From: Mytilus galloprovincialis
Taxonomy: Eukaryota > Mollusca > Bivalvia > Mytilida > Mytilidae
NCBI RefSeq assembly: GCF_965363235.1
Contig: NC_134838.1
Coordinates: forward strand, 15,532,441 to 15,596,440
DNA length: 64,000 bases
Reading direction: 5' to 3'
This document shows positions 1-64,000 of this stretch, piece after piece. A program made the position numbers and the translations under genes. The notes below the pieces were generated by a model. It was given only the letters and a program-made list of their open reading frames with translations. It did not search any database and had not been told where the DNA came from. Within the stretch, counting starts at the first letter, position 1. Every line of letters starts with the position of its first letter.

Positions 1-1
1 T

Positions 2-190
2 GAGACATCGACACGTCGTATTGGTTCACCAATTACTACTGGAGACCCAACAGCGAATACAAATTTCAAATGTGAATTTTACGCCGCACTTGATTCATAA
101 AGTACTTTTGTAAAAATGGAACCTGTATCCATGGACGAAGTGTACTATCGCATCACCGGCAAAGCTGTAAAATATGAATTTGGATGCATT
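2..190 (+). other. possible gene 3' end or coding remnants at the window edge
   Basis: From base 2 one frame is open for 32 codons (ends FKCEFYAALDS) and stops with TAA at 98-100. A second open stretch in another frame starts at ATG 117 (MEPVSMDEVYYRITGKAVKY) and meets a GTTAAG donor-like site near 190. Both look protein-like in composition, but neither is recognised and they do not share a frame. They could be the last exon of a gene entering from the left, or decayed exons. The window edge prevents a firmer call. Confidence 0.2.
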
Positions 191-1110
191 GTTAAGTTCT
201 TAAACATATTAATACACTTTATATATAATTCCAGATAAATTCATTTGAACAATTTTTTCCCTTCATAATGATATTGTGTAGTATACATGAAAAAAAGATC
301 ACGTTTCTAAAAGCAATATTTTCCAGTTTCACAGATACAAAAATAACTGTAGTTAACAAGGAGTTGGGAGAAGCAGGAACAGATCATCATTGATGACCAA
401 GATTACTAGATTGTTTGCCAACCAAAACAATGCCGTGAAGGCAATGGGTCAATAATTGGTAAAAGTCTGTCAACTGATCACAGGTCAAGGTGGCCGGTTT
501 TTTTTTAAATTTCTAAACAATCAGTCGCAGTTTCTTCCTACTATTTCAAACCTGAAGTAACTGTTTTTTTATGAGAAATCTACCACTCAAAGACTGAGAT
601 GGCCAGCTTGAATATTGGTTCGGGCTATTTAAGATAGATTTTGTTGTGAAACATCTAAAGAGCATGTTATTGGGGGTTAATTTTTAAAAACAAATGTCAA
701 AATTACAACTGGATATCTTCGAATGTCGAGTGGTCATGACAATAGATCATATTTACATAAAACCAAGTTTAACACACCATTTTCTGCGGAAAAATGTCTG
801 TTCCAAACTTCAAATACGACAGTTGCGTATATTAATATTCCGTCTTAATGACATTTGATTCTGTCAGTTCTTCGTGAATTTACCTTGGAGTTTGTCATTT
901 TTGGTGTATTATCTTTGGCCCAAGTGACACTTTGTCTTTTGGCTTAGAGGAGGGAACATAAGATTTGTGAAATTGAATACAACAGTATAATGGTTTTAGT
1001 ATAGCATTTATTTGTAATTTTTAGATGCTAAAAGTTTAGTGATTTTCTATCTCTAGGGTTAGTAGGAACATTTTTTCTTGGTTACGAAAAGTTGTATCTA
1101 TATATAAACA
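191..1110. other. intergenic, nothing recognised
   Basis: A+T-rich sequence without a coherent reading frame, convincing splice-site pairs or repeat structure that I can support. Confidence 0.5.
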
Positions 1111-1114
1111 TATG

Positions 1115-1247
1115 AATTCGGTTTCTATATTTAACATCGAAAGTGTTTTTATTAAGATTATGCTGTCTTTCTTGACATGTATTGATACACTGCTTTCCAG
1201 CATAATCTTAAAAAAAACAATTTGATGTTGAATATAGAGACGGAATT
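1115..1247. repeat. 133-bp inverted-repeat (hairpin) element
   Basis: The left arm (AATTCGGTTTCTATATTTAA onward, through AAGATTATGCTG) is matched in reverse complement by the right arm (CAGCATAATCTT through ATATAGAGACGGAATT). The arms are about 50 bases with scattered mismatches, separated by about 30 bases. This is the shape of a small foldback or MITE-like element. No coding capacity is present and the superfamily is unknown. Confidence 0.6.
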
Positions 1248-1699
1248 ATCCTTCCGGAGTCCCCGAGGCGATCAAGGTTTTTTGTATATCTTTTTGTCTT
1301 TTACATTTCTTTGACATAGTATTTTTGTCATCTAACAGTCAACAAGCAATATTATTGGCCCAGTCCTAGTAAATAAATATGTGTATCAATTTTGTGCGTA
1401 CTAAGCGATTTTCTGGATATTTACCTTCAGTTTAGAAGTAAGAGTTTGCATAAAGGGTTATTAGGGCAGGAACATTTTCGTAGTATCATCGATATTACAA
1501 TGTATACAAATTTAGTGGTCCTACACTCAGACTTATTCCGTAAATCATATGAATCAGAGTTCTTACAAAACCTTCTAAAAGTTTTATTTATATGTATAGG
1601 ATGCATAAGTTCTACTTGCATAAAAAGAAGAACTACTGAAATAAACAATTCACACGTTCTAACATGAATTTTAGAGATTATTATTCTTTATAATACATA

Positions 1700-1890
1700 G
1701 GAGCCTCAGTGACCAATTAGTCTAAGAAGTTCTACTACTGTAATCACTAGCCAGTCAATACTGGGGTTGTGAGTTTGAACCTCGCTTGTGCGCTAGCACT
1801 CGACTTTTATCTTAACTGTCTAGGATTGTCAGTTTTCCTATCAGAGGTCTGTGGTTTGTTTCGGGCACTTGTTCCACCTATGAAAACTGA
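1700..1890 (+). repeat. tRNA-derived SINE-like repeat
   Basis: GAGTTTGAACCTC near 1770 resembles a degenerate Pol III B box. The following TCAGAGGTCTGTGG and CACTTGTTCCACC stretch resembles the body of SINEs common in molluscs. It is too divergent for a functional tRNA, and the 5' half does not fold as a clover leaf by eye. The 3' border is unclear because a protein-like open frame starts about there. Confidence 0.4.
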
Positions 1891-2084
1891 CTATGAAACA
1901 TTTGACATCAACGACCCAGATCTACTGCGCAAACCACCACATACTTCGCCCGTCAGCATGAAATCCAAAGAAGCAATGCAAGCAGCCATCTTAGCAGAAC
2001 GGCCCGATACTCCGTACCAGCCACAACATCGCAGTTGGAGTGAGATGAAAGCCAAACGACAGACAGACCCAAATATGTTAATAG
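1890..2084 (+). CDS. orphan exon candidate, unknown protein
   Basis: An open frame encodes about 64 residues with a protein-like mix (YETFDINDPDLLRKPPHTSP, then RSWSEMKAKRQTDPNMLIG) and ends at a plausible donor, AATAG|GTATAT, at 2084/2085. Upstream the frame runs into the SINE-like repeat, so the true acceptor may lie inside it (TTTTCCTATCAG near 1843) or within the exon at about 1919. Partner exons were not found on either side. I do not recognise the protein. It could be a real internal exon of a gene mostly outside the window, or a decayed fragment. Confidence 0.3.
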
Positions 2085-2169
2085 GTATATTAGTCCGCAA
2101 TATCCAGACAGGAGAGCCGGACGGTAAAACACACACATCATCATCGTCTATTTCAGTTATTGTTCCTCG

Positions 2170-2390
2170 TTTTTCTAAAGGCTTATCAAATGGCAAATTC
2201 AAAAGCACTTGCACATCAAACGAATGGATAACAACTGTCATATTCCTGATTCTACACGCATTTTCTAATGGAGAAAATGATGGTTTAAACTTTAGCTAGC
2301 TAAACCTTTCTCTATCTCTTGTATGACATTCGCATAACATTCATAATATTGCAACGATGTGTGAATAAAACAAAAAGACATGAAATTCGT
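2170..2390 (+). repeat. dispersed repeat family C, copy 1
   Basis: Shares ACATCAAACGAATGGATAAC and CAACTGTCATATTCCTGA with copies near 9280-9365, 14970-15115, 27630-27712 and 52935-53010. Five related copies on the same strand within 64 kb mark a dispersed repeat. This copy extends furthest downstream (TTTAGCTAGCTAAACC onward). The mobilising machinery is unknown. Confidence 0.6.
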
Positions 2391-3720
2391 ATAATTAAAA
2401 AATGTGCTCGTGGTGTTTATCCATTAAGATATGTAAAGGCCATACGATTAGGAAGATGATACATTGTTAAATAAAAAAGATTACAATTGAAAACCTGAAA
2501 CCATCACGTTTTTCAAAAATTCGAGTTAAAACTGCCCATCTCTGTCAATATAAAGGAAGAGATCAAGACATGAAGACTGCCACGAAATTGTAAAATTTAA
2601 AAATTAAAAAAAAATAAAAAGTATAACAAAAATATCAAACTCCGAGATGAATTATTAATGTATCGATCATTGGTTAGTAGGATGACTTTTGACGGTTGGG
2701 AATGATTGTTAAAATTTCAATTAGATAAAATAATCTACCAACGCAATTGGCCTGGCTCCGTTTTCATTTTTTCTCATTTGTAGTTGCTTAACGATAAGTG
2801 GAAAATATATCCGGGATTTGTCGCTATTGCTCTATAGCATGTCAAATGTGTGACTCGCAATTAACAATGCATATGATTAAACGTTGCCATCAGACTAGAT
2901 ATGGTCGTGTATTTATATATCCTGTACAGTAAAATTGATTTCATCTTCAACATGGGTTTTACTGCCCGGCGGATAAGTCTCAAGGGGTGATATTCTGTGT
3001 TTTTCAAATATATGTTCAATCCGATCTACTAAAGGAAAATGATTAGATATAACTAGTGTGGATTAAGGAAGTTTGTTAACAAAATTATAGACTGTTAAAT
3101 GCAAAGGCTTTTGTTTGTCTTATGAAAGCAGAGACCTTTAAACTTTAATTTGAAACTCTAACACATGCCAAATATGCGTGCTTTTGTTATTGTGATATCA
3201 TGGATGAACATATGTATAAAAAATGACAATACGCAATCGATTCGAATGTTCAGAACATTTGATAGACTTGATTTTTCCGCACATTATTACGTACACTTAT
3301 TCCATTCACTAGGTATAACCGAGAAGAAATAAAAGCTTGCAAAACAAACAAAAAAACACATAATAAACGATGATCACGTAAAAAATAAACAATGAAAATT
3401 AAAAAAATATCATAATTTCAAAGTGTGCTGAGTATATAATTCGAAACCAAATGTCTGGCAATATATCGGTCTAATTATTTTGATAATTGTCTTTTAACAT
3501 GTTATCAGCAATAGACCGATGAATTTGCATATTTTCATTTAAGCTTTGTTTTTTTTCCAGACGTTTGTTACGCTGAACATGCATTTCCTATAGTTTAAAT
3601 GATATGTCACTATTTGTACTGCGTAATTTAAGGATTTAAAACAGAAATACTTTTCAAAAGCTAGGTGTGTACAAGGTTTCAAATAACGCCGTCTTTTAAA
3701 TGTAATTATAAAATAAGTTT
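2391..3720. other. intergenic, upstream of the DSTYK-like gene
   Basis: A+T-rich DNA with many poly-A and poly-T runs and no supported gene or structured repeat. Confidence 0.5.
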
Positions 3721-3725
3721 ATAAC

Positions 3726-3733
3726 CCGGAAGT
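3726..3733 (+). promoter_or_regulatory. ETS-type box upstream of the DSTYK-like gene
   Basis: CCGGAAGT lies 112 bases before the proposed start ATG at 3845. ETS-family sites of this form are common near transcription starts of animal genes. No clear TATA box is placed relative to it. A single 8-base match makes this suggestive only. Confidence 0.3.
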
Positions 3734-3844
3734 ACAAAATAAGTTTGCTATCAAGTTTTTACCACGAACTATAGAGTGATATTAGTAACAATGTAGCTCA
3801 GAATCAGAAGCGTGAAATCAGGACAATCGAGTGTACAACACAAA

Positions 3845-6800
3845 ATGGCAAGTAGCTTTGTCAAACGGGCAAGCTATCATATAACCAGCGAAGACGATAT
3901 ATTTAAAATTCCAGATGTGAAAACTGCAATGATGTTATTGAAGTCATGGGGACTGGAAACAAAAGGACTTCGGACGAAAGACCAAGCTTTGCAGCGAATA
4001 TTGGATCATTGGAGAACAATCTCCGATGAACAACAAAAACAATCAGATGAAAAGGTATGCGTTTATTACAATGTGTTTGTCTGTGAATGCATAATAGAAT
4101 TATTTTTATTATTGATACAAACTTGGATAGGTATATACAATATTTTTATATACTTTCATTTTAATCAATATTTTCAGATCAACAGATATGTCAAGGACTC
4201 GTCAGAGAAGTTGAAATCAAATATTGAAAAACTGGTATCAAAATTTGAAAGCATGATAAAGTTTTATAAACAGTTGTCGCTCACTCACCAGAAAAGCATT
4301 TGTGAATCATACAAGAATATCGAGGAAATAGCTCGAAGTAAAATACATAATCTGAAAAATAGCCAAAGTGCACTTGTTATTTCTGGTAAGTTAATTAACA
4401 TTGAGGGTTTTATAACATAACTGTATTTATGTAGGCATTAAATGAGTGTAGAGTTACAAATAAATTATCACCGATGCCGGGCTGCACAGATCAGTGGGGC
4501 TCAGATAAAAAAATGTACAGTTCAAAACAGTCATCAACAATTCCGATTATACAGATTACTGGCGGTCAGATCAAATCAGGTCTAAACAATAATCAACGAT
4601 TCCAGGCTAACAGATTAGTGGCGTTCAATTCACAACAGGTCAAAACAATCATAAACGATTACAGGCAAATACTTATAGCGCTTACGTAAACATAGTCATC
4701 AACGACGCAATGCTATATACACCAGTGGCACTCGGAGCAAAGCAATCCAAAACAAAAATCAACGATGCCTGACTCAACTTATCAGAGGTGCTCGGAACAA
4801 AACAGGTTACCAATCATCCCAGATACCAGGCTATTTACATAAGTAGCGCTTGTATCAAAACAGTTTTACACTTTTATGTCATCATATAACGAATTTTTAG
4901 AGCATTAAAATCGAAAATTTTACAAAATGTTGTGCTAGTATTGACTTGCTCTGATGGTTCTAGCAAAAATACATTTGTCGACAAATCGGGACATAGTAAA
5001 GAAAAAAATAAGTGCTGTTCATATGAGTGTTTTTTTGTTTAAGGATGCATGTTTATGTCATGAAAATAGTGATTTTTTTCGCTTTAATGCAATTTTTCAT
5101 TAATTTTTTTCTGTTTATTTAGGTGAGCTCGGTTCAGGTCAGACAAGTTTTATAAATCTCTTGCTACAATCAGATATTCTACCAGTCGAAGAAGAAGGCT
5201 GTACAAGAACTTACTGTGAACTGAAACAAGGGGGTGAACCCAAGGCAACCTTGTACAGCAAAGACCCAAGTACTATGGAATCAAAGGTCACAGTACTTGA
5301 TATGAAAGACCAAACAAGCAAAAAAACACTGAATGATTTTATAACTTCTGCAAACGAGATGATCTATCATGAAAAAGTAACAATAGAGTATCCTTTCGAG
5401 TTTTTAGAGGTAGGTTGGAATCTAAAGAATTTTTTAAAAGAAAGAAACTATAAAATAAATTAAACTATAAAGCAAGTTATTCATATCAAAATGTTTGTAT
5501 CAAATAAATAATGGAAATAACTACATGGCTTGATATTAAAAAAATTGTATTACAATGTATTACAATTTTTTTCCGTTCGTTACCTACGCTACCTACTTAA
5601 ACCTGTTTTCAAAATAGTTTTGTAGTTTGATATGACTCCATTTATTTCACCTCGAAGGGCGGATCTTTAAACGCCAACACAATGCAAGGATACTTTTTAA
5701 GAAAGCGAAACACTACGTATTCATTAAACTGATATCAATCATCAATTTATATCATAATACAGAACCAGAGTGACTCACCAAAAAAAAAAAAAAAAAAAAA
5801 TCCAAAAAAGAACATATTTTCTTACATTCGAAAATGTTATGTGTATAATAATTTCAATAATGAAATGATAAAATAATATGCGTGTTATACCTTAATAAAG
5901 CAGAAATCCGATAACACAGAACAACAAAAAATACTCAGGATAAGAGAACTACTAATGGTTATTCGGAATAACCAAAAACAATGCCTTTGATATACATTAG
6001 TAGTTGATTAATTATTACAACAAAATGTTATATGAGTTAATTCTGTGGCTCGCATCCTGACGCGTATTATGATTTTATTTATTTTGATGAATATTAAAAT
6101 CTGTATTTGCTACAAAAAAAGTTCCGCAATACATACAAATCTATAAAGTGTACATAATATGTACTATACTATACTTTTTAGAGTGGTATACATGTACTAG
6201 ACATTCCTGATCATATTGACACTTCTATACCATTAGAAGATATTATATCAGTCCTGCCACCAAATGTAGTGTTCATCTATGTTTTAGATTTTTCTAAACG
6301 TGAACATATTGAGACAGGAAAGGTAGGTAATGGTTTTGTCAATCTGTAGCTCAATGTATCAGAGAAAAAAAAGAGAGAGAGAGAGAGAGTATGAATTTTA
6401 TAGAATCAAATGTGCTCAGTGCAGTTTAAGAACATGACAGTAGAAAAAAAATGTACAAGACAATCGTATGGGAAACAAGGTTTCTTAAAATTCGACATTT
6501 TGCAATAGACTTACGTATGGTGTGGATATTGTTTTCTTATCGATAAATGCCCGCAGCTAGGATTTGTGCTGATGCAATTGTAGTAGACAACTCGTAAAGT
6601 GTCAGTCTTTTTAAAAAGAACTTCCAATGTCGTGAAATACAAAAGATTTCTTTTCTTTTTCTTGAGAAAACTTTTTTTAAATGCCCCTTTGTGTTGCAAT
6701 CATCAAACAATATACTACTCGTATTACCATTTTCTTCACTAATATTTGTCATTTATGTCTTGTGTTAAAGGTGGAAGATTTTATTGCGCATGTCTGCAGA

Positions 6801-9800
6801 ACGTCTCAACATGGTTTCTCTTATGAAGACGTGATGGTCGTCTGCAATAAATGTGACGTCATCCCTGAAGAACAGCTAGATGACGCTAAGATAAATGCGA
6901 GAGATCAGTTATTAAAAACTTGTCCGGAACTGAAAGACGACCAGATTGCATTTCTGTCAGTGAAAGAGGTAATGAGTTTGCATTGTAGTAGATTTGTAAC
7001 AGAAACAAGTCAATGACATGATATACCCTTTTTTAAGTAGTATGATAACACAATTATAAAATTTTTTAAATGTCCGCCTATATAGTTCAAAGTAATGAAG
7101 CATATACATGATATATATAATAAAAGATAAAATTTCAATATAGTTATTTGAGCTAAGAAATATCTGTCATAATATCAACATTTCAATCGGGAAAAGGGGT
7201 ATATAATTAGTAATAAACCTTTCTAACACTTTACACTTCATGATTTTCGAATCGTTTAAATGACCCTGATATATTATATAATTATATATTGTTAACTGTT
7301 TAATAGATGTAAAACAATAATAACATAACAATATATGTAAGTCAGCACAGAAATATCAATACAGGCATTATATTTACATATTGTAATAAGATTAGTGAAG
7401 AAGTAACAATTATATTTAGCATTTTTAATTGTTTTTTTAAAAGCATGATCGCTGTCATTTCTCTTCTTCCCAGAAGATAATTATATATTTTACGGACGAC
7501 CGAAATTTTAATTGTTATGTTTATGACAAACTTATTCATATGGCGGAAAGAAGTTTGATATTTGTATGCTGTATTTCAGTTTTATAGGGTTTAGTTTATA
7601 AAATGGATCGACCATTTGGAGAAGTATAGTTAAGCCCGTGAAATTTGAAATAATCCGGATGATTAATACGTTCTAAGCAATTACAGCAGATAGAAAATTA
7701 AATCAATAACAAACCCGTTGAAGAAAGAAAAAGACGTTTCAAAGTAAAGACCATCACTACTAAGTGAGTCGAAATTTTAACATTATGAACAGTTAATTTT
7801 CAGAAAATGTTATTTAATGTCGGCAGCAAGTGCTGACTGTTCTGCTGGTGATAACATCGGGAACGAAACGTCCAGTGGTAGTTCGGTATACAATGTATAT
7901 TCAAAATTGAATTGTTGTTTTTTCTCTTTGTATCCAGGAACAGCGCTTGGAACCAAGTGGTATACATAGTGAGGATTTCCAAGCAGTTTGCAAAGCTATT
8001 CACAATTCATTCTTAAAAAAGATGGAACAATATTTAAAAAAGGAGTACAGGTTGGATATTCACATATATTTCACGAGTTTATTTCTTGCTTGTTATTTTT
8101 CCCCTTAAAATTTCCTTCTTATGTCGTTGCACTTGTACATAGAATATATGTCAACTTCGGATAAATACTACAACAAACTAAACTGAATAGAGTGAAGAAT
8201 GATATAGCACACTCATTTATGTATTTATTATATCAATTCAAAAACAAATACGAATACATGTATAATAAATTTTTGAAGAAATGTCAAATAAGAAGATCTA
8301 TCTAAAGAACAAGTAGAGGATGAAATTGATTACATTAAGATCTTTCTCTTTTATCCTTTATGGGATAGTTGTCTTACTAACAGTCATTTTACCACATCTC
8401 ATTATTTACTTATTGTGAATGTTCGCCTGTTTCTGAAGACTGTATATTTTCGTCTAGCATGTTTTGATACTTGATATTCAAAATTGTTCATATACGAATA
8501 CAAAAATATACCGATTTAACAAATAGTTGCATTACTAATGTTGGTTAATATTTTACAGATGGTTATCACAAGTACAAAAACGAGCCTTGTACATTTTAAA
8601 AGTGAGTAAGCTTAACAGTAATAAAACACTTGAAGAGAGAAGAGAAATGATGGCGCAAGTTGAAGTACGCATTGAAAAACTTGAAAAAGAATCTAGGTTG
8701 ATAATTGGCAGACTCCACGAGGAAGTGGATATGGAAATCGACAGGCTTTATAATAAAGTAGTAGATTATCTGAATTCTACTGATTTAAAATCTAGTATGA
8801 CAGTCTGGTTGGATGACCAGTGTCCAAAACCTGATAGAAAATGGAAGCATTTAAAATGTGCTGCCGAAAATAGCATTGTTGAAAAACTCCGAGAAAAACT
8901 AAATGAATGGGAAAAGTCAAGTGCAATCAAACTGAAAATTCAGAAACAAATAATCAACAAATTTAGTGAAGAAGTGGAACTTATGGAAACCCATATGAAG
9001 AAAATTGGAGGTATTTTGTTATGATCAAAGATAAAAAAAAAAAGTTCCTGGGAAGAAGTTCAAGCTTTCAATCTTTATGATATAAAATTGTATATGAATT
9101 CAATACTTTTAGATAAAAACATTTTAAGTTGATTACTATTAGCAATGCATTTGTTTCCAAACTTTTTCAATGTAAACTGTAAACTAAGTTGTCGTATTGG
9201 TATAATTGGATAAACAGCACATTAAAAGGTAAAACTTAACACAACAAAAATACAGAAATCGAAGAAACTTTTAAAACAGAAAGTTCCTTATCAAATGGCA
9301 AAATTAAACCAATGAATAACAACTGTCATTTTCCTGACTTGATACATCCATATCCTTATGTAGGAACCGAGCTTTCCCTTTCCCTATTTCAATGACGATG
9401 AAATTGTGTACTAAGTATCTTTGTCCGATTGTTTTTATATAGTCGATTTACATTGCAGCAATGCTAGCATGTGGTGATTCAACGGCTGTGGTGAACCTGC
9501 ATCGATCTTTCAAACATGACAGTCCGGTGAATCTGAGAAGTTCCCCTCAGTCATCTACAAGCAAACCTCAGAAAGACAAGAATAAACTCAGTGATTTTGT
9601 TTGTGGTATTGGAGGATTTGACAAAACTGTCAAGAAAGAGATCAAACCTATTTTCAACAAATATAAAAAAGAAACACGTACACATCTTATGTTCAAAGCA
9701 ACAGATATTTACCTAAGATGTTTAATAAAGAATCCACAACTTAAAGAAACTGTAGGGAAATATATAAAACGATTTTCGAAAGATATAAACAAAATTGCCA

Positions 9801-11786
9801 AGATGATACCGGATTTGATAGCAATGGATAAACGATTGATGTCTTCATTAGAATCTGAAGTCATGGAAACAAAAGAAACTATTCATGTTATTCCTGAAAA
9901 TCTACGCAGATGCCTAGTCTTACAAGGGGAACTTGATTTATTCTATGTCTACGAAATGTGGCAATTGGATTACCGACTTCGGGATTTAGAATGGAATGAA
10001 AAGCGGAAATTAGGGACTGGAAGTTTTGCAAATGTTTATCCTGGTCACCTGAATACAAATGGAGAGAAAGTTGAAGTAGCCATTAAAATGTTTAAAGACC
10101 CCCTCCAGACAAATAACATTTCAGAGTTGTTACTTGAAGATGAAACTCTAAGGTATGATTTTATTGAAGCATATTGCATAGTTATCAAAGAAATTTCAAA
10201 TACTAGTATGATATCCCTGTTTGCAACTAAAGTTTAGGATTACTTTCATCAGCTATGCCAATAAAGGAAAGTCAAAACAGTTATTATTTAAAAGCATCTA
10301 AACAAATCAAACTAAATAAAAACCGCCAATCCGACTTAAGTTAGTTTGTGTGTGGGTACTGAAATATCTAGAATATTTTCATATCTGGTGCATCTTTCAT
10401 CTTCATGTTATCTTTAGAGCTAATTTTTTTTTAATATGCCATGAATTACCAGTATGGAGAAAGCTTTTATATGATGTGCCTGTTGTTCAATCCATTTCAT
10501 ATCTTTATGAATAAAATATGTTTAAAATCAAATACTCACCAATGATATACATGAATATTGTAATTGTAGGGAGTTGGAACATGACAACATTATCAAATAC
10601 TACGGAGCTACAATTCTACAAAAGGGATCGCCACAGAAGACATATTGGATTATGATTATGGCTAGTTGCATCACAAACCTGAAAGAAATTTACCTTGACA
10701 AGAAATCTCCCCTGAAAGAAGACATCCCCTGCAAGCAGACTAAAGGAACAATGGAATATGAAAAGGCCAAGACTGCAATGGTTCATTATGTGGTCCAACT
10801 ATGTGAAGGTGTATCCTTTCTTCATGCCAAGAAACTAGTACACAGAGATCTAAAATTAGAAAATATTTTGGTAATGTTTGTTTTTGTCATTTTTGTCATT
10901 TTTTTTCTCAATTTTTGCCCATCATTCTCTATTCTTCATATTTTATTCCCCATAAGCTCTATATTTTTAAATGTTTGGACTAGTTTTCTTTATTCTGTAT
11001 TTTTTGGGCCCAGTTTCTGTATCATTATTCTCCCTTTTTCTTTATTCTGTCAACCCCATCTAGACCCTTTAATATGCAAAATCTTTATGTCCCTACAGTG
11101 GCTTTAAAAACAATATCTCCATAAATTCTTCTGGAAATGTACTTTACTTTTAGAAGTATGACAATCAAGTTCACATGATTTATATTGAATGTTAACTTAT
11201 ATTAGTAGTATTGTCAACAAACCTAATTAATCGGATAAAAGAAAATAAACATACAATGAACCAATAAAAATCCAGGAGACTTAATTCAGATGCAAGAAGT
11301 AACTATTCCAAATTTTTTAGAAAAGCACAAATGATATTCACTAAAATATTGTTCATGCTGTTATTTTAGGTAACCAAAAACAAAGAAATAAAACTTACAG
11401 ATGTTGGCCTAACAAAGCCAGAAGAAGATATTTCTGGAACATTCGTCGGTTCACCAGTTTATATGGCTCCAGAAGTACACGAGCAAAAATCAATTTACAA
11501 CCGGAAAGCTGATATTTACAGTCTTGCAATGGTGTTGTGGGAAATGTGGTATGGCAAATCCATTAATGATGAACTGGACGGGAAAGTCAGAGGGAGGCTC
11601 TCTGTTGAAATAAGAGGAGGGACTCGTCCCATGTTTACAGAGGACCAAAAGCATACTAAACCACCGGATGAGTGGATAACATTTATAGGAAAATGCTGGG
11701 CTGCAAATCCGAAGTTCCGACCAAAAGCAAAACTGGTCGCAGAATTTTTCAAAGATTCGTTACTGAAAACTGTGCATTTTGTTTGA
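3845..11786 (+). CDS. DSTYK-like: DSTYK-like protein: GTPase-like region plus C-terminal protein kinase, 10 exons
   Basis: Exons 3845-4054, 4178-4385, 5123-5409, 6182-6322, 6771-6968, 7938-8050, 8559-9010, 9459-10152, 10570-10870 and 11370-11786 all have GT-AG borders and matching phases, totalling 1006 codons plus TGA. Residues 1-70 are helical and SAP-like. Residues 140-148 read GELGSGQTS at the P-loop position (Lys replaced by Gln), 242-245 DIPD at the G3 position, 308-311 NKCD (G4). Residues about 400-535 are coiled coil. The kinase has a glycine loop near 722 (GTGSFANV), K746 in VAIK, HRDLKLEN with D861, DVG at 879-881 in place of DFG, and APE at 901-903. The activation segment (SGTFVGSPVYMAPE) and the insert pattern after the P-loop follow vertebrate DSTYK (929 aa), a dual-specificity kinase. 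Start: the ATG at 3845; an upstream in-frame GTG is not a credible animal start. The kinase catalytic residues are intact; GTP binding is doubtful. A duplicated lineage member rather than the strict orthologue is possible. Confidence 0.85.
4460..4870 (+). repeat. degenerate ~70-80-bp tandem array in intron 2 of the DSTYK-like gene
   Basis: Units share the order ATCAACGAT-CCAGGCT, then CAGATTAGTGGCGCTC-like, then AAAACAGGTC. About five or six diverged copies follow one another between exon 2 and exon 3. The open frame across part of it (4474-4689) is interrupted in other units and has no splice context, so it is not counted as coding. Confidence 0.55.
5779..5801 (+). repeat. poly-A run
   Basis: About 21 consecutive A bases in intron 3 of the DSTYK-like gene. 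A short (GA)n run follows at about 6370-6390 in intron 4. Both are simple sequence. Confidence 0.8.
9280..9365 (+). repeat. dispersed repeat family C, copy 2
   Basis: ATCAAATGGCAAAATTAAAC and ATAACAACTGTCATTTTCC match the family seen at 2170-2390, within intron 7 of the DSTYK-like gene. Confidence 0.55.
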
Positions 11787-11840
11787 GTTTATATGTGTTC
11801 TTGTATCTAATATCTATACATGTATAAATGTCTAGTCTTT

Positions 11841-11846
11841 AATAAA
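11841..11846 (+). terminator. poly(A) signal AATAAA of the DSTYK-like gene
   Basis: Canonical AATAAA 55 bases after the stop codon, in the expected position for 3' end formation. Confidence 0.6.
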
Positions 11847-11949
11847 TGATTTTTAAGATCATTATGGATCTTAAGCAAGAGAAATTGAATTATTCTTTTC
11901 TTTAGAAAACACATTTGCAAGTTTTATAGGTCAGTATTAAAATGTGTAT

Positions 11950-12515
11950 CATATGTTGACTAATTAATCACAATTGCTCTGATTTGTCAAAAACAACAGT
12001 ACATGGTTGAAGCACTTTATAAAAATGTATACATTAGTAGACTGACGTATCACAATTGCTCTGATGATTTTGCCCAAAACCACAGAACATGATTAAAACA
12101 CGTTATCAAAACGTGAACATATGTATACTGATAAATCACAATTGCTGTGGCTTATTTGCTCAAAACCACAGAACATGACGAAAAACATGTCATCAAACTG
12201 TAAACATAATTATGTAGACTGATAAATCACAATTCATATAATGATTTTGCGTACAACAACAGAACATAATTAAAACACGTTTACAATTGTGAACATTTGC
12301 AGACGGATAATTCACAATTAATCTGATGCTTTTGCCCAAAACAACAGTTCAAGATTAAAACAAGTCATCAAATTGTATATATATCTAGACGGATAAATCA
12401 CAATATCTCTGATGCTTTTGCCAAAAACACCAGTACTTATAAAAACACGTTATCAAATTGTGTAAATAAGTAGGCTGATAAATGTTCTGATGCATTTGAC
12501 CAAAACAACATGATT
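11950..12515 (+). repeat. ~80-90-bp degenerate tandem array 3' of the DSTYK-like gene
   Basis: The motif ATAAATCACAATTGCTCTGA recurs at roughly 11966, 12046, 12135, 12225, 12312, 12396 and 12478, each followed by TTTGCCCAAAACAACAG and AAAACACGTTATCAAA-like sequence. Seven diverged units fill about 560 bases directly behind the gene. No coding frame persists across them. Confidence 0.75.
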
Positions 12516-12844
12516 GCATTCTTTCTAGAACTGAGAGCTCATTTGAAAGGTAACGTAGACAAGTTTAAGATTTTCACAAAATATTTTCTAAACCAGCATA
12601 CAATATTAACAGCTGCCTAGTAGTGTAGTATATAGTACTTTGTATTGGATTTATGATGAATATAAAAAGTTGAATCGATTAGATACAAATTTTCAAACCA
12701 AAGATGCATACAAATTTGAAAATAAATATGGAAATGACTGAATTAAAAAGAAAAATTAACGTTGACAAATAAACAATGAGTTAGGGGATGGTTGGCGACT
12801 TAAAACTAGTTGAATCCCACCACTGTACGAGCCTGTTCAAAGTC

Positions 12845-13590
12845 AGGAGCCTGTAGTTCAGTGGTTGTCGTGTGTTGCTGTGTTACGTATTTGGTTTTTA
12901 TGCCCCACCTACGATAGTAGAGGGGCATTATATTCTGGTCTGTGCGTCCGTTCGTTCGTCTGTTCGTTCGTCCGTCTGTTCGTTCGTCTGTTCGTTCGTC
13001 CATCCGTTCGTCCGTCTGTCCCGCTTCAGGTTAAAGTTTTTTGTCAAGGTAGTTTTTGATGAAGTTGAAGTCCAGTCAACTTGAAACTTAGTACACATGT
13101 TCCCTCTGATATGATCTTTCTAAATTTAATGCCAAATAATGCTAAATTATAGTTTTGACCCCAATTTCACTGTCAATTGAACACAGAAAATGATAGTGCA
13201 AGTTTCAGGTTAAAGTGTTTGATTAAAGTTTTTGGTCAAGTTAGTTTTTGATGAAGTTGAAGTCCAAAAAACTTGAAACTTAGTATACATGTTCCCTATG
13301 ATATGATCTTTCTAATTTGCCAAATTACAGTTTTACGGTCCACTAAACATAGAAAATGATAGTGCGAGTGGGGCATCTGTGTACTATGGACATATTCTTG
13401 TTGTTCATCATTTTGGCGTAAACTAGGCCGTTTGAATTGTTTGACATTTGTCATTTTTTAAATGACTATGCTGTACGGATTTTGTTTATTTTTGAAGGCC
13501 CTACGGTGACCTATAGTCGTTTATTTCGGTGTCATTTGGTCTCTTGTGGAAGGCTGTCTCATTGACAATTATATCACATCTTCTTTTTAT
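12845..13590 (+). repeat. family A repeat interrupted by family B
   Basis: The left part of family A (GGAGCCTGTAGTTCAGTGG, 12845-12894) and its right part (AACTAGGCCGTTTGAATTG through TATCACATCTTC, 13403-13590) are separated by a family B element. An uninterrupted family A copy lies at 16058-16330. Other partial copies are at 47060-47200 (-), 51530-51595 (+) and 53930-54120 (-). Confidence 0.65.
12895..13402 (+). mobile_element. family B short element, copy 1 (nested)
   Basis: Begins TTTTTATGCCCCACCTACG with a GCCCC/GGGGC hairpin, continues with a (TTCG/TCCG)n tract at about 12942-13019, then two ~175-bp units built on GTTAAAGTTTTTGGTCAAG and CTTGAAACTTAGTACACATG, and ends GACATATTCTTGTT. 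Related copies are at 14703-14967 (-) and 49166-49647 (+). The layout (terminal hairpin, microsatellite, tandem core) recalls bivalve pearl or non-autonomous Helentron-like elements; this classification is inference. Confidence 0.6.
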
Positions 13591-13599
13591 AAATCAAAT

Positions 13600-14690
13600 T
13601 AGACAAATGCCAGATAACCATTGTCAGTTGACCATATTCATCTTACGTCCATTCAGTACATCACATATAGTTGACCTAATACTTAAAGTCATACAAAGTT
13701 AAAGTTGACCAATTAACAATTAAAATTAGGCCAAAGACTGTCGAACCGTTCGGCATCGTTCAACTCTGGCAAGACAAGTTAAAACTTGCAACTCAAAGAC
13801 ACAGATTTGTTGCCAACAAGTCGAATGTTTGCTTACATTTACTACACAATAAGCATATGTGCAAATGTCCCATCTTTTCCATCAAATACAAGATTAAAGC
13901 CCTTAATCACTAGATTGTGAATAATTTCACAACAAATTACACAGGTAAAATGAGTATTATTCATATTGAAACACTTTTACAAGTATGTCATAAAAAACAT
14001 TTATTTTCAATTCGGATAATCGAGAAAAAAAACTTATGGAATCTATACTCATTTGTAATCAATATGCAAGTTCAATTTTCCAATCTAGTTTGTTGTCTAG
14101 ACGGGAGTAGCAGATTTGGTTCCTGATATCTTAAGTTTATGGCATTAAAATTATTAAATGTGTATATGCTACAATTTACAAATCTATTTGTTTTTTCTTT
14201 TGCCAAAGCAAGTTTGTAATTTCATGAAGACGATGCTCTTTTTACGGAACATACAATTATGTATCACTGTGCCAAAAAAATGAATACTAGTCTGGAATTT
14301 TATATAGAAATGAACAATTTGGTTTTAAATTTCAATTCATTTAATTACTACAATTATAGAGTTATGCACTTACTTTTTTAACATAACAAATTAAAAGTCT
14401 TTTAATTGTAAAATCAATCAAATACATAAATCGACTTTAAAATTTAAATAACTTTTATAAAAGAACTTAATCGCAAGAAATAAAACCTTAAACTAATTCA
14501 CCTGCAGTCGGCAATAATGTGTCGTCACACAAGAGCTAAAAGGCAGAAACTTCTTTAAGAAAATGTGCAAAGGGTTGCAATGAACCTGAATCTCGCAGCA
14601 GTCAGTGTAAAAGAACAATGATGACTATCAAAAATTAGGTCCATTTATCAATAGAAAAAAAAGTGAAATGAAAAAAAATAAATATATTTC
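13600..14690. other. intergenic, nothing recognised
   Basis: A+T-rich with no supported gene. Open stretches of about 70 codons near 13917-14126 look random in composition and lack splice sites. Confidence 0.5.
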
Positions 14691-14702
14691 TTAGTCATGA
14701 AG

Positions 14703-14967
14703 AACAAGAATGTGTCCATAGTACACGGATGTCCCATCTGCACTATCACTTTCTATGTTAAGTAGACCGTGAAAATTGGGTAAAAACTCTAATTTGGCAT
14801 AACAATTAGAAGATCATATCATAGGAAACATGTGTACTAAGTTTCAAGTTGATTGGACTTCAACTTCTTCAAAAACTACCTCGACCAAAAACTTTAAACT
14901 GGAGCGGGACAGACGGACGGACGAACGGACGAACAGACCATAATGCCCATAAATGGGGCATAAAAAA
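14703..14967 (-). mobile_element. family B short element, copy 2 (single core unit)
   Basis: Reverse-complement copy running from AACAAGAATGTGTCCATAGT to GGGGCATAAAAAA. It holds one core unit and a short (TTCG/TCCG)n tract, so it is shorter than the copies at 12895 and 49166. Confidence 0.6.
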
Positions 14968-14969
14968 GT

Positions 14970-15115
14970 AAAATCACAAATAAACTGAACTCCGAGGAAA
15001 AATTCAAAAAGTAAAGTCCCTAATCAAAAGGCAAAATCAAAAGCTCAAACACATCAAACGAATTAATAACAACTGTCATATTCCTGACTTGGTACAAGCG
15101 TCTGCCCATGTTACA
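14970..15115 (+). repeat. dispersed repeat family C, copy 3
   Basis: GCAAAATCAAAAGCTCAAAC and AACAACTGTCATATTCCTGA match the family at 2170-2390. It abuts the family B copy. Confidence 0.6.
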
Positions 15116-15239
15116 TAACATTCCATGAAGTGATGTCTTAAATGTTATCCTTGTCTTTATACTTTTATTTCAAACTAAATGTAAACTACAAAAAAATATT
15201 TTTGAGAAATTAAGAGCATGAGTGTATGATTGAATTTAT

Positions 15240-15795
15240 GTTATAAGTGTTTCACTTTAAATATCACATAAACTAAACATTGTCATTGATCTATCAAAAT
15301 GAATAAAGGTCAGATAAACCAAGCCAGCCAGACATGTCATCTTACAATCGCTACCTACACCGAACATAGCTGGTCGTGTTGCTTACGGTATGAGAAAAGG
15401 ATCTTATCATGTAAATTTTACCTTGATCACGGATTCATGAAGATCTTTCAAGGATATCATATACCAAATATAGTTATCCTTTAACCAAAAAGTGAAAAAA
15501 TTACATAACCAAAAAAAGCTTTAAACAAATCTTACACCAAAACCACCCACGAATTTGTAATCCTTCGGATTCACATTCTGAGACTTGTTGCAGGCCAGAC
15601 AAAAACTTAACACCTTTACCTCTGATGACAGAATGTAGTATCAAGAGGTCTCACATCTGAAACTTTCAAAATTGTGGACCAAATCAGACCAGACAGTTTC
15701 CTTTTCATCCATCCAAGTCTTGATATATTTTATAGAGGCTTCACATCAGCCTTAATCATTCGCATGGTAAAAATATCTCATTTTAGTATTTATTT
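15240..15795. other. intergenic, decayed repeat-like sequence
   Basis: AAAGGTCAGATAAACCAAG and ACCTTGATCACGGATTCATG look like pieces of bivalve dispersed repeats, but no boundaries can be fixed. The 61-codon open frame at 15299-15484 overlaps this and has no exon signals. Confidence 0.3.
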
Positions 15796-16057
15796 TACTA
15801 GAACACACCCGCGAAATCGCGGGCATTCAGAGCGATTTCGCGGGCATTCAGAGCGTAGTTTAAAGTATGTAAAGTGTTGTTGGGAGAGTTTTGTGAAATA
15901 TTGAATGACTGGAGAATTTCAGCAAAATTATCATAAATCATAGGTTATTGGGGACAGGAAAAATTTTTTTTAATCCCTCCTCCTTTATTTCCAAAATTCC
16001 CAAAGTGTGGTTTTCTATCAATTTCAATATGAATATACATTTAGTATGTTATGAACA

Positions 16058-16330
16058 TTTAAGTAAGGAGCCTGTACTTCAGTGGTTGTCGTTTGTTTAT
16101 GCGTTACATATTTGTTTTTCGTTCATTTTTTGTACATAAATAAGGCCGCTAGTTTTCTCGTTTGAATTGTTTTACATTTTCATTTCGGTGCCTTTTAAAG
16201 CTGAGTATGCGGTATGGTCTTTGCTCGTTGTTGAAGGCCGTACGATGACCTATAGTTGTTAATTTCTGTGTCATTTTGGTCTCTTGTGGAGAGTTGTCAA
16301 CATGGCAATCATACCACATCTTCTTTTTTT
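16058..16330 (+). repeat. family A dispersed repeat, uninterrupted copy
   Basis: Runs from AAGGAGCCTGTACTTCAGTG through GACCTATAGTTGTTAATTTC to GGCAATCATACCACATCTTC plus a T run. It serves as the reference for the interrupted copy at 12845-13590. Confidence 0.6.
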
Positions 16331-16422
16331 TGTAATCAATGAATTTTGTAAAAGATTTAATGACTGGAGAATTTCAGAAAAGGTATCAAAAGTGCACATG
16401 AATAATTTTAGCGCTTATCTGT

Positions 16423-16632
16423 ATATTATGAACATTCACTATATAAATAAAGTGTATTTACTTTCAATTCTAAGTTTTCTAATCGATCCATGGTGGTCAT
16501 TGATATAGTATACAGACCCTCTCTATTTGATAAACTCTGTGACCACCGTGGATAGTAAACTTGAAAATGATAGCAGATAGAATTCTGAAAATACACTTTA
16601 TTCGTAGTATATGTATGTTCAAAGTATACAGA
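16423..16632. repeat. ~210-bp inverted repeat
   Basis: The left arm (TATGAACATTCACTATATAA, AATAAAGTGTATTT, ATCCATGGTGGTCA) is mirrored by the right arm (TGACCACCGTGGAT, AAATACACTTTATT, TATGTATGTTCA). It can fold into a long imperfect hairpin. Probably part of a short DNA element. Confidence 0.55.
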
Positions 16633-17049
16633 AAAACGCAAACCGGAAGTATAATCTGACTTAAAATTTTGTCCAATGACGGGACAATATCCGGATGCCC
16701 TTTTTCTCGATTTTCTCCCAAAATAACTCAATCTGAATAATCATATGAATGGATGACAAATGCGACTATGCACTGTACCTATAGGACACAGAGGCGTGTT
16801 GATTAATTTATTGTGGAAAGAAGAGAAGCGACACCCAAAATGAGGTCTTCTAGTTTAATAGTATAGATTTCTATTGCCATTAGTCATGTTTGTTCATTTG
16901 TTATTCTTTTTATGTGGCATTTTTGAAGATCTTGTAATGTTCTCTATCATTTTCTATGTTTACAGTTTATACCTTAGTATCTATATCAGTTTGGCCATGT
17001 TGACTAACTGGTTGACATTATTTTGTATCAATTTATTTCGATTTTTAAA

Positions 17050-18990
17050 GGGTTCGCTACCCACTATAGTTTTTCACAAAAATGGGGAAACTCATAGATC
17101 GAAAATAAACTGACAACGCCATGGATAAAAATGAAAAAGACAAACAGACACATAAAAGTACACAACATAGAAAACTAAAGACTAAGCAACACGAACCCAA
17201 TCATAAACTGGGGTGATCTTAGGTGCTCCGGAAGGGTAAGCACATCCTTCTCCACCCGTCGTGTTTCTCATGTTATTACACACCCGGTAAATAGTCTCAT
17301 TCGGTAGGTCAAATTCATGAAAAGGGAAGGGCATTGTAGTTACGACGTAAGGAACATATCCGAGATCATCAGTGAACGTGTTATTCCATAACGGTCAACC
17401 AACTCGTGATTTCGTCTGTAAAATTTACGAAAGGATGATTTCAACTTCACCATTTGGAACTCTTGGTTTAATAGCTTCCTTGTGAGCAGCAATCCTCTAT
17501 CAAGGAAATCATGATAGGAAATACAAGCACGGGAATATCGTATTGATTGAGGGAAATATACTCCGTATGCAGGCGCTGCTAGAATGTTATGTAGAAATGG
17601 AAAGTTCATAATTGGGAATCTGAAATCTCTTTTGTTGTAAAATTTAATTTTCAACCGACCCTCATTGACAATTTCTAGATGTAAGTCAATGTATGAGGCC
17701 GACTAAAGTGTATATGTTGTATCCTTTATCTCTAGTTCGATGTGATAGATGAGTTTATCATAGTCACCAAATCTTGATTATATAGTGAGAGAACATCATC
17801 TATATAGCGTAAAGTAACGTCAATGATATTGCTAACTTCTTATCTTTCTTCATAAGAGGTTCCTGTATAAAGTCAGCCTCATAATGATAAAGAAACAAGT
17901 CGGCAAGAAGAGGGCGACAATTGGTTCCCATTGGAATGCCGACAGTCTGTTGAAAAAACACGCCCTCAAAACGTAACAAATATGTTGTCAATCAAGAAAT
18001 CAATTATCTTGATAATGTCAGTTTCAGAGAATATTTTGTTTAAATCAGAGTGATCCTTTACAAAGTAGGATTTATCCTCCCCTAAGACAAGATGCTTGTA
18101 TCTACATTGGCCATTCTTTTTTTATGAAACAAAGCAATACCAACTCTTTCAATTTGTCTTTTAGTTTGGAATGTGGAATACTTGTATAAAGTGTAGAAAA
18201 GTCAAATGTTAATACTATTGCAAGATGAAAGAGTCTTAGATTCTATGTACTCTTTGATCTTTGGATTTTTTTTAGTATCCACATCTGATTCACGCCACCT
18301 CTAGAATAGGCAGTTTTACAACTTTCAAGCCCGGCTTTGATTGCTGATAAAATAGATGTTAACAATTTAAAAAGCAGTTTCATGGAGCACACTTATGTAG
18401 TTTATGTATCTAATACAGTGATGGAAGATCCAGTTCTTCGTCTTTGGTTGAAATTCCAAAGGAACATAGTCAGACCTATGATTATCCAGGATTACCTCTT
18501 TGGTAAATGTCGTGAGGGTATATGTCGAGTTTCCAAGTGAATTGTCAATACCTTATCCATTTAACAAGTAGTTAATGTAAGGAGTTCTACACACAAAAAC
18601 GATGTTGTTTGTGGCTTTATCTGCGGGGACAGCATATTTTGTTTTGCAATATTTGGGTCTTTAAAGATTGACATAACATGGGTATTGATAGACCCATTCA
18701 GTTTCTTAATTCTGATTTGTATCAAACGACCTCACAGCCTTAGTTCATTTGGAAAGATCATCTCTCACGCTAAGCCCATTGCCTGGTATAATCCTCGACT
18801 GAATCAATCAGTATTTTGAAGTTGTATTTCAATTTGATGGATTTGGGCTCACGATATTTCGGACCTTTGGATAACACATTTCGCAGGGAAGTGTTATTGA
18901 CAATGTTGAGGTCACCGGTAATAACGTGGCCAGTCAGATTATATGTGATTTAGGAACTAGCACAAGTTCAATCGAGAGGTTTAGACTTGA
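17050..18990 (-). mobile_element. Penelope-like retroelement relic with reverse transcriptase
   Basis: Minus-strand open stretches read as reverse transcriptase pieces: AVPADKATNNIVFVCRTPY near 18600, FQQTVGIPMGTNC near 17920-17950, and AAPAYGVYFPQSIRYSRAC near 17530-17560. The MGTN motif and the layout suit Penelope-like elements better than LINEs. The downstream tail (CTTACCCTTCCGGAGCACC on the minus strand) recurs in the fragment at 55390-55870. The copy is broken in several places and is an old relic. Family placement is inference without an alignment. Confidence 0.6.
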
Positions 18991-19059
18991 AGTCGTGAAT
19001 ATTGAGATCCTGCAAAACGTGTTTGTAATTGAAAATTTTAGTTGCAATTGGTTGACAAC

Positions 19060-20095
19060 TCTTGTTCAGACATGTTGACTTGTTTAAGATCTTTTGTTCA
19101 GCTAGCTAATTTTGCTATTTCTGTTCCTCTGTATTTATTTTAATTTATGTAAAACATGCAGTGTTCAAATTCATCTCTAAGGGCAATATTGCCAATAACT
19201 CTTTTACAGGTCAATTGATGATTACAACCATATTGACTTATTTTTTTATTTTATTTTACTGATTATTTTTGCTATATATAATACTGTTGCTTCATATTCA
19301 TCCTAGTTTCTGCTCTAGACCTATGCTTAATTCTCTCAATCTGCTTTATAACTCCTGTAATGAGCCAATTGCATATTTCTGTATTATTAAACTTATTTGT
19401 AGATCTAGCTGCTTTGGTAATTTCAAATTTTCAAAATGTCTCTATATCTGTAGAAAGTTTTCAAAATTTCAAAAAGCTTTAAAAAAATGTCCACTGGTAA
19501 GAACCCAGCAGGAATATAAACAAACCGGAATTTTAAATCAACTCATACAAACCTTTCAAATTAGATTAATAATTATTGATTATGTTTGATAGATAACAAA
19601 TACATTGTAATGTAACAGTTTATTGGTCTAGTTAACAATAAGAAATCGGTGGTATAGTATTACATGTCTTGTGATCAAATCACAATTATAAAACAAACAA
19701 ACAAACTAAACAATAGGTAATAAGAAACTGTTTCTTTATTATTTTAGTGTTCAGCTTAAATATTGATGTAAAAAATACTTGACCATGCACTGTACCTTTC
19801 AAGCACAATTCAACTATACATGCAAATAAGAATTTTTCTTATATTTTCATTGTACAAAAGTCATACATTCCAACACAGTTCAGATTTAGAGATGCCTTCA
19901 ACATGGCCCCATGTGGGTTTTTTTTAAATGTTATAGTCTAAAATTTTGCTATAAACAAAGCTACTTATCTTGAATCTATTGTATATTTATAAAATAAAAG
20001 AAGAAAAAGTTATAAAAAAATAATAATTAAAAGACACTTTGCTAATGTATTATCTATGAAATATTCCAAGCATAATTTACCTTTGGTTTTTATTG
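19060..20095. other. intergenic, nothing recognised
   Basis: A+T-rich. The 106-codon open frame at 19269-19589 has low-complexity composition and no splice context. Confidence 0.45.
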
Positions 20096-20100
20096 TTAAG

Positions 20101-20292
20101 TGTTGGAAAATATAGTGAAATACATCCACTTGCTCTATCTTGATGAGATACCAATTGATACAGCAAAGTAAGTTGATGAGATACCAATTGATACAGCAAA
20201 GTAAGTTGTTCAGCTTAGGGAATCTTGATGAGATACCAATCGATACAGCAAAGTAAGTTGATGAGACACCAATTGATACAGCAAAGTAAGTT
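20101..20292 (+). repeat. 33-bp tandem repeat carrying four GTAAGT donor-like sites, behind an exon-like segment
   Basis: Four units of GATGAGATACCAATTGATAC plus AGCAAAGTAAGTT sit at 20142-20174, 20175-20207, 20227-20259 and 20260-20292, arranged as two pairs. The first unit is the end of an open segment (20101-20167) that follows a weak acceptor-like TTGTTAAG and reads ...LLYLDEIPIDTAK before AA|GTAAGT. No partner exons were found. This may be a decayed exon whose donor end was multiplied. Confidence 0.6.
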
Positions 20293-20978
20293 ATTTTGCT
20301 TCAGGAATCTAGATAATCGTTTTAAGAACAGAAAAAACCAATAGAGGTACAAAATACATATTCAGAAAAATTCTTTGAAATTTTCACCTTTTCAGATGAA
20401 GATACAAGAATCAAACATGACTATGTTAAAGATTTAAATTAATAACAGTGTTAATTAGGTACTGTAGATTCATTTATTTTTCGTGGGTATCAATTTGTAA
20501 TTCATCCAAGGAATAGTATCCACCATACTTTTTTGCAGACCCCATATTTACACTTATAAATCAACAACCTTAAAGTACAATGTTTTCAGCAATATAACAA
20601 ATCCACAAATAAAATGAGAAAGAAAATGAGTAAGAAAATGAATGTTTCCAACATTACTGATTCTTTTGAATCTGACAAGGAAGGGAAATAACCCCCAACA
20701 CTTCTTTTTTCATTGTGATAGGGAAAGTTACACATATTGAAAGAGGTTTGAAAGGATCCCCAACTTTTTAATAAATGTTTAATGAAATTTATATATCTGC
20801 CAAAATGGACTTAAAGAGTTAAAAATAATTCAATACATGCACATTGATGATGTACATCAAACTTAAATGCAAAACACTCAATGCTGAAATGTAAAAAAAA
20901 ATATTTTGATTGCTACCAGTGGGTATGAATCATTTAATATCAAATGTAGTGAAAAGTCTATTACATGAATACAACTCA

Positions 20979-22422
20979 CTGAATATCAGGCATGGGGTAA
21001 TTGTAATCAGTAATCGTAATCAGCTGTAATCGATTACATTTTGCAGTGTAATTCTATGTAATCAGTAATCATCCCATTTCTGATTACAAGTAATCGTAAT
21101 GTAATCGATTACATGGCAAAAAAACAGGTGTAATCATGATTACTTTTCGATTACTTTAAGATTACATTCATATGATTACTTGCTGATTACAAATCTTGCA
21201 TATATATATATGAAAATAGTTTTTGATAGACAAGATGAAAATAAGAAAATGTAAAGCTTGAACGAAAAATCATGAAACTAGTAATCACAATGATGGGACC
21301 TTGTTTAATGTGATCATCTATATAACAAATCTGTATGACCAAGTGTTTTATTTTGTTAACAGTTTACAAAAGGAAATTTACTCTCCAATATTTGAAATTC
21401 AAATGCAGAAAACATTTAGTTCCTATTTGACTTTGATGGTCGGCATAAATATGTAAGCCCACTTAATTCAAAATGGAAGTTAAAACCAGGTTTCATTTAT
21501 TGACAAAACTGAATAAATTTTATTTTCCATAAATTCGTGTATAAAATGTGCTTTCTTATTTTTATTCTTTAAGCCATAAGGCTCACCAGTATAAACAAGT
21601 ACAAGTACAGTGTATACATATGGCATAATATTGCAAACAATATGCATAGTAAACAATAGGTGACGTCAGAAGTTTCATCAATACAATAAACTATTTCTTA
21701 ATTTAAAGAGAAATGTATAATCTTTCCTAAGTTACAAAACTGTTTTGTGTTTTCACCTGACAATAATTCTATTAATTTCAATTAAATCAAGTATTAACAA
21801 TTTTCAAACAAATAATGACAATCAACCACTTTTAACTTTACTGATATTGTTATTAAGACAATTAAATTTTAATATCCAAGCCCACCTATTGTTTGTTTTA
21901 AAAAAATGGAAGTAGGGATTAGCACCTGTAAAAACATTAATGGATGTGCCAATTAAGTCCCAACAGACAATAAAACTATACTTAATTAATTTTTCCTTAT
22001 TTTCAGTTTTTTTGTTAGGCAGTTGGTTACAATTTGTAGTTAAAAATAAAGTTATATCTTTTACATACAGAAAGGACACTTGTCTATAGCTATTTTATCA
22101 AATTACACATGATACACTGTAACTGTCTTGTCTATAAATTCTTTTAAAAAGATGAATAAATTAAGGCTTCTAAAAAAAATCACCAAAATAAGCTTTATTG
22201 TGAGGATAAAAAGTTATAAAAAAACTTTGATATAGCAATATACAATGTAATCATAAGTAATCTAAAGTAATCATGATTACAATAAAGAAAAGTAATCTAA
22301 TGTAATCGATTACATATGAAATAGGGTGTAATTGTAATGTAATCAATTACATTTTATTAGCAAAGTAATTGTAGTTTAATCGATTACATTTTAAAGTAAT
22401 CGACCCCATCCCTGCTGAATAT
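20979..22422. mobile_element. hAT-superfamily non-autonomous DNA transposon with target duplication
   Basis: The element at 20987-22414 starts CAGGCATGGGGT and ends in the inverse of CAGGGATGGGGT. It is flanked by identical 8-bp direct repeats CTGAATAT (20979-20986 and 22415-22422). An 8-bp duplication with CAGG-type short inverted ends is diagnostic of hAT. Both subterminal regions (to about 21200 and from about 22240) are packed with TAATC/GATTA motifs, including palindromic TAATCGATTA. No transposase frame is visible, so it depends on another element. Confidence 0.85.
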
Positions 22423-22960
22423 ATAGTGTATAATCAGTTCAAAGTCACTAAGATTTCAAACTCATTTTTGAGATACCTGGGCTACATGTATTTGATATAA
22501 AAGGACAAACAAAAATTGTTTCCTAGTTTATAAGATCTATTAATCCATTTAATGGAGACCTCATACATGGATATTTTCACATAATACAAAAATATATTCT
22601 TAAAATAAAATCTCAGTATTTGTACAATTTTTACACAATACCAATAACACTAGAGGGTGGATGGTATAAAATTTACAGTTTAACAGTGCACATGTACAAG
22701 CTAAATCATTTTAAAATCTTTCCTGTCAGTGTTGGTGTTGAGTGATTCACTGTGTAACGGTGTTTAATTGCTTAATTGGTTGAAGTTTATAACCCTCTTA
22801 TAAATAGCCCTAATATACTATATATTTAGACTATATAGAGTGATAACATCCACATTTCCCAGTATTTACTGTAATAGTACTCACTAAAAGTTATTTTTAT
22901 AACTGAGTATATAATGTATATCCCCCTAAAAAGCCTTTCCAACTCACTTCCTAGGCAGTG
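22423..22960. other. intergenic, downstream of NEDD1
   Basis: No feature seen apart from A+T-rich simple sequence. Confidence 0.45.
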
Positions 22961-22966
22961 TTTATT
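22961..22966 (-). terminator. poly(A) signal for NEDD1
   Basis: TTTATT on the plus strand is AATAAA on the minus strand, 171 bases beyond the NEDD1 stop codon. It is the nearest canonical signal I see. Confidence 0.45.
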
Positions 22967-23136
22967 TTATAAAATGCATGCTAAGCCATCTTGTAACTAC
23001 AACTTGTTTTTTAACATGTCAACAAAACTATTGGCAGCTTGGGATATTCCTACAATATAAATCAACTCATAAGCAGGTTTTGTAAATTTCACAATTCCCT
23101 CACATTAGAATGTTCACACAGCAACATCTCCATTGC

Positions 23137-26100
23137 TCAAAAGTTCTTTTTCAATCTTTGGTTTTCTTCTTTTAATCGTTCTATTTCTCTGATCAGGTCA
23201 TGATTCACTGAATACTGTTGCATTAAATGTGTCATTTCATTCTGAAAAAGAGATTATAATGCTAATCATACAATGTACTTTAAGAAATGTATACAGAATT
23301 TTTAATGACATTTTTTTTTAATTGAAGAGTTGGCATAATTGAATATTACAGGCAGCTGATATGAAATAACGAAAATCTTCCTATGATATATAGAATAATA
23401 TACACGAGTACTTATATAAAATTTGTGAGGACATGAACTACACAACATAATTAGAAGCTACAAAACAGTCAGTGACATTTTACTAATAATTTTGGCATTT
23501 AATAAACAAAGAAAAAGTCACTTGGAAGTTTTAAAGATAAAGACTTAGTGTGGTACAGAGATTAGGCCCACCATCCTGGGTACTGGTAAAATTTAAGACT
23601 TTGGGAGACTGAAGAAATTAAATAAAATTTTAAATAATCAAAGTCCAGGGGATATGTTTTTACAAGATGCTAAATTTTTAAAAGAGTGGTTATTTCAATC
23701 TTATACTTCAATACCAAACATCACTCTTCCTATACAGAAACAGAAAATATGTATTTTCCTTGCTAAATTGATTAGACTTCTTGTACTTATGTAATGTCAC
23801 TGTAGACAATAAGCCAGTGGACAGTGCGTTTAAATTTTTTCTGTATACAAAAAACATTTTGTGTATTTTGAATATTACATCAGAATGGAGATTTTTGTAT
23901 GTAACTTGCACAATTATCAATCATCTATTATGTTTTAGTTTGTCCAAAGTTTAACATGGGCAATAAATAAACATGGGTAAGTTGACTAAATATTCTAATG
24001 CATACCTGTTGTATCTGAAACTGTCTGATCATTTCAAGATGCAGATTTAAGTATTGATTATGAATTTGTTCTTTAAATTCCTCCATGGAATCTTCTATCA
24101 TATTGCGTATAAATTGAGTTTGAAAATTTTGTGGCACAGATCCATCAGAAGCACTGATTTCCTGAGAACGTCTTATAGCACCGTTTGATGTTAATGAAAC
24201 AGCATGAGCACCTTCTGGTGTTCCAGAGGTCCTTATTGGAGAATGGCCTTGACCTCCTGCACTTCCACTCGGAGAGTCATCTAATTTTTTCGATGCTGAA
24301 AAATTCTGAGACACACTTGCAGAGGAATCTGCTGTGAAACCTTGTGAATAGGTGGATTCAGTTCTAGAATTATGAATTGATTGCGGTCTTGTACTAGGTG
24401 ACTGCTTAGGACTATTTCCTGTAGGCTGAGGTGATTGCTGAGTAATATCTGAAAACAAATCCAGAAATTACCAACAATGTTTATAATCAAAGGGAGATAA
24501 TACATAAAAAGATTGGTATGTTTTTTAAGATCTGGATTAATAATGTTATTCATTTAGTTCTCAGAATCTCCTTGAGCAAGTTTCATTCATTTCAACCTTT
24601 CTAAAATTTGTTGCCTTAATATTTCTTTACTTTATGCATTGAAAGTTATAATTGCATGTTATAATTGTACTATGTAATTGTAGTTTTATAAGTAAAGTTC
24701 AGAAGGATGTGATGTGTATATCATATTTCAGAACAGCTTGTCTCAATATTTAAAATATAAAATTAAACAAACAACACCAAAGTTAGCACAAGATTTGTTA
24801 ATGACATCTTATGTAAAACTGAAAGTGAAATTCTTTCTCACCATTATAAGAAGTGCCAGCTGGATGAACTTTGTGATTTGACAAATTATTAGAGAAATTA
24901 GAATTCCTTGAGTCAGTTGAACGCTGTGCTCTATCAAATTCTGGTCTATCAGACGTATCTCTAGTTTTTGAAAATGGATGTCCATCACTTTCTCCTCTAT
25001 GATAGGAATCATTATATTCTAAATTCTGTCTCACTGCTACGTCATTATGGCTGTCCTGAAAAATATTTAAATCTTTTTCTTATTATGATTTTTATAATAG
25101 GATGCATGTCAGATAATTGTTTAAAACCATTCTTTTTCTATTGCACATTTTATTGAAAAAGTTCAGAACATTCAACAGTATCTATAACACTGTCAATCTT
25201 TCTATGATCTGTGGTTATATTCTTATACAAAATGAATTTTGAAACAACCTCTAGTCAATGAGCAGCTATCATAATATGGGATACATAATCGGTGTATGCA
25301 TTTATTTACCACTGACAGATTAAAAAGAATTAATACCAAAGTGTTAATAATGCAAGCAAGAGTAAAGATTTTCTGCTGTCACAAAGTAAAATCAATTTTC
25401 TATAATGAATTTCAATTAAAAGAAAGATTTTGTCAATGAAATAAGCAATGCACAGATTCTGTAGCGAATAAAAATGCATTACATGTAATAGGCCTAAATA
25501 TTATAAACAACTTTTTTAAAAGATAGAAAATTTTACTTACACCATTGAATTGGTGATGAACATTAGAAGACATGTTCTCTCCACGTCTGGTCACTGAAGG
25601 AGAGGAATTTATAACAAGTGGAGAGATTTTTATCTTGTCGCCATATCTTCTACTTATACTATCTCCATCAGCTAATGGTGAAAATACACCACCTAAAATG
25701 GATGCTAAAATTAGTATAAGAATGAATATTGTTAAATAAATAACAGCAATTAATATAAGTTTGAATAGTCTGTTTTGTTTTATATTTAATACAGTTTAGG
25801 AAAATATTTCAAATCTAAACTTTTTTCCATTTACTTTACTGGTCCAGCATTCTAGTGAAGGGTCCCTTTAAATTACATCTAAACTAAATCATAATAAATC
25901 ATTTTCAATAATAGAATAAACAACATATATTTTTCGATATGTTTCATCTAGCTTAATTGGTAAAACTAGTTTCCAAAAATAAATTTTCTGTTATCAATTT
26001 ACTACTATCATTTTGAAGTCCCTTCCTGCAATGTCCTGGTTAGGAAATTACCATAATCTAATATTGATTTAAAATATGATTATGAGTAGTCCAAATAATT

Positions 26101-29100
26101 TAACTTCTGTTACAATGTTATATCTTCCCAATTCATTGTACTTATTCCAGAGAACTGTGTTAACAGGACGTCCAACTTCCATAATGTCCAACCTGTATCC
26201 AATTAGATTTTATAATATGAAATACCTGAGCTATCATTACTGTGATAGGAATTAGTGTTAAACATGGAATCACTTCTCACTGTATCTGTTCTAAAGTCAG
26301 CTGAATTATTTCCAAAGTCTGAAATATGTAAAATTAAAGATTAAAAGAAAATCCAACATAAAACGTGATGTTACATCTAAATGTATCTGTTCTAAAGTCG
26401 GAAGAATTATTTCCAAAGTCTGAAATAAAAAAAAATCAAGAATTACAGAAAATTCAACATTTAACATGAATTCATAACAAGTTGTATCTGTTATAAAACA
26501 AAAATCTGAAAATGGAAAAGTAAGAAAATTTCTGATATCTGTACTAATGACAAGCTCTTAACAATGTCTGAAATTTGAAAAATTGATACTCCATCGCATT
26601 CATTTTTTTTTGTTTTTTTTAACATTTTACTAAGGGCTATTCCAGAAAAAAATGTATGGGGGGGTTGGAAGGCACATTGTATTAATAATACATGGGTGAT
26701 GGGTATCAGAGCAACTTTTCACACTATAATGCACTTTAACTCTTTATTACAATTGTCTGGGTGGCGGGTGCTGACAAAAACTGCCTTCCAACCCCCCCAT
26801 ACATTTTTTTCTGGAATAGCCCTAACTAATTTTGTAATAAAGTATTTTTCTTTGTGTCTATTTGCAAATTTTACTGTGATGTATATTACATATAAGTTAA
26901 TTCAGATAATCATTCTAATTAATATAAAGTTTTGTGAAAGCTTTTCACATTACATGTAATTATTCTCATAAAAAGATATTTCTTTTACAGTAAATTATTT
27001 AATAAAACCTTTAACAAACCCTTGTAGCAACTCCTTTAACCATGATGAGCTCGAATTCTTGTTTATATAAGATTGGAATCAATTTTGTTCTCTTATAAGC
27101 CAAGTCCCAATATTTATGACTATTTGCAAATGAAGAAAAAAAATGTGCATAGTTATAGCTATAGATGAATATACCATTTCTAACTGGAGAAAAAACATCT
27201 TCTTCAGCAGCTCCATCAGAGTGATTATTTATGTTATTATGCTCTGAGAAATCTGAAAAAACAAAATATATTCTGAAATTTTGATGTTCTGAAAAAAAAA
27301 TATCTGGAGAGGTTGTAAATATTAATGTCTACAATTTTTTTCAAGGGAACTGATTTTCTCAGCTGTCCTTATTTTGTCATAAAAAAATAGAACTACATGG
27401 TTAAGTCAGAAATTAATGAGTCAATTTTTATGGAGAATTCTTGACCATTGGCAAATATATGAAATCCTATTAATGTGATTGCAATAATATCAGGAAGGAA
27501 AATTGCTGCTGAAACTATGAATGCATAGTCTTTATTATTGCAATCCTGATAATGTCACATTTATCACAATAATTTCAATAATTTCTGAATTGACAGTTTT
27601 CTTTGTAAAAAGTAAATTAACAAAAATACTGAACTCCAAGGAAAATTCAAAACTGAAAGACCTTTATAAAATGGCAAAATCAAAAGCCCAAACACATCTA
27701 ACATACATACTTTAGTCTTGAAAATGCATGAAATATGCCTTTGAAGATTAAGCAAATAATCATTATATATCAATATAGTATTTATATATCAATATAGTAT
27801 ATGTAATTTTACTCCTGGTAAATCACATTCATTTAAACCTTGTGTTGTTGTGGTAGCTAAAATGTACAATGACTGCATTCTTATTATTATTAAAGAATTC
27901 TAAGTAACCATTCTATTTGTTTAAAGGAGAGCTGCTACATGATACTTTCATCATAGAAGACTTTGTACACTGGAAGTAAACCACTGTATGAATAATTACC
28001 TCAGAGCAAAATGTACACTGAAGTTTTTTCTGTTGTTTTTAAGGCTCAGTATCTTTAAGATTCCTTGAAGTATAAAGTTAGTCTTTTGTTTTAAGGCTCA
28101 GTATTACATTTTTTATCTCAAGATTTCCATGACTTTGTTCTATTGTTTTCAATGCTGGGTGTTTTGTTGTTATCACGACTGTATTAGCTGAAAAATGTTT
28201 CAAGATTTCTCAAAGTTGAAGATCGTTCTATTGTTTTAAGTTCAGTATTACCTTTATTATGTCCTGATTTCCCTAAGGGAGCTGATGGCAGCTGTCTTCT
28301 GTTAGGTGAAATTGCTGCAGAAGATGCTGACTTTGCACCTGAAGGTTCATGCTGGAAAAAAAGCCATTGAATAAGATTTTCAGCTATTTTGACAGAAGTT
28401 GAAACCAAATTTACTAAAAAACATACAGAAATTTAATATGGTGGAGCTGTTTAACAATGTATTATTGTGTTGTGCACTTTTGAAAATAACAGACATGGAG
28501 CTGATGTTAACGTTTATGAAATATTGGGTAAACAATAAATGTGCTTTTATCACTATTGTATATCTTGGCAGCTGCAAGTCATGTTCAGTCATCAGACTTT
28601 ACAGAATCAAGAAAAGGTTTAGAGTAAACTTAAATTTATAAAGGTTAGTTTTTTTTTAATTTTCTGGTCAAAGTTTATAATGTTGCTATCTTGAGACATT
28701 CATAATGTTATGGTGAATAAATATTGAAAACAAAAGAAGACTATAATACATCTTGCATTTGTATGGTTGTAACAATACTTTTTCTATTATCTCACACTTA
28801 TGGGTATGCTTTAATGAAATGTCAAGCATGATAAAGATTCAGACATACAAGATAGTTATTCCAATATGTGTGTTAATGTATTACTTTGACTACAATAATT
28901 TTAACAAACTATGAAAAATAAGTTAATCTGTTTGCTTCATGACATGATACACTCTATAATGGCACAACCAATTTCCTGTATTTTTAAAACTTACAACTAA
29001 ACCATGTTGAAATTTAACATTCTGTACAGATGATTTATGTGCATTGATGGTTTTCATTGGTGCATTCCCATGTCTCAGATCATATAGATATATTATCCCC

Positions 29101-32100
29101 CTTGTTGATCCAACAGCTACAGTGGCTCCATCTGACATTACATCTATAGAAGTCAAAGGATTCTCTGCTGTCATTGTTTTAACTGGCCTAAATAAAAAAG
29201 ATAAACAATTACTATTAACTTAATATTCATACATTATCCAATTATTCTTTTATTAGTCCAATAGCTGAGTTGTAGACAATTCTTTTATTAGTCCAATAGC
29301 TGAATTGTAGACAATTCTTTTATTAGTCCAATAGCTGAATTGTAGACAATTCTTTTATTAGTCCAATAGCTGAGATTGTAGACAATTCTTTTATTAGTCC
29401 AATAGCTGAGATGGTAGACAATTCTTTTATTAGTCCAATAACTGAGATTGTAGACAATTCTTTTATTAGTCCAATAGCTGAGATTGTAGACAATTCTTTT
29501 ATTAGTCCAATAGCTGAGATTGTAGACAATTCTTTTATTAGTCCAATAACTGAGATTGTAGACAATTCTTTTATTAGTCCAATAGCTGAGATTGTAGACA
29601 AACTATATGTGTCAATGATGACTATCTTGTTGAATTATTTGATCAGACAGAAAAAAAGTCAGTTTTTTCTGTACCCTCGAAAGTGATGCAAATTATAAGA
29701 ATTTCATAAAAATAATATTTTTACAATTTTGCATGGCTTTTTGTTTGTTTAACAGGGTAAATGTTTTATATATATGATACAAATAGTTATCATAAGAAAC
29801 ATGAATCTAAGGTTCTTCAACTTTACATTATGTGATATTACTATGCTTTTTCTTCTATTAGCCACCATTTAAATACTGTTAAACTTTTCTGAGATCATTT
29901 CATTTTCATTACATGGCTGTTCACAAATTAACATATTTTACTAAACAATAAAAGAAATTAAACCTTAGTTAATGTTTAACAAATCCCATAATTTATTAGA
30001 TATGAATAACAAACTATTTTACTTCTAAAATATCTTTATAAGTTATACTACATTTTTATGCATGCAAAACCTAAGGAGAATGTAATCCTTACTTTTTCCC
30101 TTGAGTATCATAGCATACAATTCTTTTATCAAGTCCTACAGACATTAGCAATATATCATTGATGGGAGAAAAGTTCAAACCCGTGGCTGGTGCAATGTGA
30201 GAACTTGAGAAGCTATGAAGCAGTCTACGTGTATTGATATCCCACAGGTTAACAGCACCATCATCAGACACAGACCCCAGTAATGACTTTCTAAATTTAC
30301 TGTACTGTATCTGACGTACTGTCTGAAAAAGAAAAAAACATTGAGTTACTTTATCAGATTAATTTTGTACACAAAAATGTAAATATTTTTAATATTCTAA
30401 TAATTTTTGTTCAATAAACATACTTTTTAAGTTTTAAACGGTACCTTATTTCAGGGTTTTATTATTTGCATCTATCAAATAAACTAAAAATATAGTTCTT
30501 ATCTTTAAGCATTTAATTTCTATGTTTTCCCCTCCTTACAATATCCACATAAATTAAAAATCCTACAAAAATAACTTTTTTTTAAATGAATCAACAGCAT
30601 TCAAATTATGTATGTATATAGATTTAGAGACATAATTAATATTATACAACATAACTTAAAAATAGGAATACCTGGCACTTTGGTGCAACCATTGGACTGC
30701 AACCTTGACCTGTAACCACATTAAACAAGATAATCTCTCCTGTTTCAGAACCAGATGCAATGTATGTGTCATTGCAGTTAAACTGGGCACAAGTCACAGG
30801 TCCTTTATGGTCCTGTAAATTAGACAGAAATAAATCTTTAGAAACAACTAGGACATGTAAATTTTCTAACAGTCAATCAAGTATTGACTAAAAGTTTAGT
30901 AAATTATTTAGTCCATTAAAAGAAATGAAATTTATCAATAATCTTGACAAGACTGGTTCTGAAATTTTCCATTTGTAATACAACCAATATATTATATCAA
31001 TCTAAGGGGGCATAACTGTAAAAATAATATAGGATTTGAGCAGATTCTCCAAGTAATTTACATTTTTAAGTGCATAGCTTCATCCAAATTATTCATTTCA
31101 ATCTGTTTTAGAACTCAAGTGTACGTCTGTTACAAGAAATTACATATAGTCATACATTATAATGTTTGTTTTCCATGATGACATATTCCATACACCATGT
31201 ACACTCATAACTTATACTTTTTTTTTTTAAATTTGTCTGTGATTTCAGATCCCATTCACTCATACCTTATACTGTTTATGTATTTTTTTGTGATTTCAGA
31301 CCCCATTCACTGATACCCCAAACTGTTTATGTACTTTTTGTGATTTCAGATCCCATACACTCATCATGCTCATACCTTATACTGTATATGTATTTTATGT
31401 GATTTCAGATCCCATACACTCATACCTTGTACTGTTTTTTTATTTTCCGTGACTTCAGATCCCATACATTGATACAGCTGTCTGTTCCACCAACTAACAG
31501 GTATGATGAAGTGGAGTTAAAATCTACACATAAACTTCCTGCCTGTAAAAAAATAGTCTTCAGAACATATTATTTATTTAAATTCAATATCACATGGACT
31601 TCTCTTGTCAAGCTGTGGAGGATGTATAAATAATCAGAATTGAGATGCAAAATAAATGTCTCATATAGAGAAACTAGCTAATTAATGCCAAATTCTCTAA
31701 ACATCTGACTTTTTGCTGTTTAAAAGCAGTGGAGTGCATTATTTTGGTCCTCTTTATTCTATTATAAAAATGTTGTGTTGGTTAGTAAATGTTTGTACAG
31801 CTTTACTTTCAGGTATAACAATAATGAAGATGCTAATAAAACCAGACACAAATTGCACATGTACACCTACTTTAATCTGTTGTTTTGTTAAGTTTTCATA
31901 TAAACAGCAAGTAATTAATTCCATAAGTAACACCAAGCATAATTGAAGAAATGGCACATTGTTATATATACTTACAGGACTATCAAATTCTGTTACTGTT
32001 ACCGCTGTATCTTTCACAGCAGTAAAACAGATTTTATCACTCTTAGAAGATGCACTGCATAATAACAAATCTGGCATGTGAATTAAGGAGTATCATATAA

Positions 32101-33310
32101 ATATTGACATTTTACACATACACAAAATTTAATTTTTGGTCAAATTGTGGAAATATGAATTTACATGTACATGTAGATGCATTGCAATAAATTTGGTGGT
32201 TTAAATATACAACTAATTTAAACCAGGTTTCATATATACATGTATAGATAATTGTAGATGTATTTGAAAATGAAAGTAAAAATGATGGATTTGCTGAATA
32301 TTGGTCACTGTGAAATATGTCTAAATATGAAAAAAAATAAAGTAAAGGACGTCAGCTCCATACATGTTAAGCTGAAATTTTCATAAATGAAGAGATATAA
32401 AATGAACTGATTGAGGCCTGATTTATATGGATTAAAAGCCATCAGTCGTCTCAAGAAGCAACAAAGCAGCAAATCATTTTGACAGAAAAATACCTACTTT
32501 AGATATATATAGGAAAACATCCATTGGAAGCCAAGAATTATCTTGGACCAAGGTTTTTAAAGACTCTGTGACAAAGCTAAATTACTTCAAACAATAATCA
32601 TATGATATCAACATTTGAGGAGAGGTTCATAGTCTTCTTCTTCTTTCGGTTAGCAGACACCATCAACTGGTTGACTATATATTCTGCCACATTATGGAGT
32701 GAGTGCATGAAATTTTTGAAATTTAATAATAAAATGGGTGCAATTAAAAACATGTCATTAATTTAATGACGGAGCTGAGACTTGAAAGATTCAGGACTCA
32801 TGGTAGAGACAGTATAGTTGGACAAAGTGTTAACACTCTCTGATTGTTCGAAAATAGAACGACGCCTTCCATACAGTTGTTTTACATGAATGAATTCCAA
32901 GTGCCATTTTGTTTTTAATTCTGGAAGGGCATTCATTTAGTACATGTACAAGCTTGCTGGATGTATTTATTTTGATATAAGTTGTTCTGTAGCTTATAAT
33001 ACAGCTGTGTTTCCTTCATTCTTGTACAATGTTGAAGGTTAGACTATCCAAGATGTTCCAGCATGTCACTAACAGATGAGGTGCTGTATTTGAAAATTAA
33101 AAACGTTTTATCTTTTAAAGTAACTTAAGTGAACTGGTTTTAATTAAATTATTAAAGGATACTATCACTGTTCCATGTAGACTTCTTGCCATTCCATGCA
33201 ATGGAACTGATGTTCTGGTCATGAGGATTAAACTGTCTCACAATAGAGAAGTTATTGGTGTCCCAAACTTTTATATCATCTCCACATGAAGCAAGTTTTA
33301 AAGCACTCAT
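23137..33310 (-). CDS. NEDD1: NEDD1, WD40 gamma-tubulin ring complex adaptor, 13 exons
   Basis: Exons, 5' to 3': 33310-33169, 32070-31976, 31542-31426, 30812-30672, 30322-30093, 29187-28995, 28351-28252, 27252-27175, about 26318-26227, 25692-25541, 25055-24842, 24448-24006, 23241-23137. Phases agree throughout; exon 9 needs 93 bases, so one of its edges may be off by one. About 700 aa; human NEDD1 is 660. The start MSALKLASCGDDIKVWD matches the human N-terminus. WD40 repeats fill residues 1 to about 300 (VWDLKS, NLWDINTRR, IGLDKR-like SVGLDKRIVCYD, YLYDLRHG). A Ser-rich disordered linker follows, then the conserved gamma-tubulin-binding helix (FIRNMIEDSMEEF, residues about 631 on) and terminal coiled coil ending ERLKEENQRLKKNF. 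Known role: recruits gamma-tubulin ring complexes to centrosome and spindle for microtubule nucleation. Introns carry several tandem arrays derived from exon edges, a MITE and a 36-bp satellite. Confidence 0.93.
26280..26515 (-). repeat. tandem duplication of the NEDD1 exon 9 5' end with its acceptor
   Basis: The first ~35 bases of exon 9, its acceptor and the intron just upstream (plus strand TGTATCTGTTCTAAAGTC, AATTATTTCCAAAGTCTGAA, to TCCAACAT) recur almost intact at 26382-26460. A third, weaker copy starts at about 26482. The period is about 100 bases. The extra copies lie in the upstream intron and lack a downstream donor. Confidence 0.7.
26631..26825. mobile_element. 189-bp MITE, PIF/Harbinger type
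   Basis: Ends at 26634 and 26822 are perfect inverted repeats of about 41 bases (starting GGGCTATTCCAGAAAAAAAT, including a run of seven G). TAA direct repeats flank it (26631-26633, 26823-26825). A 3-bp TWA duplication with GGGC-type ends fits PIF/Harbinger. The identical arms suggest recent insertion or conversion. It lies in NEDD1 intron 8. Confidence 0.8.
27630..27712 (+). repeat. dispersed repeat family C, copy 4
   Basis: GAACTCCAAGGAAAATTCAA and GCAAAATCAAAAGCCCAAAC match the family, in NEDD1 intron 7. Confidence 0.55.
28025..28252 (-). repeat. donor-side repeats in NEDD1 intron 7
   Basis: The intron sequence directly after the exon 7 donor (minus strand GTAATACTGAACTTAAAACA) recurs twice further into the intron, near 28085-28110 and 28030-28055, as GTAATACTGAGCCTTAAAAC and a variant. 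The exon itself is not included, unlike the arrays at exons 3 and 9. Confidence 0.5.
29242..29602. repeat. 36-bp tandem array in NEDD1 intron 5
   Basis: About ten units of GACAATTCTTTTATTAGTCC plus AATAGCTGAGATTGTA. The first copies are one or two bases shorter; the later ones are uniform at 36 bases. Because 36 is a multiple of three, both strands are open across the uniform part (ELSTISAIGLIK on the minus strand, SFISPIAEIVDN on the plus). It lies inside an intron and shows no splice sites, so it is not coding. Confidence 0.85.
31211..31425 (-). repeat. tandem copies of the NEDD1 exon 3 3' end with its donor
   Basis: Directly downstream of exon 3 on the minus strand, the exon's last ~45 bases and donor recur four times with a period of 50-59 bases. 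TTCAGATCCCA on the plus strand occurs at about 31243, 31294 (variant), 31344, 31403, and in the true exon at 31455. Copies still read WDLKS and end in GTATGAG-like donors. The true exon is the one with an upstream acceptor. Confidence 0.75.
32071..33168. other. NEDD1 intron 1
   Basis: About 1.1 kb with slightly more complex sequence near 32420-33080. I find no persistent reading frame or boundary that I can support. Confidence 0.4.
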
Positions 33311-33664
33311 TTTGTTTACATTACAATTTTTCTGTCAATCACTTTGAACCAAGATGCAAAATAATTCGTATTACAGTGTTTATTTCCCAGTTAAATATAT
33401 CCCATTTGAGCTCACAAATACAAAAATGCATTGTTATATCAAAATACCATTTTCATTTACAAAGAAAAGAGTCTGAATCATAATAATCATTATTTTGTGT
33501 TTTGTTTTGATTTGTTGATCTGCAAAATCCCGCCATGATCTTGACTTCCGGTTTACTCATTTCAATTATTTATTTATCGGAATACGAACTTATGAAGGCG
33601 CACTTGTTTCGTTTTGTTTACTAAAATATGTAAATTCAGTTAACCCAATATATGGACAACAAAC
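33311..33664. promoter_or_regulatory. shared bidirectional promoter of NEDD1 and MBD4
   Basis: The start codons of NEDD1 (33310, minus) and MBD4 (33665, plus) are 354 bases apart with nothing else between. ACTTCCGG (ETS/GABP type) lies at 33544-33551, about midway. ETS sites and lack of a strong TATA box are typical of divergent housekeeping promoters. Transcription start sites cannot be fixed from sequence. Confidence 0.65.
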
Positions 33665-36600
33665 ATGGAGAACGACGAACCTCATGAACAACTGTTTGTT
33701 GCAATGCAACCATCGTTAGTTTTTTAATGCTAAAGAGTATTTTACTTAATTACTGTAGTAAACGTCAGGAAATTCTGGCCATTTCACAAAAAAATTGCAC
33801 TATGAGTCAGATGAATGGAATACATTATGTTACATGTTACAAAAGTCTGACTTAAAACCAAAAATATTATTAAACTAGAAGTAAAGATTATGGACAACAA
33901 TAAGGAACTTTCAGTATTTTTAGCTGTATCATTACTCGTTTATATCTCCCTCAAGGGATTTGAAGAGCAATTTCCCATAATTTACCAAATATTATAACAA
34001 AGTCCTGTTTACATGGTGTACATGACGAACCAAAAACTAACATGATAATTTGATTTAAAACTAAGACTTGCATCTTTGAGGAAGGATTAAAATTAATAAG
34101 TTGACAATTTAGATGAATAATTACTCTTCAGAGGTTGAGACGATTTAAATGCACATCTCAAGGTGTTGTACATGTATATATATATATCTACATTACTAAA
34201 TGCTATCTTATAACGTAACGGTACCCAAATAGACGTATTTACACTTGTATTCAAATTTGTCCGCCATTACGTAAAATCACACAGATTCCCGTAAACTTTG
34301 ACATCATAATTTAAAATATTTGACGTCACAATTTAAAAGTGATTGTTGCTTGACGTCAAAGGGTGATTCGGAGTAGATCTAAGGTCATTCGGAGGCAAGA
34401 TTCAACTAAATACCAAAAGTGTAAATACGTTTATTGAACAGAGTACTCAAATGACACCTATTTAGCAAAATAGCAGCAGAAATCTTGAAAGATTTCCTAG
34501 AGACTAAACAATTTGTATTTTTATGATTTGATACTATGCACGTCTTTCAACATAGGTAAAAATATTTAGAAATACACAAAAAATTCACAGTATTTATCAA
34601 CAGATGAAGTGTTTACTGAAAAAAGCAAAATGTACCGAAACGTCATCTTTTTAAAATTTGCAAATACAATATGTTTCAAGTATCCATATCTAAAATAATG
34701 AAGAGTAAGCATGGAAAAATATCCAAAATTTGTTAAAAATATTTGAAAAAATTAAACAATAGCTCTGTTATTCAACTTTTGACGACGCGAACTTAAGCAT
34801 GGATGCAATTTGGGTACCCCTCATTACAGAATCATTGATGTTTTGGAGGTTAGTTCAGACCAATTTTTCTATGATTCCATATGAATTAAAAATCAAATTG
34901 GTGTACCTATATAATAAAGAAGGATACAGCTACAAAATAAACACAAAATGGAAATTTTTGTCTTGATCATAAAAAAACGTAGTTGAAAAAACTGTCAAAA
35001 TAGATGCAATTTGGGTACCGTCACGTTATATATCTTAAGATCAAAGTAATATAATCACATATCTCCTTATTTGGCTGGATGGTTTTCATGCTATATAGAA
35101 TGCATAAAGCATAAGCATAAAGCATAAAAGAATTATTTAAAGTCGTTTATACATATATAACAATACAACATAAGCTCTGTGGAGCTTTTATCCGACATAC
35201 ATTTGTACATATATATCATGTATATATGACAAGCACAATACATAAAACACATAAAACATAAAGCACATCATGCAAAACAACTAATGTTTACAGTTATCAA
35301 GCAATTAATAAGCACAATTAAAGCATATACAGCAAACATAAAATGCAGATAACTAACATTCATGCAATAGCTATTATAAAGCACTAAAAGTAATTCACGT
35401 ATTTAGATCACAAATAAAAAATTATGCCTAAAAATTTAAAAGCCAGAGTATACAAGATACATGTAAATAAATAAACTGATCTACAGCTCACTGAGATCTG
35501 CAGGAGGAACACTGACACGAACTGCCCTCCCAATTACCAACCAAACTTTTAAACTGACCCAATGGCATTTCTTCCCTCATTTTATTTTGCAGTTCGTTCC
35601 AGAGTTTGGCTCCTGCATATCTGAATAAGTGTAGCCCATGGGTAGTTGTCTTTACCCTGGGAACATATCTGCTATGTTGTTATTTCTAAAAGAATTATAA
35701 CATTTTTTATTTCAATAAGTTCATGTAGATATAATGGACATAGTTTATTAAAAAATTTATATACCTCTATTGCTATCATTCTAATTCTTCTGATTTCTAT
35801 ACTTGGTAATTTTGATTTAATTAACAGTTGTTGATAAGTACATGTACTACAATACTCTTCATATATAAATCTTAGGGCACGCTGCTGTATTTTCTCTATT
35901 TTTCTGGTATTACAATCACCACAGAAGTGCCATATATATTACAAAACAATGATAAATGAATAATATATAGTAAGTCTACCTAATTTTGTTAAATGTTTAC
36001 CAATACGTTTAAGTACATGTAATTGTCTTGATGCCTTTTTACAAATGTTAGAAATATGGGCATCAAACTTAACATGCTTAAGTTGATATTCAATTGTAAC
36101 ATCAAGTAATTTCACTTCTTTTTCACTATGAATAATATTACCATCTAAGTTAAATGAAATGTTTTTATTTTCAGTTTTCTTGCCTATTGCTATTGTCTGA
36201 AACTTGACGGGGTTGGCCTTCATATGATTTAGACTGAACCAATTTATTAGCTCTAACTCTAAGCTTTCTTTTTCTAAAATATTAAATACCACAGTGTATA
36301 TCAGTGTGTGAATATGACAAAGTATTGTCATCTGCATAATTATACAATGAACTGCTTGATACAAAATGAATAATGTCATTCAACAAAATATTAAAAAGTA
36401 CAGCCTACAGGTCCTAAAATAGAGCCTTGCGGCACACCTTTATATATATCTTTCTAGATACTTATATCTAAACTTTTACACATTGTTTTCTTTTACTTAC
36501 ATGTAAATAACTGTCTATCAAGCTTAAAGCTGTTTCAGATAGTCCATATGCCTTTAGTTTAAAATTAATAAATTATGAGGAAAGCAATCAAAGACTAAAC

Positions 36601-39600
36601 AGCAGCAATATATTGATTATCATCAATAGCCTTCTTCCAATCCTCAATGATTTTCAAAAGTGCTGTCTGGCAGCAGTATCCTGCTCTAAAGGCAAACAAA
36701 TATGGGTGAAATATATTTTCAATTTGAAAAAAATCAACTAGCTGCTTGAAGATGGCTCTCTCTAAAAACTTTGATACAACTTTGATGCATTGTGATGTCA
36801 CTTTTTCCACCGAAAAAGCATCCATAGTACGAATCCATATGACTTACAACAGAGGTATTATCAGACCATGTCTTCATAGTCATAGATACATGGCTCAAGA
36901 TCGTTATTTTGTTCATCTAATAATATGAATCAGGCATTACCTGTGAATGGGGACGAAGAATGTATGATTTATTTTTTTTAATTCAACCATATTTTAATTT
37001 CAAAACGGAAATACCGTAACGTTTCCGATTTTGGTTCTGTTGTTAGGGATTTTAGTTGTGACGTTATTTTTATTATGACGTCATATTCAATGTAAACAAA
37101 GAAACGCTGTTCAGGGAACGTTTTTTTTCATATCAAACAATTATTAAAAATGAGATGGTTTATTGAGTTCCTTCCTATATTTTACTAGACTGATAAGTAC
37201 ATATTTTATTCAAAGTCTCATGCAAACAAGACCGGAAAAGGAAGTAGATTTCTGTGCAGATGCGGAGATTTAAAAAAGTCTGAAAAAAAGTAAACGATTT
37301 TGAGTTCATTAGTAGAATGAAAAATTTCGGGAAATTTTCCCGATTTTTTTAATTTTTTTTTTTATTGATTTTTCTACCATAATTGGGTCTTCGTCCCCAT
37401 ATTAAGTTCTTTACTTAAATGAACAAACTTACCAGCCAAGGGGAAACTGGACTTGAGGGTATAAACAACAAATTAAATATTTTTAAGCCATACCTTCATA
37501 TATTATGACATAACCAAATAAAAGTAATTAGTATATGTGTGGTTTAAGTTACTCGACAAACCCTAGTTTAAACCCCCTGATCCTAAAACTTTTTCATTTC
37601 TTAAAAAGAAATTTCCAAAAGAAAAATTTTGAGGAATACATAATTAAATCCACAAACCAGGCAGTCAGATGAATTTCCATCAGAAGTATTCAATATGGCT
37701 AAAATGCAACAAAATCTTAACAGTATGCCAACAAAAAATAACTATAATTGTAAAATATCTGTTTTTTTAACAACCAAACACATTAACTGGCCACCCATTG
37801 ATTGGTAATTTGCCACATTAGATTGAGAGCAAAGCAACACCTGAGTCCAGTTTACCAATCACATGGAAAATGGTGATTTTCCGGTAGTGATGTGTATATT
37901 TATACTGGAATCTTTCACTGTAAACACACGATTATTTTCTAAGATGGTAGTTTACAGTTGGTCATTTATTTATATTTAAAATAATTTGCCAGAACAAAAA
38001 ACTTGAACTACTCCTTCACACTGTTAAATTGTAGGACTACTGTCTACATGTACATGTATTTATTTACCTTGACATGAATTGTCAAATGTTCTCTTGAAAA
38101 TTGCTGAAAATAATGAATTTTTTAGATGGTCCAATTCATGACCTTATAATTATCTTTCAGTGGTTATTTAAAGCAATAAAAAAAAAAAAAAAAAAAAATA
38201 TCGGGAAAATTCCCGAAATTTTCATTGTACTAATGAACTCAAAATCGTTCAATTTTTTTGATGTCATGTTTTGAATTCCCGCATCTGCGCAGAAATCTAC
38301 AATGTACTTACTTTTCCCTGTCTCGTTTGTATGAAACTTTGAGTAAAATATATATATTTATCAGTCTAGTATAAAACAGGAAGAAACGCAATACCAATTT
38401 CATTTTTAATCATTTGTTAATACATGTAATTCCTTGAAAACGTTACCTGATGATAGCGTATCTTTGTTTACATTGCATATGACGTCATTACTGAAATAAC
38501 GTCACAACTAAAATCCCCAACAACAGAACCAAAATAGGAAATGTTTTTTTTTTTTTAACAAATATTTAAGTTACAAAAAAATAAATCATACAAACTTCGT
38601 CCCCATTTACAGGTAATGCCTGCCTCATATTAGTATTCAAGAATTATGTTTTTAAAAAAAAAGATTGAGACAAACAGAAATCACAGCACCAAACAAGAAA
38701 TTATGATTATTTGTCAATATAAAATTGAGATGGAAATAGGGTACGTGTCAAAGAGTCAACAACCTGACCAAAGAGCAGAAAACAGCTAAGGTCACTAATA
38801 CTGTTAGAAAAATCACCCCAAGGTGGACTTCAGCTGGCCCCTAAATAGTAATGTTTTATATCTGTTTGCCACACCTTCCTTTTGGAAATTTGGTTTACCT
38901 TGTCACATTTTTCTTTGAATCAACTATCCTTAACGTTCAGTTTAAAGTTTAAAGTTCAGTTTAATCATATTTATTGATGATTTTAGTTAAAAGTTTTTAA
39001 TTTATTTTTATTTATAGTGGGTTTATGCCATTAATTGCTGACCCAGAGTTGGAAGATAAAGAAGAAGATGATGAGGATGATGATGATACTGCATCAGACG
39101 AGGATACAAACATATCAAGTGGTCATGTGACATTTGAGGAAGATATGGAGTATCAGATTGATGACGATCCTGACGATAACCAGGAAAGAAGGTCAGACGA
39201 CGATAGTCCAGCACCAGATAGTTTGTCGATTGATTTCAGTACAAGATGGACAGCTATTCCTGGAGAAGAAGCTGTTGGTTTTACTACACAGGAGAGGGAA
39301 CCAGATGAGGAGGAGGAGGATGGTGAGGAGGCAGACAATTCTCCAGGAGACACGGCAGAATCACATGTTAATGATCATGCATATGCAGATCCTGGAGACG
39401 TTGTTGAAATACAAGCACCACCTGAACAAATAAGGTATTGCATAGACTTAAAATTAGATAAATCTAATTCACCCTCAACAGATGAGATATTTCATAGACT
39501 AGCTACTACTAGTTTGACATGTTTAAGGAAATTTAATAGCCTAAAAGCTTATTTGTTAAACCTGAGTTTTGATCAAAACCAAGGAGGTTACAAGCTCACT

Positions 39601-42600
39601 GCCTCAAAGTATTGGCAATCATCTAATGTTTTTTGTAGATCTATGAAACGTGAAAAAATTTAGACACTTACACACACACTACTTATATAATTATTGGGTA
39701 AGGTACAGGTCAACTTATCAATTATTTTCAAAGTGTTGTTAAACAACATAAGGATTGAATAAAAAGAAAAAGGTTTTTAATGATTCTATATACAATCTAA
39801 ATTATTGCAAAATGATAAATGAAACAGAATTAAAATTATGGTTATCTGCATTTTGTAAACAACAATACCAATTACTTATATGTCAAGATTTGAAATATTG
39901 ATGTATTAGTACTACATGTATGTTGTAGGTTATGAAAGATTATTCAAATATAAATTTATACAGTATTTAAATTTTTATTTAGCACTCATATATAGCTGTA
40001 ATCATGAACAAGACACATTTCTTTCTGTAAATAAATTATAGCCATAGAAATGTAAGCTATGTATCATGTGAATTTTGTAGATCTGATCACACATATGACA
40101 TATCTCCCATGTTACATGACAAGAATTTACCAGATGGCTGGACTAGAAGTGTGGTTCAACGATTGGCTGGTAAATCAGCAGGAAAATATGATGTATATCT
40201 GTACAGGTAATTTTATGAATGAAAGGGTTGGGTTGATATAATATGTTGTTCCATGTTCATTTTGAATAGATTGGAGTTAGAAATAAGACTAGATTAAAAA
40301 ATCCTAAAAAAAAAGTTCTGTGAAAGGCAATCCCAGGCCCAAATGTTTGGAGATGACATCGTATAGCGGGTTATTATTTTGGCTGTTATTATTCTGGTGG
40401 ATTCAAAACTTTTATCATTACCTCTGCATGAACACTGCTAAATTGGGAGAATTTATTTTGGTGATTTTGTTCTATCCGCAAAAATTTACACCCACCGAAA
40501 AATAACCCACTATACAATATTTCATGTGTAAATTATTTGTTTTTAAACTGTTAAATCTGTAAATACATTTAAACAATCCAAGTAAGGTTGGGTATGGGAA
40601 ACACTTTCAATTACAAAAACTGAGAGGAACTATGTCATATATTAGTCAAAAGGGGAAACAGGCTCCTTTGATCAAGAGTTATCTCCTTGTAACACCATTA
40701 ACAATTATTAATTCTCTCTGAAAAGTTTAATTATTGTCAGCTCCAAATAAAAGAAATGTTGTCAGCTCTTTATTAAAGAAACATCATGTGAACTCTCATC
40801 TATAATCCTAATTATCAAATCTCAATATTTTATTTACAGTCCAAATGGAAAAAAATTCCGTTCAAAAACAGAGTTGGCTGTTTACTTCAGAGATAATAAT
40901 ATAAAAGATTTAAATGCTGAAGATTTTGATTTCACAGTGCGTGGCAAACACCATAGTGCAAATCAAGGTGGTGTGAACCGTAAACGGAAATCAACAGCCG
41001 CAGAGCATGAAAAACCGGCAAAAACTCCAAAGGTTCAAAAAACTAAAGCAGCTCCAAAATCTCAAGAAAAGAAAAAGAAAGTTAAAGAAAAGGATAAGAA
41101 ACAAACTCCTAAGAAAAAGACAGAAAGCGATGAGGACAAAAAAGCCTCTACTTCCCCTCAAAAGAAACCAATAAATGCAGGTAAATCTTTATCACAAAAA
41201 CTTGTCATAAAAATGGCTTTTTCTGGATCTAAGGAGCGAGCATCAAATAAATCTAAGAATTCAAAAGCTATGAAAAAAGGATCAAAGCTCAAGTCTCCAA
41301 AGCAGTCTGTAAAGAAAAAATCAAGTTCAACAAAAAAAACTGACAATGAAAGTGAAGACGTGATGGAAGAAGAAAATGAAACATCTGATAGTGAAGATAG
41401 ATTAAATGACACTGAGGATGAAAAACCTGTATCAAATGTGGAGGAAGGATCTCATCGTTCTAATGTATTTGATTTATTTAATGGACTATCTTCTGATTCA
41501 GGTATTGTTGACAATAGTGATACATGTGATGACAAAACGTCAAAAAGGAAACATTCTGGTTCAAGTGCTATAAATATTACAGAGATAAAGAAAAAAATAC
41601 AAAGAAGTAAATCAAAAGAGCCAGATGTTAATGTAGAACCTGAACCAGTCATTCATTCAGCGTCTGGGAGGGCACGAAGAAGAACAACTTCTAGAGACAA
41701 TATCTTTGGTGACGATTTTATAACACAGCCTGCACCAAGAAGTAGGCGGAAAAGTAGGACAAAAGAAGAAAATGACTCTTCAAGTTCAATTGTTTCAAAC
41801 AAAATGACAGTAATAAAAGAAAGAAATGAAACTGTAAATTCAGAAACTGTTAATTCAGAAACTTCTATTTCTGAAACTGTTAAGTCAGATACTACTTATT
41901 CAGAAACTGTTAATTCAGATCTTTCAGCAAACCTTTCACCGCCTAAAAGGCGGAAAAGTTCAGACAAAATAAGTGCTAATGAATATTCACCTAGGAATAA
42001 TAAACTTTCAATTCAACATGTAGAAAAAGAAAAAGAGAAACTAGTGAAAATTTCTCCATTTAAAAAATCTTTGTTGTCCAGTAAATTGAGCAATGTTACT
42101 AGTCCTAAAGATAATGGTATTGCCAGTTCATCATCAACATCATCATCATCATTTTCATTACATAAATCACCAATAAAAAGCCCACAACCAGCAGCAACTG
42201 ATTCAGCATCTAAACCAGAAGAGGAAACAAATGTTGAAGAAGATAATAGCACAGGTAATAAATCTTATTAATATTCTTAGTATATTTTCATATCACAAAA
42301 TGTCATTTAAAGTAAAAAAAATATTAAAGGATTGTAGAAAATAAGTTTTGGTTTTCTTAGTATGGAAAAAAGGGAGGACATCTTCTGAAATTGTAGTTTG
42401 AACTAAAAAATTATAATATTTGATATGTAACACTCCCAAAGTGTCCTTCCCCCCAAACGTGTCCGATTCCCCTATTCTCCCCAAACGTGTCTATAATATT
42501 CAATGTTCCCCAAACGTGTCCGATTTCATAACCCCAAACGTGTCCAATAATATTGTTATTCGCCAAAACGTGTCCACTATTTAACGCCAGAACGTCTCAC

Positions 42601-45600
42601 GTCTTTTAGCGCTAATACATGTATCTCCTAAATGAAACCGCTGATAACGTTTACGGCAATTCTATTGGTGATAAAGTTGTCATTTATTATCATTAGTTAG
42701 TGCAATTCCGGTTTATAATGATTATCATAATTCCAAATTTAATCTGTAATTGTGAAAAAACTTTTGACTGAAATTGCTTATTGTCCAGTTGCAAGTATTT
42801 CTTACTCATTTAGAGTGAATATACAAATAATTCTAGAGTTGAATTAATTGTTAACTTTGTAAATTATTTTGTACTAATAAACTCCGATGATGCTTTATAT
42901 ATTTATCCGAATATTGCACGACAGGCTTTCAGCAGGATTTTTTTTCACTTTTGTCAACAGTTCTCAATTTGAATTATATGTATTTTCAAAGCTCATCAAA
43001 TCATATACGGATAGTCAGATTTTTAATAAATTTTAATAAATTTTAGGTTTCCACTAAAGATAAAATATTTAGACCGAACATAGTTTTTCAAGTTTTAATG
43101 TTTTTACATTTGCTGTATATATTAACTTTACACTGTTTATGGCGTATTTCCATTTGCAAGTATTTCATGCATATTTAGAGAGAACATACACGTTTAAATG
43201 TTTTAACATTTCTACTGTTTAAATTAACTTTAGACTGTTGATTGCATATAATGTCCAGTTGCAAGTGTTTCATGCATATTTTGAGAGAACATAGGCTACA
43301 AGTTTTTTTAAGTTTTTACATTTGTACTATATAAATTAACTTTAGACTGTTGATTGCGTATTGTCCAGATGCAAGTGTTTCATGCATATTATGACAGAAC
43401 GTAAAAGTTTTAATGCGTAGAGAAAGGGACATTATTACCCGGTAACTATACAGTTTAACTGAACATGTGTGCTTACAATTTACATACGACATAGCCGGAA
43501 TGACGCCCCCACTTTTACACAGTTTATACTGCTTGCTTATAAAAGTACTTACGTACCTTATCTATATTTTTAATGACATAGTAAAATTAGTATTCGTTAA
43601 TGAAATTGCCACCCTTTGGCGCCCTTTTGCAACTATACATGTTTTACAGTTCAGTGACGTTATGTGGACACGTTTGGGGGAATCGGACACATTTGGGGGG
43701 AAGGACACGTTTCTGAGTGTTACATAAGTATATCATGTATAAGTACATAATGTACATGATGTAGTAATCTGGCAACCATACATCGGTTATAGATCAAACG
43801 ATAAAGGATGAAAATTAATCAAAGTTTACATTATTGACTTTATATCATGCAAGATATTTACATACACTGACTGACATACATGAGATACATGTATTACTGA
43901 CACTGAAAAGAAGCTATTTTAACCACTCTGATTTGAAAATCATACATGTCATACATAAAAACAAAAAAATGCTTTGTGTGTTCACGAGACATTAGTTATA
44001 GGCATTGATCATGTTGACTGTTTGAAATCTTACACATTTACGTTATGATGATATACAGAATCCATGTCAAGATCCATATTTGAATACGTGTTTCACAAAA
44101 CATAGCAAACTTTTTATTTTCCTAATGATTTTCAGATAGGTCTTTCTCTCTCAAGAGTAATAGTCCCTAACATATAATAAACCATTTACTAAGTTATAAA
44201 CCACAAAGATTTGAGTCTGCAATTGAAAATAATTCAGTGAATTTTCAATGTGGTGAAATGCTTGCCAATCAATTGAAAACTATCTATGCTTATAATTATT
44301 TTATGAGATCAATATTTAATTATTTTGACTTTTTGTTTGAACTTAAATAAAAACACTTTCTTCATTATAGAGCAGGAAGCAGAATTTAAGCCAACTGAAA
44401 ACGAGGAAGTTATGAGCAAATACTTTTCTAGTGGCAGGTTCATGCCACGACCAGAATTACATCGAGATGTTAAGTGGACACCACCAAAATCTCCATTTAA
44501 CTTGGTTCAGGAGAGCCTTTATCATGATCCATGGAAACTCCTGATAGGGACCATATTTCTTAATAGAACAACAGGTATTTTATTTATTTGTATGTCAGTA
44601 CATGTAAACCACAAATTTAAAAGTTCAAACTTCAACAAATTAAATTTTTTCTATTTGGTTTTATGAAGACTTTGACAAAACCACGAAACAAATATCCATG
44701 AAAATGCAAGATTTCCTCAATTTATGAAAATTGGTACCCAGGAAAATATATGATACAACTGGATATAACTGTGGCCAAAAAATAATAACTGGCACAAAAG
44801 TGTCATCATAGATTTGCCTTCTAAACTCAACAGGAATAAGCAATAAGTTGATTTTTAAGCTTTATTGCCTTTTGGCAAACTTAAACATTCAAACAATACG
44901 ATAAACCATATTGATAAAAAGCATTATGAAAATGAGATGTAATAATATACATTGCTAATGTAACTGTAAATGGCATTGGCTTATCATAAATCAGAATCCT
45001 GTAGATGTATTTAGATTACATAACTTTGTTTCCAACAGATAATATATATCTGTTGTCATTTAGAATATATATAATGATACAGTGTATAGTCAAAATAAAA
45101 CCTTTCATGAGATTTAAACACAAAAAAAGTTTTATAGACACTTTATTCTTTAAAAGTTTAAAAATCTGAATTTGTTATTGCATATAATTGATATGACACT
45201 ATGGGTAATTTGTATATAATTAAATGTTTCAGGGACGGCAGCTATTCCTTTATTATGGAAATTCTTCAACAAATGGTCAAACCCAGATGAAGCAAGGAGA
45301 GCTGACCCTGCAGCAGTATCAAAGCTTCTGACACCACTTGGTCTCCATACAAAAAGGGCTCAAATTATAATAAGGTTTTCAGGTACTAAGACATTGTTGT
45401 ACCATGTGTACCATATTTTGATTTCTAAAAAGAAGAATGAAATTAAATTTTATCCCTAATTTTTTATATACTTAATGAAAGTGAAAACGTATTGTTAAAT
45501 TAAGCTTCTGAATTAATTTGTATTAACTTCATTTTTGTCGAGCCTGCAACTTTTGTTGCAGAAAGCTCGACATAGGGATAGTGATCCGGCGGCGGCGGCT

Positions 45601-48600
45601 ACGGCGGCGGTGTTAGCTCACTTCTTAAAAGCTTTATATTTTAGAAGGTGGAAGACCTGGATGCTTCATACTTTGTATATAGATGCTTCATGTTATGAAG
45701 TTTCCGTCAGTCACATGTCCAATGTCCTTGACCTCATTTTCATGGTTCAGTGACCACTTGAAAAAAAAGTTCAAATTTTTTGTAATGTTGAATTCTCTCT
45801 TATTATAAGTAATAGGATAACTATATTTGATATGTGCATACCTTGCAAGGTCCTCGTGTCTGTCAGACAGTTTTCACTTGACCTCGACCTCATTTCATGG
45901 ATCAGTGAACAAGGTTAAGTTTTGGTGGTCAAGTCCATATCTCAGATACTATAAGCAATAGGGCTAGTATATTCGGTGTATGGAAGGACTGTAAGGTGTA
46001 CATGTCCAACTGGCAGGTGTCATCTGACCTTGACCTCATTTTCATGGTTCAGTGGTTATAGTTAAATTTTTGTGTTTTGGTCTGTTTTTCTCATACTATA
46101 TGTAATAGGTCTACTATATTTGTTGTATGGAATGATTGTAAAGTGTACATGTCTAGCAGGCAGATGTCATGTGACCTTGACCTCATTTTCATGGTTCAGT
46201 GGTCAAAGTTAAGTTTTTGAGTTTTGGTCTTTTTATCTAATGCTATATGCCATAGGTCAACTATATTTGGTGTATGGAAATATTTTATGATCTTTATGTC
46301 AGTCGAGCAGGTTTTATTTAACCGTGACCTCATTTTCAAGGTTCATTGCACAGTGTTAAGTTTTTGTGTTTTGGTCTATTTTTTTTAAACTATAAGTAAT
46401 GTGTCAACTATATATGTTGTATAGAAGCATTGTTAGCTGTACCTGTCTGCCTGGCATGGTTCATCTGACCTGGACCTCTTTTTCAAGGTTCATTGGTCTT
46501 TGTTTAGTTATCTTGGTTAATGTTAAGTTTATGTGACAGTTGTAAAAAAGCTTAGCTTTATATTTAGGACTATCAACATAATATCAATGATAAGTATAGA
46601 AGGCGAGACATTTCAGCGTGTGCACTCTTGTTTTAATTGATACATGGAAATTTTATAATATTTGAGATTTTAAAAATGAAATTCTCAGATTTATCAATGA
46701 ACTAAAACTGATTTTCTGAAAGAAGATGTCTGGTCTATAATATATAGACTATTATGTGCCATAGAAATCACAGTTATCTTATTTGAATTTGAAATGCAAT
46801 CATTGTCATCACTGAGCTATCTTTTGATAATCAGTTCTATTATTTTTTAGTATTGCAGTTTTGAGGCGATTACTAATACATGTATCATCTTTTTTTGTAG
46901 TAATGAAAATCTGTAATTACAATGACAGTACATGTAAAAGTACTGAAAAATAATTGCATACATGCTGTCAAAAACAAAACAATGAAAATTAAGTGCCACA
47001 AAAATATTAAATTAGATATAGGAAGATGTCCAAATAACAATTTATAAAAAGTAAACCATTATATGTCAATGTACGGCCTTCAACACAGAGCCTTGGCTCA
47101 CACCAAACAACAAGCTATAAAGGGTCCCAAAATTTTACTAGTATAAAACCATTCAAATGGGAAAACCAACGGTCTAATCTATTTAAAGAAAAGAAAAAAA
47201 ATAAGTATATTTACAGTATAAAGTATAAAATCAAAATTGATGACTCAAGTAGTACTTTATGAAATATCCTTATACTTATTAGATTACTAGATAAAGCATG
47301 TCAAACTGGGGTTAACTATGAACTGTCTAATTATAACACTTCTAACACATTTCTAGATTAGCTTTTATGTACAGACTGGAAATTCATTCTCATAAATATT
47401 TGTAGATGAATTTTAATGTAAAAACTAGAAACACATGTAACACATTCTTATATACATTTGTAGATGAATTTTTATGTAAAGAATGGAAATATCCAGAAGA
47501 GTTACATGGTATTGGGAAATATGGGAATGATTCATATAGAATATTTTGTGTGAGAGAATGGAAACAGGTAAATCACTTTAAACTGGTATTTCTTTAGGCC
47601 AATTAAAATTAATTGATAGATTTTCATCCCCGCCCGCCCCTTTGAAATCGTCCCGCCCCAATTTTTTTTATTTTATAAAATTTACCATTTCCGGATTTTG
47701 TTCATTTCCGTTACCGGTAACTGTTAGAATTTCATTTCATTCTAAACTTCCTGTTTCAAATTTCGACTTTGTACCTCGAGTAAATCTAACCAAAATGATA
47801 AAGTCAACATATTCTGCTGCTCTATGATGACAACATCATCTTCCGAGAATAAAGATTGATTACGAGAATGACATAAAATATATTTGTTTTATGAGAAAAA
47901 CTCTGTGTCCAAGACCACAAATCGGGGTATGTCACAAATTTCTGTGATAAGAAAACTGTGGATTTTTTTTATTTATGCGATGACTTTGTGTCAGGAAATT
48001 TAAACTGTAAATGATATCCAAAGCGCAAGATTTGTGGAAACCATGGATACAGAAAACATGACTGGATAAAAGATATTGAAACACAAGCATGAACTTGTTA
48101 GATTTATGACTGTATATTGAGTTTAAAAAGTTGACTAACATACGCTTTTTATTTATGCAAGCTCTAGGATTTTACCCATGGCTGTCTTTTCTTGTTGACA
48201 AACAGCAAATGTCCCAATACCCTCAAAAGAGTCATTAAACAAGAAGTTCTTTTTTTTTTTTTATTAAGTTCACGTTTTACATGGTAATTATATTTTCATC
48301 TTATTCTATACTCATAATGATTGATAATATTAACTAGTATGTTTGTATTGCAACCCAATGCATTTGCTTCATTTTATGGGGACTACAAACCATTGTTCAG
48401 AAACCCAAATACATTTGGTGTACATAGTCCAACTGAAGAGAGCATTTCTACACGTTTTTGTTGTTTAGTTTCTAAAGCCGCAATTTGCGACATTTATTTT
48501 AGGATTTGAAAAATTATGTAACATTCCTCATACCCGTGTATACATGATAGTGGGGGGGGGGGGCAGACCCTTTTTCGGGATGTCAGGATCAGGTGTTTTG

Positions 48601-49970
48601 AAGCTCAGGATTTCAGGATCAGGAATTTCTTTTTTCGATTTTCGGGATGTCAGGATCTCAGGATTTCATGTTTTTAAGCCCAGGATTTCGGGATCAGGAC
48701 CCCTCCCCAGAACTTGTCACAAGAGGGTTTCTTATAAAATAAGATTTAAAAAATAAAATCCTCCCACCCGGCCCATTTTTTTCAAAAGTTTGGATGAAGA
48801 TCTACTAATTAATTTTAGTTGACCTTATAAAAAATCAATAGTCTGATGACATCAATTAAGATATCTAGATCATCATAAATGAAACAGTTAAATGGACAAA
48901 CAAATGAAGAAGAGAGAATAATGGATGCTAAAATATTCATACTTTATTGCAAATGAAAAATTTGATTTTGGAAGTTCATCTTTGTTCTGTTTAGGGATGT
49001 TATTTGATTGATTTAATGCATGTTTCTTTAATTCCATGGCGTATTAAAAAAAATTGTCATCAGAAATCAACCAAACCCCAACCTCCTGTTTTTCTGTTTC
49101 TTCAAAATTTTTTGCTGTTCTGAAATAAAATAAAAAAATCTTGTCTGATTATTGTGCTTATTTGATTTTTATGCCCCACCTACGATAGTAGAGGGGCATT
49201 ATGTTTTCTGGTCTGTGCCTCCGTTCGTTCGTTCGTCCTTTCGTTCATTCGTCCGTCCGTCTGTGCGTCCGTTCGCTTCAGGTTAAAGTTTTTGGTCAAG
49301 GTAGTTTTTGAAGAAGTTGAAGTCCAATCAACTTGAAACTTAGTACACATGTGCCCCATGATGTGATCTTTCTAATTTTAATGCCAAATTATAGTTTTGA
49401 CCCCAATTTCGTGGTCCACTGAACATAGAAAATGATAGTTCGAAGTTCAGGTTAAAGTTTTTGGTCAAGGTAGTTTTGATGAAGTTAAAGTTACATCAAC
49501 TTGAAACTTAGTACACATGTTCCCTATGATATGATTTTTCTAATTTTAATTCCTATTTAAAGGTTTAACCCCAATTTTCACGGTCCACTGAGCATAGAAA
49601 ATGATAGTGCGAGTGGGGCATCCGTGTACTATGGACACATTCTTGTTTTCATCATACATTTGAATTAACATCAAAATTAAGTCGCTTAGAATAATAAAAA
49701 AATCATGTTAAGAATGATTTTAAAATGTTTTAGCAGTCATATCAAAAATATGATGAAAATTAAGGTAAAGTAAAATTATTTCTTTCATAACAGAAAAAAA
49801 TTTTGAGATCTTGGGACACACTGAAAAATATTTCAAAGTCATTGAAGTTTACCATAGTTATTTAACTTTCCTTTTTTTTTGTTATTTTTCAGGTACAACC
49901 TAGAGACCATAAACTGAATGACTATCATAACTGGTTGTGGAAAAATTACAAAACTTTGAGCTTAGATTAA
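33665..49970 (+). CDS. MBD4: MBD4, methyl-CpG-binding mismatch T/U DNA glycosylase, 8 exons
   Basis: Exons 33665-33714, 39018-39434, 40081-40206, 40840-42254, 44371-44574, 45233-45382, 47464-47567 and 49893-49970 are phase-consistent and give 847 aa (human 580). Exon 1 ([17 protein letters not shown]) joins exon 2 across a GTTAGT donor. Residues ~20-150 are acidic. The MBD spans ~160-235 ([20 protein letters not shown], then [17 protein letters not shown]). Exon 4 encodes a ~430-residue Lys/Ser-rich linker, longer than in vertebrates. The helix-hairpin-helix glycosylase domain spans ~704-847: [43 protein letters not shown], and catalytic D827 in QPRDHKLN, equivalent to human D560. Family role: removes T or U opposite G at deaminated CpG in the nucleus. 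All catalytic features look intact. Its introns are loaded with mobile elements. Confidence 0.93.
34211..35028. mobile_element. 818-bp DNA element with ACGGTACCCAAAT inverted ends
   Basis: Left end TAACGTAACGGTACCCAAAT and right end ATTTGGGTACCGTCACGTTA are inverted repeats with one mismatch, flanked by TA on each side. ATGCAATTTGGGTACC recurs inside near 34803. A second internal inverted pair, AGACGTATTTACACTTG against AAAGTGTAAATACG, lies at about 34231 and 34418. There is no transposase. The TA duplication would fit Tc1/mariner-like mobilisation. It lies in MBD4 intron 1. Confidence 0.65.
35105..36830 (-). mobile_element. 5'-truncated non-LTR retrotransposon (LINE), reverse transcriptase part
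   Basis: The minus strand encodes LINE reverse transcriptase pieces in order: [19 protein letters not shown] (36595-36825), [12 protein letters not shown] near 36407-36438, the catalytic YADD box at about 36328-36339, then [17 protein letters not shown] and [13 protein letters not shown] (to about 35945), and a C-terminus with [18 protein letters not shown] near 35600-35650. The pieces sit in different frames, so at least two frameshifts are present, one between FAFRAG and YADD. The 3' tail ends in short CATAAAG-type repeats at about 35100, as in CR1-like LINEs. No endonuclease domain remains. It lies antisense in MBD4 intron 1. Confidence 0.75.
36925..38630. repeat. large inverted repeat (two ~450-bp arms) in MBD4 intron 1
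   Basis: Arms at about 36925-37375 and 38170-38630 are reverse complements with mismatches. The outer ends share AGGCATTACCTG and ATGGGGACGAAG; the inner ends share TCGGGAAAATTCCCGA-like palindromes. Each arm contains TGACGTCA (a perfect CRE). The ~800 bases between are unrelated A+T-rich sequence. A second CTTCGTCCCCAT end at about 37390 hints that each arm is one copy of a MITE family inserted in opposite directions. Confidence 0.7.
40364..40512. mobile_element. 149-bp TA-flanked MITE
   Basis: TAGCGGGTTATT at the left end and AATAACCCACTA at the right are inverted repeats with one mismatch, and TA flanks both. This suits a Tc1/mariner-type MITE. It lies in MBD4 intron 3, between two MBD-encoding exons. 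Confidence 0.55.
41826..41925 (+). repeat. degenerate coding repeat inside MBD4 exon 4
   Basis: The exon encodes a run of ETVNSE-like units ([19 protein letters not shown] and so on), from repeats of 15-18 bases such as GAAACTGTTAATTCA. All changes keep the frame. Confidence 0.7.
42426..43724. mobile_element. 1.3-kb DNA element with CCAAACGTGTCC subterminal repeats
   Basis: Starts TGTAACACTCCCAAAGTGTC and ends with the inverse of TGTAACACTCAGAAACGTGT; TA flanks both ends. CCAAACGTGTCC or a close variant recurs about five times in the left 150 bases and twice near the right end, in opposite orientation. The interior has three or four ~110-bp units around CCAGTTGCAAGTGTTTCATG. No transposase frame is present. 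It lies in MBD4 intron 4. Confidence 0.7.
45532..46634 (+). mobile_element. pearl/Helentron-like element with six ~147-bp core units
   Basis: Opens with TTTTTGTCGAGC and a perfect-stem hairpin (TGTCGAGC ... GCTCGACA, 45536-45572), then a (GGC)n tract. Six core units follow, each with TGACCTTGACCTCATTTTC or a variant, starting at about 45727, 45880, 46025, 46172, 46323 and 46466. It ends CACTCTTGTTTT. The architecture matches bivalve pearl-type elements with tandem cores; the link to Helentrons is inference. It lies in MBD4 intron 6. Confidence 0.7.
47345..47463 (+). repeat. tandem copies of the MBD4 exon 7 acceptor and exon start
   Basis: TTTGTAG|ATGAATTTTTATGTAAAG marks the true exon 7 start (47464). 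Just upstream lie TTTGTAG|ATGAATTTTAATG (acceptor ending 47405) and a weaker TTTCTAG|ATTAGCTTTTATG (ending 47356). The period is about 50-58 bases. Confidence 0.65.
48550..48715 (+). repeat. G-run plus TCAGGAT minisatellite in MBD4 intron 7
   Basis: A run of about 13 G near 48550-48562 is followed by roughly ten close copies of TCAGGAT or CGGGAT in about 150 bases. It is simple or minisatellite sequence without coding value. Confidence 0.6.
49166..49647 (+). mobile_element. family B short element, copy 3
   Basis: Full-length copy with the GCCCC/GGGGC hairpin, (TTCG/TCCG)n tract, two core units and GGACACATTCTTGTT end. It lies in MBD4 intron 7. Confidence 0.65.
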
Positions 49971-52900
49971 TTGATTTCATTTTTATATTTTATGACAATG
50001 AAATAGAATTTTACTACTGTACATTTTGTACTTTGAAGAAATTTTTAGTCATATTTATTCTGTATGTTTTTTTTACTTTATTTAAAATCCATGATTTTAT
50101 TACTATTTTTTTTATTTTTGTTAATTAATTTATTTTAGCAATTGAATTTTATTTCCTTGCTGAAAGGCAAAGTGGTGCATTTTTATTTTTTGTCATATTT
50201 ATGCAAACGTTTGTCCAAGAAACCAACTACCAAAAGAACAGTGATCATTTTACGTTATGACTTCTTTTTTTAGAAAAAAAAACTAAATGGCTTGTACTTC
50301 ATCATTTGATCAACTCTGTTGTACTGTTTTCTTTTTTCTTATTATGTGAAAGCATTTTTGTTCAGTCCATTGGACTTTTGCCATTTGAATATCTTTAGTA
50401 GAAAATTCATTAACTTCACAACTAAAGTTCATTTAATTCTTTTCAAACACAAATCATCACCTTCATTTATGTATTAAATTCATTGAAAAATACTATTCAT
50501 TTGTACAAAGTCCATATAAGAAACTTTTGTCAATTTAGTCAGAATTTTATAGTGATAGTGATATTGATTTTGTTAATATTATATCTCCACAGTAATTTTG
50601 TAAATAGTTTTATACTGTAAATACATATACATGATGCTAGAGGTTTAACTGTAGTGACAAATTTTAATATCTTTCTAGATTTTGAACACAATGCCTGTTG
50701 GATTACTGAGGAAATTTTGTTGTTTGATAATTTGGTTTAACTTAGATAGAGAAATGGGAATGATTATGCATTCTTATTCAACCTGTCATAGTCAGAAGGG
50801 ATGAAAATCAAGTGTTAAGGTATAAGAATTCCAGTAAATGCTTTGGTTTAATAACATTGTATTATGGAGCTTTGTTAAAATTTGGATCATATAAAAAAGA
50901 GAATTTTATCACACACATCATCAAATTTGTAAGGCCTGGTTTTTTCCAACAGTTAAACATGCATGCTTAAGAGTAGAGAATAAAGTAGTTTAAATTTTGA
51001 CAAATTATTACTTACATCAGAGAGTTGTTTTGTATCCTGAAGAGTTTTGGTTTATCAAGATATACACATCTCTATGTGAACAACAAATGGATTGATACAT
51101 GTAGTTTTAGTTTTTAGAATTGTTTCTATATGTAATATGTTGCTGGTGATTAACACTTGTAATGATTTGTAACTTTGTTGATATTTTCAAATTGAATATG
51201 TTATATAACTGTTATATAGTGCTTGAAATATTTATGGAAAAGAAAGGATATAGTGATTCAGCTCATGGCATGAAATCACTACCACACAAGAAAAAAAAGG
51301 TACAACCCATTATTACTTTTATCTTTAAGGCTCAGGGAGGCCTATTATGATTGCTTTGTCATTGCTAGACTGAATTACAGCCCTTTGATTAACCTAACAC
51401 CATCAACATGCATTTGAGAATCCCAAAATTCTATGTTGTTAATTCTTAATATGTTCCTTGTAACCTTTGGTATAGAATGATAAAAAGTGCTTTTGAATGT
51501 GTACATTGACCTATAATGGTTTACTTTTATAAATTGTTATTTGGATGGAGAGTTGTCTCATTGGCACTCACACCACATCTTCCTATATCTTCATCTTAAT
51601 ATTTTTTGTTTATGTATGCAGATGAATTTAAACAAATATATTTGACAATTATATAAGCTTAAGATTAGGAGAGGTGTTATGATTGCCAATGTGACAACAA
51701 TCTACTGAAGTTGAAATGAAGTTGATGTAAGCAATTGTAGGCAACATAGTAAGCCTCTATCATGACAATATTAAGTTGCAATCTCATCTTATAGTTTTCT
51801 TTAAAAAAATTATATCAACCATGCATTTGTGTTTTCTGCAGACTGGTTAACTTGAATAGGATAGAGGACAAAGTGATATGTTGCATCAGAAAAAACAAAC
51901 AATGGATATATATATTCTCCTATTCGCTAAATATTTTACACACAGGTGCAATATAATTTTGTTACTTTACATTTATCTTGAATTTTGATTTATTTTGTGT
52001 TCATGAGTAGTTGAAAACATCTATCTGAAATAATTGTAAACATTGAACTTCAAATACATGTTTAGAAAGTAATAAAAAAGATAGAATAATTGCAGAAAAA
52101 TTGACAGGGCATGTAATAGCTTGATATAGGATATGTTTTTATACTCATTATTGAAGGTTGTACAGCAACTTATTTTTTTAATATCCCTGTCCACTGGTTG
52201 TCTCCATCTGCATCATATCTTTTATTATTTCTATGCTTTTTTAAAACAAATATTTGAAATATTTAGAGAATGAGTGATCCAATATAATGGATATTTTAAA
52301 ATGTTGTAAAGAGTTAGTCATTTTAAAAATGGAAATGAAGTATTTACAAAAATGATTAAATTTGTAAGAAGATTCCTGTTTGTTCCATAAATCATGTAAA
52401 GTTTCACCTTTACACAATTTTATCATTGAATGTGTAAATAAGATTTTTCAGCATGTTGACCATGTATATACTATTTAACAACCATCTATTAATATTTTTA
52501 GTATTTTATCATATGTATATAAATTTCATTGATTAATAAATATAAATGGTAGCAAATTATTGTTTATTTACTTTCCCAAACAAGTGAAGAGTATTATTGA
52601 TGGCAAATATGTGTCCCATGTTTCTATTTTTAAACAGAAATGACTGTTTGGTTATTATTATGTGAATTTGGAAATTGAGACTTTTCAAGATACTTTAAAA
52701 CAAACAATTATCAAAAGTTCTTATTGCTTTTTATTGCTTTGAAATAAGGACACCTTCTGAACGTGTTCATTTCAAAGTAACTGAAAATTTTTAACAAAAT
52801 AAATTCCCAAATTTGTGTCTCAATTGTTTAAAAAACTAGTCTGCAAGCCTTCGAGTTATTTTGTGTTATTTAAGGAATATCTTTTTGCCCTACAATGTAC

Positions 52901-53925
52901 TATCGAAGCCACAAAAATAACAATACAATGTGAAACTTAAAGGACACTAATCAAATGGCAAAATCAAAAGCCCAAACACATCAAACTAATGGATAACAAC
53001 ATAACAAGTTATAGTTCTCGTGAATGGATCTAATGGAAATATTTATGCCTGGTTATTTAATGCAACCAATACAGATTTAAGGGTTTGTCACATTGAATAT
53101 CTGTGACAATGTTGAGGTAGAGATTGATTGTTTTGAATTTTTAGTCACATTGTCTAGAAAAACACAAAAGTGGTGCACGGTAAGTTCACTATATGGCCAA
53201 GATGTGTTTAGATACATGTTGTTTTGGAGAGGAAACGTGAGTTTGTCATTTAAAATTTAAATTCTGGTATTTATAATGAGTTTACAGAGGCAGATGAGTT
53301 TTCGTAAGATGTTAATGCAATACAATCAGGATTTCTTTTTTTTTAAGGCATCTACTATAAAATTACACTGAAATGCTTACCAAAGAACTATTGCAAAGAG
53401 AACCATTGTTCAAGAGACAAATTTTGAAAAAATGAAAAATGGAATGTAAAGGAAAAAGTATTGAAAATTATGTAGTCCATGTTCTGTAAAAAACTAACAA
53501 AGGCGACTATGTTTGGATTACCGGAAATAAAACTAAAAACTGGTAACAGACGTGCCTCTGTTACTCAGGATTTATGATAACTTGGATTTTTTGTCAGTAT
53601 GAATCTCAGTTGTTTTCATCACTGTGCTTATCATCAAGTAACTGTACCAATGATGCCTAGTGAGAAAGAAAAGACTTTTTTTACCTAAAAGGATGGACTT
53701 GATCCGGATATATCGTTGTCGTTCGGACTATAACGTTATGCGACATCAATGCTTCAATCAATTATAAAGCAGCAGGTAGCGAATGTCAGTGGCATATTGC
53801 AGCTTTATATATTGGTGAGATGATTGTTTATTGGAGACCATATTATGAACATCTTTAAACTTTTATATTATTATGGACAGACTTTTAATTTCTGCATTGA
53901 AATTAACACCGAATAAATATAAAAA
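49971..53925. other. MBD4 3' region and intergenic DNA
   Basis: A+T-rich with a family A end fragment at about 51530-51595 and family C copy 5 at 52935-53010. The first canonical AATAAA after the MBD4 stop is at 50979-50984, so the 3' UTR may be about 1 kb; nearer ATTAAA variants exist. No further gene was found. Confidence 0.4.
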
Positions 53926-53929
53926 AGAA

Positions 53930-54120
53930 GCTATGATATGATTTCCAGTGAGACAACTCTCCACAAGAGACCAAATGACACAGAAGTTAACATCTACAGC
54001 TTTAAACAAACGAGAAAGCTAACGGCTTAGTCTATGTAAAGAAAAAATGAACCAAAAACAAATATGTAACACAGCAACAAACGACAACCACTGAATAACA
54101 GGGTTCCAGACTTCGGAACT
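53930..54120 (-). repeat. family A dispersed repeat, reverse copy
   Basis: AGTGAGACAACTCTCCACAA through CAACAAACGACAACCACTGA is the reverse complement of the family A copy at 16058-16330. Confidence 0.6.
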
Positions 54121-54129
54121 TGGGAAAGT

Positions 54130-55390
54130 GATGTAACAATGCAACATAAGAACAAACTATAAAAAGTTGAAAAAGGCTTAACTCATCAGATGAATACAAA
54201 TAGAAATAAATCTACACACACAGAGTTGACGTGGCTGTGTACTAAGTACAGATCTGAGAGTACTATCAGCTACTGACATCTAGTGCAAAGCTAATAACAT
54301 CTAATGAAAAAAATCATGCATATAAGACTAAATTATTATCAGTGCACATCCCGTGGATTTAGTAAAAGACGTAATAGACAGTCAGAAAAGACATGACCTG
54401 TGCAATGCCAATATACAGGTATCAACAGATTGTAGAGCGATGAATGTGCATTTGTATATTACAATGATATTTATTTTGTTTTTAATTTAATAATGTTCGT
54501 TCTTTCATCGTGAAGTATTTGTTTTTCATTTGTACAGACATATATTAGAGTTAGTGTTAATACGTAGTAAGAACATAATATGTATTTTATTTGCGAAATT
54601 GAGTGATCAATGTTAGAATTTTAAAGTAATCATAACATTAGAATCTTATATTTAATTAATAATTTATGTTTCATATCAATTTTACACAGATACGTTCCGG
54701 GACGACCCAAATAACAATCCTGTCATAGTCACTAGTAAATCATACAAAATAGACACGCTGCATATTCTCTTTCAAAACAGTTTTGGCGAGTATTACAAGA
54801 TATTGATATTCTTGATTGTTCCAGAAATTGGGATTTCCCATATATATTTTGCAAAGAATAATTATGCAAAAAGTAGATGACGCTATTAAAATACAATGTT
54901 GACAGAACAGATTAGTATTTACTGTGCATAATTCTTGAAATAATAATAATTAATGCCAAAAAATCAGTTTATAAAAAATTCTTAAATGATGATTTTTACA
55001 AAATTAGTTTTCATAAAATAGTCTACTGGATTTATGCAAATAGTCTTTTGTCTTTTCTCATGTTTGTTCACACGATGGCATGGTGTTTGCGCGCATGCAT
55101 CAAATGCCTTCAATGTGGGGAGGTCGTGGATTTAACTGGTCAAACCAATGACTTTAAAATTGATATCTGTTGCTTTTCCGCCTAGAACATTTCGTTTTTA
55201 AAATGGGAAAAAGACTGGTCGCCTGAGAGTCAGAATGATATGCGTCTTGGTCGGAAAAGATCTTCCTGTGTAATGTTTGTTTCCTTTGTGATATCCCAGT
55301 AAAACTCTGACGCAGCGTGTCAGTCAAGTACATAGTTGAACAGTGCTTAATTAATGCCTATAAACATTTCAATAACGTATCCTCAGTTTT
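54130..55390. other. intergenic, nothing recognised
   Basis: No supported gene, structured repeat or coherent frame. Confidence 0.45.
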
Positions 55391-55870
55391 CATTTCTATG
55401 TAGCAACAGTTTAGCAGCGCATACAAACGGAGTATAAATCTCAAAGTTTATACGATATTCCATAGCTTGTATTTCCTATCATGATTTCTTGATAGAACGT
55501 TGCTGATCACAGGAATCTACTAAACCGAGTTGATACAATAGGTCATCCCTTCATACATGTAACGGACGCCATAAGTTGGTTGGCCGTTATAGAATATCCG
55601 TTTCACAGATGACACCAGATATGTCCCACATGCTGTACTAACATGTGCAAAACGACGGGTTCCACATGTGGTGCAGGATTTGCTTACCTTTCCGGAACAC
55701 CATCTCCAGATTTTATGGTGTTTGTGTTGCTCAGTTTTTGGTTTCTATGATTTATTTTGTGAACTGCTGTTTGTTTGTTGATCGATTACTTTTAAGCCAT
55801 TGCGTAGTCCGTTAATCTTCTATATATTTGTAACAAAGTATCGGTAAATGCATTTTATTTCATTGGTTTT
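55390..55870 (+). mobile_element. second Penelope-like fragment (reverse transcriptase C-terminus and 3' tail)
   Basis: Plus-strand pieces YSIACISYHDFL and RYRISVSQMTPDM match the minus-strand relic at 17050-18990 (YSRACISYHDFL, RYGITRS). The shared tail GATTTGCTTACCTTTCCGGA follows. It is broken and old. Confidence 0.55.
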
Positions 55871-56089
55871 GTTATACCTGCTAACCCAGTATAAGTAAGA
55901 CTTAAAGATTTGTACATACTTTCTATGCAAAAAGGCTTCTATTGCATTTACATTGTAGAGAGAAAAAGACCTGTTACGATTGTACCATATTCATTGCGGC
56001 TAAGGCGTTTTAAAAGAATTTTGTTAACCACCACAATAAGTATTCAGACAAATAATGGTATTTGTCTATATAAAAACTAGATGTTTTAA

Positions 56090-56880
56090 AAGGGATACAC
56101 CAAATAAAAATAAAACAGCTCACAAAAATACCACATTTATAATTCTGTATGCGTTTCGTCTAAATAAGACTTATAAGAGGCGCTCTAATTAAGACGGTTA
56201 GTAGACAAATCCAAAATACGAAGTAGACGTGCTTCAAATGTCAATAACAAATTGAGCCAAATACAACGAAGGCAATCTATTACTTGGGAAAGAAAACTTA
56301 AGTGTAACGATTAATTCTACATTCCATACACAGAAAATTATAGAAAATTGAACATAGCAATTGTATTTCATGTCAACACAAATTGCTAACACTAGGGCTA
56401 ATAGTAACTCGGGGACTTAACATCCACCAGTGGTGGAATCAACCCAGTGGTTGTAAAAACTCACCAATGATACCACACATAATTTTGTATGTCATACTCG
56501 GGATTCGTCTTCATCAGACTCTTTGGTGGCACTCTAATTAAGACAGTTGGTTGGCAAAACCAAAATACGAAATTGTGGGGTTTCAAATACAGATAATTCA
56601 TTAAAGACGATGTGTAGGTTCAGAATGAATAAGCTTAATAGTGTTACGAATAACTCGACATTTCATATCTAGCAAATTAAAGGAAAATGAACATTGCATT
56701 GATTTTGCATGTCAACACAAAATTGAAGACACCTAAACGTCCACCAGTAGTGTTATCGACCAAGTGGTTATTAAAAAATATCAACGATATCAAGATTATG
56801 GTTTCGTACGCCAGACACATGTTGAAACACATCCTTCATCAAAAGCAGTGTAACATGCAGTTACTTCTATACGACAGATG
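56090..56880 (-). repeat. retrozyme-like array, minus orientation, decayed hammerheads
   Basis: Reverse-complement monomers of about 310-350 bases. Hammerhead-like remnants lie near 56140-56190 (AGACGAAACGC on the minus strand), 56480-56530 (CTGATGA intact, stem II lost) and about 56795-56850. Between them, GTAATAGATTGCCTTCGTTG and ACAACCACTGGGTTGATTCC match the plus-strand array at 57341-58120. Confidence 0.55.
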
Positions 56881-57354
56881 ATTATATCTCAACTAAACAC
56901 AAAGTGTACCGACAATAGTATTTAGTGACAACAAAATTACACATATGCAGAGGGCTGTTACACCATACAGTAGTTGTTGTGAATAATAAAAACGCCGAAA
57001 ACTGGTGGAAAGACCTAAAAATATATATTTACGTATAACATTGATTTCCTATTTCCTAAAGCTGGACCTTCCACTATTTGACTCCAACATGATTTTGAAT
57101 GCCTGCGATATCTCTACCTTAACAACTTATTGTGAGTTTAGCCTGTTATTATATTTTTTTTTTTTATTGATTTCCTGTTTACAAAAGTATGATTTTTTTT
57201 AAATACTGGTTTTGCTGATCAACAGTCTTGAAGCAGCATTGACACTAGTTTTCCGCTTTTATAGCTATAGTTGTTTGTTTAATATATTGTGTAACTTCAT
57301 ACTAGAAACAATTATTTTTGATCCAGCTGTCTAAACCATGTGTTACCCCTCGAT

Positions 57355-57396
57355 CGTCACTGATGAGTCTCTTGTAGACGAAACGCGTGTCTGACG
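57355..57396 (+). ncRNA. type I hammerhead ribozyme motif with intact core
   Basis: Stem I pairs CGTCA (57355-57359) with TGACG (57392-57396). Then come the core CTGATGA (57360-57366), stem II GTCT/AGAC with loop CTTGT (57367-57379), GAAA (57380-57383), a minimal 2-bp stem III with loop GCGT, and the cleavage triplet GTC (57389-57391). All invariant positions of the hammerhead consensus are present. A very short stem III is known in hammerheads of Penelope-like elements and animal retrozymes, which may cleave best as dimers. Activity is not shown by sequence alone. Confidence 0.7.
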
Positions 57397-58064
57397 CAAA
57401 TACACAACTTCAATCCTGAAATCAATTATCTGTTTATTTACAACCGCTGGGTCGATGCCAATGATGAGTCTTTTGAAGACAAAACTAGCGTCTGGTGCAA
57501 ATACAAAATTTAAATTCTGGTATCTATGATGAGGTTATTGTATCGTTATCAATGTTATAGGTCATCTTGCTTACAAACTTTGAATTTATGAAATGCTAAG
57601 GCTTTTCTACCTCAGGAATAGATTGCCTTAGCTGTATTTGGCAAAACGGTTAGGAATTTTTGGTCATCAAAGCTCTTCAACTTTGGACTATATATTTATT
57701 CGAACGTCACTTATTAATCTTTTGAAGACGAAACTCGCGTTTGGCGCGAATACAAAATTTCAATCCTGGTTTCTATGATGAGTTTATTTACAACCACTTG
57801 GGGCAATACCATTGGTGATTTTTTTATTCCACGAAGGTATCACCAATCCAGTTGTCAGCACTTCTGTGTTGACAGGAATTGTCATTGATATTGTCATAAT
57901 TATACATAAACTATTTACAAACTTTTCAATTTTTGATGTACTAAGGGCTTTCTGTCTCAGATATAATTTACTTTAGCTTTAGTTGGCAAAACGTTTAGGA
58001 ATTTTTTGTCCTCAATGCTCTTCATTTCGCACTTAATTTGGCTATTTAAACTTTTTTATTCGAG

Positions 58065-58106
58065 CGTCACTGATGAGTCTTTTGTAGACGGAACGTGCGT
58101 CTAGCG
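58065..58106 (+). ncRNA. degenerate hammerhead motif
   Basis: CGTCA, CTGATGA, stem II and the GTC triplet are kept, but GAAA reads GGAA and stem I is weakened. It is probably inactive. Two further copies near 57461 and 57704 have changed CTGATGA boxes. Confidence 0.5.
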
Positions 58107-58427
58107 CAAATACAGTCTTAAAATATTATCCATGTGTTGTTTGATAACTTTTAATATCATTATTAACCAGGCTTGCTGCATGTCTCTATTATGTTAAAAA
58201 GGACAATCAAATTCAGAAATGCTCAATACAAAGATACTGCCGCGAAGACCGTAGTTCAAGTATTTACAGAACTACATCATTTCTATATTTACAGACAGGA
58301 TGTGTATACTTTACAAATCCTTGGTACAGATAAATGTTAAAAAAAATAGAGTTTTCAATTATTTTAAAAAATAAAAACACATTAACATGTAACATTTTAT
58401 ATATATAAATAACAATGTGATTGCATA

Positions 58428-60534
58428 TCATTCCCTTATTTTGCCAGCATAATGTCTCGGTATTTTAGAAACGGGATCGGATATAACTAATGACGAAAGA
58501 GTCCCACCTTCATAGTTTTTATAATTTTCTTTACTTGATTTTGACATATTGCTTGTTCTTGATAAGCCACGAAAATTTGTGCTATGCACCAAATTTTGAT
58601 CATTCTGTGATAGAGTTGTAATTTTGGTTTCACGACTCGTAGTTTTTTCTTGATTTACTGAATGCACTCGTCCATCATATGCAGGCGATGTATTGTCTTC
58701 AGAAGATTGAACGGAACTTGTTTCACTGACAGATTCATCCTCGCTTTTGTCTATCGGAGAGGATTGTGGTTTTTTGTATCGAATATGAATAGTAACTTTC
58801 ATTTCCTGATAAGGTCCGTACGAACTGTTTGTGACAACAGATTTAGCACGTTCGTCTTTGGTATCATCCTGACTCAATAAGCTACTAACATATCCAGACC
58901 GTGCCGTATCTCTGCCTATTTCATCACCCAACTGTACATCACTTTCACTTAATGCTTTATTCGGCGGCTTAGAGTCAGGCGAAATATCAGGAAGCTTTTT
59001 AAACTTCTGCCATGGAAATGGCTTTTTCTTTGATTTATATCTATTGTTATGTGACACTTGTGTTGCTTGAAGAAAATGTTTCTGTTTTGATTTTGTTTTA
59101 ATGTTTAAATGTTCAAGAGGTGATATTGCAAACATTTCTGATGGGTTAAGTTGTTTAAATCTTCTAGTACAATCTGTAACAGGAGCAAGTTTCTTTTCTA
59201 CTAATATATTTTTTCCTGATAGATAACTTCCATTCACAAACTGTAAATGATTTTGAAGATCGGATATTCGTTTATAGCGTTTTTGGAATTCTATTTCGTC
59301 GTGAATGCTACCAAATCTTGAGTTTTTACTTGGTCTTTCAATGCTTTTATTGTACATATTTTCACGATTTGTATGTCCACTCTCGACTCTTGAAGGATAA
59401 ACTTTAACTCCGTTGTTTCTCATGATTTTTTTGTCTTCCTTTTCAATAAATTTTCTTTGAATTGCTTTACTTTCCGCAGTGCTCACTATTTCAGAATCAG
59501 TGTAGTTAATACTTTCCGTATATGCACCGCCGGATTCACCGTCTTTCTGACTCTGTCTCTTTCGTCTACGTTTTAGACTTCGTTCAGATTGGATTGGTGG
59601 TGTATATTGTTGTGACCTTTGTGAACTTGGAGCATATTGTTCAGAAAATCGTTGATTCTTCATCCACGTTTCAACTTGTTTTACAATATCCGTACTCCAG
59701 TATTTTTCTTCGAGGATGGGACGTTCTTTATTTCTAGGCGTTGAACCATTATTCATACTCCCTTTATCTTCAGCTGCATTGTAGGTCATTTGTCTGAAAG
59801 AAAAATATAGACTCGTTTTAAAAAAAATCAACGAAAGCCCTCCAAATACGTTCTAGTTAGAATTGAAAAACAAAATGGATGTCTCCGTAAGTTGATCACA
59901 GGAAAACCATTTGAAGACATGATCAGAAAACTAATGTGATTTGAGTTTAATGCTTTCTGTATATGAAAAACTATATCTAGCAAACAAGAAATGTTGATAA
60001 ACGTACAGGAAACAAATTCTGGGTAAATATAGATTTCCTTATTTTTTAGATTTTGGAAATGATGTAAATTCGATCTCGCGTTAGTCTACGAATAGAATGT
60101 ATATTGTAATCATCTGCTTGTTTTCATTTTGTACTGCACGGCTTATTTACAACTATTCATCGTACTGAATATACATGAAATATTTGTCACTGTATGTTAA
60201 GCAAATGACAGCCAATCACTTGTTCAGAAACAAATATATGGGGTTGAGAATTTTAGAAATCGCTGATTGTCACCAAGCAAGTACAAATTCATAAAAAGTT
60301 AAGACTTCTTGGGAATAGAGAGGATTGAAACAAACATTAAAAAAATCCACAGACATTTAAGACTTTTAAGAATAGGCGATCGTCGAATGCATGAAAAACA
60401 TTGCAAATTTGTACTATTAAGCGAGAAAGAATAACACGAGAAATCCATATGATATTATTCCTTTATATTATATGTTTTTGTTCTTTTTATTGAGAAGATA
60501 CCACTTACCTTAGTCGACTATGTGTTAACTCCAT
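58428..60534 (-). CDS. unrecognised basic, Ser-rich, probably disordered protein, 2 exons
   Basis: Exon 1 is 60534-60509 (MELTHSRL plus two bases, consensus donor AG|GTAAGT); exon 2 is 59793-58428, preceded by a good TTTTTCTTTCAG acceptor and ending TGA. The two phases join through an Arg codon to give 463 aa. I do not recognise the family. The protein is rich in Lys, Ser and Glu with few hydrophobic runs. It has a nuclear-localisation-like cluster (KRRRKRQSQK, about residue 72), a basic stretch KSKKKPFPWQKFKKLP in mid-protein, a short hydrophobic segment MKVTIHIRYKKP, and a Ser/Glu-rich tail. No membrane segment or signal peptide is seen. If the upstream exon is wrong, translation could start at the Met at 59789, giving 454 aa. 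The long open frame and clean splice sites argue for a real gene. Confidence 0.7.
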
Positions 60535-61899
60535 ATTATATCTTGATATTTAAAATTGCCTTTTAAAGCATAAGTTTTAGTTTTAAAACTGATTAAATTT
60601 ACTTTTGTATCACCAAATTAAATGTTTGCACAAACTGATTAAATGCTCTCATATTAAATCAAGTGTATATGAAGTATCATCAATTTAATTTTATCGCCTT
60701 TGTCGACACCATTTTGTGAAAAATTGTCTTTATTGACTTTCACGGACAACTTTGCAACAATTATTTACTTCTAACTTGATTAAGATATAATTAATAGGAG
60801 ATTGCCGGAGTTCGTTAAATCAATAGCACTTTCTCTTTGGTCCGGAAAATGTTCCAAAGAAGAAATAAGTGTCAGAAGAGGCTCATATAGGTAAAACCTA
60901 TAGCACAATTGTGGAGCATGATTAAGCTATTAGTTGTCTATTCATAGTCCGAGTTGGGAGATTTGTTATTAGATATTGGCTTTTATCGTATTTGATGCAT
61001 CACCCTTAAAAGTTATCGAGTGCACGAACTTTTTTCCATTGACGATTATAAACTACTAATTACAGAATGACATCAACGGTAAAAAGCAATATTAAGGATT
61101 TAGTTCTAGATTTTAAGAGACCTTCATGCACAACTTAGTACTTCCATAACACGTACATCAGTATAACCCTTAATTGTAAGAATAGACAACGACCCAAAAG
61201 AAGGTCAAGGACCCAAAAGACGACAATCACAGAAAGCATTGAAACACAACAACAATGAAACAATCAAAATGATTGTAAGTGAAAGGCAGTTTCCTTTCTG
61301 AATTAGATATTTCATTTAATTTTCCACTTCTATTAATTGTTTTCAATGGTTATTATTAAAAAGATTATATCAGTGCACAAAGTAGGTTTCGTGTCGTCTA
61401 GAATTTCATTTTTCATCTGTAATAAAACGCTTAACAACAATAAAAAATGAAAACATTAAATGTGATATCTTACAATAACATATTAGAATGTCTTCACCAT
61501 TTTATTAATTGAAAGACCATCGATTATCGATATATAACCAATTATATGAGAAACAGTAAATCAAATCTGATAAAAAAAAATCTGACAGGGTTAAATGAGA
61601 ATTTAATCTTGATAAATAAGATTAACTCAAAGCAAAAACAAAATATTGAAATTGGTTAACGCTATACATGATTATCTGAACTATATTTGGCCTTCGTTGA
61701 CAGATTAATTGGTATATTCTGATGATAATATAGATAAACGGAGATGGTGGGTGTGCCAATGAAACCCTCAGTCCGCGAACAAAACATATATGTAGCAAAC
61801 AGTGCTTCCCTCAAATGATTTTAATGATTTTTAATTTAATTGAAAGTTTTATTTTTATGAATTATAAAATTGTATATGTGTGTAAACACTAAGGTTAAT
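60535..61899. other. region upstream of the 463-aa gene
   Basis: Probably holds the promoter of the minus-strand gene. A CCGGAA (ETS-like core) lies near 60842. Otherwise A+T-rich with nothing recognised. Confidence 0.35.
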
Positions 61900-62352
61900 A
61901 TATAGAATGAAATTCAAAACAGTGTGGCTGTGGCCATTGATTGACACATTAAATTCATCCATTGACTGGGACAATTTACGTGAACGTTTGTCTGTAACGA
62001 CCACTGTTCACGACGTACCTACGATAGACATTTAAACTGTGGGGTCACCAAAGGTTTCTTAACGCCTTTAATTATAAAATAATTCGAAAAATTAATCAGG
62101 AATAACCTTTATGTTTTGATTTATATAATTGATATAAATCAAAACATCGTGTTATTTCTCATTAATTTTTCGAATTACTTTATTAAGGTGTTGAGAACCT
62201 TTGGTGACCCCATAGTTTAAGTGTCTTTAAAAAGTACATAGTGAGCAGTGGTCGTTACATACAAACGTTTACCTAAATTGTCCCAGTCAATGGATGAATT
62301 TAATGTGTCAATCAATGGCCACAGCCACACTGTTTTGAATTTCATTCTATAT
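61900..62352. repeat. 453-bp near-complete palindrome (foldback element)
   Basis: From ATATAGAATG to CATTCTATAT the sequence is an imperfect inverted repeat along its whole length. Paired blocks include CAGTGTGGCTGTGGCC with GGCCACAGCCACACTG, ATTGACTGGGACAATTTA with TAAATTGTCCCAGTCAAT, and a centre GTTTTGATTTATAT/ATATAAATCAAAAC with a 5-base loop. No clear target duplication is seen. It is a foldback or MITE-like element able to form a long hairpin. Confidence 0.8.
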
Positions 62353-64000
62353 TTATTAAGAAACTACCCTTTACGTATGGGGGACCTGCGGATGGGGTAT
62401 CCACAAATGCGTCTAACAGCTTATGCAATGAATAAATACAGACAAGTAAAAATATTCATATAACATTTTCAGACTTAAAATTGGTACATTGTAAAATAAG
62501 ACATCATCTTACATAATAGAAATAAACATTATATACAATATAAAAATATGAGCTAAACTAAAAGTAACGTAAAACATATTTCAACAAATAACAATTAAAG
62601 TTTAGGTTCCAAAACCAATGATCTCTTAAATGTCACCCTTTAGGTGAAATTTGACTTTCATAATAATATTTCATTCGCTATTATCCCAAGCTGCAAATCA
62701 TTCAGGGAGAGAAAAATAAAGAAATCATAAAACACACTGATACAAATACCGTTAATTTCCAATTGTATATACATTATATACTCGTAAAGCATAAACATTT
62801 TGGTGACGAGCGAATCCGATGAAGATTATTTCATAAACACAGGTCGATTTACATATAAATCTGTTTTATACAACCTTATTGGGGATGAATATCATTTCAG
62901 ATAATTTTGACACGTCCGTAAGCACCCAAAAAGAATCTACACTAAATATATATACCAAGCATCAAAACACGTCCAAATGCAACCATATTTCTCTTCCCTA
63001 ATGTGATACTGAAGAACGTACAAGTATATGAAAGGGAAACGATACCAAAAGGTACATTGAAACTAGAAATTTAAGAAAGGCAAACATAACCATTGACAAA
63101 ACAAAAGACTATTGGCACTCATATCACATCTTCTTGTATCTATAGACAATCAACTGACGCAAACACTACACAGTAAAGATTGAGCTACATGAATCAAACC
63201 ATAAAGTGAGGATGACTGCTCCACGATTATATAATGTATATAAAAACTGGAAATTCACGGAATTTGTATAAAAATGATTGGGATTTCTGTATTTTCTCCT
63301 TGAAAGATTTGTAGTTTGATAAAGCAACTGAAATATTATAATGAAAGTCAAAAAATCTAATATAAGGAGTACACATCATTCAAACAGTTCATTATTTATC
63401 GTAAAACGGATTGTACTGGTTTCTTTTCTTCAAATGGGTACTAGCTGTCACTTCATATTCCCCGATTTGACTCAAATTCTCATATTTGAATTATAACCAT
63501 GTTAAACATTTATATTAATTATAAAAGTCAAAATTAAACAACTTACAGGACAAGGGTTCGATAATATGTAGCTTCGTTTCGTGTATTTTTAAGTCTTTAA
63601 AGCGATATAAACATAGATAGAGACATAAATAGAAAGCGAACTCGTGAAAATGGATTTTTCTAGGTCTGTGTAATTTTTTATAGAATAAAAATTTATGCTT
63701 ATCAAAGTTTTAACCTGTATAAGAATGATTGATTTTTTGTGGATCGTAACAGTCAATCAAATGATTTGTCTTTGTTTCACTTTCAATGTTGACATTCTTT
63801 ACCTTTAGATAACCGAACACGCACATTTCATGCGATATCAATCTCAAGCTAAGGGATAAAATTGAAGTTCACATGAATACAGATTCAATGAGGTCGAATT
63901 ATTCACTTGCAAGTGAACAATTCATCATTAATGTTTTTTAGTTTAATTTGACAGAATTGAACCATACTGGCTGATAAAAGCTAATTATTTTTTCACTATT
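62353..64000. other. intergenic to window end, nothing recognised
   Basis: A+T-rich, no supported gene. TTGGCACTCATATCACATCT near 63112 is a small end fragment of family A. Confidence 0.45.

Follow-up and report, generated by a model that had tools for sequence, protein, structure and literature searches.

A probable cluster of decayed retrozyme insertions in a mussel genome and the fixed 3′ end of its family

What kind of DNA carries a run of hammerhead ribozyme (HHR) motifs in the genome of the mussel Mytilus galloprovincialis, and is it a source of self-cleaving RNA or a decaying relic of one? The question was raised by a preliminary description of a 64,000-nt stretch of contig NC_134838.1 (positions 15,532,441 to 15,596,440; here called the window), which placed four motifs in a tandem array and named Penelope-like elements (PLEs) and animal retrozymes as known carriers. 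The comparisons reported below indicate that the locus is, very probably, a cluster of old, decayed, non-autonomous non-LTR retrozyme insertions in a Mytilus-type mussel. The locus is in that sense ordinary, the remains of an element type already known, and it is the fixed 3′ end found throughout the family, rather than the locus, that is worth following up.

The claim of a fully conserved core at 57355-57396(+), with stems I, II and III of 5, 4 and 2 bp, is borne out by a strict structural scan (CTGANGA, a stem II hairpin of ≥3 bp, GAA, a closing pair, H17, and a stem I of ≥4 bp), in which this stretch was the sole pass on either strand of the 64 kb; Markov-shuffled control windows (n = 100) contained a mean of 0.02 strict HHRs, with any match in only 1 of the 100. 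The motif is a complete type I HHR in which every core base is kept, with a 5-bp stem I, a 4-bp stem II, and a stem III made up of an A-U and a C-G pair plus a possible wobble (2–3 bp) and closed by a tetraloop. All four plus-strand hammerhead-like stretches that had been claimed are present (at 57352, 57453, 57702, and 58062), with the whole core kept in the first only and core bases altered in the other three. The covariance search suggested at the outset gave a mixed answer: run in E-value mode, the Rfam model RF00163 (Hammerhead_1) matches the core and stems of 57355-57396 at 25.9 bits (E 0.0021), and no match anywhere in the 64-kb window reaches gathering level (34 bits for Hammerhead_1). 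The gathering cut-off is not decisive here because all 20 Hammerhead_1 matches in ten loci scanned (five retrozyme, five Penelope-type) also fall below it, at 22.4–33.6 bits. Minimum-energy folding does not return the HHR fold for the window copy (z 0.10), nor does it for a young family member.

Homology to other copies in the genome, among them a young reference unit at a locus labeled L024, divides the retrozyme sequence of the window into two blocks, with the following parts:

57158-57351 (+): decayed, 5′-truncated retrozyme unit (about monomer 195-366) that runs into the first HHR; blastn, 63% over 57158-57440, with 57163-57207 at 83%
57352-57440 (+): start of a unit, the intact HHR plus the tail region that follows it; blastn homology
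57355-57396 (+): complete type I HHR; strict scan, and Rfam Hammerhead_1 at 25.9 bits, under the cut-off
57459-57539 (+): HHR remnant (core changed) plus a tail that stops at the usual 3′ insertion end of the family; 84% to L024 monomer 7-86
57540-57701 (+): partial unit (about monomer 180-366), an adjacent insertion or a deletion product; homology
57702-58061 (+): nearly full-length decayed unit (360 bp) that opens with an HHR remnant; 421 columns aligned with the L024 array at 80%
58062-58143 (+): final HHR remnant, its core changed (52 nt at 90%), plus a badly decayed tail; homology, with the end at about 58143 set by eye
56107-56823 (−): second retrozyme block, about two decayed units with HHR remnants near 56534 and 56185; homology, with the tail end near 56107 set by eye

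The limits first given to the plus-strand block, 57341-58120, are therefore too narrow, since homology extends from near 57158 to about 58143, and the minus-strand block, from 56823 to about 56107, is absent from the preliminary description. Nor is the plus block a regular tandem array of ~780 bp: its HHRs are spaced irregularly, at 101, 249, and 360 bp, and the two shorter spacings are deletions or junctions within units of ~360 bp. Because a tail stops at the usual 3′ end of the family at 57539, well inside the block, the block probably holds more than one insertion, in all likelihood a neighboring pair that has since suffered deletions; a single deletion whose breakpoint fell at 57539 is a possible alternative. 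The copy at 58062 aligns over 58062-58113 with the first of the two subfamilies described below and reaches 58153-58159 with the second. GC content is 0.34 in both blocks and 0.31 across the window. Two candidate features were rejected. The 9-bp sequence CCATGTGTT at 57337-57345 and 58130-58138 was considered as a target-site duplication, and its right copy sits inside the decayed tail. Both blocks were also considered as a single divergent, twin-primed insertion, which we keep as a possibility only, neighboring retrozymes having no orientation bias (see below).

The genome searched comprises 1.385 Gb in 331 contigs, of which those labeled C1 to C14 span 133 to 73 Mb and sum to ~1.37 Gb. With 57341-57520 as query, at least 41 further matches were found, mostly with 82%–87% identity over 106–119 nt (40 of 2,303 candidates scored), and 37 loci were fetched around them. 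The longest unit in the window, taken as 57702-58113, is 80% identical to the young L024 array, whose family is present in thousands of copies, which bears out the earlier suggestion of a decaying relic of an animal retrozyme. Exact tail words number 6,855 for subfamily 1 and 7,974 for subfamily 2 (0 for reversed-pattern controls), and there are 3,333 exact copies of the 36-nt HHR strand. Units are about 350–370 bp long and recur in tandem; the window holds one of 360 bp, the others having been deleted. On C1, one insertion is present in three copies with the same flank, ~6.2 kb apart (C1:2395941, 2402156, and 2408369; L206-L208), a local tandem duplication.

A retrozyme has been described from this same species, with ~5,000 type I HHRs in two similar families and repeats of ~350–390 bp (Cervera and de la Pena 2020, PMC7229834). 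A cloned repeat self-cleaves at ~0.1 per minute, the ligase RtcB closes the monomers in vitro, and the circular RNA is abundant in tissue, most so in gonad and mantle (PMC7229834); M. galloprovincialis circRNAs are deposited as MN642551-MN642576. Our family resembles the published one in having a type I HHR, two similar families, tandem units of ~350–370 bp, low GC, thousands of copies, and no coding frame found, and the retrozyme reading of the window gains from the agreement in unit length and HHR type (PMC7229834). Unlike the published elements, the window locus is an old, deleted relic.

Across the genome, the family proves to have a fixed 3′ end. Of 59 match chains, 49 were kept (≥130 nt long and not touching the edge of a locus; 2 edge and 8 short chains were left out), and 31 of these end at monomer 84–94 (scan-corrected binomial 1.6e-32); 5′ ends are scattered, with 11 of 49 at monomer 1–4, in part because the query starts there. 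When the first 100 exact subfamily-1 tails listed on contig C1 were taken as a sample, 78 ended 0–5 nt past the tail word, 20 continued into the next unit (L125, scored at 6 nt, being counted as continuing with an indel), and 2 were unclear (L120, L160); the 6 sites that share flanks with another site are included in this tally. Genome-wide, 768 of the 6,855 subfamily-1 tails (11%) continue for 12 nt, compared with 3,333 of 6,497 (51%) for an equally long control word in the HHR. Subfamily 2 behaves similarly: of the 20 tails listed first, 9 continue and 11 stop at the homologous base, one duplicated site accounting for 3 of the 11, and the larger share of continuing tails in this subfamily (2,140 of 7,974 genome-wide) is partly due to its long arrays. 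From the HHR cut to the end of the tail word, 24 strict HHRs give a distance of 44–47 nt, with 46 nt in 15 of them; in subfamily 2 the distance, counted by eye, is 41 nt. A fixed 3′ end 41–47 nt past the cut, in two subfamilies, is new to our knowledge, though it may be described in the supplement of PMC7229834.

The 5′ ends were set against the position of the cut in the same sample. Upstream of the cut, 81 of the 100 sampled copies extend or show retrozyme sequence (judged by eye; for about 26 of the 100, the 5′ end falls outside the fetched stretch), a computed 5′ end lies within 2 nt of the cut in only 2 of 100, one of them an internal deletion (by eye), and no pile-up of 5′ ends at the cut was seen in the 100 copies. 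At six sites (L091, L096, L126, L145, L166, and L187), an exact tail word is present but nothing recognizable as retrozyme was found upstream of it; these are either insertions of ~25 nt or another element with the same tail.

Target-site duplications were surveyed at 32 ends of the 59 chains (short chains, ends outside monomer 76–96, edge cases, and L016 dropped) and at 58 of the 100 sampled sites (those left out were six flank duplicates, copies that continue, and copies whose start coincides with the edge of the locus). At the array ends, there were 7 matches of ≥7 letters versus 7.3 expected and 2 of ≥10 letters (L035, in a palindromic flank, and L043) versus 0.16 expected; at the sampled sites, 4 junction matches of ≥7 letters were found versus 0.4 expected. 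Target-site duplications are not general, and the surveys are not used as evidence. In three 4-unit arrays, 6, 5, and 2 rare letters are common to all units, whereas none of 200 random cross-array groups has any. Five 2-unit arrays gave counts of 10, 8, 4, 3, and 2, versus a random mean of 0.75 and maximum of 5. The excess over random groups is thus seen in 3/3 of the former and 2/5 of the latter, the other three lying within the chance range. Units are more alike within an array than they are, on average, to units outside it in 7 of 8 arrays, but in only 3 of the 8 are they more alike than to their closest outside unit; since, in addition, three 2-unit arrays are at chance, one circle per array is no more than a possible origin. 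Shared rare letters fit a single circle as template, but they also fit local DNA duplication.

Taken together, a fixed 3′ end, scattered 5′ ends, and the lack of a pile-up at the cut agree with reverse transcription begun inside a circular RNA. In such a scheme, the reverse transcriptase (RT) of another element would start inside the RNA circle at one place, just before TACAACCAC or TACACCAC, copying would cover as little as part of one turn of the circle or as much as many turns, and the resulting cDNA would be inserted in the genome. A single start and a variable number of turns would yield both ~25-nt stubs and multi-unit arrays with the same 3′ end, and because copying usually passes the HHR cut (about 81 of 100 copies, with 2 ends at the cut), the template would usually have been uncut there, as either a circle or an uncut multimer. 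There is a precedent in PAc, a PLE of Anolis, the protein of which starts reverse transcription in vitro inside the RNA, at an AC-rich stretch downstream of the HHR, and the genomic copies of which end at that internal start and occur in tandem (Frangieh 2024, PMC11167929). The retrozyme is like PAc in having an HHR upstream of a fixed internal 3′ end and tandem genomic copies, and it differs in that PAc encodes RT and GIY-YIG, has a cut-to-start distance of about 85–92 nt (by subtraction from its ORF positions) as against 41–47 nt, and has two starts where the retrozyme has one end, 0 of 49 arrays ending at monomer 115–135 (PMC11167929). The distance of 41–47 nt and the next bases, TACAACCAC or TACACCAC, are similar to the Penelope-type pattern. 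We put forward, tentatively and as something well short of probable, that metazoan retrozymes owe their copying to internal initiation of the Penelope type, in which a partner enzyme would recognize the HHR region, start 41–47 nt past the cut before an AC-rich stretch, and roll round the circle. If so, tandem arrays, the fixed 3′ end, and random 5′ ends would all be accounted for, and type I HHRs would be common to retrozymes and Penelope elements because the ribozyme fold is part of the landing site of the enzyme.

Alternatives were weighed both for the locus and for the mechanism. PLE-type elements do exist in the genome, with at least 147 GIY-YIG matches (from 150 scored out of 1,001 candidates; longest frame 911 aa), a frame in a family labeled A here that combines GIY-YIG with RVT_1 at 28.8 bits (cut-off 29.6; the RT domain was not seen in one family-B fragment), and hammerhead-like motifs in PLE families A–C (labels of the present analysis), and the block might in principle be the remnant of an autonomous PLE whose pseudo-LTR carries the HHR. 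Against this, no open stretch in the plus block exceeds 64 aa and there is no RT or GIY-YIG frame, so that the earlier Penelope-like reading is not supported for the locus; the unit is only ~350–370 bp long; and, of 44 GIY-YIG loci searched with the retrozyme unit and both tails, only three (L063, L065, and L070) match over more than 14 nt, in each case outside the element. We regard a PLE remnant as very unlikely. Equally unlikely is ordinary satellite DNA spread by unequal crossing-over that merely contains an HHR: some subfamily-2 arrays do run for many units at exact spacing (at least 12 units at 354 bp in C1:56127313-56131242), but the family also consists of dispersed short insertions, down to ~25 nt, with one 3′ end and scattered 5′ ends. 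Most improbable of all is that the ribozyme at 57355-57396 was retained for a role in the host, such as processing a nearby transcript. In favor of such a role, this ribozyme has kept its core where the three other plus-strand copies have altered core bases. Against it, the unit in which it sits has decayed no less than the others, the nearest long frame (58428-59831; 467 aa, without a Pfam match at E 0.01) lies on the opposite strand, and one intact HHR out of four can be chance.

The mechanism is more evenly contested, for the same retrozyme may have been mobilized by a LINE-type rather than a PLE-type reverse transcriptase, a serious possibility if somewhat short of an even chance. Target-primed reverse transcription that begins at a single start generally leaves insertions with one 3′ end and random 5′ truncation, and the pattern seen here speaks for this reading. 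The comparison with the PLEs of the same genome points in part the same way. PLE families A–C have two fixed 3′ ends, 43–67 and 84–104 nt past the hammerhead-like cut, and end in (TA)n, as seen in 19 of the 21 copies that could be measured (another 3, in which homology stops earlier, were left out); the first distance is close to the 41–47 nt of the retrozyme and, together with an end that lies inside the repeating unit, speaks against a LINE-type enzyme. The distance fits families A–C only: family F gave 76–181 nt in 4 of 5, and in family D the anchor was missing in 9 of 10, the tenth giving 224 nt. Unlike families A–C, however, the retrozyme lacks (TA)n ends, (TA)4+ being present in only 2 of 100 flanks, and its tail sequence is unrelated to theirs; neither the 44 GIY-YIG loci nor a comparison of the sequence upstream of short insertions yielded an element with the retrozyme tail. 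Orientation differs as well: GIY-YIG neighbors within 6 kb, among the matches listed (the best-scoring ones), form 19 divergent (−,+) pairs versus 1 (+,−) pair, which joins different families, and 2 in the same direction, whereas neighboring retrozymes, counted by hand, form 4 convergent (L010, L011, L027, and L032) and 4 divergent pairs (L010, L036, L042, and the window). Target sites, pair orientation, and tail sequence hence do not point to the Penelope elements of this genome. As to those elements themselves, the (TA)n ends of families A–C in L048 and L054-L081 lie at two places 32–44 nt apart, resembling the optional tail known from Penelope, and the divergent GIY-YIG pairs are what would be expected if both target strands were extended, which has been reported for PAc.

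One review says that the repeats carry no conserved motif indicating the enzyme that moves animal retrozymes (2020, PMC7761336), and another leaves the mobilizing enzyme open between LINEs and PLEs (2024, PMC11722881). With a defined start base in two subfamilies, the question of the enzyme becomes directly testable in vitro.

Elsewhere in the window, weak retrozyme-like fragments with 64%–77% identity lie at 53222-53284(+), 7772-7874(−), 4838-4935(−), and 27602-27649(−). Pieces of a protein kinase gene (Pfam PK_Tyr_Ser-Thr and Pkinase) are found at 9461-11107(+), and a 36-bp tandem repeat occupies 29244-29601 in 10 copies with 97% matches.
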